A stretch of 64,000 nt of DNA from assembly GCA_022769005.1 (NCBI GenBank), contig JALEKK010000024.1:1-64000 (forward strand), given 5' to 3'. This stretch comes from Lachnospiraceae bacterium. GTDB lineage: Bacteria; Bacillota; Clostridia; Lachnospirales; Lachnospiraceae. A program made the position numbers and the translations under genes. Within the stretch, counting starts at the first letter, position 1. Every line of letters starts with the position of its first letter. Shown piece by piece: positions 1 to 64,000 of the stretch. Under the pieces are notes generated by a model. It saw nothing but the letters and a program-made list of their open reading frames with translations, searched no databases and was not told the origin of the DNA.

Positions 1-56
1 CTGTTGTGCCGTTTCCGTCGTGTTTGTTTGTTGCCGCTTGTCGCGGCGACTTGTAT

Positions 57-85
57 ATAATATCAATACCCCAATATAATGTCAA
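57..85 (-). promoter_or_regulatory. Strong rRNA-type promoter reading leftward out of the window
   Basis: On the minus strand TTGACA (80-85) and TATTAT (57-62) are separated by exactly 17 bases. An A/T-rich tract resembling an UP element lies just upstream (86-125). The expected transcript starts near GTCGCCGCGACAAGCGGC, which resembles leaders in front of 16S rRNA genes in Clostridia. The promoter is seen; that it drives an rrn operon beyond base 1 is inference. Confidence 0.7.
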
Positions 86-129
86 CACTTTTTTTGAAAA
101 ATATTTAAATTTATTTTTTGTTTTTCAAG

Positions 130-160
130 AAGCCGCGGAAACCTGCGCAGAAAGCGGCTT
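130..160. repeat. GC-rich inverted repeat
   Basis: AAGCCGC (130-136) pairs with GCGGCTT (154-160), and the loop contains the palindrome CTGCGCAG. It lies between the end of the HD-domain gene and the rRNA-type promoter. Neither strand has a clear T-run after it, so a terminator role is uncertain. Confidence 0.35.
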
Positions 161-274
161 TACGGCATTTCAATCGCTCATGTTAAACGAGATATTTTAA
201 AACCGGCGTATAATTAACTGATAAATTATTGCATATCCGCATTATTGTATAATAAATTTAATACAATGCATTTA

Positions 275-793
275 TTAATTATAATTTGTGTCATATTTTT
301 CCAAAAACATATCATCTAATATTTTTATACCACTTTCGGTTTTAAATATGTTTTCTTTTATATTTTCCGCTTTATCGGATAAATCGGGATCCTCAAAAAG
401 GTTAACAAGAAAATCAGCCTCAACCAATATCTGATAGTCCATTCCGGATATTTCCGTGTATGTATGATGATGTGCAATAAGATAGCATATTCTTTCTTCT
501 TCCTTCTTTGATATACCTTTGATATCTTTCAACAGTTTTTCCGCCTCCGACGGACCTTCAATCTCCTGATACTTTCCGTCGCAGGAATTATATTTTTCTT
601 CACTCTTATGTATTCCTATATCATGGAGTACCGCTGCCGCTTCCAATATAAACTGCGTTTCCTCATCCAACCCCTCTGTTTCACCTATAACTCTGGCAAA
701 ATTATGCACTTTAATAAAATGCTGTATTCTCGCGGCATCGCCTTTATCATAATTTATCATTTTCATTGTTATTTCCGATATCCTTTTGTCCAT
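275..793 (-). CDS. HD-domain metal-dependent phosphohydrolase
   Basis: A 172-residue soluble protein of the HD superfamily. The metal-binding pattern is visible in order: H30, the H57-D58 doublet in VLHDIG, the H108-H110 cluster and D127 in VEADFLVN. HD proteins hydrolyse phosphate esters or nucleotides; the small single-domain members are often of unknown substrate, and nothing here names one. The start is set by a GGAGG six bases before ATG. The gene stands alone: upstream it is separated from the ABC genes by a terminator-like hairpin, downstream lies the rRNA-type promoter. A RelA/SpoT-like or YfbR-like role cannot be excluded, but the usual longer domains are missing. Confidence 0.8.
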   Translation of the reverse strand: MDKRISEITMKMINYDKGDAARIQHFIKVHNFARVIGETEGLDEETQFILEAAAVLHDIGIHKSEEKYNSCDGKYQEIEGPSEAEKLLKDIKGISKKEEERICYLIAHHHTYTEISGMDYQILVEADFLVNLFEDPDLSDKAENIKENIFKTESGIKILDDMFLEKYDTNYN

Positions 794-908
794 AACTTCC
801 TCCGATTAAATTTTAAAACATGACTGTTAATATTACTTACCGCAACGGCGTTTATCAGACTGTTCGTATATCGACACATCACGGCATTTATTACATATAA
901 TAACTCTT

Positions 909-930
909 TATCCGTTTTAATCAACGGATA
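909..930. repeat. Perfect 8-bp inverted repeat upstream of the HD gene
   Basis: TATCCGTT (909-916) and AACGGATA (923-930) are separated by six bases. It lies about 120 bases upstream of the HD-domain start, in the 355-base gap 794-1148, and could be an operator or a small hairpin. No protein-coding gene is convincing in this gap. Confidence 0.4.
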
Positions 931-950
931 AATCAACGTCAACATATGCA

Positions 951-998
951 AAAATCCCCGTTATCCCGACACTGTTATGGTAGTATCCGGACAACGGG
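951..998 (-). terminator. Probable terminator of the ABC transporter locus
   Basis: CCCGTTATCC (957-966) pairs with GGACAACGGG (989-998) with one mismatch. On the minus strand the stem is followed by GATTTTTGC. It lies about 150 bases past the stop of the last ATPase gene, the right place to end that leftward transcript. Confidence 0.55.
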
Positions 999-1063
999 AA
1001 TTCAGATATATTGAAAAAAGGTATGAACAATTATCATTATAGTTAATACCATTATTTTTTTAA

Positions 1064-1075
1064 CCCGTATACGGG
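1064..1075. repeat. 12-bp perfect palindrome CCCGTATACGGG
   Basis: A self-complementary 12-mer with no loop, just beyond the A/T-rich direct repeats at the 3' end of the ABC locus. It is preceded by seven T on the plus strand. The function is unknown; it could be a protein site. Confidence 0.45.
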
Positions 1076-1081
1076 GATAAA

Positions 1082-1136
1082 AACTAAATTAGTTTAAACT
1101 AAATTTATTTTAACTAAATTTAGTTTAAAATAAATT
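1082..1136. repeat. Three AACTAAATT repeats with a 15-bp period
   Basis: AACTAAATT begins at 1082, 1097 and 1112, an exact 15-base period. A degenerate fourth copy (AAATAAATT) starts at 1128. The interleaved segments create the palindrome TTAGTTTAAACTAA. It lies between the last ATPase stop and the palindrome at 1064. The function is unknown. Confidence 0.6.
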
Positions 1137-1148
1137 ATACTGTATATA

Positions 1149-1904
1149 TTATATGACTGAATCAACCAGGTTTTTTGTATACTCATTCCGAGGGTTGTTA
1201 ATTATATCATCAACATCCCCCTCTTCCACGGCTTTACCGTTATGCATTACGATTGCTCTGTCACAAAAGCTTTGAACTACTCCCAAATCGTGCGATATGA
1301 ATAAATATGACATATCCATTTCTTCTCTGAATTCATTAAGTAAATCAATTATTTCTCTCTGTATTGTAACATCAAGAGCGGATGTACACTCATCACATAT
1401 AAGAAGCTTCGGACAAATTGAGACCGCCCTGGCGATACCCGCTCTCTGGCATTGACCTCCCGAAACCTCATGGGGAAACTTATCGAGAAGTTCCTTTGAT
1501 AAACTGCACCTTTCAAAAAGTTCTTCTGCTCTTCTTAAGGCGTCTGCCTTTGTGTATCCGTTATTAATCATAGGCTCTATGATACTTCTTCCCAATTTAT
1601 GACGTCCGTCAAACGAGTCATAAGGTGATTGAAATACCATTTGCATATTTGCATACGCCTTTCTTAATTTTTTGCCTCTGATGTTAGTAATATCCTCTCC
1701 GTTAAGTATTATTTCCCCGTATGTCGAAGGAAGAAGTCTTGTGATCATTCTTACGAGTGTCGTTTTTCCGCTTCCCGATTCTCCCACTATTCCGAGGCTT
1801 TCGCCTTTATTTAGAACAAATGAGATGTTGTCAACCGCGACGAATTCCATTCCCTTCTTTTTAAAAATCTTTGTTAATTTGTTTACTTCTAATATATGTT
1901 CCAT
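1149..1904 (-). CDS. ABC transporter ATPase, nickel/oligopeptide type (second ATPase)
   Basis: A 251-residue nucleotide-binding subunit of a peptide/nickel importer (Dpp/Opp/Nik class). Walker A GESGSGKTT is at 41-49, the signature VSGGQ at 147-151, Walker B ending D171-E172, and the H-loop is in LFISHD. It would hydrolyse ATP at the inner face of the membrane with the other ATPase (2072-2875) and the two permeases (4734-6534). It is short, lacking most of the C-terminal oligopeptide-specific extension seen in OppD/OppF, which resembles NikE-type subunits. Start ATG at 1904. It is the last gene of the locus, 167 bases after the first ATPase; that gap holds the palindrome ACGGATATATCCGT (2037-2050). 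The nickel specificity is inferred from the adjacent lar genes. Confidence 0.88.
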   Translation of the reverse strand: MEHILEVNKLTKIFKKKGMEFVAVDNISFVLNKGESLGIVGESGSGKTTLVRMITRLLPSTYGEIILNGEDITNIRGKKLRKAYANMQMVFQSPYDSFDGRHKLGRSIIEPMINNGYTKADALRRAEELFERCSLSKELLDKFPHEVSGGQCQRAGIARAVSICPKLLICDECTSALDVTIQREIIDLLNEFREEMDMSYLFISHDLGVVQSFCDRAIVMHNGKAVEEGDVDDIINNPRNEYTKNLVDSVI

Positions 1905-2071
1905 ATATTATCTTCCTTAATTTTAGTTTTAACAGGCATATGCCACTGTCTAAGAATATCAAATGTCGGATATCAATAATATATCGCACTGACACATATC
2001 CATATAACAAGTTCCCTGTCCGCTTATTATATGCATACGGATATATCCGTAAATTATTTACGTCTGTCTCT

Positions 2072-2875
2072 TTACCGGGCTTTTTTTATTTTAATCACAG
2101 AATTCATAAGAAGTTTGGTATATTCATCCCGCGGATTATTGATTACTTCTTTTGCATCGCCGAACTCTCTGATTTCACCGTCCTTAAGGACAACCACCGT
2201 ATCACACATTTTTTCAACCAATCCTATATTATGCGTGACAACTATCATGGATGTCCCGTATTTATCCCGCATTTTCAACATTTCTTCCACTACTTTTTTC
2301 TGTGTCGTAACGTCAAGTGCGGATGTAGGCTCATCCGCCAACAGAACCTTCGGATTCATAAGCATCGCCATACAAATACCTACCCTTTGGTTCATACCGC
2401 CTGATAATTGAAAAGGATAACTGTCGAGAATTCTGTCATAATCCGTAAGACCGATAATATTCATTATTTCGCCGACTCTTGTCCTGAATTCTTCTTTTGA
2501 AATCCTGAAATGCTCATTTATGCTTTCGTAAATCTGACTGCCGATTTTTCTGATCGGACACATTGAAAGTCCTACATTCTGAAATATCATTGCCAGTTCC
2601 GGTCCGCATATTTTCCTTAATTCTTCGCCTTTCAAATCCGGAAGGTCGTAATTCCCGTACCATATGTCGCCTTTGGTAACCAAACCGTCCTCTCCCAACA
2701 AATTCATGGCCGCTTTTATAATAGTGGACTTACCGCTTCCGGATTCACCCACAAGCCCCATTATTTCTCTCTCTCGGAGAGTGAAGCTCACATCTCTTAC
2801 CGCCTTTTTACCCCTATATGAGATATCCACATGTTCATATTTCAGTATGGGTTTATTTTCTGAATAATTGGTCAT
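2072..2875 (-). CDS. ABC transporter ATPase, nickel/oligopeptide type (first ATPase)
   Basis: A 267-residue ATPase subunit of the same importer. Walker A GESGSGKST is at 43-51, the Q-loop in MIFQN, signature LSGGMNQR at 157-164, Walker B VLLADEPTS and the H-loop in VVTHN. It is NikD/DppD-like. The start is ATG at 2875 with GGAG seven bases upstream. It follows the lipoprotein gene after a 230-base gap that contains a strong terminator hairpin and a 16-base perfect inverted repeat, so ATPase expression may depend on read-through or on its own signal. The sequence shows an importer of peptide/nickel class; nickel as the cargo is inferred from linkage to larC-larB-larE. Confidence 0.88.
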   Translation of the reverse strand: MTNYSENKPILKYEHVDISYRGKKAVRDVSFTLREREIMGLVGESGSGKSTIIKAAMNLLGEDGLVTKGDIWYGNYDLPDLKGEELRKICGPELAMIFQNVGLSMCPIRKIGSQIYESINEHFRISKEEFRTRVGEIMNIIGLTDYDRILDSYPFQLSGGMNQRVGICMAMLMNPKVLLADEPTSALDVTTQKKVVEEMLKMRDKYGTSMIVVTHNIGLVEKMCDTVVVLKDGEIREFGDAKEVINNPRDEYTKLLMNSVIKIKKAR

Positions 2876-2904
2876 AATACTGCTCCGTATTTGTTAGTTA
2901 TTTC

Positions 2905-3024
2905 ATAACCATGTACATATATCACCGGTAACGGCTCTTTGATTATGCTTAAATATCATATTATAAAAGCAATTTGTCGGCAGGTTTCATGTATGTGTTA
3001 CTTATGACATATGTACATGGTTAT
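2905..3024. repeat. 120-bp leader flanked by a perfect 16-bp inverted repeat
   Basis: ATAACCATGTACATAT (2905-2920) is exactly inverted at 3009-3024, enclosing 88 bases. On the minus strand it begins directly after the terminator T-run and ends about 30 bases before the first ATPase start, so it would form a long closing stem in the ATPase leader. A related copy (ATGTACACATGG) lies inside the terminator at 3036-3047. It could be a regulatory RNA fold or a small mobile-element-like unit; no clear target-site duplication is seen. Confidence 0.6.
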
Positions 3025-3075
3025 AAAAAGGAAAGCCATGTGTACATAGCGAAATAACCGTCACCGTGGCTTTCC
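3025..3075 (-). terminator. Terminator between lipoprotein gene and ATPase genes
   Basis: GGAAAGCCA (3030-3038) pairs with TGGCTTTCC (3067-3075). On the minus strand the stem is followed by TTTTTAT. It sits 31 bases after the substrate-binding protein stop and before the ATPase genes, so it should reduce transcription of the ATPases relative to the binding protein. Confidence 0.75.
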
Positions 3076-3105
3076 TGTGTTTATATTTTTATAATTATAC
3101 TGTTA

Positions 3106-4659
3106 TCAGTTTTTATCAAGATCGGCAGTTACTTCATAGTAATCGCATGGATGAGGTTCGAGACCTGTTACTCCTGATTTAGTTACAATACCCATCTTTA
3201 AGTGAGAAGCAAAGAAGTATGCGTTGTCGTCGAGTATTATCTGTGACATCTGTGTAGCAATCTTTCCTCTTTCGGCTGTATCAAATGTGCTATGAAGAGT
3301 CTTTGCCAATTCGTCAAGCTTGGCATTGCTGTATCCCTCATAGTTTGAAGGCGCACCCGTAACCGCATGCGTGTTGAAGAAATACTCAGGATCTCCCGTA
3401 GGAGCTGTTACCATTGCGCTTACATATATATCATACTGTCCGCTCTTCCACAATGATTTGTGATCCTGTGTTGAGTTAACCTGAATATCCACACCTATAT
3501 TTTTAAGAGACGCCTGTGCCGATTCTGCGAGAAGAGGCAATTCCTGTCTGCCCGGATATGTTACCCATCTGAGTGAAAGTTTTTGTCCGTCCTTTTCTCT
3601 TATTCCGTCGCCGTCTGTGTCAACCCATCCTGACTGTTCCAGGAGTGCTTTTGCTCCCTCCGGATCATATGAAACCGTATTTACGGTATTATCGCCAAAG
3701 GATAACGCTGCCGGGAAAGGTCCCTTGGATACGGCGCCGTGTCCGTTAAGGAGTGTATTAACAAATCCCTCTTTATCAATTCCCATGGAGATTGCTTTTC
3801 TTACGTTCTGATCCTTAAGAGCGGCAGTATTATAGTTAAATTTACCAAAGAACTGACGGCTTGTTTCCGCATAACTTATCTTATAATCAGAGTTGTTTTC
3901 AAAAAGTGAGTAGCTCGCATAAGGAAGACCGTATGTTGCGTCGATTTCTCCGTTCTGAAGTGCATTTGTGAGAGTCGTTCCGTCCACAATTCCCTTAACG
4001 GTTAACTTATCAAGCTTAACATCTCCGCCCCAGTAATTAGGATTCTTCACAAGATCGATCTGTGTATCCGATACGCTTGTTGCGATAAACGGACCTGTAC
4101 CGGCAACTATCATATCCTTTTCAGGAACATTCATATCTATAATACATCCGTAAGGATCGCTTAAGAAATTGATAATGGCAGGTGTAGGCTCGCTTGTCTC
4201 TATTATGACAGTATAGTCTCCGTCTGTCGTAATATTGGCAATCTTTAAATCGGAAGGCGCTCTGTCATTGACCTTTATTAAGTCGTCAAGGCATTGCTTA
4301 ACCGCAGTGGCGTCCATTTTTCTTCCGCTTGAAAATGTTACGTCATCACGAAGCTGGATTTTAACATGAGTGTTGTCGATAAACTCATATGATTTTGCAA
4401 GCCATGGCTGAATCTGCATTGAATCGTCATACTTAAAAAGAGTTTCTCCGATACCGTATCTTAACGTACTCCATCCCGTATATCCGTCATGAGGGTTGGT
4501 TCCCACATTGAGCATGTCTTTTCCGTATCCCGTGGTTCCGTATACAAATGTTTTCTCAGCCGTTGAATTACCCTGACCTGAACCGTTTCCGCATGCGGCA
4601 AGCGGAACTACCGCCGATGCAATCAATCCCACCGTAAGCATTTTTGATTTAAGTTTCAT
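3106..4659 (-). CDS. Substrate-binding lipoprotein, nickel/peptide ABC transporter (SBP_bac_5 family)
   Basis: A 517-residue extracellular solute-binding lipoprotein. The signal peptide ends in lipobox LAAC with C23 as the lipidated cysteine. The mature part has the NikA/OppA-type fold hallmarks: an N-terminal GETLF segment, WLAKSYE, the FSSGR-type segment and a C-terminal GYSNAKLDEL. ATG at 4659 is chosen because GGAGG precedes it by about seven bases; the longer upstream reading has no site. It captures the ligand outside the membrane and delivers it to the two permeases encoded just upstream. A peptide or metal-chelate ligand is possible on family grounds; the adjacent nickel-cofactor genes favour nickel, possibly as a chelate. 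Confidence 0.88.
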   Translation of the reverse strand: MKLKSKMLTVGLIASAVVPLAACGNGSGQGNSTAEKTFVYGTTGYGKDMLNVGTNPHDGYTGWSTLRYGIGETLFKYDDSMQIQPWLAKSYEFIDNTHVKIQLRDDVTFSSGRKMDATAVKQCLDDLIKVNDRAPSDLKIANITTDGDYTVIIETSEPTPAIINFLSDPYGCIIDMNVPEKDMIVAGTGPFIATSVSDTQIDLVKNPNYWGGDVKLDKLTVKGIVDGTTLTNALQNGEIDATYGLPYASYSLFENNSDYKISYAETSRQFFGKFNYNTAALKDQNVRKAISMGIDKEGFVNTLLNGHGAVSKGPFPAALSFGDNTVNTVSYDPEGAKALLEQSGWVDTDGDGIREKDGQKLSLRWVTYPGRQELPLLAESAQASLKNIGVDIQVNSTQDHKSLWKSGQYDIYVSAMVTAPTGDPEYFFNTHAVTGAPSNYEGYSNAKLDELAKTLHSTFDTAERGKIATQMSQIILDDNAYFFASHLKMGIVTKSGVTGLEPHPCDYYEVTADLDKN

Positions 4660-4733
4660 TAATATTCCTCCAAACAAACTGTCAATAATATAAACATAAC
4701 CGAACCTTGTATATAACTTAATTCGTATGCTTA

Positions 4734-5588
4734 TTACTTAGTTCTCTGTCTTGGATCAAAGTAATCCCTTACCGTATCTCCAAGCATATTAAATATAACG
4801 ACCGATATGAATATTGCTATTCCCGGTCCGAAAGCAACCCACGGAGCGGTTTGAATAAATTCTCTTGCCCCGCTCATCATGCTTCCCCACTCGGCTACCG
4901 GAGGCATGGCTCCCAGTCCGAGATATGAAAGTCCGGCAATCTCCATCATAGAAGTTCCGATATCCAGTACGGCGGTGACTATAATCGGCCCTATTATATT
5001 AGGCATTAAATGCCATATTATAATATGAAACATACCGTCACCGGATATTTTAGCCGCATCCATATATTGTTGTTTCTTTTGGGCAAGCGTTTGGCTTCTT
5101 GCAAGTCTTGCAAACTTAGGCCATCCCACGGCCGCAAGAGCTATAATTGCATTTTGCACGCCTCCGCCGAGAGCCCCGGCTACCGCAAGAGCAAAAACAA
5201 GCCCCGGAAAGGCAAGAAATATGTCGGATATACGCATTATAATCGTATCAATAATTCCGCCGTACAAACCTGCAATCACTCCAAGCACAGTTCCGACTAC
5301 CGTCATAACCGCCACAAGGAGCAGTGTAGAATATATACTCGTCTGACTTCCTATGATTATTCTTGAAAGTAAATCTCTTCCGTATCTGTCCGTGCCGAGC
5401 CAGTGTTCCGCCGACGGCGGCTGCAAAGATTTGCTCAAATCCTGCGCATACGGATCATATGGGCATAACAGCGGAGCAATAACGGAACATACCAATAATG
5501 CCGCCGCCAGAATGCCGAACACAATAAGCATTGTCCTGGTTCGATTCTTTCTGATTTTTTGTATACGGACGGTCGGTGTATTATTCAT
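4734..5588 (-). CDS. ABC transporter permease, DppC/NikC type
   Basis: A 284-residue inner-membrane permease. It starts with a cytoplasmic basic stretch, then a first membrane segment near residues 15-40, the DppC-type motif AEHWLGTDRYGRDLLSR and several further membrane segments. The ATPase-contact EAA-like loop is around QYMDAAKISGDG. ATG at 5588 is preferred: AGGAGG lies eight bases upstream inside the end of the preceding permease gene. The reading frames overlap by eight bases, a sign of translational coupling. With the DppB-type partner it forms the channel of the nickel/peptide importer. Confidence 0.88.
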   Translation of the reverse strand: MNNTPTVRIQKIRKNRTRTMLIVFGILAAALLVCSVIAPLLCPYDPYAQDLSKSLQPPSAEHWLGTDRYGRDLLSRIIIGSQTSIYSTLLLVAVMTVVGTVLGVIAGLYGGIIDTIIMRISDIFLAFPGLVFALAVAGALGGGVQNAIIALAAVGWPKFARLARSQTLAQKKQQYMDAAKISGDGMFHIIIWHLMPNIIGPIIVTAVLDIGTSMMEIAGLSYLGLGAMPPVAEWGSMMSGAREFIQTAPWVAFGPGIAIFISVVIFNMLGDTVRDYFDPRQRTK

Positions 5589-6534
5589 CACATACACCTC
5601 CTATCCCAAGACGCACCCTCGGATCCAGGTAATTATAAAGCAAATCGGTTATTAAGTTTACAATCACATAAATGATTGCCATCCAAACAACATATGCCTG
5701 AATCATGGGATAATCTCTCATGGTAATCGAATCGACCGCAAGCTTTCCGACTCCGTCCCACCCGAAAATACTTTCGACTATTGTTGTTCCTCCCAGAAGT
5801 GAACCTATGGATATTGCAAGCAATGTTACTATGGTAAGCATCGACGCCTTAAGCACGCTTCCCCAGAGAATGACTTTGCCTCTTACGCCTCTTGCTTTTG
5901 CACCCGTAACATAATCTTTGTTCAATTCCTCCAGGACGGTAGCCCTTACCTGTCTTAAATACTTGGCGCCCATGGATATGGCAAGGGTAAGAGTCGGAAG
6001 AATTGCGCTGTATAAAGATGTACCCTTAGAAAGTATGGGAAACCATCCCAATTTTATGGATAAGAAGTACATTAAAAGAATCGCAACCACAAAATTAGGC
6101 AAAGAATTGCCTATGAGAGATGCTATTCTTATAATATAGTCCGTTATTTTATTTTGTTTTACAGCCGCAAGTATTCCGAGCGGAATTGAAATTGCCATGG
6201 TTGCAATAACCGAAGTCAGAGTAAGAAGAAGCGTTGCCGGGAGTTTTGAGATAAAAGTGCCGAAAACATCTTTGCCCGAGACATAACTTATTCCCATGTC
6301 TCCCTGCAACAAACCGCCCAACCAAGTGAAATATTGAATTATAAAAGGTTTATCGAGTCCAAGCGCCTCCCTCGCCCTTTGCATAGCCTCGTCGGAAGCA
6401 ATTATTCCCGTATTGTTGGCCGCCTGTTCAACAAAGTCACTTCCTGCCACCTGCATCATGGCAAAAGACAGAAACGTTATTCCCAAAACGATGGGAATAA
6501 GCTGTAACAGTCTTTTTATTACATACTTTGTCAC
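5581..6534 (-). CDS. ABC transporter permease, DppB/NikB type
   Basis: A 317-residue membrane permease with about six transmembrane segments, the first at residues 8-30. It shows the DppB-type opening KRLLQLIPIVLGITFLSF and the EAA-like loop DYVTGAKARGVRG. The start codon is GTG at 6534, with AGAGG eight bases upstream. It is the first gene of the transporter locus, so the control region at 6535-6680 should set expression of the whole locus. That region has a run of eight G and a 17-base palindrome, described separately. Family membership is clear; cargo is inferred from context. Confidence 0.88.
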   Translation of the reverse strand: MTKYVIKRLLQLIPIVLGITFLSFAMMQVAGSDFVEQAANNTGIIASDEAMQRAREALGLDKPFIIQYFTWLGGLLQGDMGISYVSGKDVFGTFISKLPATLLLTLTSVIATMAISIPLGILAAVKQNKITDYIIRIASLIGNSLPNFVVAILLMYFLSIKLGWFPILSKGTSLYSAILPTLTLAISMGAKYLRQVRATVLEELNKDYVTGAKARGVRGKVILWGSVLKASMLTIVTLLAISIGSLLGGTTIVESIFGWDGVGKLAVDSITMRDYPMIQAYVVWMAIIYVIVNLITDLLYNYLDPRVRLGIGGVCDE

Positions 6535-6565
6535 AACACATACCTCTTCTTTCGATTTTATTCTT

Positions 6566-6607
6566 TGTATATAATATATACATTATGGTTTTTAATTATC
6601 CCCCCCC
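6566..6607 (-). promoter_or_regulatory. Candidate metal-responsive operator upstream of the nickel importer
   Basis: Two signals lie 30-75 bases upstream of the first permease: a perfect 8-1-8 palindrome TGTATATAATATATACA (6566-6582) and, on the minus strand, a run of eight G flanked by ATA and ATAAT (6600-6607). G-tracts flanked by A/T are the hallmark of CsoR/RcnR-family sites. A further palindrome AGTAATATTACT lies at 6652-6663. Sites are seen; the regulator is inferred. Confidence 0.4.
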
Positions 6608-6721
6608 TATGGTTACGGATAAAATTTTTTTCACATTTTATTTATAATTAAAGTAATATTACTAAATTTCTTCAATAAGTTTTGTATCTTTATTGTAATG
6701 TATTTGCCGCATATTGGTGTA

Positions 6722-6803
6722 CATAAAAATAAAGCTGTATTATATTCGGTCGGATCCGTATATATTATGAAACATATACGGATTTAACCGAATATAATAC
6801 AGC
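6722..6803 (-). terminator. Long terminator after larC
   Basis: GCTGTATTATATTCGGT (6734-6750) is perfectly inverted at 6787-6803, and an inner 10-base stem (6754-6763 with 6774-6783) is nested inside. On the minus strand the hairpin ends in TTTATTTTTATG. It separates the lar genes from the importer operon. Confidence 0.8.
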
Positions 6804-6848
6804 CTTTTAATATATAATCATTAATACGGTTTTAATATAAAATTATAA

Positions 6849-8195
6849 TCATGAATCCAGCTTTTCAATTAATTCCTGAATACTGAGCCCCGTCTTTTTG
6901 GCAATAAATTTTAAGTCATTATATTCATATTTATGTCTTACGGTTCCGTAGCCAAATCCGGTTTTCACCCTTACCATACCGTAATCCGTTGTTAAAGAGT
7001 CTTCTTTTCTGTCAAGAATATATCTGTGACATAAAGTTTCACGGATTCCTATGGTTGTGGTATGTTTAAAAATAAGTTTTATTATCTTTTCTCTGTTTTC
7101 TTCCTTACATATGACGGTAAAAAGTGTACCGAGACGCCCTTTTTTCATCACAACCGGCGTTGAATATACATCAAGAGCACCGTTACCCAACAAAACCTCA
7201 CTCGCATATGATATTTGTTCCGGCGACTGATCGTCTATATTGCATCTCAATTCGATAACCCTGTCGGTAATGCCGTTTTCGTAAAATGAGTTGGCGGACT
7301 CTTTTGCAATGTCATAAATTTTTGTATTTATGAGTTTTTTCTTCTGACTGAGTATTGTGCCCAGTACATCTCCGTTATCCGATCCGATACTTTCCGTATG
7401 CACGGAATCCCTGCCATGCTCGGCAAAACCGGAAATATCTATCATATTACCAAGTGAAATTCTTAAAATATTGGCTCTTGCATAATCCTTTTTACCTGCA
7501 CCGTATCCCACTTTTGTTACGTCCATTGGAGGCATGTTTCCGTATGCGTTGGCATAATATTTTATTATTGCCGCTCCCGTGGGAGTACATAATTCACCCT
7601 CTGTTCCGTCCGAATATATGGGAACTCCCGTCAACAGATCAATGGCAGCCGGAGCTGGAACAGCCATAACTCCGTGAGCGCTTCTCACTGTACCGCATCC
7701 GACATTGACCGCAGAAGTAATTATGTTTTTTACCTTTAATTCATTTATCAGAAAACTTACCGCTGCAATATCGGCTATTGCATCATATTCACCGATTTCG
7801 TGAAAATGCACCTCCCCCGCGGGTTTTCCGTGTATTTTACCTTCAGAATCGGCTATGAGTCCGTATATGGCCTTCGTATCTTCCTTTGCTTTTTTCGGCA
7901 GATTTAAAGTATCTATAATATTTTTTATATCTTCAAGAGTATGATGTGTGTGCCTGTCGGCCTCAGTTTTATCATCCGTATTGTCGTTTTCCGTCACACC
8001 GTTTATGAGAACCTCCACATTTGTTCCCGTAATTCCGGCTTTATTAACCTTACTTAAACGATATTCAACATTCGGCACTCCGATTCTGTTAAGCCTGTTC
8101 AGTGTACTTTTTTCATTTGGCATAAGTTCCAACAATGCCGCTGTTATCATGTCTCCGGCGGCTCCCATTGACGCGTCTATATACAATGTCCTCAT
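6849..8195 (-). CDS. larC: LarC, nickel insertion into the pincer nucleotide cofactor
   Basis: A 448-residue CTP-dependent nickel-inserting cyclometallase that places nickel into pyridinium-3,5-bisthiocarboxylic acid mononucleotide, the last step of the nickel-pincer cofactor made for LarA-type racemases. The N-terminal IDASMGAAGDM segment and the histidine-rich HTHHTLEDI region near residues 83-92 are typical, followed by GEVHFHEIGEYDAI. It is one uninterrupted frame; in Lactiplantibacillus plantarum the gene is expressed through a programmed frameshift (larC1/larC2). ATG at 8195 follows larB by five bases, so larE-larB-larC form an operon. The histidine-rich linker would suit metal binding. 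Confidence 0.92.
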   Translation of the reverse strand: MRTLYIDASMGAAGDMITAALLELMPNEKSTLNRLNRIGVPNVEYRLSKVNKAGITGTNVEVLINGVTENDNTDDKTEADRHTHHTLEDIKNIIDTLNLPKKAKEDTKAIYGLIADSEGKIHGKPAGEVHFHEIGEYDAIADIAAVSFLINELKVKNIITSAVNVGCGTVRSAHGVMAVPAPAAIDLLTGVPIYSDGTEGELCTPTGAAIIKYYANAYGNMPPMDVTKVGYGAGKKDYARANILRISLGNMIDISGFAEHGRDSVHTESIGSDNGDVLGTILSQKKKLINTKIYDIAKESANSFYENGITDRVIELRCNIDDQSPEQISYASEVLLGNGALDVYSTPVVMKKGRLGTLFTVICKEENREKIIKLIFKHTTTIGIRETLCHRYILDRKEDSLTTDYGMVRVKTGFGYGTVRHKYEYNDLKFIAKKTGLSIQELIEKLDS

Positions 8196-8200
8196 TTATA

Positions 8201-8947
8201 TTACCCCATATGATTTATTCTGCTTGCCATGGTTCCTGCACCGAATCCGTTATCTATATTTACCACGGCAATTCCGTCGGCACATGAATTAAGCATCGAA
8301 AGAAGAGCCGCAAGTCCTCCGAATGAAGCTCCGTATCCCACGCTCGTAGGCACGGCGATTACCGGGCAGTCGGCAAGACCACCCATTACGCTTGCAAGAG
8401 CTCCCTCCATGCCTGCTACAACAATGATTACACTCGCTTTCATTATTTCATCTATATGTGAAAGTGTTCTGTGTATTCCCGCGACTCCCACATCGTATAA
8501 TCTTGTAACAATATTTCCGTAAACTTCGGCAGTAACGGCTGCTTCTTCCGCAACCGGAATATCACTTGTCCCTCCCGTCGCAATAAGGATATTTCCCGTT
8601 ACGTCAGGCTCAGGTATCTTTCCGATTATTCCAATTCTTGCTTCCGGTCTGTAATCCATGTCACGGACTTTGCGTATTGAGTCCGCCTTATCTTTTGAAA
8701 GTCTCGTAATAAGAATTGCATTTTCCGTTTGTTTTTTTAATACATCCGCAATTCCGATTATCTGCTCCGCGGTCTTACCTTCGCCGTATATGACTTCCGA
8801 TGCTCCCTGACGTACTCTTCTGTGCAAATCCGGTTTAGCATATCCTATATCCGCAAACGGCTCTCTTTTTATCTGCAGAGCGGCCTCTTCCACAGGTATT
8901 TGCCCCGACTTCACTTGTTCTAAAATATTTTTTATGTCACTGTTCAT
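8201..8947 (-). CDS. larB: LarB, pyridinium-3,5-biscarboxylic acid mononucleotide synthase
   Basis: A 248-residue enzyme of the PurE-like LarB family. It carboxylates and hydrolyses nicotinic acid adenine dinucleotide to give the biscarboxylated pyridinium nucleotide, the first step of the nickel-pincer cofactor. Family motifs are visible: the N-terminal ILEQVKSGQIPVEEA, then ATGGTSDIPVAEEA, GVAGIHR and GMEGALASVMGGL, with VPTSVGYGASFGG near the C-terminus. It is located between larE and larC on the same strand. Length and motif order match the family fully. Confidence 0.93.
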   Translation of the reverse strand: MNSDIKNILEQVKSGQIPVEEAALQIKREPFADIGYAKPDLHRRVRQGASEVIYGEGKTAEQIIGIADVLKKQTENAILITRLSKDKADSIRKVRDMDYRPEARIGIIGKIPEPDVTGNILIATGGTSDIPVAEEAAVTAEVYGNIVTRLYDVGVAGIHRTLSHIDEIMKASVIIVVAGMEGALASVMGGLADCPVIAVPTSVGYGASFGGLAALLSMLNSCADGIAVVNIDNGFGAGTMASRINHMG

Positions 8948-8994
8948 AATCTTTACTCTGTCTCATAAGAAAATTGCCCTTCGAAACCATAAAC

Positions 8995-9750
8995 TTATTC
9001 ATCTCTTGATTTCAAATCAAGGACGACATCTTTATAAAATTTTTTAAATTCCATAATTATGGTGTGTCTGTGCTTTAGAATACGTTCCATTTGTTCCGAC
9101 GGAACCTGTATTTTAGCCGTTCCGTCAGCATACCTTACCCTGAAATCGGTAAAACCCAGAGAAAAAAGAAAGCCTTCGGCTTTCTCCGTATTCTCTAATA
9201 TTTCTTTTGTAATGGACCTTCCTACGGGAACTCTTGTTGCAAGACATGCATATGACGGCTTATTCCAGGTAAATAAACCCGCGTCTTTGGATCTCTTTCT
9301 TATTTCCGTCTTGGTCAGACCGCACATTCTAAGAGGAGAAAGTATCTTTAACTCCTCCAGAGCTTTCATTCCCGGTCTGTCACTCGGGTCATCCGACGCA
9401 TTGGTTCCGTCCGACAGATACTCATATCCGTCTCTCTCAGATATCTCTTTCAGCTTTCCGAATACTGCATTTTTGCAATAATAACAACGAAGTTCGTCAT
9501 TTGATATAACCTTTTCATCAGAGAAAATATCATTGTTGATTATTTCCATATCGGCTCCCAGCTTATCGGCAAGCTTCAATGCATCTTCAAGTTCAAAAAC
9601 CGGCTGAAATGCCCCCTTTACAAAATATGCTTTTACATCCGCTCCGTGTGCCATAGCTTCATACAACAGATATGAGGAATCCGTTCCCCCTGAAAACGCT
9701 ATTGCAATTTTCGGATATTCTCTGAAAAAATCATCTAACGTATAGTCCAT
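8995..9750 (-). CDS. larE: LarE, sulfur insertion for the nickel-pincer cofactor (three-cysteine type)
   Basis: A 251-residue PP-loop ATP pyrophosphatase that adenylates the cofactor precursor and exchanges its carboxylate oxygen for sulfur. The PP-loop SGGTDSS is at 20-26. Three cysteines, C89 and C92 (RCYYCK) and C169 (SYACLATR), match the LarE subgroup that binds a [4Fe-4S] cluster as sulfur carrier, rather than the subgroup that sacrifices a single cysteine. ATG at 9750 is preferred to the GTG two codons earlier because a GGGGG tract lies five bases before it. It heads the larE-larB-larC set. Assignment is firm; the cluster-dependent mechanism is inferred from the cysteine pattern. Confidence 0.9.
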   Translation of the reverse strand: MDYTLDDFFREYPKIAIAFSGGTDSSYLLYEAMAHGADVKAYFVKGAFQPVFELEDALKLADKLGADMEIINNDIFSDEKVISNDELRCYYCKNAVFGKLKEISERDGYEYLSDGTNASDDPSDRPGMKALEELKILSPLRMCGLTKTEIRKRSKDAGLFTWNKPSYACLATRVPVGRSITKEILENTEKAEGFLFSLGFTDFRVRYADGTAKIQVPSEQMERILKHRHTIIMEFKKFYKDVVLDLKSRDE

Positions 9751-9796
9751 ATCCACCCCCGAATTATAATGAAATTTTAATCAAACGATAATTGCA

Positions 9797-10579
9797 TCAC
9801 TTTCCTCTCTGTCTTGCGGCTTCAAAACAAAGTATGGAAGTAGCCACGGCGGCATTAAGACTTTCCACTTCTCCCGACATCGGGATATTTATATTAAAGT
9901 CCGATAAAGCAATCATTTCATCTGTAAGGCCGTTTCCTTCATTTCCTATCACAAATGCCGTCGGTTTTTTATAATCGCATGAATAATATTTCGTCGAATC
10001 ATCAAGAGTGGCGGCAAAAATATTTATCGACTTATTTTTAAGCTTTTCAACCGTACTTAGCAAGTCTTCGGAATAGATAACAGGCATTCTGTATATGGAA
10101 CCCATACTTGAACGTATTGTCTTCGGATTATAGACATCAACGGTTCCGCTTCCCGTAATTACCGCATCAACGCCCGCTGCTTCACTCATTCTCACAATAG
10201 TACCCAAATTTCCCGGATCCTGAATATTCTCTAAAATAACAAAAAACGATTTATCATTTATATAATTATCCAACACAAAATGTTCACGCTTAACTACCGC
10301 CAGAACTCCCTGAGGTGTCTTTGTATCCGAAATTTTATCAAACACTTTATCGCTTACCAGCTCCAATCCGTGTTCAAGCCGGTTGGCGGTATCCTCTATC
10401 CACGGGTAACGTCTCAAAAAACTCTCCGTGCAAAAACAGCTTAAAAGCCTGTCTTTAGGTACTTCTCTGAGCATTCGCATGCCTTCGGTAACAAAAACTT
10501 CCTGAATATCTCTTTCTTTCCTTAGGGTCTGCAGCCTGCTTACCCACTTAATTCTTTCATTTGATGTTGAAGTTATCAT
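9797..10579 (-). CDS. TrmH/SpoU-family RNA 2'-O-methyltransferase
   Basis: A 260-residue SPOUT methyltransferase that transfers a methyl group from S-adenosylmethionine to a ribose 2'-OH in rRNA or tRNA. It has an N-terminal substrate-binding domain (residues 1-95) and the C-terminal trefoil-knot domain with motif 1 NIQDPGNLGTIVRM, motif 2 VIGNEGNGL and motif 3 IPMSGEVESLNAAVA. The usual annotation is 23S rRNA methyltransferase RlmB-like or YsgA-like; which nucleotide it modifies cannot be read from sequence. ATG at 10579 has GGAG five bases upstream. It is upstream of larE by only about 46 bases, possibly by chance. Confidence 0.88.
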   Translation of the reverse strand: MITSTSNERIKWVSRLQTLRKERDIQEVFVTEGMRMLREVPKDRLLSCFCTESFLRRYPWIEDTANRLEHGLELVSDKVFDKISDTKTPQGVLAVVKREHFVLDNYINDKSFFVILENIQDPGNLGTIVRMSEAAGVDAVITGSGTVDVYNPKTIRSSMGSIYRMPVIYSEDLLSTVEKLKNKSINIFAATLDDSTKYYSCDYKKPTAFVIGNEGNGLTDEMIALSDFNINIPMSGEVESLNAAVATSILCFEAARQRGK

Positions 10580-10677
10580 TATCGCTCCTAAAGTTATATT
10601 ATGATTAACTGTCTATAAGTCCTGCCGCATGTCCCATGAAGCCATGCACTGCGGCGAACTTTTGACGCGGTATCATA

Positions 10678-11268
10678 TTATTTTAATTCTTCGTTATATA
10701 CAGCTCTGTCGCCTCCGACAAACTTAGCTCTCGTTCTGGCAAATGTCACATGTGCATTTCCGATTCTGTCCGTATGTACTCTTACGGGAACCACCACATC
10801 TCTCATATGCATTCCGATAAATGTATCTCCTATGTCTATTCCCGCTCCGGCCTTTTTTTCAAGAGATTCAACGGCATACGCCTCTTCAAATCCGTTGTAT
10901 GCCGCCGTACCGAAAGAACCTCCCGCCTTAAGTACCGGAACAACATTAACTCTTGTTAATCCGTACTTCAAAGCACATTTTTTCTCAACAATAAGAGCTC
11001 TGTTAAGATGCTCACAGCATTGAGCCGCAAGATAAATGCCCTTTTCGTCACATACATTTTTTATCGCCGAAAATACAGCTTTTCCTATTTCCTCACTTGA
11101 GTATGTGCCTATCATATGCGCCGCAATTTCACTTGATGAACATCCGACAACAAGAATATCTTCCCCTTCGAGTTTTGCCGCATCAATAAGTTCTCTTACA
11201 GACTGTTCCGTCTCCGATTTAATCTCATTTATATTAATATCCGTACTGTCAGCTATTCCAGCAGCCAT
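10678..11268 (-). CDS. ywlG: YwlG / DUF436 family protein of unknown function
   Basis: A 196-residue protein of the TIGR01440/DUF436 family, widespread in Firmicutes, without an established biochemical role. The family pattern is visible: VVGCSSSEIAA near residue 40, QCCEHLNRALIVE near residue 85, then LKAGGSFGTAAY and an IGDTFIGMHMRDV segment. ATG at 11268 has AGGAGG upstream. It follows the FliB-like gene by nine bases and so is probably co-transcribed with it and murI. Confidence 0.88.
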   Translation of the reverse strand: MAAGIADSTDININEIKSETEQSVRELIDAAKLEGEDILVVGCSSSEIAAHMIGTYSSEEIGKAVFSAIKNVCDEKGIYLAAQCCEHLNRALIVEKKCALKYGLTRVNVVPVLKAGGSFGTAAYNGFEEAYAVESLEKKAGAGIDIGDTFIGMHMRDVVVPVRVHTDRIGNAHVTFARTRAKFVGGDRAVYNEELK

Positions 11269-11277
11269 GGTAACCTC

Positions 11278-12450
11278 CTAATAAAATACAGCCAATATTT
11301 TTCTGAATGCAGACCTCGAAAATCCCTCTTCAAACAAAAAGTCCTCCGTAAGCTGCTCCATGTTGTCTTCAGAATATTCAAACTGCCTTGAAATCATTTT
11401 AATTTGTTCTATTCTGTCTTCCAATGTCATGACATTATTGTTTATCTCAAGATAATATATATCGAATAACCTGAGACATATATACATCGCCACGGCAAAT
11501 TTTGCCTTAAGTAAAATGTCTCCGTCAAAGACAGCCTTTCCGAAATATCTGTAAATCAGATATATGATAAACTTATCGTAATCATCCGCACGTTTCTGCT
11601 TTTCAATAACGTTTCGGCTCTCTTTAAATGCTTTTATTATCTTTTTTCCGTGATATTTCTTTGAAATAAGCTTTTCAAGCTTTGTATGTGCTTTTTCATA
11701 CTCTTCTTCCATATCCGGTACTTCAAAAAACGCCGTAAGTATTTCCTCTGTCTCGGCACTTATGTCATCCTTATATGAGGCTTTGTGCAAAACGTCGAAA
11801 GTTACTCTTTCAATCGTGTCATAAATCCTATTCTTATAATCCACGTCTTCTTTCAGAAACTCTTCCGAATTAATAACGTCCTGCAATTCAGAGCATACAT
11901 TTAAATATATTGTAAGTTTTCTGCCGGAAGACATTTTTCCGTCGGCAAATATCTTAAACAATTCTTCTCTCAACGTGAATACAAAATCTTTTAGTTTTTC
12001 GTTTATTTTTTCAGCACAATTTTCATCCGAAACGTCATACGCTTCTTCAATTTCCTCTGTTTTGAAATTAATATCCGATTCTAAAATAATTCTTACGGCT
12101 TCTTCGCATGCACAACCTATACCCGTTTCCTTAAAATCTCCGAAATATTCGGTAAATCTCGGAAACTGTACGCATACATTTGCAAGATATTCTTCTCCGA
12201 AACGCCCGTACATTCCGCACAGACCGTTTTTTTCCAACCAGACACATGCTCCGTTTTTCTTTTTGAAGCAATCATAACCTTCCGTATCCTCTATTGAATT
12301 CATCAACTTATCTTCATATATGGATGCTTTGTAATAATTTACGGCATCTTCATCCACTTCTATATCCCATGAGGCCCTGCAGCAGTTATCTTTGCATTTG
12401 CTCATTGTACATTTGAATTGTTTATAGTAATAAGGCTGTCGTACTTTCAT
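11278..12450 (-). CDS. FliB-like lysine N-methylase family protein
   Basis: A 390-residue protein resembling the flagellin lysine-N-methylase (FliB) family. The N-terminus carries a cysteine cluster, C14, C19, C23 and C24, within KCTMSKCKDNCC, followed by a further CxxCxxxF-like set around residues 72-125 (CGMYG, CVQFPRF, GCACEE). Such clusters suggest an iron-sulfur or zinc site. The helical C-terminal half is poorly conserved. ATG at 12450 follows a GGAG. No flagellin or flagellar gene occurs in the window, so the substrate may be a different surface protein or flagellin encoded elsewhere. The gene lies between murI and ywlG. Confidence 0.75.
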   Translation of the reverse strand: MKVRQPYYYKQFKCTMSKCKDNCCRASWDIEVDEDAVNYYKASIYEDKLMNSIEDTEGYDCFKKKNGACVWLEKNGLCGMYGRFGEEYLANVCVQFPRFTEYFGDFKETGIGCACEEAVRIILESDINFKTEEIEEAYDVSDENCAEKINEKLKDFVFTLREELFKIFADGKMSSGRKLTIYLNVCSELQDVINSEEFLKEDVDYKNRIYDTIERVTFDVLHKASYKDDISAETEEILTAFFEVPDMEEEYEKAHTKLEKLISKKYHGKKIIKAFKESRNVIEKQKRADDYDKFIIYLIYRYFGKAVFDGDILLKAKFAVAMYICLRLFDIYYLEINNNVMTLEDRIEQIKMISRQFEYSEDNMEQLTEDFLFEEGFSRSAFRKILAVFY

Positions 12451-12473
12451 TATTTCTCCGTTATATCAACTGT

Positions 12474-13274
12474 TTATAACATCTCCATATTCATAAATCT
12501 GTCATTAAGCATCTCAATAGTCTCAAGTTTTTTTCTGTCCGTAACCCGTACTCCCGATTCAAAGTATATTACTCTCGGCTCTCCGTCCGTTTTGTCGGCA
12601 TCTGTTGCAAGAAGTCCGTTTTGTTCAAGACGTCGCTTAAGCTGCATGGCGGTTCCCCTGCCTCCGTCTATAATTTGTACTCCGTCTATAAGTTCCCTGA
12701 AACTGTCCTTAAAGAAAATGTAATGGGTACATCCCAGTATCAATATTCCGTATTGATCCAATGTATACCCCTTAAGCTCCTCTTTAAGATACGGAAGTAT
12801 TATTTTCTTATCAAATATACCGTCTTCGGCATATTGGGCAAGATTTTTCAGACCTTTTTTATCTATTCTGTGCTCCGTGTCATATTTGTTAATAAGAGTT
12901 TCAAGCTTTTCACCCTCAATTGTTGCATTGGTTGCCAGAAGAAGAATTCTTTTATCCGTTTTATATTTTAATATTGCAGGCTTAACCGCAGGTTCTATCC
13001 CTATTATCGGAATATCGGGATATTTCCGCCTTATAACCTCCGCTCCCGCGCTTGTTGCGGTATTACAGGCTATTACCACGGCTTTAGATCCATGCCCAAC
13101 CAGGAAATCAATTGCCTCTTCCGAATATTTTAAAATGTCTTCTCTGCTCTTATTTCCGTATGGAACATTCTTTACATCGGCATAATATAAAAAATTTTCC
13201 TTCGGGAGAAGTTTAAGCGCGTGATTTAATACAGATAATCCGCCAAGCCCCGAATCAAAGAATCCTACTCTCAT
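12474..13274 (-). CDS. murI: Glutamate racemase
   Basis: A 266-residue cofactor-independent racemase that makes D-glutamate for peptidoglycan. The motif FDSGLGGLSVL opens the protein, and the two catalytic cysteines are C70 (ACNTATS) and C182 (LGCTHY). ATG at 13274 is chosen because AGAGG precedes it and the conserved MRVGFFDSG begins there; 22 codons of longer reading upstream have no family support. It is first in a murI-fliB-like-ywlG set spaced by 9-23 bases. Confidence 0.95.
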   Translation of the reverse strand: MRVGFFDSGLGGLSVLNHALKLLPKENFLYYADVKNVPYGNKSREDILKYSEEAIDFLVGHGSKAVVIACNTATSAGAEVIRRKYPDIPIIGIEPAVKPAILKYKTDKRILLLATNATIEGEKLETLINKYDTEHRIDKKGLKNLAQYAEDGIFDKKIILPYLKEELKGYTLDQYGILILGCTHYIFFKDSFRELIDGVQIIDGGRGTAMQLKRRLEQNGLLATDADKTDGEPRVIYFESGVRVTDRKKLETIEMLNDRFMNMEML

Positions 13275-13452
13275 TGTAACCTCTTTAAAACCGTTAATCA
13301 GATACGCATTATATATGACAAAACGCCGAATTAAGTGCAATGCGCAATAATAATTATTTGTATTATATTACTTAAATATATATTTGTCATTGAATACAGG
13401 TTATTTCGTTTTATATGCAGTTAACCGCATGCATATTAAAATACATAAACAC

Positions 13453-13527
13453 AAAAAGAGACGCTTTCCGCATTGTGCCCCATATCATAATGATATGCTG
13501 CACGCTTCGCGGTATACGTCTCTTTTT
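13453..13527. terminator. Terminator after the TrxB-like gene
   Basis: AAAAAGAGACG (13453-13463) pairs with CGTCTCTTTTT (13517-13527), with a nested ATATCATTATGATAT-type hairpin inside. T-runs on both sides allow it to work in both directions. It follows the flavoprotein stop by six bases. Confidence 0.75.
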
Positions 13528-13533
13528 AATATA

Positions 13534-15189
13534 TCAGATTGAACCTGTCTTTTCCGCAAGCAGGTCAACAAGCTGCTCTATATTCTTCTTTCCGAATGAA
13601 ATTTCGCTGTCATTTATTACAAGGCAAGGAACACTTTGAACATTGTATTTGTTCTTCAATTCCTCATAGTTCATAACATCAAATACTTCCGTTGTAATAT
13701 TGTCATTTAATGTTGCCATTTTCTGAGCCGCAACAACAAGATCCGGACACATTGTACATGAAAGTGAAACAAGTACCTTCATGTCTATAGGTTCTTTAAC
13801 ATTTTCTATTCTTGTCTTTACCGAATCGTCGATGCTCTGGCCTGAACCTGACGCATTGTATAATCCTAAGATAAATGATGTAAATTCATGTCCTCCCGGA
13901 ACTCCGTGGAACGCAAGCCCCGTATACTGTCCGTTTTCGCGATAAACCTTTACACAAGGCATGTAATCGGTTGTTTCTCCCGTTTTCTCGACAACGATTT
14001 TATCCGTTAAGTTGCCTATTGCATTCATGTAATTTTCCAACTCTTCAGCCTTTTCGCTGTTATCAAGATAGAGCTTAAGGATAACTTTCGATTCCATTCT
14101 GTCAAATACGGCGTTGAGCTGGGCAAGCATTTTGTCATTAAATAAACCGCTTGCATCCTTTGCAGCCGGAGCATTGCCTGCATCCGCAGTCTTCTCAGGC
14201 TCCTTCGCTTCCTTAACCGCAGGAGAGAATCCTGTTTTTTCATGAAGCTTAGCCACATATTTTTCCAGCTCAGTTGCGGCAATTGCGCCGTCCGCCACAG
14301 CCGTTACCACCTGTCTGAGGTTCTTTATACATACATCTCCCGCAGCATAGAGACCGTCGACACTCGTCTTCTGATTTCTGTCTGTAACAACATAACCCCT
14401 GTCAAGTTCGGCTATTCCGTCAAGAAGTTCTGTTTCCGGCTCATATCCGGCAAATACGAATACACCGAAATTCTCATCTGATTTGTATTCCGTAACTTCA
14501 CCTGTCTTGGAGTTTTTATATCTGATGTAATTTACGCCGTTATCATCGCCGCTTACTTCTTCTACATTTACATTGGTAATAACCGTTATTTTCTCATGAT
14601 TCTTTGTTTTATCCGATACCGACGCCGCGCAGGAAAAATCATCCTTTCTTACAAGAACCGTTACATGTTTTGCAAATTTAGTTAAGAATACGCTTTCTTC
14701 AGCTGCTGCAAATCCGCCGCCTACCACAAATACTTCTTTTCCCGTAAAGAATTCACCGTCACATGTGGCACAATATGCAACGCCTCTTCCCTTAAATTCA
14801 GCCTCGCCTTTAAATCCTATCATTCTCGGATGTGCTCCGGTTGCGAAAACAATTCCATACGCATATAAATCTCCTCTTGACGTGGATACCGTCTTGATAT
14901 CTCCTTCAACGTTCAAAGACTTAACTTCCGCGGACATAAATTCAGCACCGAAGTTCTCAGCCTGAACTCTCATTGTTTCCGTAAGTTCAGCACCGCTTGT
15001 CTGTAAGACACCCGGATAATTAACAACTTCTTCCGTTATTGTTATCTGTCCTCCGAAATTTTCTTTTTCAAGAACAAGTACGCGGTATTTTGCTCTCGCA
15101 AGATATATTGCCGATGTAAGACCTGCAGGACCGCCTCCCACTACAATCACATCATACATTTTACTTTTATCAATATCGTTAATATTCAT
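13534..15189 (-). CDS. TrxB-like FAD/NADPH disulfide reductase with C-terminal thiol-redox domain
   Basis: A 551-residue flavoprotein. The first 310 residues form a thioredoxin-reductase module: FAD site GGGPAG near 18-23, redox pair CATC at 140-143, NAD(P)H site GGGFAAAEES, and FAD-binding AAGDV. After a low-complexity Ala/Glu/Lys linker (about 315-345) come two thioredoxin-fold units like those of AhpF, the last with CTMC near residue 477 and a cis-proline segment SVPCLVI. AhpF carries this module at the N-terminus, so the domain order is reversed. It probably passes electrons from NADPH to AhpC, whose gene is immediately upstream. ATG at 15189 is chosen by an AGAGG eight bases before it. 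Confidence 0.85.
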   Translation of the reverse strand: MNINDIDKSKMYDVIVVGGGPAGLTSAIYLARAKYRVLVLEKENFGGQITITEEVVNYPGVLQTSGAELTETMRVQAENFGAEFMSAEVKSLNVEGDIKTVSTSRGDLYAYGIVFATGAHPRMIGFKGEAEFKGRGVAYCATCDGEFFTGKEVFVVGGGFAAAEESVFLTKFAKHVTVLVRKDDFSCAASVSDKTKNHEKITVITNVNVEEVSGDDNGVNYIRYKNSKTGEVTEYKSDENFGVFVFAGYEPETELLDGIAELDRGYVVTDRNQKTSVDGLYAAGDVCIKNLRQVVTAVADGAIAATELEKYVAKLHEKTGFSPAVKEAKEPEKTADAGNAPAAKDASGLFNDKMLAQLNAVFDRMESKVILKLYLDNSEKAEELENYMNAIGNLTDKIVVEKTGETTDYMPCVKVYRENGQYTGLAFHGVPGGHEFTSFILGLYNASGSGQSIDDSVKTRIENVKEPIDMKVLVSLSCTMCPDLVVAAQKMATLNDNITTEVFDVMNYEELKNKYNVQSVPCLVINDSEISFGKKNIEQLVDLLAEKTGSI

Positions 15190-15242
15190 AATCATCACCT
15201 CTTATCTCAGTACAGTTAGTCTATAGCAACTGACTTGACACT

Positions 15243-15270
15243 ATTTTACTATGAATAAATTATTTATCAA
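15243..15270 (-). promoter_or_regulatory. Promoter of the TrxB-like gene with inverted repeat
   Basis: Minus-strand TTGATA (15265-15270) and TAAAAT (15243-15248) with a 16-base spacer. The spacer and -35 box overlap an inverted repeat of 6-1-6 form (15255-15267), which resembles a PerR/Fur-type box. Confidence 0.45.
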
Positions 15271-15294
15271 TTGTTTTTATAAGAGTTTTGTTCT

Positions 15295-15342
15295 AAAAAA
15301 AGTGCTCTTTACATATGAGCATCAATATGTAAAGAGCACTTT
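15295..15342 (-). terminator. Terminator after ahpC
   Basis: An 18-base perfect stem (15299-15316 with 15325-15342, sequence AAAGTGCTCTTTACATAT) with an eight-base loop, followed on the minus strand by seven T. It separates ahpC from the flavoprotein gene. Confidence 0.88.
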
Positions 15343-15373
15343 CATTTAATAGCTGTTGACCGTATCGTCAAAA

Positions 15374-15937
15374 TTAAAGCTTACCTACAAGGTCAAGGCT
15401 TGGCTCAAGTGTCTCTGCACCAGGTGTCCACTTAGCAGGGCAAACTTCGTTACCGTGCTCTGCTACGAACTGGCAAGCCTGAAGCTTTCTGAATAACTCG
15501 TCTGCGTTACGTCCTACGTTACCGTCATTTACTTCGTATGCAACAATCTTTCCTTCAGGATTTACGATAAATGATCCTCTCTCAGCAAGACCTGACTCAG
15601 GGATAAGTACTTCGAAATCTGTTGAAAGTGCATGTGTAGGATCTGCAAGCATTACATACTCAAGCTTCTTGATTCTGTCTGATGTATCAGCCCATGCCTT
15701 ATGTACAAAGTGTGTATCTGTTGAAACTGAGTATACTTCACAACCTGCTGCCTTGAAATCAGCATATCTGTTCTGAAGATCTTCAAGCTCTGTAGGGCAA
15801 ACGAATGTGAAGTCTGCAGGGTAGAAGAAGAATACGCTCCACTTACCTGTGATGTCTGCCTTCTTTACTTCCTTAAATTCACCTGCCTGATAAGCCTGTA
15901 CTGTGAAATCTGCAACTTCTTTATTGATTAATGACAT
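15374..15937 (-). CDS. ahpC: Alkyl hydroperoxide reductase subunit C (typical 2-Cys peroxiredoxin)
   Basis: A 187-residue cytosolic peroxiredoxin that reduces hydrogen peroxide and organic hydroperoxides. Peroxidatic C47 is in FTFVCPTE and resolving C166 in EVCPAKW, the AhpC/Prx1 arrangement. Length equals the family norm. AGGAGG precedes ATG at 15937. It has its own strong promoter and operator-like inverted repeats upstream, and its own terminator; the likely reductase is encoded just downstream. Codon use is strongly biased, as expected for an abundant protein. Confidence 0.97.
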   Translation of the reverse strand: MSLINKEVADFTVQAYQAGEFKEVKKADITGKWSVFFFYPADFTFVCPTELEDLQNRYADFKAAGCEVYSVSTDTHFVHKAWADTSDRIKKLEYVMLADPTHALSTDFEVLIPESGLAERGSFIVNPEGKIVAYEVNDGNVGRNADELFRKLQACQFVAEHGNEVCPAKWTPGAETLEPSLDLVGKL

Positions 15938-16018
15938 AATAAGTTCCTCCTAAATTTTAAAATAAATCTTTGTTTTGTTATCAGTAATGATTAATTATCA
16001 TGTATCTGTTCGATGACG

Positions 16019-16064
16019 TAATAATAACTCTTATTATTAAATTCGTCAATAGTAATAATTACTA
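16019..16064 (-). promoter_or_regulatory. ahpC promoter with PerR-like operator
   Basis: Minus-strand TTGACG (16044-16049) and TATTAT (16021-16026) with a 17-base spacer. Two palindromes overlap it: TAGTAATAATTACTA (16050-16064, 7-1-7 geometry like the PerR box, five of seven bases matching per half) just upstream of -35, and TAATAATAA-CTC-TTATTATTA (16019-16039) over the -10 box. Peroxide control by PerR is inferred. Confidence 0.65.
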
Positions 16065-16098
16065 TTATTATGATTTTATTTTTTCTTTATATATTTTT

Positions 16099-16557
16099 TT
16101 ACATATCGATACATATGTAGTTTAAATTGCCTCCTCCGATGACAATTTTCTTAATTCTCATGTTCTTTTTTATTAATTCATGCACTATTTCCGGAGAATA
16201 TTTTGCTTTTATTCCATTTAGGATAATATTTCTGGCTCTAAATCCATGTATAAAAAAGAAAAGGGAAAACAGAAAAATAACTTTAATATGCGCCGGTATG
16301 ATATTCCATAAAGCAGTATACATTTCAATATTAATAACCGACAGAGTAATTAACAGGACAGCATATATTGTCAATGTAAATAAATACGATACAAGCCACT
16401 CGTTCACGCTTACGGACGTATATGCTTTAAACATGTTTTTATACATTTTCTCATCTTCTTCGTCTATCTTATATTGAAAAGTTGTTTCTTTGCCCCTGTT
16501 CTTATGAAGATAATTATTACGTCGATTTCCGGCATTATACAATTCCGCATACTTCAT
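16099..16557 (-). CDS. Small membrane protein of unknown function
   Basis: A 152-residue protein I do not recognise. The first 55 residues are charged and hydrophilic; two membrane segments follow, near residues 58-78 and 88-108, and then a basic cytoplasmic-type tail that ends in a short GGGNLNYICIDM. ATG at 16557 is chosen because GAGAGGGGGG lies six bases upstream; an in-frame ATG two codons earlier directly abuts that site. The gene stands alone and transcribes leftward toward ahpC. Nothing in its surroundings suggests a role. Confidence 0.6.
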   Translation of the reverse strand: MKYAELYNAGNRRNNYLHKNRGKETTFQYKIDEEDEKMYKNMFKAYTSVSVNEWLVSYLFTLTIYAVLLITLSVINIEMYTALWNIIPAHIKVIFLFSLFFFIHGFRARNIILNGIKAKYSPEIVHELIKKNMRIKKIVIGGGNLNYICIDM

Positions 16558-16806
16558 AAACATCCCCCCTCTCACATATTAATTCGTATTTAACAGAATT
16601 TTAAACCGTACGATAAAATACCGTTTTTCGCGTAAAATATTATTTTATGTTTTTATATTAATACCATTATGTTAATCACATTTAACTTTTTATATGCATA
16701 TCTTTAAACAAAATTTGAATAATATGTAAACACCTGCTCTTGACCGAGCATTATGTCCAAAAAAATGTTATACTTTATAAATAATATGTCGAAAGGAACT
16801 TGGGAT

Positions 16807-17913
16807 ATGAATTGGAAAGAACAGCTAAAGACAAATATTACGGAAGCGAAAGACCTGGCAGAACTTCTCCATTTGTCGGATAACGAAACCGAACAATATC
16901 ATGATTTACTTGAAAAGTATCCTATGACGGTAACAGATTATTATTTATCGCTTATTAATTGGGAAGACAAAAACGATCCGATAAGAAAAATGTGTCTGCC
17001 TTCACTTGATGAATTTGACACGGACGGTTCTCTCGATACAAGCGGCGAGGCATCCAATACGGTTATTGAGGGATTACAGCATAAATACAAGCAGACGGCT
17101 CTTATTCTGTCCACAAATATCTGCGCAATGTACTGCAGACACTGCTTCAGAAAAAGACTGGTAGGTCTTTCGGGAGAGGAGATTCTGAAGGAATATCCTA
17201 AGATTGTAGAATATATAAAGGAACATAAAGAAATATCAAATGTTTTAATAAGCGGCGGCGATGCATTTATCAACGAAACCTCCGTTATCGAAGCGTTTTT
17301 AAAGCCGTTGGCGGAATTGGATAATCTTGACTTTATACGATTCGGAACAAGAACACCTGTTGTTTTCCCTCAAAGAATCACTGAGGATAAGGAACTTGTA
17401 GATATCCTTCGAAAATACAACGAACGCAAACAGATTATGGTTGTTACGCAATTTAATCATCCGAATGAGTTTACACCGGAGGCCGTTGATTCAATAAATA
17501 AATTGAGAAATGCCGGACTTGTCATTAAAAATCAAACGGTTCTTCTTAAAGGAATAAATGATAATCCCGAAGTGCTTTCAACTCTTCTCAGAAAGCTCAC
17601 ATCAGTCGGTATCGTTCCTTACTATGTGTTCCAGTGCCGTCCCGTTACGGGAGTTAAGCACCAGTTCCAGGTACCTATAAAAAAGGCCGTAAATATTATT
17701 AATGAGACCCGTTCTCTGCTTAACGGGCAGGCAAAGTGCTTCAGATACGGAATGTCTCATCCGCTTGGAAAAATAGAAATTATAGATAATCTTTCCGACG
17801 GAACCACATTATTCAGATTCCATCAGGCGAAATATGATGAATATAACAATAAACTCTTTGCCGTTAATCTCAGAGATGATCAATGTTGGCTTGAAGATGA
17901 TATTAAACCGTAA
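16807..17913 (+). CDS. KamA-family radical SAM protein (lysine 2,3-aminomutase-like)
   Basis: A 368-residue radical S-adenosylmethionine enzyme of the KamA family. The [4Fe-4S] motif CxxxCxxC is C106, C110 and C113 (NICAMYCRHCF). A SAM-binding GGD segment (ISGGDA) follows. Members with proven activity move the alpha-amino group of lysine to the beta position using PLP; EpmB modifies the lysine for elongation factor P. Shorter relatives like this one often have unknown substrates, and no EF-P or beta-lysine gene is adjacent. ATG at 16807 fits the domain start; AAAGGA lies nine bases upstream. The gene is monocistronic and ends at a strong terminator. Confidence 0.85.
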   Translation: MNWKEQLKTNITEAKDLAELLHLSDNETEQYHDLLEKYPMTVTDYYLSLINWEDKNDPIRKMCLPSLDEFDTDGSLDTSGEASNTVIEGLQHKYKQTALILSTNICAMYCRHCFRKRLVGLSGEEILKEYPKIVEYIKEHKEISNVLISGGDAFINETSVIEAFLKPLAELDNLDFIRFGTRTPVVFPQRITEDKELVDILRKYNERKQIMVVTQFNHPNEFTPEAVDSINKLRNAGLVIKNQTVLLKGINDNPEVLSTLLRKLTSVGIVPYYVFQCRPVTGVKHQFQVPIKKAVNIINETRSLLNGQAKCFRYGMSHPLGKIEIIDNLSDGTTLFRFHQAKYDEYNNKLFAVNLRDDQCWLEDDIKP

Positions 17914-17977
17914 TAATTCGGAAAATTACGAATTATTTAAACCACCTATATATAACCATACTGTTATTAAAACATAT

Positions 17978-18020
17978 AAAAAGTCATTACCCGGGCAAAA
18001 TACCCATGTAATGACTTTTT
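17978..18020. terminator. Terminator shared by the KamA-like gene and the convergent gene
   Basis: AAAAAGTCATTAC (17978-17990) is perfectly inverted at 18008-18020, with a 17-base loop. The A and T ends make it usable from both sides, between convergent genes ending at 17913 and 18113. Confidence 0.85.
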
Positions 18021-18112
18021 ATATTATCTTCTGTTATATCTGTATTTATTTTTATGATTATATATCGGTTATATGACTTAATCAAAACCCAATGAACCGG
18101 TTTTTAATATAA

Positions 18113-19000
18113 TCACTGTATTTCTCTGAGGATATTTTTCATCTCTTCATCCGAAAGATTGATTATACAGCAGTCCGCATCGTATTTTCTCGACTTATCA
18201 ATGAGAGATACGAATTTATTATAATCCACTCTTTCTCTGTCATATTTATCAAATGTAAGAAGAACGTCCCTTTTTATTACATTTACGGGCTTTTTTGAAA
18301 ATACTCTCGGTACTATCGGAAAAATTGTATCACGGCCGGCAGGAACGGTATGAGTAACACTCACATCCGGCTTCAATCCTTTTGTCCTGTTTTTTCCGAA
18401 AAAACCCTTGGTCTTTTGGTCTATCTTTTTCTCAACCGTTGATATGGGAGCTGAATAATAATAATCATGCTGTTGCATTTTATCCATATACTCCGCAAAT
18501 TCGTCTATATCAGACCCGAATTGTTCCATCTCATTTTTATCTATCGCAATCGGATTCTTTACACCGAATATAAAATATACCGGTACTTCCCCGTTGTTAA
18601 TCTTATCCGTCATTTCGCTTAAAGCTCTTTTTGTGTTATCTATGTCAATATCAACAAGATTGTCAATATCGGATAAAAGCATTTTTATACCGTTATGCGA
18701 AAACTTTTTTACATTCATTTTTTCGCAAATCTTTCTGAGATATTCGTAAAAACCGTATATTTCCTTTCTGGAAGTCGGATCCGAGTGTGTGAGAGATACA
18801 AAGTAATTGGCTCTCTCCAAATTGATTCCCCTTGCTATTTTCTCATTTTCATAAACAAGCGTATTGTTGCCTATGTCCCCCGGCTCAAGGGCAAATCCCT
18901 TATCCCATGTTCCGTATTCCCACCCCGGCAATAACAATTCCTGAATAACAGGCGGTTTTTTAAATACTGCCGCAGGCTCTATGTTAACTCTTACTGACAT
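18113..19000 (-). CDS. Unrecognised 295-residue protein
   Basis: I do not recognise this protein. It has no signal peptide or membrane segment and looks cytosolic and mixed alpha/beta. Notable features are a tryptophan-rich start (LLLPGWEYGTWDKGF), an acidic central part (IDNLVDIDIDNT) and a basic segment around residues 190-215 (KTKGFFGKNRTKG). There are no Walker, metal or catalytic motifs that I can name. ATG at 19000 has GGGAG upstream. It lies next to the methyltransferase and the AAA+/VWA/LRR genes on the same strand, but a terminator at 19225-19269 separates it from them. The 225 bases upstream (19001-19224) hold no other gene. Confidence 0.7.
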   Translation of the reverse strand: MSVRVNIEPAAVFKKPPVIQELLLPGWEYGTWDKGFALEPGDIGNNTLVYENEKIARGINLERANYFVSLTHSDPTSRKEIYGFYEYLRKICEKMNVKKFSHNGIKMLLSDIDNLVDIDIDNTKRALSEMTDKINNGEVPVYFIFGVKNPIAIDKNEMEQFGSDIDEFAEYMDKMQQHDYYYSAPISTVEKKIDQKTKGFFGKNRTKGLKPDVSVTHTVPAGRDTIFPIVPRVFSKKPVNVIKRDVLLTFDKYDRERVDYNKFVSLIDKSRKYDADCCIINLSDEEMKNILREIQ

Positions 19001-19224
19001 TTGACTATGCTCCCTTTCTTATTGCACCTTTATATATCGTAAGTACCATATTCGAAATGACAAATAACTATTTCATAAATCTTTTTCAGCCGTATTCCGC
19101 AGATTAAGATCCGTGAATACAAAAAGTAAGGTGTATTTGAATTATAACATTTCGGGGCACCGCAATATAGCTTGTAATTATAAAATTCATATAACATGCT
19201 TTTACGGATATTTTGTCAAAGCAT

Positions 19225-19269
19225 AAAAAGCCGAATTATCGATGCAAATGCATCAATAATTCGGCTTTT
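19225..19269 (-). terminator. Terminator after the methyltransferase gene
   Basis: AAAAGCCGAATTAT (19226-19239) pairs with ATAATTCGGCTTTT, with GATGCA/TGCATC continuing the stem after one mismatch. It is followed by a T-rich end on both strands. It lies 100 bases past the methyltransferase stop. Confidence 0.8.
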
Positions 19270-19368
19270 ATTCTATATAAGTATTAAGGCTCTCTTTTGT
19301 GTCTGTTAAGATATCCCGTACCAATAAGATTAAATTAAAGAAAAACAATCATTGAACGGCAAAACGAA

Positions 19369-20145
19369 TTATTTTACGGCATTAATCATAAACATAGGAT
19401 TATTCTTATAATTCTCTCTTTCTTCTGATGTTAAAACATTATAGACGTCTTCCGTTCCCGCATTCGCTTTGCTGAAACCTATATCCTTTAACTTACATAT
19501 ATCCCAATTAGGTCTGATAATATATGTCAAAGGAATCTGTCTTGCAATATCCTCCATCCAATCGTTGTCGATACCTTCACCGTCAAGAAAATAATCATAT
19601 ACCCCGTTTCTTTTAAGATCTTCTCTGGTAATATCGTATTCTCTCTTCTTGGCCTCATCGCTTAAATGGCAATACCAGTTTGCATCAAAGTTAAGGAGCT
19701 TGCCGCCGTTCTTTAAAACTCTGTACCACTCCTTATATGCCTTCTCCGGATCTTCCAAAACCCATGTCAAATTTCTTGTCACTATGAGATCGAACTCTTC
19801 GCTTTCAAATTCAAGGTTCTGAGCGTCCATTCTTCTGAAATCTATTTGATCCCCGAGAGGACCGGCATTATTCTTTGCTTTTTTAAGCATTTCTTCGGTA
19901 CAGTCCACGGCGCTTACATTATATCCTCTTTCCGTAAGAAGAATTGAGAAAAATCCCGGACCCGTACCGATATCAAGAACTTTAATTTCTTTTTTGTCCT
20001 TAACATTCTTTAAATGCTCCGGCATATTTGCTTCAATAAGATTGCCCCAAAGCATTCTCTGAGCTCCGGCAAGTTCCTGTTTGTTGAGCTTGGAATATCC
20101 TTCTGCTCTGTTGGTCCAGTATGATTCTATTTCATTAAGTAACAT
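19369..20145 (-). CDS. Class I SAM-dependent methyltransferase
   Basis: A 258-residue Rossmann-fold methyltransferase. Motif I is VLDIGTGPG at about 56-64, followed by VSAVDCTEEML (acidic residue for the ribose), FDLIVTRNLTWVL (motif IV region) and a C-terminal part ending FMINAVK. It uses S-adenosylmethionine; the substrate is unknown. ATG at 20145 is preferred to GTG at 20154 because AGAGG lies seven bases before it. A CsoR/RcnR-like palindrome is about 90 bases upstream, which suggests control by a metal; a similar G-tract precedes the nickel importer. A role in metal-chelator modification or metal detoxification is possible but unproven. Confidence 0.85.
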   Translation of the reverse strand: MLLNEIESYWTNRAEGYSKLNKQELAGAQRMLWGNLIEANMPEHLKNVKDKKEIKVLDIGTGPGFFSILLTERGYNVSAVDCTEEMLKKAKNNAGPLGDQIDFRRMDAQNLEFESEEFDLIVTRNLTWVLEDPEKAYKEWYRVLKNGGKLLNFDANWYCHLSDEAKKREYDITREDLKRNGVYDYFLDGEGIDNDWMEDIARQIPLTYIIRPNWDICKLKDIGFSKANAGTEDVYNVLTSEERENYKNNPMFMINAVK

Positions 20146-20232
20146 GACACACACCTCTTATATTCAGAAAATCAAGTATCATACACATACAATACTTTAT
20201 ATGCTGTATATTAATTAATCTGTATACATATC

Positions 20233-20252
20233 TTAACCCCCCAGGGGGTATC
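20233..20252 (-). promoter_or_regulatory. CsoR/RcnR-like operator upstream of the methyltransferase
   Basis: On the minus strand GATACCCCCTGGGGGGTTAA is a near-perfect palindrome of C5/G6 tracts bordered by ATA and TTA. This form is typical of CsoR-family copper, nickel or sulfide sensors. It lies about 90 bases before the methyltransferase ATG. The site is seen; regulator and metal are inferred. Confidence 0.55.
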
Positions 20253-20359
20253 TTTCGATGCCTTATCATGATGAATTTATACACTTAGTTATAATAGTAA
20301 ATAAAATTTTACGTATTAGGAAACAGAACTTTATTATGACACGGACCCAAATCAAACAT

Positions 20360-21754
20360 TTACTCTTCCGTTAATTCATTTAATAAATTCATTTCCTCCG
20401 TGAAGTCGGACTTCAGCAATCTTCTGTTATATTCAAAAAATTTTTCATAATTATGTTCCGTCATAAAGAACATTCCGGATTTTCCCGCTGCCAGCTCTGT
20501 CGTAAACAATGTAAGTTCTTCCGCTTTTCCGTATACATCTTCAATAAAGCCGTAAAGTCTGTCCAATTTATTTTTTAATGCACTGTTAAAGTTCTCGACT
20601 TCTTCATTTCTTTCAAAAAATTTCGCCTTTAATTCTTCCGTATCCGCGGATTTTGAATACCAATCTTTAAAAACGGAATATGAAATCCTTTCAAAATAAT
20701 CTTCCGCCCTGATATCCGAAAGAGAAACTCCGTCCGCAGAAGCTTTTATAAATTTATAAAGTCCGTCCTGAACTTTTGTCATTTTTTCAGATTCCTTAAA
20801 GTCTTTATTTAAATGAGCAATTATAATTCCTATAAGACTTACCCTTCCGTCAAACGGAATATTGACATAATCCTCTTTAATATATTCACCTGAAAGTATC
20901 TTATCCATATCAAATACTTTTTCGTATTTTTTATAGAGCAGATAAAAATTATAAAAATCGGACGCTGTCTGTTCGTCGGTTATATATTCTCTTATGGTTT
21001 CTTCTTTTATTTCCAGACCCAATTTCGTGTATGCTTTAATACAATCCGATAAATCTTCCCAACCTCTTGCCGTTACAAATGACATACCGTCTATATTCAG
21101 TTCTGCTTTATAAAAATTATCACTTTTTATGCTCAGATACGAATTGACGGACCCGTCTATTCCGTTATTAAGCGCATACTCTCTCCATATTTTATAATCC
21201 GGCTGAATCCATATCTGCCTCACTCTGTCCAAGGTCACCATGTCAAATTCTTTTACCGACTTGTTATATTCTTCCGGATTTCCCGCACATACAATGACCC
21301 AACCGTCCGGAATATTTAAACGTCCGAACATTTTATTTTGCAACAGCTGCAATACAATAGGGCTCATGGTTTCTGAAACACAGTTTATCTCATCTAAAAA
21401 CAGTATACCCCTGTCCGTGTTTTTTTCGTTCATTTCATCATATACGGAAGCTATGATTTCACTCATTGTATACTCCGTGACCTTCACTTTTTTACCGCCG
21501 TATGTCCTTTCGGATACAACGGGAAGTCCCAGCGCACTTTGTCTTGTATGATGAGTCATATTATATGTTACCAGACCTATACCCATTTCATCGGCAATCT
21601 GTTCCATTATGGCTGACTTTCCCAATCCGGGCGCTCCCATAATCAAGATGGGTCTTTGACGATTTCGGGCAATAAGCATATTGCCGTTTTCATCAGTCAG
21701 AGAATACGCCTTTACGGTATTCATTATTTCTTCTTTTGCTGTCTTAATATTCAT
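20360..21754 (-). CDS. MoxR-type AAA+ ATPase
   Basis: A 464-residue AAA+ ATPase. Walker A GAPGLGKS is at 40-47 and Walker B GILFLDE at 116-122; sensor 1 is in VCAGNPEE, with an arginine pair in LDRVRQIW. A long helical C-terminal half (residues 230-464) is poorly conserved. MoxR-like ATPases act as chaperones or remodelling factors with partner proteins carrying a von Willebrand A domain; such a protein is encoded directly upstream, and the two reading frames share one base (stop/start junction at 21754). Together with the LRR gene they form one operon on the minus strand. The target is unknown. Confidence 0.85.
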   Translation of the reverse strand: MNIKTAKEEIMNTVKAYSLTDENGNMLIARNRQRPILIMGAPGLGKSAIMEQIADEMGIGLVTYNMTHHTRQSALGLPVVSERTYGGKKVKVTEYTMSEIIASVYDEMNEKNTDRGILFLDEINCVSETMSPIVLQLLQNKMFGRLNIPDGWVIVCAGNPEEYNKSVKEFDMVTLDRVRQIWIQPDYKIWREYALNNGIDGSVNSYLSIKSDNFYKAELNIDGMSFVTARGWEDLSDCIKAYTKLGLEIKEETIREYITDEQTASDFYNFYLLYKKYEKVFDMDKILSGEYIKEDYVNIPFDGRVSLIGIIIAHLNKDFKESEKMTKVQDGLYKFIKASADGVSLSDIRAEDYFERISYSVFKDWYSKSADTEELKAKFFERNEEVENFNSALKNKLDRLYGFIEDVYGKAEELTLFTTELAAGKSGMFFMTEHNYEKFFEYNRRLLKSDFTEEMNLLNELTEE

Positions 21755-23250
21755 TATTTAATTATTCCATCCTTAAGCGTATATTTTATTACCCATGAAG
21801 GCGCCGTATATTCATTCATCCGATCCGCATCTGCCGCAATATTAAATCCGTTTTCCCTGTCGGAATATACAAATGCGCTTTTCCATGCAGGTTTTTTCTT
21901 CGGATAGACTCCGCGCCCGTCGGTAAAATATATAAGACCTCTAAGAGATTTTATTTCCCTTTTCCCAAGCAAATCATTTATATATTCAAATACCGGTCTG
22001 AAATCCGTTCCGCCGCATCCCTTAGGTGAAAAATTACGGAAAATTCCGTCAATATCCGTATTTTTATCTGCAACCGTAACTCTTTGAATGATATTGTCAC
22101 ACTCTATTATATAGATTTTGGTGTTTTTCCCCATGACATTTTCGGTTTTTAAAATCCCATATGTTGTATTTACAAATCTTTCAACAAGATCTCCGCTGCA
22201 TGAGCCTGATGTGTCAACAGCAATTACCAGTCCGTCTACAGCCTCTTCTTCCGAAACCTCCGTTTCTTCTATAAGAGCAATATTTTTATACAGAGATATT
22301 CCATAGTTATAATATCCCATATCGAAACTGTCCAAATCCGGCTTATTGTCTTCTTTCAGACTCATAAATTTTTTAAGGAATGACCTGTATGAGATTTTCT
22401 TTTGAAGGGCGTTGTCAAGAGATCTTGCCAACTGCTTAAATCTGCCGCCCGTTCCGGATGAAGCAAAGAAACCGTTAGTCTTTTTTGCCTCATCGGACCA
22501 TTCTTTCTTTAATTTATCGCGCCTTATGGCAACTTTATGCGTATAAGATTTTTCGGATTCATCAATTTCCTGATTTCCTCTAATTCCTTCTTTTTGTTTA
22601 TTATCTTTTTGACTGATTTCTTTGTCATTCTTAATATTATTATCACTTTTATTATCCTGCGGATTTTCCTTTTGTTCATTTTCATGCGACTTATCCCCGT
22701 TATAATCAGATTGTTTGCGTCCGTTGTCGTTTATTTTATACCAATACGAATGATCGTCCGTATAAAAATATTCCGCAAGTTTATATTTTTCGGTTTCGGG
22801 CCATGTTTTTATAATATTGTATATTGAATTTATACTGTAAATATCTCCGTTTTCACGCAGTTTTTTATATATGCTTTCCTTTATGTCAGACTCCGGACTT
22901 AAAATACACGATATATCCATGGAATCTATTATTGATTCCGCATGAATGTCCGCCGCAAGATTCCAGTCGAAATCTTCGCTGTCCGGTCCCGTAAAGGGAG
23001 CCAGAAAAAGACAGTGCAGACTTATGTGAAGGTATGCTCTGTTTATATATACCGGATCTTCCGTATATTTTTGAACAAGCAGCATGGGATTAAAATATAT
23101 ATTTTCTCCGTCCGTTGACATAAGCTTCGACTTTGGGTCCGGTATAAAATCAAATCTGTTAAATACCGCAAACATTCCTCTCATTGCGATAAACAAGTCT
23201 TTTTTTACATTTTCGAGAATTTTTTCTCCGACAGAAGCATATCTGTCCAT
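21754..23250 (-). CDS. VWA-like metal-ion-dependent adhesion domain protein (DUF2201 type)
   Basis: A 498-residue cytosolic protein. The N-terminal half resembles the metallopeptidase-like part of the DUF2201 family, with AYLHISLHCLFLAPF where a zinc-type HxxxH motif would be expected (HISLH). A highly charged, Lys/Asn/Asp/Glu-rich linker covers about residues 195-240. The C-terminal VWA-like domain has the MIDAS motif DTSGS (AVDTSGSCSG near residue 345) and GGTDFRP near 415. ATG at 23250 is preferred because a GAGA-type site precedes it; a start 15 codons earlier at 23295 is possible. It pairs with the AAA+ ATPase next door. Confidence 0.82.
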   Translation of the reverse strand: MDRYASVGEKILENVKKDLFIAMRGMFAVFNRFDFIPDPKSKLMSTDGENIYFNPMLLVQKYTEDPVYINRAYLHISLHCLFLAPFTGPDSEDFDWNLAADIHAESIIDSMDISCILSPESDIKESIYKKLRENGDIYSINSIYNIIKTWPETEKYKLAEYFYTDDHSYWYKINDNGRKQSDYNGDKSHENEQKENPQDNKSDNNIKNDKEISQKDNKQKEGIRGNQEIDESEKSYTHKVAIRRDKLKKEWSDEAKKTNGFFASSGTGGRFKQLARSLDNALQKKISYRSFLKKFMSLKEDNKPDLDSFDMGYYNYGISLYKNIALIEETEVSEEEAVDGLVIAVDTSGSCSGDLVERFVNTTYGILKTENVMGKNTKIYIIECDNIIQRVTVADKNTDIDGIFRNFSPKGCGGTDFRPVFEYINDLLGKREIKSLRGLIYFTDGRGVYPKKKPAWKSAFVYSDRENGFNIAADADRMNEYTAPSWVIKYTLKDGIIK

Positions 23251-23327
23251 TGAAGTCTCTTTCAATCTTCCGTCCCCTTTACCGTTATTCCGCATATGTT
23301 TACATAAGTTACGAATAGTGAATATTA

Positions 23328-24149
23328 TCAGAATTCGTATTTCTTTTTTTCCCGTCCGTATAATCTGTTGTACTTATCAAGAAGCAGACTCTGTATGTCC
23401 GTATAACCCTTTTCACGCATTATGTCGGTAATTTTCCATAATTTTGTCTTATCCGTTATGCAAATATCCGTAAGCCTCTCTATGTCGCTGGACCTGCCGG
23501 ATTCGGCAAGCATGATAACCGCCTTACAAATATTTTCGATGACAAAGTCTTTGTATTTAATCTCTGCCTGCTCCGATAAGCGATACGGATATAACAGCCT
23601 TTCCACGGCTATTCGTATTCCCGCTTTATAAAGATCCACATTCATGCCTAAAATAAATGTTTTATCGTAATCTCTGTAATTAATCTCTCCGGCCGAAATA
23701 CTCTCTCTGTAAAGACTCCCCGAACCTTCGGATATTTCGGTTATTATCCTTGCAGGCGTATTTTCTTCATAATTATCTATACCGTACGGAAATATCAAGG
23801 AAGCCTCTCCGTCGCCGTAAAAAATATGAACTTTTACTTCCGTATGTATATCCGCAAGTATTGACTTGAGACTTTTTAAATTACCGCCGTTTCCGTAATA
23901 TATTAATATTTCCCTGAGGCGCTCGCAATTTTTAAATGCTCCGTCGCCTATATCCACGGCTGCGTTTTTTAAGGTGAGTCTGTAAATGCTTCTGCAATTA
24001 TAAAACGCATGAGCACCTATTTTTTTTACGCTTTCCGATATATATAACTCTTTAATGTCCCTGTTTTCACTATATGCAAACGGAGCAATTTCCGTGGGAT
24101 ATTTTCCCGTTATATCGGACCCGATTGACAAAACTGTATTATCAGTCAT
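23328..24149 (-). CDS. Leucine-rich-repeat (BspA-type LRR_5) protein
   Basis: A 273-residue protein with BspA-like leucine-rich repeats in its first 100 residues: units such as IKELYISESVKKIGAHAFYN and IYRLTLKNAAVDIGDGAF, ending in NCxxLxxI. The rest is mixed and not recognised. There is no signal peptide, so it is presumably cytosolic, unlike most BspA-type LRR proteins, which are secreted. ATG at 24149 has GAAAGG seven bases upstream. It is the first gene of the LRR-VWA-AAA+ operon, and the repeats could serve as a target-recognition module. No repeat has known ligand. Confidence 0.78.
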   Translation of the reverse strand: MTDNTVLSIGSDITGKYPTEIAPFAYSENRDIKELYISESVKKIGAHAFYNCRSIYRLTLKNAAVDIGDGAFKNCERLREILIYYGNGGNLKSLKSILADIHTEVKVHIFYGDGEASLIFPYGIDNYEENTPARIITEISEGSGSLYRESISAGEINYRDYDKTFILGMNVDLYKAGIRIAVERLLYPYRLSEQAEIKYKDFVIENICKAVIMLAESGRSSDIERLTDICITDKTKLWKITDIMREKGYTDIQSLLLDKYNRLYGREKKKYEF

Positions 24150-24457
24150 TTGCATGCCTTTCACGATAATATTTATAAGAATATATCCTTAATATATGAG
24201 GATATTACTTCATTTCCTTTATTATAGTCACAACTTCATGTAATTGGTATCAAACCATACATTTAATTTCAATTGTACAAGAAAGAAATTCTCCGTTGCA
24301 ATAGAATATAACATGTATAAGTGCAATTAAGTTTGTAGTCAATCTCATAAAAGCATGTGCGGCGTCAAGCTTTTACACCGTAATTATCATATAAAATCAA
24401 ATGTTACTTATTTGGATATAAACATATTATTTATTAAAGTTTGGGGATGGGGTAGTT
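24150..24457. other. Divergent intergenic region between LRR operon and adhesin gene
   Basis: About 308 A/T-rich bases that should hold both promoters. A minus-strand TATAAT occurs near 24221-24226, 70-80 bases before the LRR gene, without a good -35 box. I see no RNA gene or operator that can be supported. Confidence 0.4.
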
Positions 24458-27400
24458 ATGTTTTCAATAAGTAAGCGCAGAAATCTACGCAAAAGCGTGT
24501 TTTTTTTAATATTCCCTTTAATAATGGTTGCATTACTTCTGTTTACAACCATTTTTTTCAATGCACGTACAGAAGCTGAAAATACACCTTCAATCACGAG
24601 GACGCAAAATACAGGCTCACCGAATATTAACAATTCGGGCAGCGCTCCCAATTCGCCGAATGCCGAACATCAAATCAACGCTTCAGTCGTAAATATTCAG
24701 GATATTAAAGCATATATACTTAAAGACGAGAATATAGAAAGCGTTAAATTATATTATGAGGATCCTGTAGGATCGGAACAATTCAAACCAACGGACAGTG
24801 CAAAGGGGATACTTGGAAATACAAGGATGAAAATAGCCATAACAATGAAAAATCTTCCTCATGAAGAGGTTGCGGCCAATGACTATACGGTAGCCACCGA
24901 ACTTCCGAATATATTTGCCGGCGTATCGCCTCCGTACGATTATAAAACCAATGAAAAGTTCAATAAAATAGTTGAAAACGGTATTGAGATAGGAACCGTG
25001 GATACTCCTGCCGGTACTAATATAGTAACAATAAAGTTTGATAAACAGTGGGTGGATTCTCAGGAAAGACTGTATGACGAATCCGAAGACCCTGCCGCAA
25101 GAACGTTTAATTTATATGCCATACCCAATATTAATGTAATAGACGGCGGCGACGTAAAAACAAGCATCGGCGGCGGTGACATCAACATAAATTTCGAAGA
25201 CGATTTAAAATCGAAATACGGCAAAATTCAAACAACGAAAAGTAATCCGGTATTAAGAGAAGATAACGGAAATTTTTACCTTGATTATGAACTTAAGGTA
25301 AAAACGGAAAGCAATCCCGTACCTGATGTCAAGGTAATCGATTCATTCAGCGGTCAGTCCGAATTTGCACAAATACTCTCCGAAAATGTCAATACATCCA
25401 TACAGGGCAATCAAATTACATGGAATGTCGGAGATATGAATGCCAATGAAGAAAAAAGTTTAAAATATTCCCTAAAGATAAAAAATACGGATATATTGGA
25501 TCCATATGTCAATACAGCCGATACTTATTCCAAAATGTATAAGAGAGATTCCGATACGGTACGATATACTCCGAAATCCAATGTAAGGATTGTAAAGAAA
25601 GCCGGAAACGTAATTAATAATAACGACGGCACATATACCATACATTATACACTGGACGTAACATCGGAATCGGATCTTCCTTTGAAAAACGTAAAGCTCG
25701 TAAGCAATGTCGATAGGGATTATACTCAATATACCAATATAAACGGTGGAAGCAACACATCAGTAAACGGAAGAACCCTCACTACATACATAGATTCTCT
25801 TCAAAAAAACGAACACAGACAGATAACATATGATTTGATTGTAAGCGAAGAGATATTTACAAAATACGGAAATCAAAGAATTAACATTCAGGATAATACA
25901 ACCGCCACTTCCAATACGAATAAACAAATCGGCAGATATACCGTTAACAGAGATATCGGACAAAAGTTATGGGATACCAAACGAAGCGAGATTACAAAAT
26001 CCGATCAGACAATAACAACGGATAACGGTACATTTACGGTTCCGGCAGGTTCGGTAAAATACACAGTACAGGTAAATATCACTCCCGACTTTGATGCAAG
26101 CACATTAAGCTTTATTGACAGGCTTGGTTCTGACTATCTTGTTTATACGGGATATTTAAAAATTGACCAAACCGACACAAACAATGTTGTCACCACCAGA
26201 TACATCAATATCGACGGAAAGAACAACTTTACGACATCTCCGCAGAATATAGGACTTCCCGGAGGAAACTATAAATATACGCTTACATACTATGCCAAAC
26301 CACAAAATGTGGATAATATAGCTAAAGTTCAGGTTACCAACTCTTTCCGATTGGACGGCAATGTCATCGGAAAGGGCGGAACATATTCCCTAAATCCGTT
26401 CAATACGAATGTAACCACGGAGATTTCCGGAGGACTTGATTACTCAACAAAAAAGAAATTCTGGTACTTCAGTAAAAATGATTCCGACAGTACATATACT
26501 CACGGAACCATATATTGGACCATTGAAATTACCGGAAAGCGTATCCCGCAGAGCATATACTTCAGAGATCTGATCGGAAATACCGAGAATCAACGACTTC
26601 AAATCGAAGACGGAATAAGCGTATACAAAGTTCCCAGCGACTTAACGTTCAGTCAGTATAAAGACGGCAATTCCGTTACCACCGTTGATGAACTTAAAAA
26701 GCATATATTATATACATACTCCGGCGTAAGAGTTCCGAATATTATAACGGATGTCAGCAAAACCGCGGAATATTCATATAACGGCAGCGGTGATAATTTT
26801 AATATACGTTTTAATAATTTGGTAATTAACGACGGTGAAAAGATTTTAATCCTGGTAAAGACTAATCCATATAAGAATCTTTCCAGTAAAGAGTCTTATA
26901 TGCAGGTAACCAATACCATATACAGCGGAAATTACTACAACGACTTAAGCAATCCGTCAAGAGATCAGAGAGAAATATTCCTGAACGAGAAAATATATAA
27001 GGAATTCAGGGCTTACGGTGATTATGACGGCAATACCGTTACCAATTTACACTGGGGTCCGAACAGCGTAAGAGACATATATCCCGACAGTCAAATACTC
27101 AAATCCATAAATGCGCCTAAAGGCACTTATGCGGACTGGCATATAAAAATAAATTATGAAGGCAATGTCGGCGGAAGCGTCATACTTGAAGACGATATAC
27201 CGGAAGGTCTGGAATTTACATATCTCAAGGTATCGGCAATTCATAAAGGATATACCGCACAAAACTATCCGCGCATAACGGAGATTGACAATCCGGGAGA
27301 CGGATGGGAAAAAATAACATATAACATACCGTCAGGAAGCTTCGACAGTTATCCGATAACCGCATATAAGAAGGGCAATAAAATTAAATTTAAAGTTGAC

Positions 27401-28987
27401 GGACTTATTGCGGGAAACAAGCAATATGACTATGCAATGGGCTTCCAGCTCATAACAAGAGTTACAGACGATGCGGTAATGCACGGCGGACAAAAGCAGT
27501 TTATTAATAATGTAAAAGAGTTTCAAAATGACGCTGAAATAGGTCATGACAGCGACTATGTAACAATACAAAAAGACACTTTAAAGAAACAACTGGGTAA
27601 TACAAGTACGAGCAGCAACGTATATCCTTTTACTCTTACCATAAATAATTTATCCGAAGATTTAGATCCTAACTCCGACAGATTAACAATCGTCGATAAA
27701 TTAAATTCTTTAATACCTCAGCTGGACAGTTTTGTCGTGACCAACAGCATTACCGGAGAAACACTTACAAAGGGAAGCACAGATGCAAACGGATATATTC
27801 TGTCTCTTGATGACAGCGATCACACACAGCCTGTTATAAGGATAAATGTACCTGATAATACGCCTTTAACAATAAAATATGATACATTGCTGGCATTTGC
27901 ACCGGGTGTATCCGGAACCATAAAAAATACCGCAAGCTGGGACGGATATACTGAAACAAAATCAACCACAATTACAAAGACCACCGAATTCAGAACTGCA
28001 GGTTCGGGTACCGGCGGATCTAATCCGCATATAGTAATTAATAAAATGGACAGAACAAACTCGTCCGTTAAGTTAAAGGGAATTGAGTTTAAACTTGAAG
28101 AAATACAGGATTCCGAAGACGCAGGTGTCGGAGACGGCGCTCCGGATAAAGACGGTGCAGGTAACGATATTGTCCTTAATACATATACGGGCACTACCGA
28201 TGATAACGGTAATCTTACCTTCGGCGTTAACGAACATCTTTATTTCAACAGGATATATAAGATAGTAGAAGTAAAATCCGCAAACGGATATGTCCTTGAG
28301 CCTATTAACAGATATGTGGCCATTGCAAAAGCAAATACCGACGGAACATATCCTAAGACATTCCGCAACGATGTACATGTTCAATACAACGGCAATACTC
28401 TGAACGTAAATATAACCAACCGACGTCCTAATATAGTAGTTCATAAAATCGTTAACGATACAAGAGACGGAACGGCGCATATAAATGCGACATATAACTT
28501 CGGCCTTTTCAAGCTCAATAACGACACCGGCCGTGTAGATCTTTCACACCCGATAAGCACCAAATCCATAACTTACAACGGTGAAATTTCGGGAACGGAA
28601 AAAACGGCCGTCTTCGATAATCTGGAAACCGGAACTTATTATATTTACGAATTGGATGATAATGGAAATGTACTTTATAACGATTTTAACGTATACTTTT
28701 CCGGAAATTGGCACCATTTACTTTACAATATAGACGGAGAAGCAACCAACAAGATAAGCATTTTCCCTGATTTATCTTATAACGGCGACTTGAGTATAAA
28801 TGTTGAAAATTATATTTATACTCCTAATACCGTTATGCTGCCTTTCACGGGCGGTACAAAGACTGCCGTTGTGGTTGTTATCATTACAAGTATTTCAATA
28901 TTCGGGGCAGCGATTGTATTCTTAATACTGTCAAGAAAAAGATATATTAACAATACAAATGACCCGGACGATGAATACTATATTTAA
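24458..28987 (+). CDS. Large LPXTG-anchored surface protein with SpaA/Cna-B domains
   Basis: A 1509-residue wall-anchored adhesin. N-terminal basic stretch and one membrane segment (about 11-30) act as signal. The long middle (about 75-1180) is built of beta-rich, isopeptide- and DUF11-like repeats, Asn/Thr/Asp-rich. Two Cna-B/SpaA-type domains follow, opening HIVINKMDR near 1191 and NIVVHKIVN near 1323. The sorting signal is LPFTG at 1461-1465, then a membrane segment and a basic tail. No sortase gene occurs in the window. ATG at 24458 has a purine-rich GGGGATGGGG upstream. It is single and ends at its own terminator. Pilus tip or backbone roles are possible, but no pilin partner is nearby. 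Confidence 0.88.
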   Translation: MFSISKRRNLRKSVFFLIFPLIMVALLLFTTIFFNARTEAENTPSITRTQNTGSPNINNSGSAPNSPNAEHQINASVVNIQDIKAYILKDENIESVKLYYEDPVGSEQFKPTDSAKGILGNTRMKIAITMKNLPHEEVAANDYTVATELPNIFAGVSPPYDYKTNEKFNKIVENGIEIGTVDTPAGTNIVTIKFDKQWVDSQERLYDESEDPAARTFNLYAIPNINVIDGGDVKTSIGGGDININFEDDLKSKYGKIQTTKSNPVLREDNGNFYLDYELKVKTESNPVPDVKVIDSFSGQSEFAQILSENVNTSIQGNQITWNVGDMNANEEKSLKYSLKIKNTDILDPYVNTADTYSKMYKRDSDTVRYTPKSNVRIVKKAGNVINNNDGTYTIHYTLDVTSESDLPLKNVKLVSNVDRDYTQYTNINGGSNTSVNGRTLTTYIDSLQKNEHRQITYDLIVSEEIFTKYGNQRINIQDNTTATSNTNKQIGRYTVNRDIGQKLWDTKRSEITKSDQTITTDNGTFTVPAGSVKYTVQVNITPDFDASTLSFIDRLGSDYLVYTGYLKIDQTDTNNVVTTRYINIDGKNNFTTSPQNIGLPGGNYKYTLTYYAKPQNVDNIAKVQVTNSFRLDGNVIGKGGTYSLNPFNTNVTTEISGGLDYSTKKKFWYFSKNDSDSTYTHGTIYWTIEITGKRIPQSIYFRDLIGNTENQRLQIEDGISVYKVPSDLTFSQYKDGNSVTTVDELKKHILYTYSGVRVPNIITDVSKTAEYSYNGSGDNFNIRFNNLVINDGEKILILVKTNPYKNLSSKESYMQVTNTIYSGNYYNDLSNPSRDQREIFLNEKIYKEFRAYGDYDGNTVTNLHWGPNSVRDIYPDSQILKSINAPKGTYADWHIKINYEGNVGGSVILEDDIPEGLEFTYLKVSAIHKGYTAQNYPRITEIDNPGDGWEKITYNIPSGSFDSYPITAYKKGNKIKFKVDGLIAGNKQYDYAMGFQLITRVTDDAVMHGGQKQFINNVKEFQNDAEIGHDSDYVTIQKDTLKKQLGNTSTSSNVYPFTLTINNLSEDLDPNSDRLTIVDKLNSLIPQLDSFVVTNSITGETLTKGSTDANGYILSLDDSDHTQPVIRINVPDNTPLTIKYDTLLAFAPGVSGTIKNTASWDGYTETKSTTITKTTEFRTAGSGTGGSNPHIVINKMDRTNSSVKLKGIEFKLEEIQDSEDAGVGDGAPDKDGAGNDIVLNTYTGTTDDNGNLTFGVNEHLYFNRIYKIVEVKSANGYVLEPINRYVAIAKANTDGTYPKTFRNDVHVQYNGNTLNVNITNRRPNIVVHKIVNDTRDGTAHINATYNFGLFKLNNDTGRVDLSHPISTKSITYNGEISGTEKTAVFDNLETGTYYIYELDDNGNVLYNDFNVYFSGNWHHLLYNIDGEATNKISIFPDLSYNGDLSINVENYIYTPNTVMLPFTGGTKTAVVVVIITSISIFGAAIVFLILSRKRYINNTNDPDDEYYI

Positions 28988-29057
28988 AAAATAAAAATAT
29001 CAGTATATTAAGACACTTATACCGATATTCATTACTCATAATTCATATATTTATAAA

Positions 29058-29118
29058 ACATTGCATGAAGCACAAACCGCAATATTCATTGTTATCCGAG
29101 GCTTCATGCAATGTTTTT
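29058..29118 (+). terminator. Terminator after the adhesin gene
   Basis: ACATTGCATGAAGC (29058-29071) is perfectly inverted at 29101-29114, followed by TTTTT on the plus strand. The loop is 29 bases. Confidence 0.8.
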
Positions 29119-29261
29119 TGCACTCATTTTGTTTTGCATTTCATACGTTTATACAATATGATACCTTTGACAGCTGATAAAAACATTCAAATGTGCAAGA
29201 ATTGTATGGCATTATTATGTTAATTAACTGCTTGCATTGTGTAGGTATATCCGGAGGTATC

Positions 29262-30110
29262 ATGAAAGTCGGAATAGTTTTTGAAGGCGGGGCTTACCGC
29301 ACCATATTTGCCTGCGGAGTAATAGACGCTCTTTTGGCAAATCACATTTATACGGATTATATGATAGGAGTTTCCGCAGGAGCGGGATACGGTGTATCCT
29401 ACGCCACCAGGCAATATAAACGAAATCTTAAAATTATCATGAGATACTGCGACGACAGTCGTTATCTGAGTCTAAAAAATTGGTTTAATAAAAACAACCG
29501 CTCAATATTCGGCCTTGATTTTGTATATAATAAAGTTCCAAACGAATTAATTCTCTTTGACTACGACGCATATATTAAAAACGGCGTTGATTTTATTTGC
29601 GTGGGAACAAATACGGCAACCGGTAAGGCTGAATATTTTTCTTTTGACCCAAACGATAAAAATATGGTGGCTCTGCAGGCCACATGCGCGTTACCCGTTC
29701 TTTTTCCAAGAATAGAATTAAACGGAAAGCAGTATTTGGACGGAGGTATAACAGATCCCATTCCGTTTAAAAAAGCTTTTTCGGACGGATGCGATAAAGT
29801 CATCGTTGTATCCACAAGAGAAAAATATTACAGAAAAAAAAGCAACGACAGACTTAAACATCTTCTTCCGTTATTTAAGAAAAATCATGAATTATTTGTG
29901 GCTTTAAGCAACTTCCATGATAATTACAACCGTTCTGTCGAAGAACTGGAAAAATATGAATCCGACGGGAAGGTAATTGTATTTCGCCCCAAGACAACAA
30001 AAGGATTCAAAATGATGGAAAGAGACAGAAAAAAACTTATTACAATGTACAATGACGGTTATAAACAGACAATAAGAAGATTGGATGAACTTAAAGAATA
30101 TCTGTCTTAA
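29262..30110 (+). CDS. Patatin-like phospholipase family protein
   Basis: A 282-residue putative lipid acyl hydrolase with a serine-aspartate dyad. The oxyanion loop GIVFEGGAYR (4-13) lies at the N-terminus; the catalytic serine is S38 in GVSAG and the aspartate D160 in LDGGITD. There is no signal peptide, so it acts inside the cell, as the YlbK/RssA-like group does. ATG at 29262 is chosen because CGGAGG is five bases upstream; the longer upstream reading lacks a site. Spacing to nrdA is 50 bases, and co-transcription is possible. The lipid substrate is unknown. Confidence 0.88.
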   Translation: MKVGIVFEGGAYRTIFACGVIDALLANHIYTDYMIGVSAGAGYGVSYATRQYKRNLKIIMRYCDDSRYLSLKNWFNKNNRSIFGLDFVYNKVPNELILFDYDAYIKNGVDFICVGTNTATGKAEYFSFDPNDKNMVALQATCALPVLFPRIELNGKQYLDGGITDPIPFKKAFSDGCDKVIVVSTREKYYRKKSNDRLKHLLPLFKKNHELFVALSNFHDNYNRSVEELEKYESDGKVIVFRPKTTKGFKMMERDRKKLITMYNDGYKQTIRRLDELKEYLS

Positions 30111-30160
30111 TAATAAACCGTAATGTTATTTATACGCGAATCCGTTATAAGGAGTTCTTT

Positions 30161-32683
30161 ATGATATATATAATAAAAAGAAATAACGAAAAACAGGAAT
30201 ATAATAAAAACAAAATTGCCAATGCAATAAAAAAATGCTTTATTGCATGCGGTACTCCCATTCAACAGGACAGGATTGACCTTATCGTTGAATACGTGGA
30301 CAATCTTATCGTAAATTCAAGTGATATATGGTCTGTCGAACAGATACAGGACTCTGTTGAATATGCTCTTATGAAAGAGGGATATCTTACGGAAGCAAAA
30401 AAATATATATTATACCGTGAAAAACAGGCCGGTCTTCGCAATATTAAACATCAGATAACTGAAAAAACAGGCATTCCGGAATTATTTGATGTGCTGAGTA
30501 AAATAAAAAACGATTTTACCGAAGACGTATACTCTCTTTCAATCCTTAACAATAAATTCAATAATTTTATTAAGGCCGGAGATACAAAAGAGGAAATAAC
30601 TGAGGCTCTTATATATGCCGCTGCCGAACTTTCAAGTGAACAGGCTCCCAAGTGGGAGTACATTGCCGCAAGACTTCTTAATTTTAAATTTGCGACAGAA
30701 CTTAAGGAAAAAGAGAAAGCTCACGGCATTAATTCCTTCTATGAAAAGATTTCATATCTTACGAATGAAGGACTTTACGGAGATTATATTATTTCACACT
30801 ACAGCCGTGAAGAGATTGAGGAAGCATATTCGTATATAGATGAATCCAGAAATGAATTATTTACATATTCAGCTCTTGAACTTCTTTTGAAAAGATATGT
30901 TATACGAAACAGAAAAAATATTCCTCTCGAAAGTCCTCAGGAAATGTATCTTGGTATATCCCTTCATCTTGCAATGAATGAGAAGAAGGACAAAATGAAG
31001 TGGGTCAGAAAGTTCTACGACACCTTAAGCAAGCTCTATGTAACAATGGCAACTCCTACCCTGTCCAACGCCAGAAGACCGTTTCATCAGCTTTCAAGCT
31101 GTTTTATCGACACGGTTCCCGACAGCCTTGACGGCATATACAGAAGTATAGATAACTTTGCGCAGGTAAGTAAATCAGGCGGAGGAATGGGGCTCTATTT
31201 CGGAAAGGTCAGAGCAAGCGGAAGTTCAATCCGAGGTTTTGAAGGCGCCGCAGGAGGCGTAATAAGATGGATACGACTTGCAAATGATACGGCCGTTGCG
31301 GTCGATCAGCTTGGCGTGCGCCAGGGAGCCGTTGCTGTTTACCTTGACGTATGGCATAAGGACCTTCCTGAATTTTTGGGGTTAAGAACAAATAACGGCG
31401 ACGACAGATTAAAAGCACATGATGTATTTCCTGCCATATGTTATCCTGATTTATTTTGGAAGCTTGCAAAAGAAAATATAAATGCCGATTGGTATATGAT
31501 GTGCCCGCATGAAATATTGTCCGTAAAGGGATATTCCCTCGAAGATTATTACGGAGAAGAGTGGGAAAAAAGATATCTTGATTGTGTAAACGACAGCAGA
31601 ATAAGCAAAAGAACAATGTCAGTCAAAGATATTGTAAGGCTTATTTTAAAATCTGCCGTTGAAACGGGAACTCCTTTTGCATTTAACAGAGATATCGTCA
31701 ATAAAATGAATCCTAATAAACATCAGGGTATAATTTATTGCTCCAATCTCTGTACGGAAATAGCACAGAATATGTCTCCCATAGAAACAATAAGCCGTGA
31801 GATAAAAACCGAAAACGGAGATACTGTTGTGGTAACCACAACAAGACCGGGAGATTTTGTTGTGTGTAATTTGGCAAGTCTTTCGCTCGGACATATTCCG
31901 TTGGATGACGATTCCGTTTTAAGGGATACTGTTCATACGGCAATCAGAGCTCTTGATAATGTTATAGATTTAAATTCATATCCTACGCCTTATGCAAAAA
32001 TAACCAATCGCTCATACAGAAGTCTGGGCTTGGGCGTATCAGGATATCACCATATGCTGGCTAAACGAAAGCTCATATGGGAAAGTGAGGAACATTTGTC
32101 ATTTGTTGACAGGCTGTTTGAAAAAATAAATATGTATGCAATAGAAGAAAGCTGCGAACTCGCTAAAGAAAGAGGTTCGTATGATTACTTCGAAGGAAGC
32201 GATTGGCAGAACGGATCTTACTTCAGTTCCAGAAATTATACTTCAAAGGAGTGGGCATCCGTAAGAGAAAATGTGTCGAAGTACGGAATGCGCAATGCAT
32301 ATCTTATGGCTGTTGCTCCGACCGGATCGACATCCATTATCGCCGGAACAAGCGCAGGAGTAGATCCTGTTATGAACAGATTCTTTCTTGAAGAAAAGAA
32401 AGGACATATGCTTCCGAGAGTCGCTCCGGAATTAAGCATCGACACATACTGGTTTTATAAATCGGCATATGTAACAGACCAAAAATGGAGTATAAAGGCC
32501 GCAGGAGTAAGAAGCAGACACATAGATCAGGCACAGAGCATGAATCTGTATATTACGGATAAATTCACCATGAGGGGAGTTCTTGACCTTTATATCGAAG
32601 CCTGGGAAAATGATGTAAAAACAATCTATTATGTACGCTCCAAATCACTCGAAGTCGAAGAATGTGAGAGCTGTGCAACATAA
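30161..32683 (+). CDS. nrdA: Class I ribonucleotide reductase, alpha subunit
   Basis: An 840-residue catalytic subunit that reduces ribonucleoside diphosphates to deoxyribonucleotides. An ATP-cone allosteric domain occupies about residues 1-90. The active-site cysteine of the redox pair is in SSCFID near 312; the radical site N-x-C-x-E is NLCTEI near 530; the C-terminal shuttle cysteines are C835 and C838 in CESCAT. ATG at 30161 has AAGGAG upstream. nrdB follows 20 bases after its stop. An anaerobic lineage carrying the oxygen-dependent class I enzyme suggests tolerance of, or exposure to, oxygen. Confidence 0.95.
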   Translation: MIYIIKRNNEKQEYNKNKIANAIKKCFIACGTPIQQDRIDLIVEYVDNLIVNSSDIWSVEQIQDSVEYALMKEGYLTEAKKYILYREKQAGLRNIKHQITEKTGIPELFDVLSKIKNDFTEDVYSLSILNNKFNNFIKAGDTKEEITEALIYAAAELSSEQAPKWEYIAARLLNFKFATELKEKEKAHGINSFYEKISYLTNEGLYGDYIISHYSREEIEEAYSYIDESRNELFTYSALELLLKRYVIRNRKNIPLESPQEMYLGISLHLAMNEKKDKMKWVRKFYDTLSKLYVTMATPTLSNARRPFHQLSSCFIDTVPDSLDGIYRSIDNFAQVSKSGGGMGLYFGKVRASGSSIRGFEGAAGGVIRWIRLANDTAVAVDQLGVRQGAVAVYLDVWHKDLPEFLGLRTNNGDDRLKAHDVFPAICYPDLFWKLAKENINADWYMMCPHEILSVKGYSLEDYYGEEWEKRYLDCVNDSRISKRTMSVKDIVRLILKSAVETGTPFAFNRDIVNKMNPNKHQGIIYCSNLCTEIAQNMSPIETISREIKTENGDTVVVTTTRPGDFVVCNLASLSLGHIPLDDDSVLRDTVHTAIRALDNVIDLNSYPTPYAKITNRSYRSLGLGVSGYHHMLAKRKLIWESEEHLSFVDRLFEKINMYAIEESCELAKERGSYDYFEGSDWQNGSYFSSRNYTSKEWASVRENVSKYGMRNAYLMAVAPTGSTSIIAGTSAGVDPVMNRFFLEEKKGHMLPRVAPELSIDTYWFYKSAYVTDQKWSIKAAGVRSRHIDQAQSMNLYITDKFTMRGVLDLYIEAWENDVKTIYYVRSKSLEVEECESCAT

Positions 32684-32703
32684 TATTCAGAAAGGACATT
32701 CAT

Positions 32704-33747
32704 ATGGATAAATTAACAAAAAGACCTCTGTTTAATCCTGACGGAGATACTGATATATATCTCAGAAGAATGATAGGCGGCAATACTACCAATCTCAATG
32801 ATTTTAATAATTTGAAATATCCATGGACAAGCGACTGGTACAGACAGGCCATGAATAACTTCTGGGTTCCCGAAGAAATAAGTCTTGCACAGGATCTTAA
32901 AGATTATCCAAAGCTTTCCGTATATGAAAAAAATGCATACGATAAAATTTTAAGTTTTCTTATATTTCTGGACTCCATACAGACAGCCAATCTTCCGAGA
33001 ATCAGCGAGTATATAACCGCAAACGAAGTGAACTTATGCCTCTCCATACAGACATTCCAGGAAAGTCTGCACAGCCAAAGCTACAGTTATATGCTTGATA
33101 CAATATGTTCTCCCGAAGAGCGCAATGACATTTTGTATCAATGGAAAGACGACAAACATCTGTTGGACAGAAACACCCTTATCGGAAACATTTATAATGA
33201 ATTTACCGAATCTTCCGATAAAAAAACTTTCTTAAAAGTTCTTATGGCAAACTATATATTGGAGGGTATTTACTTCTATTCGGGATTTATGTTTTTCTAT
33301 AACCTAAGCCGTAACGGAAAAATGCCGGGATCGGCTCAGGAAATAAGATATATTAACCGAGACGAAAATACTCATTTATGGTTATTCAGAAACATAATTC
33401 TGGAACTGCAAAAGGAAGAACCGGAACTTTTTACGGACGAAAATATAAACATGATTAAAGAACTCCTTAAACAGGGTGTAAAACAGGAAATAGAATGGGG
33501 TAAATATGTAATAGGCAATAATATTCCGGGACTTTCTTCGAAAATGGTAGAAGACTATATATTATATCTCGGCAACCTCCGTTGGTCCGGACTGGGATAC
33601 GGTACACTGTTTGAAGGACACAACGAAGAGCCTGAAGACATGAAATGGGTAAGCCAATACTCCAACGCCAATATGGTAAAGACCGACTTCTTTGAAGCCC
33701 GCAGTACGGCATATGCCAAAAGTACGGCTCTTATAGATGATTTATAA
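32704..33747 (+). CDS. nrdB: Class I ribonucleotide reductase, beta subunit
   Basis: A 347-residue radical-generating subunit with a dimetal site. All expected ligands are present: D90, E120, H123, E187, E221 and H224. The radical tyrosine is Y127, in the E-x-x-H-SQS-Y arrangement of class Ia/b enzymes. ATG at 32704 is preceded by AAAGGA. It forms an operon with nrdA and ends at a strong bidirectional terminator. Whether the metal is di-iron or di-manganese cannot be read; no nrdI is nearby. Confidence 0.95.
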   Translation: MDKLTKRPLFNPDGDTDIYLRRMIGGNTTNLNDFNNLKYPWTSDWYRQAMNNFWVPEEISLAQDLKDYPKLSVYEKNAYDKILSFLIFLDSIQTANLPRISEYITANEVNLCLSIQTFQESLHSQSYSYMLDTICSPEERNDILYQWKDDKHLLDRNTLIGNIYNEFTESSDKKTFLKVLMANYILEGIYFYSGFMFFYNLSRNGKMPGSAQEIRYINRDENTHLWLFRNIILELQKEEPELFTDENINMIKELLKQGVKQEIEWGKYVIGNNIPGLSSKMVEDYILYLGNLRWSGLGYGTLFEGHNEEPEDMKWVSQYSNANMVKTDFFEARSTAYAKSTALIDDL

Positions 33748-33770
33748 GATTCATAATATGTAATAAAAGA

Positions 33771-33815
33771 AAAATACAGCGTAATGCGATTAACACATTA
33801 CGCTGTATTTTTTTT
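33771..33815. terminator. Bidirectional terminator after nrdB
   Basis: AAAATACAGCGTAATG (33771-33786) pairs with CATTACGCTGTATTTT (33796-33811), with a nine-base loop. There are nine or more T on the plus strand and a T-rich end on the minus strand. It lies between convergent nrdB and the 33824 gene. Confidence 0.9.
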
Positions 33816-33823
33816 TGTTTATA

Positions 33824-34552
33824 TTATTCTTCCGGTCTTATCTTTTTAATAAGAAACGGTCTGAAATCATTAAGAGTCCCCTTCGTAAATTGTTCTTTAT
33901 GAATAGGAATTACTTCTTTCTTACCGATCTGCAATACCACAAATGTTTCGGTTTCTCTTACTCTGGTTATTTCTTCATATGAATAATGCTTTCCCTGATT
34001 AAGAGTAACGTCTTCCATTGTAAATTCATCTTCGGAAAATGCGGTTTCACATATCATGTGTTCACCGATTTTTCTGCGATATCCGCTCAATGTCTGCTTT
34101 GCAAGTATTGTAGGTTCCAATATCTTAAATACCGATAAAGCTCCGAGAAGAACCATTGATATAATAAGGAGTTGTAAAAGTCTTGTTTCACCCATTATTG
34201 CGAATATGATATTTGCAACAACATTGGCGGCAAGAATACAATAAATAAAAATCGAATTAACTCTTCTTGCCTTATCCCACTTTAAAACACCTTTATATAA
34301 CTCTTTAAGAAGAGGCGTCGTATATTCAAAATTATTTCTATACAATATCTTCTCTTCATAGGCAGCTTCATCAAAAGATGTATCAACATCCTCGTCAAAT
34401 TCATCGGAATCGGCATTGCCGTTTACATTATCCTGTTCGACATATTCCTCAGAATCTGCAATCTCTTCTTCCACAATCTCTGTTTCTACATCATCAGATA
34501 CTTTACCTGTTGAATTGTAGATATCTCCAAAACCCTTCTTATTATCTTCCAT
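33824..34552 (-). CDS. YcxB-like membrane protein with acidic N-terminus
   Basis: A 242-residue protein. The first 65 residues are very acidic (runs of Glu/Asp) and probably disordered. Two membrane segments lie near residues 100-120 and 128-145. The C-terminal 90 residues (FSEDEFTMEDV, HYSYEEITRVRET, FLIKKI) resemble the YcxB-like domain, a soluble beta-rich domain of unknown function. ATG at 34552 has a purine-rich site upstream. It follows the 34554 gene after one base, so the two genes are translated from one message. Confidence 0.65.
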   Translation of the reverse strand: MEDNKKGFGDIYNSTGKVSDDVETEIVEEEIADSEEYVEQDNVNGNADSDEFDEDVDTSFDEAAYEEKILYRNNFEYTTPLLKELYKGVLKWDKARRVNSIFIYCILAANVVANIIFAIMGETRLLQLLIISMVLLGALSVFKILEPTILAKQTLSGYRRKIGEHMICETAFSEDEFTMEDVTLNQGKHYSYEEITRVRETETFVVLQIGKKEVIPIHKEQFTKGTLNDFRPFLIKKIRPEE

Positions 34553-34553
34553 A

Positions 34554-34985
34554 TTATCTCAATGCCTGTCTCTTTTTATAATTCTCATAGTATTCACGGG
34601 TTTTAACATAGATATTATCACATGAACCCTTGTAAAATACTACTTCAATACTGTCAACTTCTTCGCCTCTGATACCTGATTCCATATCTCTTATTGTAGC
34701 AATAGAATCAGCAACTATACCGTCTGCAAGAATATCAAGCTGCTTTCTTGCATCTTCCTTTTCTGCATCGGTAGCGTTCTTATCTTCAAGAATATCGTGA
34801 AGAAGAAGACCCTTTCTTCCGATCTTTCTTGTGATAATACACTTGTAATTATCATTGGCCGTAATGGCAATCTCCGCAATATCCTTATCGCTGTTCTCTA
34901 CCGAATTGGCAACCGCATCCGCAAAGCTGTCATATGCCGTTAAATCTCCGTCTGCTGTTCTACAAACAATAATATTCTCTTCCAT
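34554..34985 (-). CDS. Small cytosolic protein of unknown function
   Basis: A 143-residue protein I do not recognise. It is rich in acidic residues, without signal or membrane segment. The first 20 residues (IVCRTADGDLTAYDSFADA) look like a compact beta/alpha start; the C-terminus ends in a basic YKKRQ tail. ATG at 34985 is set by AGGAG eight bases upstream. It is first in a two-gene unit with the YcxB-like protein. Confidence 0.65.
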   Translation of the reverse strand: MEENIIVCRTADGDLTAYDSFADAVANSVENSDKDIAEIAITANDNYKCIITRKIGRKGLLLHDILEDKNATDAEKEDARKQLDILADGIVADSIATIRDMESGIRGEEVDSIEVVFYKGSCDNIYVKTREYYENYKKRQALR

Positions 34986-35087
34986 TATGAAATCTCCTCT
35001 CAAATTCTGTTTTTTATTATAACAATTTTTGTACTCTTTTAACAAGATATTTAAATTCAAAAATAATAATAAAAACTAACAAATTAA

Positions 35088-35124
35088 AAATGTAAGCCGC
35101 AGAAAATATCCGCAACTTACATTT
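35088..35124 (-). terminator. Weak terminator after the RICIN lysozyme gene
   Basis: AAATGTAAG (35088-35096) pairs with CTTACATTT (35116-35124); minus-strand TTTAATTTG follows. The stem is A/T-rich and the loop long, so efficiency is doubtful. Confidence 0.5.
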
Positions 35125-35134
35125 ATAAAAATAA

Positions 35135-38100
35135 TTATCTAACTGTTGTATTCATATCAACATCGGTACTTATTCCGTTAACTCTTCCTACACTTGAATA
35201 CTGCCAGTATTTATAAGGAATACTGCTGTTTAAATTAAGTGTATTGGTATCGGTCGGGGTATTGGTATAATATCTTGCAACCCACATATATCCCTCTAAT
35301 TCGTCAGAATACAGAACATCTTTAAAGTAAGATTCACTTGCATATACGCCGACGCTGTATCCCTCTGCCTTTAATCTGTCACAGACTCTCTTTGTAACGT
35401 CCGTAATCCTTCTTCTTGCATAAGAATTATATATATTTCCGAGCTTTTCCTGATATACAACCGTGGACTCAATATCAATATAAACACCCCTTGAAGGATT
35501 CTTTCCTTTTATGGCATTTATAATTGCATCTGCTTCTTCATCGGCCTCGGCAATGGTTGTTGCTGTTGAGTAGAAGTAAACTCCGTACGGCATACCGACT
35601 TTTTCGGCATTTGAAATATTCTCCTCAAACTTTACATCCTTGCCTATATTTCTTTTTCCGGTTGTCGGACTTGTATATTCCGATCTGTAACCGGATCTGA
35701 TTATCGCATAAGAAATGTTGTCGGCCTTTACCTTGGCCCAATCAATGGTTCCGTTGTGGTATGAAACATCAATTCCGACTTCCGGCTTATTGCCGTTTTC
35801 GTTGAAGTAATACTTTCTGTCACCGCTTATATACCAGGCACTGCCCTTACTTAAAGTAAATTTTTGCGTATTATCCTTTTCGTTGTAACCCGCAAGGGTA
35901 AGCGGTGCTCCGTTTCCGATTCCCGAAGCGTCCAATACGAGACTGTCATCAAGGACAGATCTGAATACATATCCGTCTCCTACCTTTGTTATCCTCCAGC
36001 GCTGAGTATTCAAGTTATTGTTTGTCCATTGATCAATTACTGCATTTGCCGTATTTCCGCCCAGTACATCTATACTTGAATTATAGAAAGTCGCGCCTGT
36101 ATTTATAATATATTCACCGTTTCCGGCATATTGTATTCTGAACAGCTGGGCAACTCCTCCATTTCTGTTCATAAGCTGTATTTTGGTCGCATTTTTGGAG
36201 CTTCCGTAAGCCACGTCAAATACATAATTGTTATTTGACGCCAGACCTATTGTATATGTTCCGTTCGGTATTTCCTGTACATATGAAATATTTGCCGTTG
36301 TCGGAACAAGATTCCATTCCTGAGTATTTGCTCCGTAATAATCCCATGTCCATACATTGGTACCTGCCGTTGTCTTTGCTCCCGTAAGGTCAAGAACCTT
36401 ATCTCCCGTGGATGATACAAATATATAATTGCCATCCGTATCTTTATACAGCTTCCAATGTACGGCATCTCCTCCGTAGTATTCCCACTGGCCGACATTG
36501 ATGCCTCTGTCGGGAGATGCTCCGGATACATCCATAGCTTTGGTTTTATTGCTTACGGCTGTTTTAACTGCATATTCATTGTCGCCCACGGATTCAATAT
36601 AAAACTTCTGACTGTTACTTCCGCTCTTTGTATTACCGAAAATATTGGCGCCGTTTTTATCGGCTCCGTCCTTTACTTCCAGTGCAAGATTGCTGTTTGC
36701 CGATGATGTTATCTGATACCATCCGTTATTTATCTTTGCCGGAACAATGTCATTTACCTTATTGAGCTTCCACTCCTGAGTATTCGCTCCGTAATAATTC
36801 CATGTCCATACATTGGTACCTGCCGTTGTCTTTGCTCCCGTAAGATCAAGAACCTTATCTCCCGTGGATGATACAAGCACATAATCACCTTTTTCGTTGG
36901 TATACAGCTTCCAATGTACGGCATTTCCGTCATAATATTCCCACTGTCTTACATTTACTCCCTTTTCGGGTGAGCCCCCCGATACGTCAACGGCCTTTGA
37001 CTTATTGCTTACATATGTCTTTATTGCATACTCGTTACCGCCTACGGATTCAAAATAAAACTTTTGATTGGCACTGCCATTTTTAGTATTTCCGAAAATG
37101 TTTGTGCCGTTTTTATCGGATCCGTTCTCAACTTCAAGCGCTAAATTATTATTTGCCGAGGATAATATCTGATACCATCCGTTCTCCACAGTGGTGGGTT
37201 TTAAAGAATCCATGGGATTTGCAACCGGGACAAGTTTCCATTCCTGTGTTCCCGCTCCGTAATAATCCCATGTCCATACATTGGTACCTGCCGTTGTCTT
37301 TGCTCCCGTAAGATCAAGAACCTTATCTCCTGTGGATGATACAAGTACATAATTGCCGTCATCGTCCGTATATAACTTCCAGTGTACCGCATTTCCGTTA
37401 TAATATTCCCACTGCCTTACGTTTACTCCTCTTTCAGGCGAGCCTCCGGATACGTCTACGGCTTTTCTTTTATCACTTACGGCTGTTTTTATGGCATATT
37501 CATTGCCGCCCACGGATTCAAAATAAAATTGTTGATTCTTACTTTCACTTTTTGTATTTCCGTAAATATTAGCACCGTTTTTATCGGCTCCGTCCTTAAC
37601 TTCCAGCACAAGATTATTGTTTGCGGAAGATGATATCATGTACCATCCGTCCTGCACGGTGGCAGGTTTCAGATTATTCAACGGAGATATAACATGGTTT
37701 ACCGAACTTACGGGATTAAGCTTCCATTTTTGAGTTTTGGCGCCGTAATAATTCCATAACCAGATATTGGTATTATTTGACATTACGGTTCCGCATATAT
37801 CCAATACTTTATCGCCCGTTGATGAAAGGAATACATAATTTCCGGATGTATCCTGATATATCTTCCATTTCTCGTCGGATGACGAGCTTGAATAAGTATA
37901 CTGATTTACATTATCGCCTAAAGAATTATCACCTTTAACGGCATTAAGTGTAAGATTTCCGTTACTTGCACCTGTATTTATCTTATATTCGCCGTTTCCG
38001 ACAGATTCTATATAGAATTTCTGCTGTTCTGAACCGTTATTTTTATATAATCTGAGATTTTTATTTTTCTCCGGACCGCCGACATTTATATCAAGTACAA

Positions 38101-38296
38101 ATGATTCATCCTGTACACTTGCAAATGTGTACCAACCGTCCTTTACGGATACCTGTTTAAGGTTAGATAAAGTCTCGGCGGCATATGTATTAACAATTCC
38201 TGTTCCGATTCCCGCGGCTGTGCCGCCGATAGCCATTCCTCCCGCTAAACTCAGGGTAAACCCGCTTTTTAAAGTATGTTTTATCTTTTTATTCAT
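35135..38296 (-). CDS. Secreted GH25 lysozyme with five RICIN-type lectin repeats
   Basis: A 1053-residue exported protein. The signal peptide ends near residue 40 (NTYA). Five RICIN-like beta-trefoil repeats of about 150 residues follow, each opening with a GWY or GTY segment and containing QxW-type motifs (TQEWKL, AVHWKLY); repeats 2-4 are nearly identical. The C-terminal 215 residues (from about 838) form a GH25 muramidase: GIDVSYHNGTIDW with the catalytic aspartate, and YIDIES with the DxE acids. It would cut the MurNAc-GlcNAc bond of peptidoglycan while the lectin repeats hold glycans. ATG at 38296 begins ten bases after the HAD gene, whose end carries its GAAGGTGA ribosome site. Confidence 0.92.
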   Translation of the reverse strand: MNKKIKHTLKSGFTLSLAGGMAIGGTAAGIGTGIVNTYAAETLSNLKQVSVKDGWYTFASVQDESFVLDINVGGPEKNKNLRLYKNNGSEQQKFYIESVGNGEYKINTGASNGNLTLNAVKGDNSLGDNVNQYTYSSSSSDEKWKIYQDTSGNYVFLSSTGDKVLDICGTVMSNNTNIWLWNYYGAKTQKWKLNPVSSVNHVISPLNNLKPATVQDGWYMISSSANNNLVLEVKDGADKNGANIYGNTKSESKNQQFYFESVGGNEYAIKTAVSDKRKAVDVSGGSPERGVNVRQWEYYNGNAVHWKLYTDDDGNYVLVSSTGDKVLDLTGAKTTAGTNVWTWDYYGAGTQEWKLVPVANPMDSLKPTTVENGWYQILSSANNNLALEVENGSDKNGTNIFGNTKNGSANQKFYFESVGGNEYAIKTYVSNKSKAVDVSGGSPEKGVNVRQWEYYDGNAVHWKLYTNEKGDYVLVSSTGDKVLDLTGAKTTAGTNVWTWNYYGANTQEWKLNKVNDIVPAKINNGWYQITSSANSNLALEVKDGADKNGANIFGNTKSGSNSQKFYIESVGDNEYAVKTAVSNKTKAMDVSGASPDRGINVGQWEYYGGDAVHWKLYKDTDGNYIFVSSTGDKVLDLTGAKTTAGTNVWTWDYYGANTQEWNLVPTTANISYVQEIPNGTYTIGLASNNNYVFDVAYGSSKNATKIQLMNRNGGVAQLFRIQYAGNGEYIINTGATFYNSSIDVLGGNTANAVIDQWTNNNLNTQRWRITKVGDGYVFRSVLDDSLVLDASGIGNGAPLTLAGYNEKDNTQKFTLSKGSAWYISGDRKYYFNENGNKPEVGIDVSYHNGTIDWAKVKADNISYAIIRSGYRSEYTSPTTGKRNIGKDVKFEENISNAEKVGMPYGVYFYSTATTIAEADEEADAIINAIKGKNPSRGVYIDIESTVVYQEKLGNIYNSYARRRITDVTKRVCDRLKAEGYSVGVYASESYFKDVLYSDELEGYMWVARYYTNTPTDTNTLNLNSSIPYKYWQYSSVGRVNGISTDVDMNTTVR
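36300..37640. repeat. Nearly identical tandem RICIN-coding repeats
   Basis: Segments coding for RICIN repeats 2-4 of the lysozyme share long stretches of almost identical DNA. The phrase TTGTCTTTGCTCCCGTAAG occurs near 36370, 36830 and 37293 with only one-base changes (36370 has GG), about 460 bases apart. Such identity suggests recent duplication or homogenisation and could allow copy-number change. Confidence 0.75.
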
Positions 38297-38306
38297 AGAT
38301 TCACCT

Positions 38307-39047
38307 TCATTTATCTGTATTCAATCTGTCAGTTAATCCGGGTAATTCGTCTACCGATTCAATAATATAATCGGCAATTTCTTCCAAATCACGTCTTGAA
38401 CTTACGCCTGACAACACTCCTATGGCAGTTCCTCCGTTATTTTTCGCAAACAACATATCATTGAAAGTATCTCCCACCACCGCAATCTCATCGGCGGATA
38501 ATCCGGTTTTGTCAATAAATTCAACAAACATGTCGGAATACGGTTTAGGTCTTCTTATGCCGTCATCCGATCCTATATAATCAAAATAGTCAAATATTCC
38601 CAATTCTTTCAGAGTTTTATATGCAGACTCTTCTATATCCGATGTGGCAAGACCTATTCTTATCCCCTTCTCTATTAAATTCTCCATAAGTTTAGGGGTA
38701 TCCGTAAATGTAATATATTTCATGTTTGCATTTCTCATGGTGTCGTTAAACATATCTTTTATCTGTCTGTAAACACCGTTTACGGTCATGTTAATACCGT
38801 ATTTGTTTAAACAATCACATATGTCTTCGGATATTTCCGTATATGATTTATATGCAAATGCTCCCCTGGGATCTACCACCCCTTCATGAAGTCCGATACT
38901 TTTGAAAAGATCCTCTTCCATATCTTTATGTTCATTTAATCCGTTTAATTCAAGAAATGCCGGAATTACCCTCTTTGCTATCTCCGGCCATATGGAAAAG
39001 AAGTCAATAAGAGTTCCGTCTTTATCAAACAATATGCCTTTTATCAT
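38307..39047 (-). CDS. HAD-family phosphatase (phosphoglycolate phosphatase-like)
   Basis: A 246-residue haloacid dehalogenase-fold phosphatase. Motif I DKDGTL (8-13) has nucleophile D8 and acid D10; motif II is TSDIEES; motif III and IV are RRPKPYSD and GDTFNDM. The cap domain is of the helical subclass-I type, as in Gph. Substrate is unknown; phosphoglycolate, pyrophosphate or sugar phosphates are common in this group. It lies just upstream of the lysozyme gene and its stop is ten bases from that start. Confidence 0.87.
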   Translation of the reverse strand: MIKGILFDKDGTLIDFFSIWPEIAKRVIPAFLELNGLNEHKDMEEDLFKSIGLHEGVVDPRGAFAYKSYTEISEDICDCLNKYGINMTVNGVYRQIKDMFNDTMRNANMKYITFTDTPKLMENLIEKGIRIGLATSDIEESAYKTLKELGIFDYFDYIGSDDGIRRPKPYSDMFVEFIDKTGLSADEIAVVGDTFNDMLFAKNNGGTAIGVLSGVSSRRDLEEIADYIIESVDELPGLTDRLNTDK

Positions 39048-39180
39048 TAATTCTCCCTAATAAAACAATAATATAATTGTTAAAAAAATAACCATATATA
39101 ATATTTACATTTCAGTATAATATATTTAGCAGAATTTATCTTTATTTTCGGCAAATTTAATAATTAGCAACTTTAATATA

Positions 39181-41163
39181 TCAATATTCCCAATGAGGTT
39201 CCGTATTATTAACCCATTTTCTTCCCGTTACCACCGTCTCATAATAACCATGGTCTTCTGTATGATACTTATCCGGAACTTTCTTACTTACATTCAAATA
39301 GTTTCCTATATAACCCTCTTCTTTTATTTTCTTAATAAGAATATTGTCAAAATCTTCCATTGTAAATCCGTTTTCTAACCAATATGTTTCCCCCCCTTTA
39401 GTGGTCCATTCTTTTTCTGATACTTTTACATAAAGCTTACATCCGTATACAATATGCTCAGGCTCATCAACTATTTTTAATATATTCGGTTTCCACACCT
39501 GTTTTGTGGTATTTTCCCAGTGACCTTTTCCGTCAACCCATCGTCTGTCCTTAGTCAGGTTCCATTTTTGAGTATTCGCTCCGTAGTAATCCCATGTCCA
39601 TACGTTTGTGCCGGCTGTTGTCCTTGCCCCTGTTATATCAAGTACTCTGTCTCCTGTAGATGATACCATTACATATTTATCGTCATCTGATTTATACAGT
39701 TTCCATCTCACAGCATTTCCGCCGTGATAATACCATTGTCCTACATTTACTCCTCTGGCAGATGAACCCCCCGAAACATCTAAAGCCTTATCTTTATTGC
39801 TTACGGCTGTTTTTATTGCATATTCATTGCCTCCCAAGGATTCGAAATAGAATTTCTGCATATTTTCATCTTTTTTATTGTTAATAAAAATATTGGCTCC
39901 GTTTCTGTCGGCTCCGTCTTTTACTTCCAGTGACATATTATTGTTTGCGGATGACGTTATCCGATACCAACCGTTTTCTACCGTTGCCGGCTTAAGATGT
40001 TCGATCGCAGGTATATTACTGTCCGAAACTTTATTAAGTATCCATTTTTGTGTATCTACATTGATATAATTCCATGTCCATATATTTGTTCCGGGAGTTG
40101 TCTTTGCCCCCGTAAGGTCCAGAACAATATCTCCTTTAGTATATGGAAGTATGGCAGATTTCAATATATATTTGCCGTTATTATCCTTATAAAGCTTCCA
40201 ACGTACCGCATTACCGCCGTAATATCTCCACTGACCTACATTAACTCCGGCAAGCGGACTCGCACCTGATACGTCCAAAGCCTTTGTCTTATTACTTGCA
40301 GCTGTTTTTATGGCATATTCATTATCCCCCAGTGACTCAAAATAAAATTTCTGACTGTCACTGTTACTTTTCCTATTACCGAATACATTGGCACCGTCTA
40401 CATAAGATCCGTCTTTAACATCAACGGCTAAATTACTGTCAGCCGCAGATGTTATCTGATACCATCCATCTTCCACGGTTGCCGGTTTAAAAGAATCATC
40501 AAAAGTATAATCTGTCTTAATGAGTTTCCATTTTTGAGTTTTCGCTCCGTAATAATCCCATGTCCATACATTTGTTCCCGGAGTTGTCTTTGCTCCCGTA
40601 ATATCAAGTACTTTGTTTCCCGTAGAAGATTCAAATATATAATTTCCATCTTTATCCATGTAGATTCTCCATCTCACCGCATTGCCGCCGTGATAATGCC
40701 ATTGTCCTACATTTACTCCTCTGGCAGGCGATCCTCCGGAAACATCCAATGCCTTCTCTGTATTGCTTACGGCTGTTTTTATTGCATACTCATTTCTGCC
40801 CGGTTTCAAATTATTAATAAAAAATTTTTGGCTGTTGCTGTCACTTCTCTTATTGACATATACATTGGCGCCGTTTACATTAGCTCCGTCCTTAACTTCA
40901 AGCGCTAAATTACTGTCGGCTGCCGATACTATCTGATACCAACCGCTATCCATAACCAATAAAGATAAATCAGATGACGTCTGCAATTCATTCAATTCTA
41001 TTTTCGAAATATTTTTTTCTTCCGTACTTACATTGTCGTTATCTGACTGTAATTCACCGGCATATGTGCCGATTATTCCGACACCCGAGGTAACACCCAA
41101 TGAAACTACTCCGCATGATAAAGCGATTAATCCGCTTTTTATAAAATGTTTGATTTTTTTCAT
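39181..41163 (-). CDS. Secreted protein with three RICIN-type lectin repeats and a Trp/His-rich tail
   Basis: A 660-residue exported protein related to the lysozyme encoded next door. The signal peptide (basic start, hydrophobic core) ends near residue 35 at GTYAG. Three RICIN-like repeats follow, each opening with GWYQI or GWYRI and holding KLYKD and TQKWxL motifs. No GH25 or other enzyme domain is seen. The last 115 residues are different: RRWVDGKGHWEN, KEWTTKGGETYW and YYETVVTGRKW, a Trp/His/Tyr-rich pattern I cannot assign. ATG at 41163 has GGGG six bases upstream. It is flanked by A/T-rich sequence and followed 133 bases later by the HAD gene. Confidence 0.85.
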   Translation of the reverse strand: MKKIKHFIKSGLIALSCGVVSLGVTSGVGIIGTYAGELQSDNDNVSTEEKNISKIELNELQTSSDLSLLVMDSGWYQIVSAADSNLALEVKDGANVNGANVYVNKRSDSNSQKFFINNLKPGRNEYAIKTAVSNTEKALDVSGGSPARGVNVGQWHYHGGNAVRWRIYMDKDGNYIFESSTGNKVLDITGAKTTPGTNVWTWDYYGAKTQKWKLIKTDYTFDDSFKPATVEDGWYQITSAADSNLAVDVKDGSYVDGANVFGNRKSNSDSQKFYFESLGDNEYAIKTAASNKTKALDVSGASPLAGVNVGQWRYYGGNAVRWKLYKDNNGKYILKSAILPYTKGDIVLDLTGAKTTPGTNIWTWNYINVDTQKWILNKVSDSNIPAIEHLKPATVENGWYRITSSANNNMSLEVKDGADRNGANIFINNKKDENMQKFYFESLGGNEYAIKTAVSNKDKALDVSGGSSARGVNVGQWYYHGGNAVRWKLYKSDDDKYVMVSSTGDRVLDITGARTTAGTNVWTWDYYGANTQKWNLTKDRRWVDGKGHWENTTKQVWKPNILKIVDEPEHIVYGCKLYVKVSEKEWTTKGGETYWLENGFTMEDFDNILIKKIKEEGYIGNYLNVSKKVPDKYHTEDHGYYETVVTGRKWVNNTEPHWEY

Positions 41164-41235
41164 GATAAACCCCATTAAAATTAATAAATATAAATAATCT
41201 TTTAATATAATTATACATCAGAAAAAAAATATTGA

Positions 41236-41275
41236 TTAAAAAAAAACAAAAAAAAGGAAGCCATACATGGCTTCC
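41236..41275 (-). terminator. Terminator after tRNA-Ser
   Basis: GGAAGCCAT (41256-41264) and ATGGCTTCC (41267-41275) form a nine-base stem with a two-base loop; 20 or more T follow on the minus strand. It lies ten bases past the tRNA 3' end. Confidence 0.88.
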
Positions 41276-41284
41276 CCTACCAAG

Positions 41285-41372
41285 CGGAGAAAGAGGGATT
41301 CGAACCCTCGCGCCGGTTTCCCGACCTATACCCTTAGCAGGGGCACCTCTTCGGCCTCTTGAGTATTTCTCC
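41285..41372 (-). tRNA. tRNA-Ser (anticodon GCU)
   Basis: An 88-base class II tRNA on the minus strand. The acceptor GGAGAAA (5' end, 41366-41372) pairs with TTTCTCC (41286-41292); the discriminator is G. The anticodon arm TGCCC-CTGCTAA-GGGTA gives GCU, the TPsiC arm reads GAGGGTTCGAATCCCTC, and a long variable arm (GTCGGGAAACCGGC) is as expected for serine. CCA is not encoded. A promoter lies upstream and a terminator just downstream. Confidence 0.97.
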
Positions 41373-41410
41373 TTAAGAAATAATGCCTTCAATTTGAATG
41401 CAACATGGTT

Positions 41411-41439
41411 ATGCTATCAAAATGATTATACTTTGTCAA
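41411..41439 (-). promoter_or_regulatory. Promoter of tRNA-Ser
   Basis: Minus-strand TTGACA (41434-41439) and TAGCAT (41411-41416) with a 17-base spacer, about 40 bases upstream of the tRNA 5' end. Confidence 0.7.
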
Positions 41440-41535
41440 CAACTATTACCCAAATACGGATAAAATACATTTTTCGGCAAATAACCTGTATCTGCAAAAT
41501 TAATTTATGTTTTATCTTATTAAAACATTAACATA

Positions 41536-41563
41536 TTTACTGTATACATATTTGTGTTAAAAT
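41536..41563 (+). promoter_or_regulatory. Probable promoter of the TrpB2-like gene
   Basis: TTTACT (41536-41541) and TAAAAT (41558-41563) with a 16-base spacer, 46 bases before the ATG. Confidence 0.45.
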
Positions 41564-41609
41564 CTAATGTATTGAGTTTTATATTTTAAAAGTACAGAAA
41601 GGATTCACT

Positions 41610-42986
41610 ATGAAATATTCAGATATCCCTTATAAAATTATTCTTGATGAAAAGGAAATTCCCACACAATGGTATAATGTCCGCTCAGACATGAAAAATA
41701 AACCGGCACCCCTCCTTAATCCGGGAACATTAAAGCCTTTAACATTTGAGGAGATGCAGCCTATATTCTGCGATGAACTTATCAAACAGGAATTGGACGA
41801 CACTACGGCATACTTTAATATTCCTACTCCTGTTCAGGATTTCTACAGAATGTACCGTCCTTCACCTCTTATTCACGCCGAATATTTGGAAAAGGCTCTC
41901 GATACGCCGGCTAAAATTTTCTACAAATATGAAGGATCCAATACATCCGGAAGCCATAAACTTAACTCTGCCATTGCACAGGCTTATTATGCAAAAGAAC
42001 AGGGACTTAAAGGCGTAACAACCGAAACCGGTGCAGGACAATGGGGAACAGCTCTTTCAATGGCTTCTTCATTTTTCGGAATAGACTGCAAAGTATACAT
42101 GGTTAAAGTTTCTTATGAACAGAAGCCTTTCAGAAAAGAAGTAATGCGTACATACGGTGCAAGTGTAACCCCTTCTCCGTCCATGGAAACTGAAGTGGGA
42201 AGAGCAATAAACGCAGCACATCCCGGCACTACAGGTTCTCTCGGATGTGCCATTTCCGAAGCCGTTGAAGTTGCAACTAAGTCAGAGGGATACAGATATG
42301 TACTCGGAAGTGTTCTTAACCAGGTTCTTCTTCATCAGACAGTCATAGGACTTGAGACGATGACGGCATGTAAAAAATATGATATAAAACCGGATATTAT
42401 TATCGGCTGTGCCGGCGGCGGCTCTAACCTCGGAGGACTCATCTCTCCTTTCGTGGGAGAAAAGCTTCGCGGCGAAGCAGATTACAGAATTATTGCCGTT
42501 GAGCCTGCTTCATGCCCTTCTCTTACGAGAGGTAAGTTTGCATATGACTTTGCGGATCTCGGAAAAGTATGTCCTATGGCCAAAATGTATACATTGGGTC
42601 ATGACTTTATTCCGTCAGCTAACCATGCCGGAGGTCTTCGTTACCACGGTATGAGCCCTGTTGTTTCTCAGCTCTATCATGACGGCATTATCGAGGCCAC
42701 ATCTGTTGAACAGACATCCGTATTTGAAGCTGCAACTCTCTTTGCACGTACGGAGGGAATCCTTCCTGCTCCTGAATCAGGTCATGCAATAAGAACCGCT
42801 GTCGACGAAGCTCTTAAATGCAAAGAAACCGGAGAAGATAAGACGATTATATTCGGTCTTACCGGTACGGGATACTTCGATCTTGCGGCATATGCTCAGT
42901 ATAATAACGGCACAATGACGGATACGGTTCCTACGGATAAGGATCTTGAAGAAGGATTTGCAACCATTCCCGATGTAGATTTATAA
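41610..42986 (+). CDS. TrpB2-type tryptophan synthase beta-like enzyme
   Basis: A 458-residue PLP enzyme of the TrpB2 group, which works without a dedicated alpha subunit. The Schiff-base lysine is K117 in SGSHKLNSA; the phosphate loop is CAGGGSN near residue 269, and the long N-terminal extension (1-80) typical of TrpB2 is present. It condenses indole with serine to give tryptophan; related proteins may have other beta-substitution roles. There is no trpA or trp operon here, so it may salvage indole. ATG at 41610 has AAAGGA upstream. The following gene starts after ten bases, so the two may be co-transcribed. Confidence 0.92.
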   Translation: MKYSDIPYKIILDEKEIPTQWYNVRSDMKNKPAPLLNPGTLKPLTFEEMQPIFCDELIKQELDDTTAYFNIPTPVQDFYRMYRPSPLIHAEYLEKALDTPAKIFYKYEGSNTSGSHKLNSAIAQAYYAKEQGLKGVTTETGAGQWGTALSMASSFFGIDCKVYMVKVSYEQKPFRKEVMRTYGASVTPSPSMETEVGRAINAAHPGTTGSLGCAISEAVEVATKSEGYRYVLGSVLNQVLLHQTVIGLETMTACKKYDIKPDIIIGCAGGGSNLGGLISPFVGEKLRGEADYRIIAVEPASCPSLTRGKFAYDFADLGKVCPMAKMYTLGHDFIPSANHAGGLRYHGMSPVVSQLYHDGIIEATSVEQTSVFEAATLFARTEGILPAPESGHAIRTAVDEALKCKETGEDKTIIFGLTGTGYFDLAAYAQYNNGTMTDTVPTDKDLEEGFATIPDVDL

Positions 42987-42996
42987 AGAGGAATTC

Positions 42997-43662
42997 ATGA
43001 AAAAAAATAAAATTTATTACATTATATCAGGCTGTATATTTGCATTCTTTGTTATTTACACAATTATGGTGTCTGCAGTCGGAGTAAAGCCACTCGGTGT
43101 AAACGGTACAAATATAGGATTTGCGGATATTAATATTAATTTTCACAATATGACCGGACTGCATCTCGATATGTATGATCTTACCGATAAGTTAAGTATT
43201 ATAATATATGCACTGATGGGAATGTTTGCGGCTGTTTGGGTAATTAAGCTTTTTATGAAGAAATTTGATAAAACAATATTTATGCTGGGTATATTGTATA
43301 TTTTATTGTTTATTTTCTATTTCATATTCCAAAAGATTATTATTAATTACAGACCGGTACTCATTGACGGCGCCATGGAGGCTTCATATCCTTCAAGTAC
43401 CACCATGCTTGCAACAACGGTACTTATTACAGCCATAATGGCATTCTTTTATCTGATAAAATCAAAGATTGTACGAACCGTATTAACTGTTGCTCTCATT
43501 GCCTTTGCGGCATACATGGTAATAGTAAGAATGACATGCGGCGTACATTGGCTTACGGATATTATCGGAGGTCTTATTGCAAGTGCCGGTTTTATATTCC
43601 TTTATGCCGGTTTTTGCACATCAGTAAATAAGACAAAAAGAAACGGAAGATATTACAGATAA
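42997..43662 (+). CDS. PAP2-family membrane phosphatase-like protein with altered motif
   Basis: A 221-residue integral membrane protein with about five hydrophobic segments. PAP2 motif 1 resembles K113-x5-R119-P120 and motif 3 is R178-x5-H184-x3-D188. Motif 2, normally PSxH, reads P132-S-S-T-T here, so the acid-base histidine is replaced by T135. Such proteins normally remove phosphate from phosphatidic acid, isoprenoid pyrophosphates or similar. The missing histidine suggests reduced activity or a different role. ATG at 42997 has AAAGAGGA upstream. It follows the TrpB2-like gene by ten bases. Confidence 0.82.
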   Translation: MKKNKIYYIISGCIFAFFVIYTIMVSAVGVKPLGVNGTNIGFADININFHNMTGLHLDMYDLTDKLSIIIYALMGMFAAVWVIKLFMKKFDKTIFMLGILYILLFIFYFIFQKIIINYRPVLIDGAMEASYPSSTTMLATTVLITAIMAFFYLIKSKIVRTVLTVALIAFAAYMVIVRMTCGVHWLTDIIGGLIASAGFIFLYAGFCTSVNKTKRNGRYYR

Positions 43663-43704
43663 TTAATAAAAATATGTCTTATTTAAGAATACACAAAATA
43701 TAAT

Positions 43705-43750
43705 AAAAACGGATTTGCAGAAATAATTTATTTCATCAAATCCGTTTTTT
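43705..43750. terminator. Bidirectional terminator between convergent genes
   Basis: AAAAACGGATTTG (43705-43717) and CAAATCCGTTTTTT (43737-43750) form a 13-base stem with T-runs on both strands. Confidence 0.87.
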
Positions 43751-43800
43751 ATGTTCTTATATATTAATAATTCCGATAATTATTAATCATTTATTGAATA

Positions 43801-44493
43801 TTATTCTTTACATATCCACATAAGTATATTTATAATCTGCTCTGCATTATACATTGCGATTTTATATGTATCACTTGACAGAGAAACCTGTCTGTCCAAT
43901 ACGTATATCGGAAGTTCAGGTCTGTCGTTTAAATTGGTTTTTATTCTTATGAGAATCTCGCTGCAGCTTGCCGTATCGTCATTTTTTCCCGGCATTTCCG
44001 TATAAAATGCAAATACACCCGTATCCTGAGCTTTGTTATCTCTTCCTCCTTCGGAAATTACATTTCCGTCTTTTAGCAAAGTATAACCTATTACCGAATC
44101 AAACGATATAATATCATCGGGATCCACATTCGGTACATTCTTTACAAGACCCGAAAAATACGGAATAGTAAGCTGTTTACTTTCATTATCTACAAATAAA
44201 AACGAGCCTGATTTATTGGTTACGTTAAATGTATCCGCCTTATCTGATTTTTTTTGTATAAGTTCTTTTAACGCTTCATCAGAATAATTTTCGACTTCTT
44301 TTTTATGGCGCATAATTGCGGACTTGCCCGCACAGTCATCACATATATAAAAATCTCTTGTAATTTTATTCTTATTAAATGCTCCGAGTTCTGCACCGCA
44401 TACACAGCATTTTATATCTTCTTTTATTTCAATCACTTCTCCCGTATTTGAATCTATGATCTCTCTTTTCTTTTTAGGACTGAATAAACCCAT
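43801..44493 (-). CDS. DUF4428-type zinc-ribbon protein
   Basis: A 230-residue cytosolic protein. The N-terminal module has two cysteine pairs, C29/C32 (with C30 between) and C51/C54, in CCVCGAELG and YICDDCAG, a treble-clef or ribbon zinc site of the DUF4428 kind. The remainder contains a beta-rich domain seen in similar proteins that ends with an amphipathic helix (NAEQIINILMWICK). Function is unknown. ATG at 44493 has AGGAGG-like GGAGGA upstream. Single gene. Confidence 0.72.
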   Translation of the reverse strand: MGLFSPKKKREIIDSNTGEVIEIKEDIKCCVCGAELGAFNKNKITRDFYICDDCAGKSAIMRHKKEVENYSDEALKELIQKKSDKADTFNVTNKSGSFLFVDNESKQLTIPYFSGLVKNVPNVDPDDIISFDSVIGYTLLKDGNVISEGGRDNKAQDTGVFAFYTEMPGKNDDTASCSEILIRIKTNLNDRPELPIYVLDRQVSLSSDTYKIAMYNAEQIINILMWICKE

Positions 44494-44598
44494 AATTATC
44501 CTCCTTTTCTTATATTAAGTGAAAAATTATCCACAATTTTAATATATAAATCACACTGTAACCGTATATGTTTATTTTAACATATAAAATAAATATGA

Positions 44599-44655
44599 TA
44601 TATAAATAAACGGATATCAATATGCATCCTTAAATATGGGGCATATTAATATCCG
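44599..44655 (-). terminator. Terminator after the small surface protein gene
   Basis: CGGATATCAATATGC (44611-44625) pairs with GCATATTAATATCCG (44641-44655), with one mismatch. Minus-strand TTTATTTATA follows. It lies just past the stop at 44671. Confidence 0.75.
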
Positions 44656-44670
44656 CAATTTTTCATATTA

Positions 44671-46263
44671 TTAATTTTTGTTTTTACGTTTTATCATATA
44701 AACCGACGATAATATTGTTACGCATGACGCTGCCGCAATTATGGATATCCACAAAACAATATTTGAATTATCCCCCGTTTTTACTGTATTCTTAACGGCT
44801 TCATTACTTTTGATAAGTTTAATGTCATTTTTATTTTCCTGAGTTGTACCTCCGGAATTATCTTTATCTTCAGTTTTGTTATTTTCATTATCGGGAACTG
44901 TTTCATTTTCATTATTATTTTTTACCTGAAGTGTAAAAAATATTCCCTCATCTCCCTCAGGTGATATAAAATCTCTTCCTTCATCAGACTGCTTTGCTTC
45001 CCATTCAAATTCAAATACTCCCTGACGGTTATTCATGGAAGCGACTGAGTGAAACATACCTCCGGATGCGCCTTTTACGGTATAATATTCTCCCTCTTTG
45101 GCATTATCGCTTAATTTAATTCCCGGAACGGTTATTTTTAATACATCGTCACATGCATATACCGCCTGCTCCAACTGATAGAAATTGGTTATATTATCGG
45201 TATTTAATGACATTATAACCTCTATGGTATCTCCCACAACCTGAACATTGCTGACTGAGAATGTAGATGCTCCGCCTTCGAATTTAACTTCGTCCGGAGT
45301 AGGAATCTTTGTGAATTCCATTCCTTCCGGAAGAGTCATTGAAGCATAAAATTCCGACCTGAGGTCACTTAATTTAATCTGTTCCTTATCTAACTGATTT
45401 GCATTGGTATTGGCTATTCTTGAAAGTTCCTTTTTTACCGGAATCGTTGTATATGTTCCGGTAAACGAATATACTCCTCCGGCTTTTGCCTCAAAAACCT
45501 TATCATGTTCCGTATCGTCACCGATAAGTATATCTCCTTCGGTAAAAACATTTTCACCTGTAGGAATTCCCGGAACAAATTCGGTAGTCAAAAGATTTAC
45601 ATTTGATCCCGTAAGACCGACACTTGCCGAAATCCATCTTCCGTATCCTATATTTCTTTCAGACGGAGTAACCGAAGATACATACTGAGATGAATCCGTT
45701 CCCTCTTTTGCTTTCCCCGTATAATTTATTTTAAATGCAACCACGGCGTCTCTAGGCTCTGTTTTATAACTTTCCACGGTTTCCTTAACGGTTCTTACCG
45801 TCGGATCCTTACCGCCGGTTATAAAAACCCTTACAACAAATACATTATCCGTATTTGATATCAGCTTTGTATTAACTATTGTTGCGGTGCTTGCATCCTC
45901 ATATGTTCCCGAAAATCCTTCCGGAAGCGTGACCGTAACGTCAACATAATTATTATTGTCTAATATTGTATACGCACCGCCGAGATAACTCTGAGCTATT
46001 TCAAGCAATCCGTTTATTTCATCAAGCATATCAGACTGATTAAAAGAATATGTCAATGTTCCGGAAACATCCGTATCTTCATATACTTTGTTTCCCTCAT
46101 CAACTTCAACTTTACTTACGTTTGTTGTTTCTCCCGAAAATGAAGCATTGTAATCTGCAGCTTTTACATCTGTTTTAAATCCTGTTATTCCGATGACGGC
46201 TGTTGATAAGGCTGCAAAAAGAACAATAGTGCTCTTTACCGATTTTTTCACATAATTTTCCAT
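44671..46263 (-). CDS. Cell-surface protein with sortase-like C-terminus
   Basis: A 530-residue exported protein. The signal peptide runs to about residue 35 (DVKA). The body is beta-rich, Ser/Thr/Val/Glu-rich, with no domain I can name. Near the C-terminus a low-complexity Asn/Glu/Lys linker (NETVPDNENNKTED) is followed by VKTGD, a membrane segment and a basic KRKNKN tail. The VKTGD segment resembles the NPKTG/LPKTG sorting signals in Clostridia, but the leading Leu-Pro is missing. ATG at 46263 is preferred because AGGGG lies ten bases before it. The 190 bases between the start and the terminator at 46462 hold a hairpin but no gene. Confidence 0.75.
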   Translation of the reverse strand: MENYVKKSVKSTIVLFAALSTAVIGITGFKTDVKAADYNASFSGETTNVSKVEVDEGNKVYEDTDVSGTLTYSFNQSDMLDEINGLLEIAQSYLGGAYTILDNNNYVDVTVTLPEGFSGTYEDASTATIVNTKLISNTDNVFVVRVFITGGKDPTVRTVKETVESYKTEPRDAVVAFKINYTGKAKEGTDSSQYVSSVTPSERNIGYGRWISASVGLTGSNVNLLTTEFVPGIPTGENVFTEGDILIGDDTEHDKVFEAKAGGVYSFTGTYTTIPVKKELSRIANTNANQLDKEQIKLSDLRSEFYASMTLPEGMEFTKIPTPDEVKFEGGASTFSVSNVQVVGDTIEVIMSLNTDNITNFYQLEQAVYACDDVLKITVPGIKLSDNAKEGEYYTVKGASGGMFHSVASMNNRQGVFEFEWEAKQSDEGRDFISPEGDEGIFFTLQVKNNNENETVPDNENNKTEDKDNSGGTTQENKNDIKLIKSNEAVKNTVKTGDNSNIVLWISIIAAASCVTILSSVYMIKRKNKN

Positions 46264-46461
46264 ATTTTGCAATCCCCTGACTATATTAAAAATTAAACAT
46301 ATTTATATATCTGTCTTAAATATAGCAAGTAATTAAAAAGCAAAATATTAAATTACCTAAACTGCCGAATGAATACTTATTTTGTACATTTTATTATATT
46401 TGTAAAATATAATAAAATGATATTTCTCATTCTTCGCACGATTTTCTGATTCGTAACACAT

Positions 46462-46489
46462 AAAAAAATCCTGCCGAACGGCAGGATTT
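46462..46489 (-). terminator. Terminator of the candidate RNA gene
   Basis: AAATCCTGCCG (46466-46476) is perfectly inverted at 46479-46489, with a two-base loop; the minus strand ends in seven T. No coding gene ends close upstream of it, which points to a non-coding or leader transcript. Confidence 0.85.
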
Positions 46490-46712
46490 GAGAATGAAAA
46501 CTTTACACTATAAATTCTTTGGGGAAGAAAATAATAGTTTAATAACTACCGCTTTAAATAGCACGAAGGAGAAATGTACATATTTACCCCGGTAGTATAA
46601 AGTTTGGGAAATATCATCGTCTATGGGATATTCCGATGATACCGTTGAAGTGTAAACACTTCACAAACAAATATACTTATTATAAATATATTCGTCTGCT
46701 TATTAGGGTAGT
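46462..46712 (-). ncRNA. Candidate structured non-coding RNA
   Basis: About 250 bases without a plausible protein, ending at a strong terminator on the minus strand. Complementary segments suggest folding: TTTACACT / AGTGTAAA as outer closing stem, TATCATCG / CGATGATA, and ACTACCG / CGGTAGT, besides GAAGTGT...ACACTTC near the 5' part. No motif of tmRNA, RNase P, SRP RNA, T-box or a common riboswitch is seen; a divergent 6S-type RNA cannot be excluded. It may instead be the leader of the 46263 surface protein gene, 190 bases farther on. Confidence 0.45.
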
Positions 46713-46751
46713 TAGATAGTAACATCATAATTTATGATTTTCCATTTTTTT

Positions 46752-46783
46752 TACCCGAACTGTAAATTAAGTACCCGAATTGT
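46752..46783 (-). promoter_or_regulatory. LytTR-like direct repeats upstream of the candidate RNA
   Basis: On the minus strand ACAATTCGGGTA (46783-46772) and ACAGTTCGGGTA (46763-46752) recur at a 20-base period. AgrA/ComE-type LytTR regulators bind direct ACArTT-type repeats about two helical turns apart. A possible -10 TACTAT lies some 35 bases downstream, and a TATAAT at 46679-46684. The repeat is seen; the regulator class is inferred. Confidence 0.5.
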
Positions 46784-46810
46784 GTTTTATATATGTATTA
46801 TTTGAATATA

Positions 46811-47359
46811 TTACATATTATCGGCACATTCGTCATATAAATTTCTTCCGCCGGAGTCGATTGCAACTATAACCGGGAAATTCTTAACCGTGAGTTTTCT
46901 TACGGCTTCCGGTCCCAGGTCTTCATATGCTATTACCTCGGAAGAAGTAATACATTTTGAAAGGAGGGCTCCCGCCCCTCCGACGGCAACAAAGTATATG
47001 CATTTATTTCTTTTTATTGACTCCGTTACTTCGCCGGACCTTCTTCCTTTTCCTATCATTCCGATAAGTCCGTTATTTAACAATGTAGGCGTATATTTAT
47101 CCATTCTTCCGCTTGTGGTGGGACCTGCCGAGCCTATTACCGCTCCCGGTCTTGCAGGAGTCGGACCCAGATAATATATGGTTTGGTTTCTTATGTCGAA
47201 GGGAAAAGGTTCTCCCTTTTCGTATGATTCAGTCATTCTTTTATGGGCCGCATCCCTTGCCGAATAAATTACTCCTGACAGGTATACCACATCGCCTGCT
47301 TCAAATTCCTTTATGTCATCTTTTGAAAACGGAACATTTAAATATCTCTCCATTATCAT
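46811..47359 (-). CDS. Class I fumarate hydratase, beta (C-terminal) subunit
   Basis: A 182-residue subunit homologous to the C-terminal domain of class I fumarases and to the beta subunit of L-tartrate dehydratase. Family landmarks are DVVYLSGVIYSARDAAHKR, GPTPARPG, AGPTTSGRMD and GKGRRSG. With the alpha subunit it forms the [4Fe-4S] enzyme that interconverts fumarate and malate. ATG at 47359 overlaps the alpha-subunit end by four bases, a sign of translational coupling. Whether the enzyme acts on fumarate or tartrate cannot be read; fumarate is the usual case in Clostridia. Confidence 0.9.
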   Translation of the reverse strand: MIMERYLNVPFSKDDIKEFEAGDVVYLSGVIYSARDAAHKRMTESYEKGEPFPFDIRNQTIYYLGPTPARPGAVIGSAGPTTSGRMDKYTPTLLNNGLIGMIGKGRRSGEVTESIKRNKCIYFVAVGGAGALLSKCITSSEVIAYEDLGPEAVRKLTVKNFPVIVAIDSGGRNLYDECADNM

Positions 47360-48210
47360 ATCTCCCTGATTTTATGTCTGTTAACATGACAGCACATATT
47401 TACGGCAAGAGGCATACCCGCAATATGAGTGGGATATGTTTCTATATTTATACCGAGTGCCGTATTTTTTCCTCCCAGTCCGGCGGGACCCAATCCGATT
47501 TTATTTATTTCGGTGAGAAGTTCTTCTTCAAGTTCGTCAACATATGGCTTTCTGTACGGAGAAGACGATTTCCCGTCAATATTTCTTGTAAGCGCTCTCT
47601 TTGCAAGTATGGCCGCCATTTCAAAATCTCCTCCGATTCCGACTCCCACGATAAAAGGCGGACATGCATTCGGTCCCGCATCCCTTACTGTATCCAATAT
47701 TGATTTTTTTATTCCTTCAAGACCGTCGGAAGGTTTGAGCATGAAAATACGGCTCATATTTTCACTTCCGAATCCTTTTGGAGAAACAGTTATTTTAACT
47801 TTATTCCCGGGAACTATATTCATATGTATTATTGCCGGAGTATTGTCATTTGTATTTATTCTTTCAACCGGATCTTCCACAACGGATTTACGAAGATAAC
47901 CCTCTTTATATCCTTCTCTTACTCCCCTGTTTACGGCTTCAGTCAGATCTCCTCCGAAAAAATGTACATCCTGTCCTATATCCAGAAATATAACTGCCAT
48001 TCCCGTGTCCTGACATATGGGTATCATTTCATTTTCGGCTATATCCACATTTTTATGAAGTTGATTCAGAACCGATTTCCCTACTTCTGAATTCTCTGTT
48101 TTTTCTGCATTAAATAATGATTTTTTTATATCACTTTCAAGATAGTAATTTGCTTCAATACACATTTCTTTAATATTTGACGCTATCTCGTTTACATCTA
48201 TTTCTCTCAT
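47356..48210 (-). CDS. Class I fumarate hydratase, alpha (N-terminal) subunit
   Basis: A 284-residue subunit with the cysteines that hold the [4Fe-4S] cluster: C66 in PICQDTG, C183 in PNACPPF, and one of C273/C274 in NMCCHVNRH. The KGFGSENMS motif is also present. It catalyses hydration of fumarate with the beta subunit. ATG at 48210 has GGAGG upstream. The two genes form a short operon upstream of the candidate RNA region; gyrA ends just before. Confidence 0.9.
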   Translation of the reverse strand: MREIDVNEIASNIKEMCIEANYYLESDIKKSLFNAEKTENSEVGKSVLNQLHKNVDIAENEMIPICQDTGMAVIFLDIGQDVHFFGGDLTEAVNRGVREGYKEGYLRKSVVEDPVERINTNDNTPAIIHMNIVPGNKVKITVSPKGFGSENMSRIFMLKPSDGLEGIKKSILDTVRDAGPNACPPFIVGVGIGGDFEMAAILAKRALTRNIDGKSSSPYRKPYVDELEEELLTEINKIGLGPAGLGGKNTALGINIETYPTHIAGMPLAVNMCCHVNRHKIREI

Positions 48211-48285
48211 ACTTCCTCCGAAATTTTAATTATCTGAATTATATATGCTGAGAACGGTTATTTACAAAGTATATTTAAATATATA

Positions 48286-48322
48286 ATAAAACCGCCCGGT
48301 ATTACATGTCCGGGCGGTTTTT
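48286..48322 (-). terminator. Terminator after gyrA
   Basis: AAAACCGCCCGG (48288-48299) pairs with CCGGGCGGTTTT (48310-48321), with a ten-base loop. It lies 26 bases past the gyrA stop; T-rich ends occur on both strands. Confidence 0.88.
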
Positions 48323-48347
48323 ACAACAAATTAATTAAGATAATTAA

Positions 48348-50867
48348 TCAATTTTCATCAGATTCGGATTTATCCGAAATATCATCTTCAGATTCTCCGT
48401 TTATATCGTCAATTTTGGCAATTGCCGCAACTTTAATATCATTTTCCAAATTAATTAACTTAACTCCCGTGGTAACTCTTCCGTTAATCGAAATATCATT
48501 ACACTTGATTTTAATGATTATTCCTTCGTCTGTTATAATCATAAGTCCCTGAGAGTCGTTAACCAATTTGAAACCTACAAGATTGCCGCTCTTGCTGACT
48601 ATCTTATAGCACTTTACGCCTTTACCTCCGCGTTTTTGAGGAGTAAATTCACTTATTTTTGTTCTCTTTCCGAATCCGTTTTCCGAAACCAGAAGTAAAT
48701 AATCTTCTTCATTTCCGTCAGAGGCAATGTTTGGAGTTATCTGCATGCCTATTACATGGTCATTTGCCGAAAGATTAATTCCTTTAACGCCTCTTGCGGT
48801 TCTTCCCATTGAACGAACATCATTTTCATCAAATAATATGCACTGTCCGAGCTTTGTTACAAGAATTATTTTCTTCGTTCCGTCAGTAACTCTTACACCT
48901 ATAAGTTCATCATCTTCCGAAAGAGTAAGAGCTCTTAAGCCGTTTTTATTGATATTGGCAAATTCCATAATATTGGTTTTCTTAACGATACCGCTCTTAG
49001 TAGACATAAATAATTTATTCTCGTCGCTGAGAACATCTTTATTTATCGGAATAATGGCGCTTATTTTTTCATCCGGCATAAGATTAAGAAGATTTATTAC
49101 GGCAGTACCTCTTGATGTTCTTGAACTTTCCGGAATCTGATATCCCTTTAACTTATATACTCTTCCCTGGTTGGTAAAGAATAAAAGAGAATCGTGAGTC
49201 ATGGTTGCAAATAATTCTTCAACATAATCATCTTCAACGGTTTGCATTCCCTTAATGCCTTTTCCGCCGCGCTTTTGATTTTTAAAATTATCCGAACTCT
49301 GTCTCTTAATATATCCGAGATTGGTTCTTGTAATAATAACTGGTTCGTTCGGAATAAGATCTTCATCCGAAAAATCGGTTATGTCCGAATCGATGGCCGT
49401 TCTTCTTTTATCTGAATATTTCTCGGATATTTCAGTTATTTCTTTTCTGATTACGAGAAGGAGCTTCTTTCTGTCATTTAAGATTTCTTTATATTCTTTA
49501 ATCTTAGCCTGAAGTTCTTTTAATTCATCTTCTATCTTTTCTCTTTCAAGTCCGGTCAAAGCACGAAGTCTCATATCTACAATAGCCTGAGCCTGAACTT
49601 CGCTTAATTCAAATTCTTTGATAAGACTTTCTTTTGCAATAGATACGTTAGCCGAACCTCTTATTATACTTATTACTCTGTCGATATTATCAAGAGCCGT
49701 TATTAAACCTTTTAATATATGAGCTCTCTCTTCGGCTTTATTAAGATCATACTTTGTTCTTCTTGTAATAACATCTTCCTGATGAGCAAGATAATACTTC
49801 AACATCTCAAGAAGATTTAAAACCTTAGGTTCGTTATTAACAAGTGACAGCATTATAACGCCGAATGTATCCTGGAGCTGCGTATATTTAAATAATCTGT
49901 TGAGAATAACATTTGCATTAACGTCTCTTCTGAGTTCTATTACTATTCTCATACCGGTTCTGTCGGATTCATCCCTGAGAGCCGTAATTCCGTCAATTCT
50001 CTTGTTTTTTACAAGCTCTCCGATTTTTCCGATAAGACGCTCCTTATTAACCATATAAGGAATTTCCGTAACAACTATTCTGTTTTTTCCGTTATCCATC
50101 GGTTCAATGTCTGTTACGGCACGAACAATTATCTTTCCTCTTCCGGTTCTGTATGCCTGCTCAATACCTGAACGTCCTTTTATTATCGCTCCCGTAGGAA
50201 AATCAGGTCCTTTTACAATATCCATGACTTCATCGATGGTTGTATCCGAATCATTTTCAACGATGTTATCAATTATCTTTACCACGGCTCCTATTACCTC
50301 TCCCAGATTATGAGGAGGTATGTTGGTTGCCATACCTACGGCAATACCTGAAGTTCCGTTAACAAGAAGATTAGGATATCTGGCGGGAAGTACATTCGGC
50401 TCTCTTTCCGTTTCATCAAAGTTAGGAACAAAATCAACTGTATCCTTGTTGATGTCGGACAGCATTTCCATTGATATTTTACTTAATCTGGCCTCGGTAT
50501 AACGCATTGCGGCAGCTCCGTCACCGTCCACGGAACCGAAATTTCCGTGACCGTCAACCAGCGGATATCTTGTTGAAAAATCCTGCGCAAGTTTTACAAG
50601 GGCGTCGTATATAGATGAATCACCGTGAGGGTGATATTTACCCATTGTATCACCTACGATACGAGCACATTTTCTGTGTGGTTTATCAGGACCGTTATTA
50701 AGCTCTATCATTGAGAATAATATTCTTCTCTGAACAGGCTTAAGACCGTCTCTTACATCAGGAAGGGCTCTCTGAGCTATTACGCTCATTGAATAATCGA
50801 TGTAATACTCTTCCATAGTCTTTTTTATATCTACATCGCTTATTTTATCAAAAATGTGTTCATCCAT
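48348..50867 (-). CDS. gyrA: DNA gyrase subunit A
   Basis: An 839-residue subunit that breaks and rejoins DNA to introduce negative supercoils. The catalytic tyrosine is Y123 in MRYTEARL. The quinolone region reads HGDSSIYD, with S84 and D88 at the positions of E. coli S83 and D87, so no common resistance change is seen. The C-terminal pinwheel contains the GyrA box QKRGGKG. An acidic tail (residues 815-839) ends the protein. ATG at 50867 has GGAG upstream, 11 bases after the gyrB stop. Confidence 0.98.
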
Positions 50868-50878
50868 AGTAATCTCCG

Positions 50879-53062
<2,184 letters not shown>

Positions 53063-54172
53063 CTATAATGTACTCCGTTTTACAACCTTTCCGTTATTAA
53101 CCTCATAAATGGTACCTTCCGACATATCAGATATATTTAATTCATCATATCCCGTACATGTTATGACTGTCTGAATATTCTTAATGTTAGAAAATAATAA
53201 TTTCTGTCTGTTCTCATCCAATTCAGATAATACATCATCAAGAAGAAGCACCGGGTCATCGCCGGTCTCCTCTTTTATCATGCTTATCTCGGCAAGTTTG
53301 GTACTTATTGCCGCAGTTCTCTTCTGCCCCTGAGATCCGAATACTTTAACATCCATATCATTTATATAAAATGTTATATCGTCTCTGTGAGGTCCGAAAG
53401 ATGTTAATCCATACTTTAAATCTCTCTGTCTGTTTTCCGAAATTTTATCAGCCAGTTCATCAGCCCTTGTATTTGGATTATATTCCATGCGAAGACTCTC
53501 TTTTCCGCCTGTAATATTATAATGTATTTCGGATACAATTTGTGATAATTTTTCTATATAAACGAATCTGTCTTTTATAATTTTTTTTGCATAAAAGACA
53601 AACTGCTCATCCAATATATCCAAAAGAGTTATATCACCGTTACCGTGAACGTCACGGTTTTTCAGATATTTATTCCTGCTGTCCAATATTTTATTAAAGT
53701 TAACCAGGTTATTATAATATATTTTACTGACAGATATCAGTTCACTGTCTATAAAATCTCTTCTTACGGCCGGTCCCATTCTTATGATATCCAGATTTTC
53801 CGGAGAAAATACCACAACATTTAAAATCCCTATAAGTTCTCCGAGATTTTTAACAGGAAACTTATCTACTGCAATTCCCTTCCTTGCCGATTTTTTTATA
53901 TGTACGTCTATTCTGTTCGAAGTATACTTTTTTTTAACAATAAGCTTTATATGTGCATCGTCACATTGATTTAAACCGTCAGTAAACCTTAAAAGCTCTT
54001 TATCCTTTGCACCTCTGTATGATTTTGCGGCGGCGCACATATATATTGCCTCCAATATATTGCTCTTCCCCTGAGCATTGCTGCCGTACAGTATATTTAT
54101 TCCGTCGCTTAATTCTAATTTTAAATACGGATAATTACGAAAATCTTTTAACTCGATTTCTTTAATCTTCAT
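53063..54172 (-). CDS. recF: DNA replication and repair protein RecF
   Basis: A 369-residue SMC-like ATPase that helps load RecA at gapped DNA. Walker A is GSNAQGKSN near residues 34-42; the ABC signature-like FGSQGQKRT lies near 280, and Walker B is LLLDDVLSELD. ATG at 54172 overlaps the rlbA end by 11 bases, so the two genes are translationally coupled. It stands in the usual dnaN-rlbA-recF-gyrB order. Confidence 0.96.
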   Translation of the reverse strand: MKIKEIELKDFRNYPYLKLELSDGINILYGSNAQGKSNILEAIYMCAAAKSYRGAKDKELLRFTDGLNQCDDAHIKLIVKKKYTSNRIDVHIKKSARKGIAVDKFPVKNLGELIGILNVVVFSPENLDIIRMGPAVRRDFIDSELISVSKIYYNNLVNFNKILDSRNKYLKNRDVHGNGDITLLDILDEQFVFYAKKIIKDRFVYIEKLSQIVSEIHYNITGGKESLRMEYNPNTRADELADKISENRQRDLKYGLTSFGPHRDDITFYINDMDVKVFGSQGQKRTAAISTKLAEISMIKEETGDDPVLLLDDVLSELDENRQKLLFSNIKNIQTVITCTGYDELNISDMSEGTIYEVNNGKVVKRSTL

Positions 54173-54380
54173 CCCTTATAACCTTAAAAACGGTTCCGTT
54201 AAATTCAACAGTCTCACCGCCGTATAATTTGGCTCCCCGTCTTGTATCAACTTCTCCGTTTAATTTAACATTTCCGGACTGTATTTCCGTTTTTGATTCG
54301 GCTCCGTTATATACAAGTCCCGCAAGTTTAAGAGCCTGTCCGAGTTTTATAAACTCTCCGGTAAAATGTACTTCTTCCAT
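54162..54380 (-). CDS. rlbA: S4-domain RNA-binding protein YaaA/RlbA
   Basis: A 72-residue S4-like RNA-binding protein conserved between dnaN and recF in Firmicutes. The S4 core is visible: FIKLGQALKLAG, ESKTEIQSGNVKLNGE and DTRRGAKL. Its role is probably ribosome-related, by family. ATG at 54380 follows the dnaN stop by three bases. Confidence 0.93.
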   Translation of the reverse strand: MEEVHFTGEFIKLGQALKLAGLVYNGAESKTEIQSGNVKLNGEVDTRRGAKLYGGETVEFNGTVFKVIRDED

Positions 54381-54383
54381 AAT

Positions 54384-55487
54384 TTAATCCTCAATAAAGT
54401 TAACAGGTAAAATAAGATAAATATATGATCCTTCTTCATCTCTTATGAAACAAGGAGACATTGCATTGACAAATGTCAATGTAACGGTTTCGTCATCGAT
54501 TACTTTAAGGGCGTCAAGTAAAAACTTTGGATTAAATCCTATCTTTATATCCTTACCCTCTTTTTCAGTTTCAACTTCTTCCTTACCTTCACCGAGAGTT
54601 GATTTTACGCTTAAAAGAATGTTGTTATCCGTTATATTGAGAATAACAGGTCTTTTATCACTTTCTTTTATAAATATCATCTCTGTATCAATGGCGTCTA
54701 TAAGGGATTTTCTGTTAACTTTAAGCTTTGTTTCATAGTCATTTGATATCATTTTATTGATATTAAAATAATCTCCCTGAATAAGTCTTGAAACCACTCT
54801 TGTACTGTTAAATTCAAACATTACATGATTATCCGAAAAATATATTGTTACGGTCTTGTCGTTATCCGCTTCCAGTATTCTCTCTATTTCATTAAGAGAT
54901 TTGCCGGGAATTATTACATATATATTGCCGTCATATTCAACATGAAGATTTCTTATTGCTATTCTGTGACTGTCCAGTGCAACTACTTTAAGGTTATTAT
55001 TCTTAACTTCAAACAATTCTCCGGTCATTATCGGATTATTGTCATTAGGTGATAATGAAAATTTAGTTTGTTTGATAATATCTTTTAATTCCAGCTGTGA
55101 TATTGTAATGCTTATATTTTTTTCAACTTCCGTTAAATATGAAAATTCTTCTGAAGGTAAACCGTTTAATCTGTAATTTTTTCTTTCACATGTAACCGTA
55201 ACGATATTTTTATCGTCAGATTCAATAGTTATCGGCATATCCGGAAGTTTTTTTACCAAATCCGAAATTATCTTCGCGTCTATTGCAACGCTTCCCTTTT
55301 CAATAATTTCTCCTTCCACGGTAGTTTCAATACCGAGATCTAAATCATTTCCGGTTAATTTTATGCAGTTTGATTCGGCGTCTATTAATATACATTCAAG
55401 TATATTCATTGTTGTTCGTATCGTTACTGCTTTTTGTACTATATCAACAGCTTTTACAAGATTATTTTTTTCAAAAACTAATTTCAT
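54384..55487 (-). CDS. dnaN: DNA polymerase III beta clamp
   Basis: A 367-residue sliding clamp that encircles DNA and tethers the replicative polymerase. The start MKLVFEKNNLVKAV and the C-terminal ending ILPVNF are typical, and the length equals the family norm. ATG at 55487 is chosen by AGGAG eight bases upstream; a reading that begins 13 codons earlier has no support. The start codon and ribosome site overlap a DnaA box (55487-55495). Confidence 0.97.
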   Translation of the reverse strand: MKLVFEKNNLVKAVDIVQKAVTIRTTMNILECILIDAESNCIKLTGNDLDLGIETTVEGEIIEKGSVAIDAKIISDLVKKLPDMPITIESDDKNIVTVTCERKNYRLNGLPSEEFSYLTEVEKNISITISQLELKDIIKQTKFSLSPNDNNPIMTGELFEVKNNNLKVVALDSHRIAIRNLHVEYDGNIYVIIPGKSLNEIERILEADNDKTVTIYFSDNHVMFEFNSTRVVSRLIQGDYFNINKMISNDYETKLKVNRKSLIDAIDTEMIFIKESDKRPVILNITDNNILLSVKSTLGEGKEEVETEKEGKDIKIGFNPKFLLDALKVIDDETVTLTFVNAMSPCFIRDEEGSYIYLILPVNFIED

Positions 55488-55740
55488 GTGAATAACTCCT
55501 TTCGTCTTATACAGACAAGAATTCATATGTATATATATATTATTTTCAGTAGTCGTAGTAATAGTGTGTGTGAATTAGTGGATAAGTACATCAAATGCAG
55601 AAGTTATGCACATTTCGTGAAAGTATAACTGTGTTTATTCACATTGAATATTATGTGCATGAGTGTGAATAAAAAATTCGGTAAAAGTTATTCACATAAG
55701 TTATTCACATTTATCACCACTAAATCACAAGTTATTCACA
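55487..55740. promoter_or_regulatory. oriC, dnaA-dnaN side: DnaA-box cluster
   Basis: Six copies of TTATTCACA: minus-strand at 55487-55495 and 55664-55672; plus-strand at 55635, 55688, 55701 and 55732 (each nine bases). A further near match TTATGCACA is at 55604. All carry T in place of the usual C at the fifth position. An A/T-rich tract around 55525-55560 could be the unwinding site. This is the second half of a split origin. Confidence 0.85.
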
Positions 55741-55771
55741 TATTTATATGAATAACTTTTTAAATCACATA

Positions 55772-57124
55772 TTAATTAGGATCTATCTTCTTTATGAGAA
55801 TATTAATTGTATTTTTAAGATTTTCATCCGTCAACAATTCTTCCGTTATGGTCTTTGCCCCGTGAATAACGGTTGAATGATCTTTTTTTCCGAGTTTTTT
55901 TGCAATATTAAGAGCCGGTTCCTGAGTCATCTGTCTGCATAAATACATAACTATCTGGCGCGGTTTTGAAATATTGGCATTTTTTTTTCGTGAAACAAGA
56001 TCGTCTATTGTTATATGAAAATGTTCCGCAACTATTTCCATGATTAATTCAACATTTACTTCTCTTTTATTATTGGAAGAAATAAGATCCTTTAATGCTT
56101 CCTGAGCCAATGAGAGGGTTATGGGAGCTCCGCTTAAAGATGCAAATGCCGAAAGATTGTTAATTGCTCCTTCAAGTTCACGTATGGAGGATTTAACATT
56201 GCTTGCGATATAATCCTTAACGTCTTCCGGAATTACAAGTCCCTTTTTCTTTTCTATCTTACTGTCAAGAATCGCTCTTATTGTTTCATATGTAGGAACC
56301 TGAATGTCACATATGAGACCTTCCGAAAATCTTGTTCTTAATCTGTCTTCAAGTGTTGAAATTTCACTCGGCGGTTTATCGGAGGTAATTACGATTTGTT
56401 TGTTGTGCTGGTATAAATCGTTAAATGTATGGAAAAATTCTTCCTGTGTAGATTCTTTACCTATAACGAACTGTATGTCGTCTATGAGAAGAACATCTAC
56501 ATTTCTGTATTTTTCTCTGAATTTTTCTACATTTCTGTCTCCGATTGCTTTTATGATTTCATTTGTAAATGTTTCCGAAGTAACATATAAAACTTTAAAA
56601 TCAGGTCTTGTATCTATAATATGATGCGCTATTGCCTGCATTAAATGAGTTTTTCCGAGTCCGGCGCCTCCGTGAATAAACAAAGGGTTATATTCGGTTG
56701 CAGGTTCTTCCGCAACAGATACGGATGCTGCATGTGCGAATCTGTTATTTGTTCCTACTATAAAATTATCAAAAGTATAGTTTGGATTGAGATTTCTTGC
56801 ATATTCGCTGTTGTTTGCCGCAGGTTTTGTTTCGTTTACGATATTTTTGTCATGGTTCGATATATCTGATGCGGAAAGTATTTTCAGTGTATAATTTTTA
56901 CCGAGAGTATCATTTATACTGAACTGCAAGGGTGTAAGATATTTTTTCTTTATGATGTTTATTCCGACGGATTCTGTCTCTTTACTTACTATAGTAACAA
57001 CATCATTTTCAACGCTGTAAATTTCCAGAGGTTTTATCCATGTATTATAAGATAAAGAACCTATTTCGAAATCTTTTTTGAAATTTTCAATAATTTCATC
57101 CCATTTAGATAGTAATTCATCCAT
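55772..57124 (-). CDS. dnaA: Chromosomal replication initiator DnaA
   Basis: A 450-residue AAA+ initiator. Domain I (1-90) contains the WIKPLE segment; Walker A is GGAGLGKT (152-159), Walker B LLIDDIQF, and the domain IV signature that contacts the DnaA box is DHSTVIHG near 418-425. ATG at 57124 has AAGGAA seven bases upstream. DnaA boxes occur on both sides of the gene, which fits autoregulation and origin function. The variant box may be reflected in the domain IV contacts, but no unusual residue is obvious. Confidence 0.98.
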   Translation of the reverse strand: MDELLSKWDEIIENFKKDFEIGSLSYNTWIKPLEIYSVENDVVTIVSKETESVGINIIKKKYLTPLQFSINDTLGKNYTLKILSASDISNHDKNIVNETKPAANNSEYARNLNPNYTFDNFIVGTNNRFAHAASVSVAEEPATEYNPLFIHGGAGLGKTHLMQAIAHHIIDTRPDFKVLYVTSETFTNEIIKAIGDRNVEKFREKYRNVDVLLIDDIQFVIGKESTQEEFFHTFNDLYQHNKQIVITSDKPPSEISTLEDRLRTRFSEGLICDIQVPTYETIRAILDSKIEKKKGLVIPEDVKDYIASNVKSSIRELEGAINNLSAFASLSGAPITLSLAQEALKDLISSNNKREVNVELIMEIVAEHFHITIDDLVSRKKNANISKPRQIVMYLCRQMTQEPALNIAKKLGKKDHSTVIHGAKTITEELLTDENLKNTINILIKKIDPN

Positions 57125-57251
57125 TATTTAATTCCTTAAAAGCTGTTCAATCGCTAAATTGAATACAAATAGCAACTTAATAGGGGTTAAAAAATGTACA
57201 TATCATACATATAGCTATAAAAATATACGTACCGATATGCACAAGAGAGTT

Positions 57252-57280
57252 AATATACACTTTTTTATCTTTTACGGCAA
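57252..57280 (-). promoter_or_regulatory. Probable dnaA promoter
   Basis: Minus-strand TTGCCG (57275-57280) and TATATT (57252-57257) with a 17-base spacer, about 130 bases before the dnaA start. DnaA boxes at 57313 and 57370 lie directly upstream. Confidence 0.5.
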
Positions 57281-57312
57281 TTGTGAAATATAAAAAATTT
57301 CAACAAAAAAAA

Positions 57313-57673
57313 TGTGAATAAGATCACAAAAATCTGACTAAAAACAAAATAAATCACATTTTTATAATATGTGAATAAAAACATATACACATTTTATAAT
57401 TAATTTTTGAGCATACAAAAAAAACAAAAAATAATTATTTTAAGCGAAATATACTCAAAAATTTTAAATAAAAATGGCTTATTTGTATGATTATTCGTAT
57501 AATAACACCTATAAATCCATAAAATTCATAAATTTATTTTGTACTAATAATACATTAGAAAATAAATTTTTTCAATGATATTCACATATTTCACATAATT
57601 ATTCACATAGTTATCCACAAAAATTCACAAAATGTGAATAAAAATGTGAATAATTGTGATTATAGGTGAATAA
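57313..57673. promoter_or_regulatory. oriC, dnaA-rpmH side: DnaA-box cluster and A/T-rich region
   Basis: TTATTCACA occurs at 57313, 57370, 57633 and 57645 on the minus strand and at 57599 on the plus strand; the consensus TTATCCACA is at 57611-57619, and GGTGAATAA at 57665. The densest part is 57599-57653. The stretch 57400-57590 is very A/T-rich and may unwind. No gene is present in 57125-57857. Confidence 0.88.
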
Positions 57674-57695
57674 ATAAATATATAGGTAAAAACGG

Positions 57696-57724
57696 TTGAC
57701 TATATATCCATATTTACTTATAAT
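57696..57724 (+). promoter_or_regulatory. rpmH promoter
   Basis: TTGACT (57696-57701) and TATAAT (57719-57724) with a 17-base spacer, just right of the last DnaA box and about 130 bases before rpmH. Confidence 0.8.
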
Positions 57725-57857
57725 GTGATACGGTATTCTCTAAAAGTGTGTAATTTATTACAGTGCGTAAGATTTCGATAGTCTTGACAGAGAAATCTGT
57801 ATTAATAAGTCGGTTATTATCCGCGCAATATTCTGTAAAACGGAGGTGAGTTTAATA

Positions 57858-57992
57858 ATGAAGATGACATTTCAGCCAAACAAGAGAAAAAGATCTAAGG
57901 TTCATGGTTTCAGAGCAAGAATGAGCACTTCAGGTGGAAGAAAAGTTCTCGCAGCTCGTAGAGCAAAGGGCAGAAAAGTTCTTTCTGCATAA
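57858..57992 (+). CDS. rpmH: 50S ribosomal protein L34
   Basis: A 44-residue, strongly basic ribosomal protein, reading [18 protein letters not shown] through to GRKVLSA. The QPNKRKRSK motif and the C-terminal KVLSA are diagnostic. ATG at 57858 has GGAGGTGAG upstream. It is the first gene right of oriC and is followed by a terminator hairpin that probably lowers expression of rnpA and the genes after it. Confidence 0.98.
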
Positions 57993-58008
57993 TCTTATTG
58001 AAAGATGT

Positions 58009-58036
58009 AAGCAGATGAATAATTCATCTGCTTTTT
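58009..58036 (+). terminator. Terminator between rpmH and rnpA
   Basis: AAGCAGATGAA (58009-58019) pairs with TTCATCTGCTT (58023-58033), with a three-base loop and then TTTTTCC. It lets rpmH be more abundant than the downstream genes. Confidence 0.85.
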
Positions 58037-58101
58037 CCTTTATATAAGCAATCGTTACTGTTAATTTTATTATTTTTGTTATTTATAACGATAAAAACCA
58101 T

Positions 58102-58446
58102 ATGAAATATTCTGATTTTGAAACAATAAAAACCACATTTGAATTTCAAAATGTCTATAATAACGGTGTTTCTTTTGCCAACAGAGATTTTGTAATGTAT
58201 GTTGCAGCTAATCAATGCGGTAAAAGAAGACTGGGAGTGTCGGTCAGCAAAAAGATCGGCAACAGTGTAATAAGACACAGACTTTCAAGATTAGTAAGGG
58301 AAGCATTCAGACTTAATGCATCCAATGTAGATGAGGATATCGACATAGTTGTAATAATCAGATCTCATATGGTAGGTAAAGGATACAGGGAAGCCGAAAG
58401 CTCAATGTTACATTTACTCAGAAAGCATAATATTATAAGTATGTGA
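58102..58446 (+). CDS. rnpA: Ribonuclease P protein component
   Basis: A 114-residue basic protein that assists the RNase P RNA in cutting tRNA 5' leaders. The RNR motif KKIGNSVIRHRLSRLVREAF (51-70) is diagnostic. ATG at 58102 lacks a clear ribosome-binding site, so initiation may be weak. It lies in the usual rpmH-rnpA-yidD-yidC order. Confidence 0.96.
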   Translation: MKYSDFETIKTTFEFQNVYNNGVSFANRDFVMYVAANQCGKRRLGVSVSKKIGNSVIRHRLSRLVREAFRLNASNVDEDIDIVVIIRSHMVGKGYREAESSMLHLLRKHNIISM

Positions 58447-58468
58447 TTGAATTAAAGGAGAATATTGC

Positions 58469-58681
58469 ATGAAGAATCCATTGATTGCAGGTATAAATTT
58501 GTATCAAAAAGCGTTTTCTCCATACAAAGCAGGAAGTTATTGTAAATATTATCCTACCTGTTCCGAGTATGCTAAGGAAGCGATACAAAAATACGGAAGT
58601 TTAAAAGGAACTTCCATGGCAATGAAAAGAATATTAAGATGTAATCCTTTTTCTAAAGGAGGATATGATCCCGTTCCATAA
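58469..58681 (+). CDS. yidD: Membrane protein insertion efficiency factor YidD
   Basis: A 70-residue membrane-associated protein that aids YidC. The hallmark cysteines are in [13 protein letters not shown] and LRCNPF, with GGYDPVP at the end. ATG at 58469 has AAAGGAG upstream. Its stop precedes the yidC start by about 20 bases. Confidence 0.95.
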
Positions 58682-58701
58682 ACTAATTGGAGGAAATTGT
58701 T

Positions 58702-60063
58702 TTGGGTAATTTTTTCGGTACAGTATTTAGCCCTATCGGTTCAGGTATAGGCTGGTTAATGAACCTCATTTTTGAGGGCATCAACGCTATTGGAATAGGA
58801 AACGTAGGTTTGGCGATTATTTTAATTACGATTATCATTAAGGTCGCTATGCTTCCTCTTCTTATGGGGCAATTAAAACAGGCTAAATTAAGCAGATACA
58901 TGTCTCCTGAATTAAGAGCAATAAGAGCTAAATACAGAGGGAGAAGAGATGAAAAATCTTTGTCGGCAATGCAGGCGGAGACAAAGGCATTATATGATAA
59001 ATACGGTGTTTCTCAGACAGGCGGATGTATACAGTTGCTCATCCAGATTCCTATTCTTTTCTCACTCTATAATGTTTTGAGAAATATTCCTACGTATATC
59101 GGCAGAATTAACGGCCTTCTTACGGGAGTACTTACAGGAAGCAACGGTAATAACGGTATTATGAGTGATCCGAACTTTATCGATACAATGAATAACAACT
59201 TCGGCGGAGTAGATTGGTCAAATACGAGTACGGCAATTAATGCGCTTAACTCATTTACGTCAGATGCATGGAACAAGCTTGCAGATCTTTTCCCGGCTTA
59301 CAGTGACAGTATTCATTCAACATCGAGTACAATTCTCGGAATGAATAATTTCCTTGGACTTAACGTTACCATAAGCCCTAACCAGATACTCGGAGTATAT
59401 ATACTTATTCCTATTATAGCTGCGGTAGCACAGTTCTTCTCCGGAAGACTTTCACAGCAGTCAACGGGAGATCCTTCTACCGAAACAACTGCTAAGATTA
59501 TGATGTTCATTGCACCTATAATGACAGGTTTTATCGGATTTACGGTTCCTACGGGTCTCGGTATTTACTGGATTGCCACATCAGGCGTACAGATTGTAAT
59601 GTCATACTTTATCAATAAGCATTATGATAAGATCGGAGCCGAAGAACTTATAAGAATTGCTTCCGAAAAGAAAAAGAAGAAACTTGCAAAGAAGGGTATT
59701 GATGCGGAAACTCTTGTTAACAATGCCAATATAAGCACAAGACATATTAAGAGATCAGGTTCAGGTCTTTCATCATTTAAAGATATGAATTCGGCGGCAT
59801 CATCCAACCAATCAGACACTTCGGGCAGGAATAAAAATAACAAAAACAACGGTAACAGAAATAACAAAAATAATAACGGTTCAAACAACAGTCAGGGGAA
59901 CACGGAAAATACTTCGGCAGAAACCGAATCCGGTTCGACTTCGGGTGAATCCGTAACAACGGAGTCAAAAACCGACAACGGTAAGAAAAAAGGACAGGAA
60001 AGCGGTTCTCTTGCAGCAAAAGCATCTCTTGCCAATAACAATAATAAGAAAAACAAAAAATAA
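58702..60063 (+). CDS. yidC: Membrane protein insertase YidC/Oxa1
   Basis: A 453-residue insertase that places proteins in the cytoplasmic membrane. The first hydrophobic segments (about 10-60) are followed by the cytosolic hairpin with QLKQAKLSRYMSPE, the conserved YGVSQTGGCIQLLIQIPI segment and further membrane spans up to about 305. It lacks a lipobox, unlike many Firmicutes SpoIIIJ proteins. The last 100 residues form an Asn/Lys/Ser/Thr-rich low-complexity tail of unknown role. The start is TTG at 58702, seven bases after GGAGG; an upstream frame includes the ribosome site itself. Confidence 0.93.
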   Translation: MGNFFGTVFSPIGSGIGWLMNLIFEGINAIGIGNVGLAIILITIIIKVAMLPLLMGQLKQAKLSRYMSPELRAIRAKYRGRRDEKSLSAMQAETKALYDKYGVSQTGGCIQLLIQIPILFSLYNVLRNIPTYIGRINGLLTGVLTGSNGNNGIMSDPNFIDTMNNNFGGVDWSNTSTAINALNSFTSDAWNKLADLFPAYSDSIHSTSSTILGMNNFLGLNVTISPNQILGVYILIPIIAAVAQFFSGRLSQQSTGDPSTETTAKIMMFIAPIMTGFIGFTVPTGLGIYWIATSGVQIVMSYFINKHYDKIGAEELIRIASEKKKKKLAKKGIDAETLVNNANISTRHIKRSGSGLSSFKDMNSAASSNQSDTSGRNKNNKNNGNRNNKNNNGSNNSQGNTENTSAETESGSTSGESVTTESKTDNGKKKGQESGSLAAKASLANNNNKKNKK

Positions 60064-60080
60064 TTCGAGAGAGATTAATT

Positions 60081-60575
60081 ATGTCAATTGAGAATTCTGA
60101 AAAAAATAAACTTACTAAAGAAGAAGTTGCGAAGAATGCGTTATCATTTTTAAAAGGTTTTTTTGAAAATACCGAAGATAAGGCAGATATATCCTATACT
60201 TATGATGAAAAAAACGAAATATTGTTTTTTAATATAAATTGCGGAAATGCGGCTCAGCTTATAGGAAAAAGAGGATCGACCATAGATTCGCTTCAATTTA
60301 TTACAAATATTGTTGCAAACAAAGGAAACAGCCATAATATAAGTATAGTAATTGACACACAGAACTATAGAGAAAAAAGAAAAGCAAGTCTTGATATTTT
60401 GGCAGACACGGTAGCAAGGAAGGTTATCAAACAAAAGAAAGATACGGTACTTGAATCAATGAATCCGTCGGCCAGAAGAATTATACACAGGGCTTTGGAC
60501 AATGTTCCTCATATTGTCACAGAGACAATAGGCGAAGAACCTAATAAAAAAGTGGTTATAAAATATGTAAATTAA
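60081..60575 (+). CDS. khpB: KH/R3H RNA-binding protein (Jag/KhpB), short form
   Basis: A 164-residue RNA-binding protein. A KH-like domain has the GxxG loop IGKRG (61-65), and the R3H domain ends in RRIIHRALDN. The usual N-terminal Jag_N domain is missing: only about 30 residues precede the KH domain, whereas Jag of Bacillus or Streptococcus is longer. ATG at 60081 has GAGAGAG upstream, 17 bases after yidC. A terminator follows the stop directly. Confidence 0.92.
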   Translation: MSIENSEKNKLTKEEVAKNALSFLKGFFENTEDKADISYTYDEKNEILFFNINCGNAAQLIGKRGSTIDSLQFITNIVANKGNSHNISIVIDTQNYREKRKASLDILADTVARKVIKQKKDTVLESMNPSARRIIHRALDNVPHIVTETIGEEPNKKVVIKYVN

Positions 60576-60578
60576 CAT

Positions 60579-60618
60579 AAACCGTGACAAAATTCTTTTA
60601 TATTTTGTCACGGTTTTT
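60579..60618 (+). terminator. Terminator after the Jag/KhpB gene
   Basis: AAACCGTGACAAAAT (60579-60593) pairs with ATTTTGTCACGGTTT (60602-60616), with an eight-base loop; TTTTT follows. Confidence 0.9.
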
Positions 60619-60740
60619 ATATGTTTTATTATTTTTACATATTTAATTTTATATTAAGAGTTAAAATACATGATTAATATAATTATTCGTAAAAATAATA
60701 ATTAAGCATCAAACAGTGTATTTAATCTAATTACATGGTT

Positions 60741-60769
60741 TTGACCGTGACAAATATATAATTTATAAT
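60741..60769 (+). promoter_or_regulatory. Promoter of mnmE
   Basis: TTGACC (60741-60746) and TATAAT (60764-60769) with a 17-base spacer. It lies about 95 bases before the mnmE ATG, in the 288-base gap after the Jag/KhpB terminator. Confidence 0.8.
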
Positions 60770-60863
60770 AGGAAAGTTAATTAGAATTTATTACAGAAAT
60801 ATTGTATGCGATGTTTAATAATTATTCTGATAAATCATTGCATAGGTACATAAGGATATAAAA

Positions 60864-62249
60864 ATGAGTGATACAATAGCAGCCATATCGACGTCTTCCC
60901 TGGGTTCGGGCGGAATAGGAATAGTCAGAATAAGCGGAGATGATGCGATTAACATTGCGGATAAAGTATTTATAGGGAAAAACGGAAAGAAACTTTCAGA
61001 TGCGGAAACTCATACCATTCATTACGGTAATATCAGAGATGAACATGACAATATTGTAGATGAAGTGTTGGTTTCCGTTATGAAAGCTCCTAACACATAT
61101 ACAAGGGAAGATGTAATAGAGATAAACACACACGGAGGTAATCTCGTTACGGGTAAGGTATTGGAATGTGTGCTTAATGCCGGAGCCATAGCCGCAGAAC
61201 CGGGAGAATTTACAAAAAGAGCATTTTTAAACGGAAGAATAGACCTTTCAAAGGCTGAGGCCGTTATAGATATAATTAATTCCAAGACAGAATTTAATCT
61301 CAGAAATTCCATGGGACAGCTAAACGGCAGATTAACCCGGGAAATAGATAATCTCAGAGACACTATATTGGATGAAATAGCTTATATGGAAGCAGCCATG
61401 GACGACCCCGAAAACATACCCATGGAAGACCATCTGGAAGACTTAAAAAATACGGTAAATAATCTTATAAAGAGAATAGGAAAACTAAAAGATACATACA
61501 AGGAAGGAAGCCTTCTCAAAGAGGGGATAACAACGGTAATTGTAGGAAAAACCAATGCGGGTAAATCGTCATTGCTTAATTTGCTCACCGGTGATGAAAG
61601 CGCAATCGTAACCGATATAGCGGGGACCACAAGAGATACCGTAAAGGAACAGATAAGCCTCGGGGGAATTCTTATTAATCTCGTGGATACGGCCGGAATC
61701 AGAGATACCGACGATATTGTTGAAGCAATGGGAATAAGGAAGGCAAAGGAACATTTAAATGATGCGGATCTTGTAATATATGTCGTTGATTCAACGGGTA
61801 ATATGGGAGATGAAGACAGGGAAATAATTAATCTTCTGAAAAATAAAAATTATATTGTTCTTCTTAATAAATCAGATATGAATCAGACCGTAACTCCGGA
61901 AGAACTGTATAAGAACGGAATAGACAAAAATATTCACATAATAAATTTTTCAACCGTAACCGCCGACGGATTGGAACAGTTGACCTCCGTTATAAAAGAG
62001 ATGTTTTCTTTAAACGACATATTGATAAATGATGAAATTGTAATTACAAACAGCAGACACAAATATTTGCTTGACGAAAGCATAAAAAGTCTGAATCTCG
62101 CGCTGGACGGCATTGATGCGGGATTCAGCGAAGATCTTATAAGTATTGATATTTATAATTCATATATTGCGCTCGGTAAGATTTTGGGTAAAGAAATAGA
62201 AGATGATCTGGCAGACAGAATATTTGAAAAATTTTGTATGGGAAAATGA
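60864..62249 (+). CDS. mnmE: tRNA modification GTPase MnmE
   Basis: A 461-residue GTPase that, with MnmG, adds the carboxymethylaminomethyl group to wobble uridine of tRNA. The N-terminal folate-binding part opens with DTIAAISTSSLGSGGIGIVR; the P-loop is GKTNAGKSS near residue 230, DTAG and NKSD follow; and the C-terminal FCMGK is diagnostic. ATG at 60864 has AAGGA upstream. mnmG follows by 13 bases. Confidence 0.97.
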   Translation: MSDTIAAISTSSLGSGGIGIVRISGDDAINIADKVFIGKNGKKLSDAETHTIHYGNIRDEHDNIVDEVLVSVMKAPNTYTREDVIEINTHGGNLVTGKVLECVLNAGAIAAEPGEFTKRAFLNGRIDLSKAEAVIDIINSKTEFNLRNSMGQLNGRLTREIDNLRDTILDEIAYMEAAMDDPENIPMEDHLEDLKNTVNNLIKRIGKLKDTYKEGSLLKEGITTVIVGKTNAGKSSLLNLLTGDESAIVTDIAGTTRDTVKEQISLGGILINLVDTAGIRDTDDIVEAMGIRKAKEHLNDADLVIYVVDSTGNMGDEDREIINLLKNKNYIVLLNKSDMNQTVTPEELYKNGIDKNIHIINFSTVTADGLEQLTSVIKEMFSLNDILINDEIVITNSRHKYLLDESIKSLNLALDGIDAGFSEDLISIDIYNSYIALGKILGKEIEDDLADRIFEKFCMGK

Positions 62250-62262
62250 TTAAGGGGGAAAA

Positions 62263-64000
62263 ATGTCTAATATAGAGGAATATTATGATGTAGTAGTTGT
62301 CGGAGCGGGACATGCCGGATGTGAAGCAGCCCTTGCAACATCAAGACTCGGGCTTAGTACCGTATGTTTCACCGTAAGTGCGGATGCAATAGCAATGATG
62401 GCATGCAATCCCAACATAGGAGGAACTTCAAAAGGGCATCTGGTAAGAGAAATCGATGCACTGGGCGGTGAAATGGGTAAAGCCATAGACGATACATTTA
62501 TACAGTCTAAAATGTTAAATGCATCAAAGGGACCGGCGGTACATTCTTTAAGGGCTCAGGCTGATAAAGCCGCTTATTCAAACAGAATGAGAAAAGCAAT
62601 GGAAGCCGAAAAAAATCTTGTAATCAGACAGGGTGAGGTTTCGGAGCTGATCGTTGAAAATAAAAAAATTACGGGTGTAAAAACCGTTTCGGGAGCCTTA
62701 TATAAATGTAAGTGCGTTATTCTGGCTACGGGAGTATATCTTAAAGCCAGGTGTATATTCGGAGATACAAGTTATAATACGGGACCTAACGGACTTATGG
62801 CCGCCAATAATCTTACAAAATCATTAATCGATAACGACATTAAAATCAGAAGATTTAAAACAGGTACACCGGCAAGAATCGACGGCAAAACCATTGATTA
62901 CTCAAAAATGACGGAACAGTTCGGAGATGAAAGGATTATTCCATTTTCATTTTCCACGGATCCTGACACTATACAAAAAGAGCAGGTGTCATGCTGGTTA
63001 ACATATACAAATGAAGAAACCCATAAAATCATTATGGACAATATAGACAGATCTCCTCTTTACTCAGGTGAAATTGAAGGTACCGGTCCGAGATATTGCC
63101 CATCCATTGAGGATAAGGTAGTCAGATTTTCAGACAAAAACAGACATCAGATATTTGCAGAACCGGAAGGCCTGTATACTGATGAAGTGTATCTCAGCGG
63201 TCTTTCGTCTTCAATGCCGGAAGATGTGCAATATGCCATGATAAGAACAATTGCAGGTCTTGAAAACGCCAAAGTCGTAAGAAACGGATATGCCATAGAA
63301 TATGATTGCATAGATGCAACACAATTAAAACCTTCTCTTGAATTTATCAATATAGACGGACTTTTCTCCGCCGGACAGATAAACGGAAGTTCAGGTTATG
63401 AAGAAGCTGCCGCACAGGGTCTTATGGCCGGAATAAATGCCGCAAGAAAGATATTTAACAGGGATTATATAGTTATAGACAGATCGGAAGGTTATATAGG
63501 GGTTCTGATTGATGACCTTGTTACAAAAGAAACACAGGAACCTTACAGAATGATGACTTCAAGAGCCGAGTACAGGCTGCTTCTCAGACAGGACAACGCA
63601 GATATAAGACTCAGGAGAATCGGATATGAGGCCGGGCTTATAAGTGACAAGCAGATTGAAGAACTGAACAATAAGGAAGAGTTGATAAAGGCGGAAATCG
63701 AAAGGCTTAAAAATACATATGTGGGTCCTTCCAAAGAGCTGGAAGAAATATTCAATTCGGTAGGAAGCGAGCCTATAAGTAACGGTATGTCCATGGCCGA
63801 TTTAATAAAGAGGCCGGAACTTAATTATGAAATACTTGCCCCTGTTGACGGGGAAAGACCGGAACTTCGTGAGGATATCAGATTTCAGGTGAATGTTCAA
63901 ATTAAGTATGAAGGATATATTGCAAGACAGCTTAAGCAGGTAGAATCATTTAAAAAACTTGAAAAGCGCCTCATTCCGGAGGAGTTTGATTATAAAAGCG
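62263..64000 (+). CDS. mnmG: tRNA modification enzyme MnmG (GidA), cut by window end
   Basis: The first 579 codons of an FAD-binding partner of MnmE; about 50 more residues are expected beyond the edge. The FAD motif is GAGHAGCEA (14-22), followed by [15 protein letters not shown] and GALGGEMGK-like segments; CSxEAAAQG-type [12 protein letters not shown] and [10 protein letters not shown] occur near residues 365-390. ATG at 62263 has AAGGGGGAA upstream. The frame is uninterrupted to base 64000. Confidence 0.96.

Follow-up and report, generated by a model that had tools for sequence, protein, structure and literature searches.

The window, by which we mean the whole stretch of 64,000 nucleotides that was analysed from a Lachnospiraceae genome, contains a gap of 538 bases (46273-46810) bounded by fumB, the gene of the fumarase beta subunit, which lies on the minus strand and ends at 46811, and by a gene for a sortase-anchored surface protein. 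The gap would be about 547 bases long if the surface-protein gene begins at the likelier ATG at 46263 instead of the TTG at 46272. No long open reading frame was found in it, which agrees with the initial annotation, where the gap was described as free of protein-coding genes. The surface protein itself matches no Pfam family. Between the terminator described below and this gene, at 46387-46419, two perfectly matching 15-bp A/T arms (CATTTTATTATATTT / AAATATAATAAAATG) form an inverted repeat around 3 central nucleotides, which may serve the surface-protein gene as an operator or as part of its promoter.

In three relatives of the same genus (L093, L095 and L096), a DUF4428-like gene directly follows fumB, with protein matches for two of them, while in the window the DUF4428 gene lies beyond the surface-protein gene, with the RNA described below and the surface-protein gene in between. 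Because the relatives pass directly from fumB to the DUF4428-like gene, the RNA and the surface-protein gene can be regarded as an insertion in this lineage. The inserted DNA (in the region 44500-46810) has a GC content of 33.6%, as against 37.2% for the window, and the RNA was not found in the syntenic regions of the genus relatives.

The initial annotation proposed that the minus strand of the gap holds a structured RNA with a terminator, and the folding calculations confirm this observation. Minus-strand 46460-46760 folds at -85.4 kcal/mol, whereas shuffled sequences reach -50.8 ± 4.8 kcal/mol (z -7.2), and the signal persists when the terminator is left out (z -6.0) or when both hairpin 1 and the terminator are left out (z -5.3). 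The opposite strand reaches only z -1.2, with 0.0 for the upstream flank and -2.1 for the downstream one; thus, the structure is strand-specific. The terminator is real as well, with 10 pairs counted in a stem at 46489-46466 (the initial annotation gave 11 bases), a TTCG loop and a T run to 46462. It is the sole terminator-like site in a scan of 45800-47400, where about one weak pattern of such a kind is expected by chance. Likewise, the three complementary segment pairs seen in the initial annotation exist: they correspond to hairpin 1, to hairpins 2 and 3, and to a long-range helix (Table 1), which in the minimum free energy (MFE) structure closes a three-way junction with hairpin 5 and an arm at 46545-46596.

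Table 1. Features of the RNA locus and of the adjoining gene, in window coordinates
Feature	Position	Strand	Basis or remark
Sortase-anchored surface-protein gene	44671..46263	-	C-terminal VKTGD sorting signal, hydrophobic stretch, basic tail
Small RNA (about 248 nt; both ends putative)	46462..46709	-	Fold z and covariance model
Intrinsic terminator	46462..46489	-	Terminator scan
Long-range helix, 46597-46605 with 46498-46506	46498..46605	-	MFE structure; C8 copy keeps part only
Hairpin 5, CCCCA loop, putative mRNA-pairing loop	46507..46538	-	Most conserved element
Hairpin 3, 10-bp stem, conserved UCCCAUA loop at 46622-46628	46610..46643	-	Pairs kept in C8 copy
Hairpin 2 (UGAAGUG-UUUA-CACUUCA)	46646..46663	-	C8 copy keeps stem, one G-U change
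Hairpin 1, long A/U-rich stem	46663..46699	-	Predicted fold
Putative extended -10, TGTTACTAT	46716..46724	-	TGn-type -10 at equivalent place in C8 copy
Direct repeat 2, ACAGTTCGGGTA, putative activator box (about -51)	46752..46763	-	Repeat pair
Direct repeat 1, ACAATTCGGGTA, putative LytTR-type activator box (about -71)	46772..46783	-	11/12 identity to repeat 2

The RNA is not the orphan that it was first taken for. A search of the same genome revealed a diverged second locus on contig C8, about 69% identical when aligned, which is also picked up by a covariance model made from the core of the window RNA. The C8 copy folds with z -7.8, has its hairpins in the same succession and ends in a terminator of its own (L021:2563-2605), equally strong and unrelated in sequence to that of the window. 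It sits between an Rrf2 regulator gene upstream and a calcineurin-like phosphoesterase gene downstream. Thus, the two copies have different neighbours, and both possess a terminator and a pair of repeats 20 nt apart, which points to independent units. No conserved small ORF common to the two RNA copies was found.

The comparison of the copies also bears on the structure. All 27 modelled pairs are standard in both, and sliding the partners by 1-3 columns lowers the proportion to 40-46%. For instance, hairpin 3 keeps 10 of its 10 pairs in the C8 copy despite six changed pairs, of which three are double-sided and three single-sided. Covariation is thin, since only two sequences exist, but such compensatory changes are a limited yet real sign of selection on structure. 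A 25-nt block in hairpin 5 (AAACUAUUAUUUUCUUCCCCAAAGA, 46516-46540) is identical between the copies, even though the RNA overall is conserved at the much lower level given above. We consider it very probable that the two loci represent a real and previously undescribed family of structured RNAs.

A search of the whole window against Rfam 15, a check proposed in the initial annotation, gave no family at or above the gathering threshold except one tRNA, so that none reached the cut-off at the gap. Sub-threshold matches to STnc50, rseX and others were rejected because they are centred on the terminator. Among 11 genomes of the genus, 397 of the family and 392 of the order, the covariance model recovered no homologue beyond the two copies, and blastn over 60 relatives found none either, nor did it return a convincing match in plasmids and phages. 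One pattern search of genome contigs gave no match and another gave 29, nearly all in long open frames and none convincing at full length. The pattern matches L024, L025, L026 and L028 were discarded as apparently coding DNA without the fold of the RNA. The single match in a pattern search of viral contigs (L051) was likewise rejected as coding-like, with a fold z of -0.1. As part of the best explanation, the family would be restricted to this species or very near relatives, but fumB of the genus relatives is only about 60-65% identical, and the absence of the RNA from them is therefore weak evidence on its age.

Upstream of the RNA, both copies present the same promoter-like module of two direct repeats and an extended -10. 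In the C8 copy, the repeat pair is CCAATTTGGGTA / ACAATTGGAGTA, and it is followed, as in the window copy, by a TGn-type extended -10, TGGTATATT, at L021:2337-2345. The repeat spacing is the same in the two copies, with matches at 11 of 12 positions in the window and 10 of 12 in C8, and shuffled sequences contained a pair as good in 4 and 34 of 1000 cases, respectively. When 1.45 of the 1.47 Mb of the genome was scanned with a matrix built from the four boxes, the two RNA loci scored 37.4 and 32.8 bits, while the next site scored 19.6 bits and was the only other one above the reversed-sequence control (maximum 17.6). The top rank of the RNA loci is partly circular, as the box pattern and the matrix were derived from them, and only the gap in score is informative. 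Within the genome sequence read, the repeat pair is restricted to the two RNA loci. Judging from the position of the -10, transcription would start near 46709, and the fourth base of the boxes would then fall at about -51 and about -71. The C8 locus has, in addition, interleaved inverted repeats at L021:2256-2310 (ACCCAAAT/ATTTGGGT and ATTGTCC/GGACAAT), which overlap the direct repeats and are absent from the window copy; they could be another kind of operator or a pseudoknot.

This upstream module resembles promoters activated by LytTR regulators, such as those of RNAIII, VR-RNA and SpoZ, in that a pair of direct repeats, spaced by about two turns of the helix, closely precedes the promoter. 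The SpoZ sRNA of Clostridioides difficile is activated by the LytTR regulator RgaR, which acts on repeats with key G residues at -51 and -72 (PMC10602386); VirR boxes share one helix face and closely precede the -35 (PMC2838878); and AgrA recognises a pair of direct repeats ahead of the RNAIII promoter, with the centre of the proximal ones near -60 (PMC4227749). One LytTR regulator was detected in the genome, on contig C19 (L046:7494-9557), convergent with an adjoining GHKL sensor kinase gene. The box spacing of 20, rather than 21-22, counts against a LytTR reading, and no direct repeats like those of the RNA loci were seen upstream of this sole LytTR regulator gene. A LytTR regulator as the activator of the RNAs is thus a tentative proposal, to which we give somewhat less than even weight, and we infer the assignment of the regulator to the boxes.

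The module also matters for the possibility that the RNA derives from a 3′ UTR. It would then arise by read-through from fumB, or from the Rrf2 gene at C8, and would represent the terminator region of such a transcript, processed or not and possibly acting in trans. The first repeat does begin only about 30 nt past a same-strand gene in both copies, and no terminator turned up between fumB and the RNA when 45800-47400 was scanned. However, a promoter-like module common to both copies stands between gene and RNA, and the two upstream genes are unrelated, so we judge this origin to be improbable. The alternative that we lean towards, with some reserve, is an sRNA that acts in trans and is made from a regulated promoter of its own.

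As to how such an sRNA might act, hairpin 5 exposes the sequence CCCCA and hairpin 3 the sequence UCCCAUA, and both loops are conserved in the two copies. C-rich loops of this kind are characteristic of sRNAs of the LhrC, RsaE and FsrA type, which block ribosome-binding sites with UCCC loops, and pairing of such loops with ribosome-binding sites has been proven for RNAIII, RsaE, SprD, FsrA and LhrC (PMC4132741). For the 17-nt loop region, 1187 start regions were ranked on the sum of duplex energy and the cost of opening; rank 1 went to the start region of a giant surface-protein gene on contig C29 and rank 3 to that of a sortase gene on contig C30. Thus, two of the top three genes belong to a 12-member class of sortases and anchored proteins, a result that none of 110 flank-shuffled loops reproduced, in a comparison where the class was fixed after the ranking was seen, though the neighbouring gene had suggested it. 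With a 25-mer seed, the two candidates drop to ranks 3 and 9. The idea that the pairing energy of the loop might be exceptional was rejected, as its best match was equalled by 20 of 60 shuffles. The surface-protein gene of the window pairs weakly with the loop (-11 kcal/mol), and no gene was found that would combine one loop on its ribosome-binding site with UCCCAU on an AUGGGA start. The match of the conserved loop to the ribosome-binding sites of the giant sortase-anchored protein and the sortase is therefore suggestive, and the predicted targets are best taken as leads; translational control through the C-rich loop falls, in our judgement, just short of an even call.

The two candidate loci may be described further. 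On contig C29 (L080:4042-12117, continued in L089), there is a candidate frame of about 2,600 codons whose product ends in VKTGD and a basic tail closely resembling that of the surface protein beside the window RNA; the frame is broken in the assembly near codon 130-170, and the candidate frame lies beyond the break. On contig C30 (L136, 7486-9327 of the reverse complement), two sortase-like genes lie in tandem, and the ribosome-binding site of the second along the strand is rich in G and complementary to the conserved loop of the RNA.

The same loops allow for another reading, in which the CCCCA and UCCCAUA hairpins would be protein sites rather than antisense loops, and the RNA would bind a protein or form part of a ribonucleoprotein. 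The near-invariance of hairpin 5, which extends to its stem, could reflect the needs of a protein site just as much as those of a pairing seed, and the unexceptional energies of pairing with the targets would fit this role too. Nevertheless, C-rich loops are the recognised mark of sRNAs that pair with ribosome-binding sites in low-GC Gram-positive bacteria (PMC4132741), and two top-ranked candidate targets fit a coherent class. We regard a protein-binding role as no better placed than a 3′-UTR origin.

The initial annotation also considered the RNA as a leader of the surface-protein gene, that is, as a cis-acting riboswitch or attenuator, and this fares worse. The RNA does lie upstream of that gene, on the same strand and with a terminator, and the two form one insertion between fumB and the DUF4428 gene. 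Yet the C8 copy precedes the phosphoesterase gene instead, and the RNA model finds no match beside homologues of the surface protein elsewhere, so that there is no constant association with this gene family. In addition, the terminator is strong, about 190 nt separate it from the surface-protein gene, and the list of repeats shows no alternative upstream partner for its arms. Given two different downstream genes and the terminator, a leader is decidedly unlikely. The last suggestion, a divergent 6S RNA, would suit the length and the two copies, as 6S paralogues occur in low-GC Gram-positives and 6S is widespread and of similar length, but it is refuted for practical purposes and its probability is negligible, since an ordinary 6S RNA was found elsewhere in the genome (G000:C21:19511-19689, 75.8 bits), the RF00013 model finds nothing in 46270-46815 even when E values as high as 10 are allowed, and the predicted fold is a hairpin array with a three-way junction, instead of the single long hairpin with a large central bubble that is typical of 6S. 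Thus, of the interpretations first offered, that of an undescribed sRNA is the one that is supported, with the lack of an Rfam family, the compensatory changes between copies and the promoter-like and terminator elements of both loci in its favour.

The RNA would most likely work like several known regulatory RNAs, with no homology to any of them implied. RNAIII of Staphylococcus aureus, activated by AgrA, is also structured and has C-rich loops, and its weak promoter is preceded by a pair of direct repeats. It is longer than the window RNA and encodes delta-haemolysin, whereas the window RNA has neither a conserved small ORF nor an Rfam match, and no agr operon was seen beside the RNAs. SpoZ, controlled by RgaS-RgaR, is likewise an intergenic sRNA behind LytTR-type repeats at similar positions, but it has no known sequence relation to the window RNA, which differs in its two copies and its putative regulator. 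VR-RNA of Clostridium perfringens, activated by VirR, is a regulatory RNA behind a direct-repeat pair just upstream of the -35 and on the same helix face; its box sequence differs from that of the window RNA, and no homology was detected. LhrC1-5 of Listeria monocytogenes is multicopy, has several C-rich loops and represses an adhesin of the cell surface by covering its ribosome-binding site, but it consists of two stem loops with a single-stranded linker, has LisRK as its two-component system and shows no sequence relation.

Taken as a whole, our model is that a LytTR-type response regulator would bind the two direct repeats and activate the extended -10 promoter, and that the resulting RNA of about 250 nt would fold into its hairpin array, end at its own terminator and act in trans. 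Its C-rich loops, above all CCCCA and possibly UCCCAUA, would pair with G-rich ribosome-binding sites and block the translation of target mRNAs, the predicted ones including those of the sortase and the giant sortase-anchored surface protein. Of its elements, the fold, the second copy, the conserved structure, the terminators and the conserved and unique promoter module are computed results; transcription, the LytTR regulator, the pairing and the direction of regulation are proposed. We consider this complete sequence of events, including transcription from the proposed promoter, to be evenly balanced. It is unlikely, albeit conceivable, that a species-restricted pair of RNAs, with a dedicated two-component activator that targets only them, controls the sortase machinery together with the surface proteins that it anchors in a commensal anaerobe, as an analogue of RNAIII outside Staphylococcus. 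To our knowledge, descriptions of trans-acting regulatory RNAs are scarce for the uncultured gut-type anaerobes of this family. The present RNAs occur in two copies, their promoter module is defined, their putative pairing loop is invariant and candidate targets can be named, so that they offer a directly testable case of how a two-component system and an RNA may together govern the cell-surface proteins of such anaerobes.
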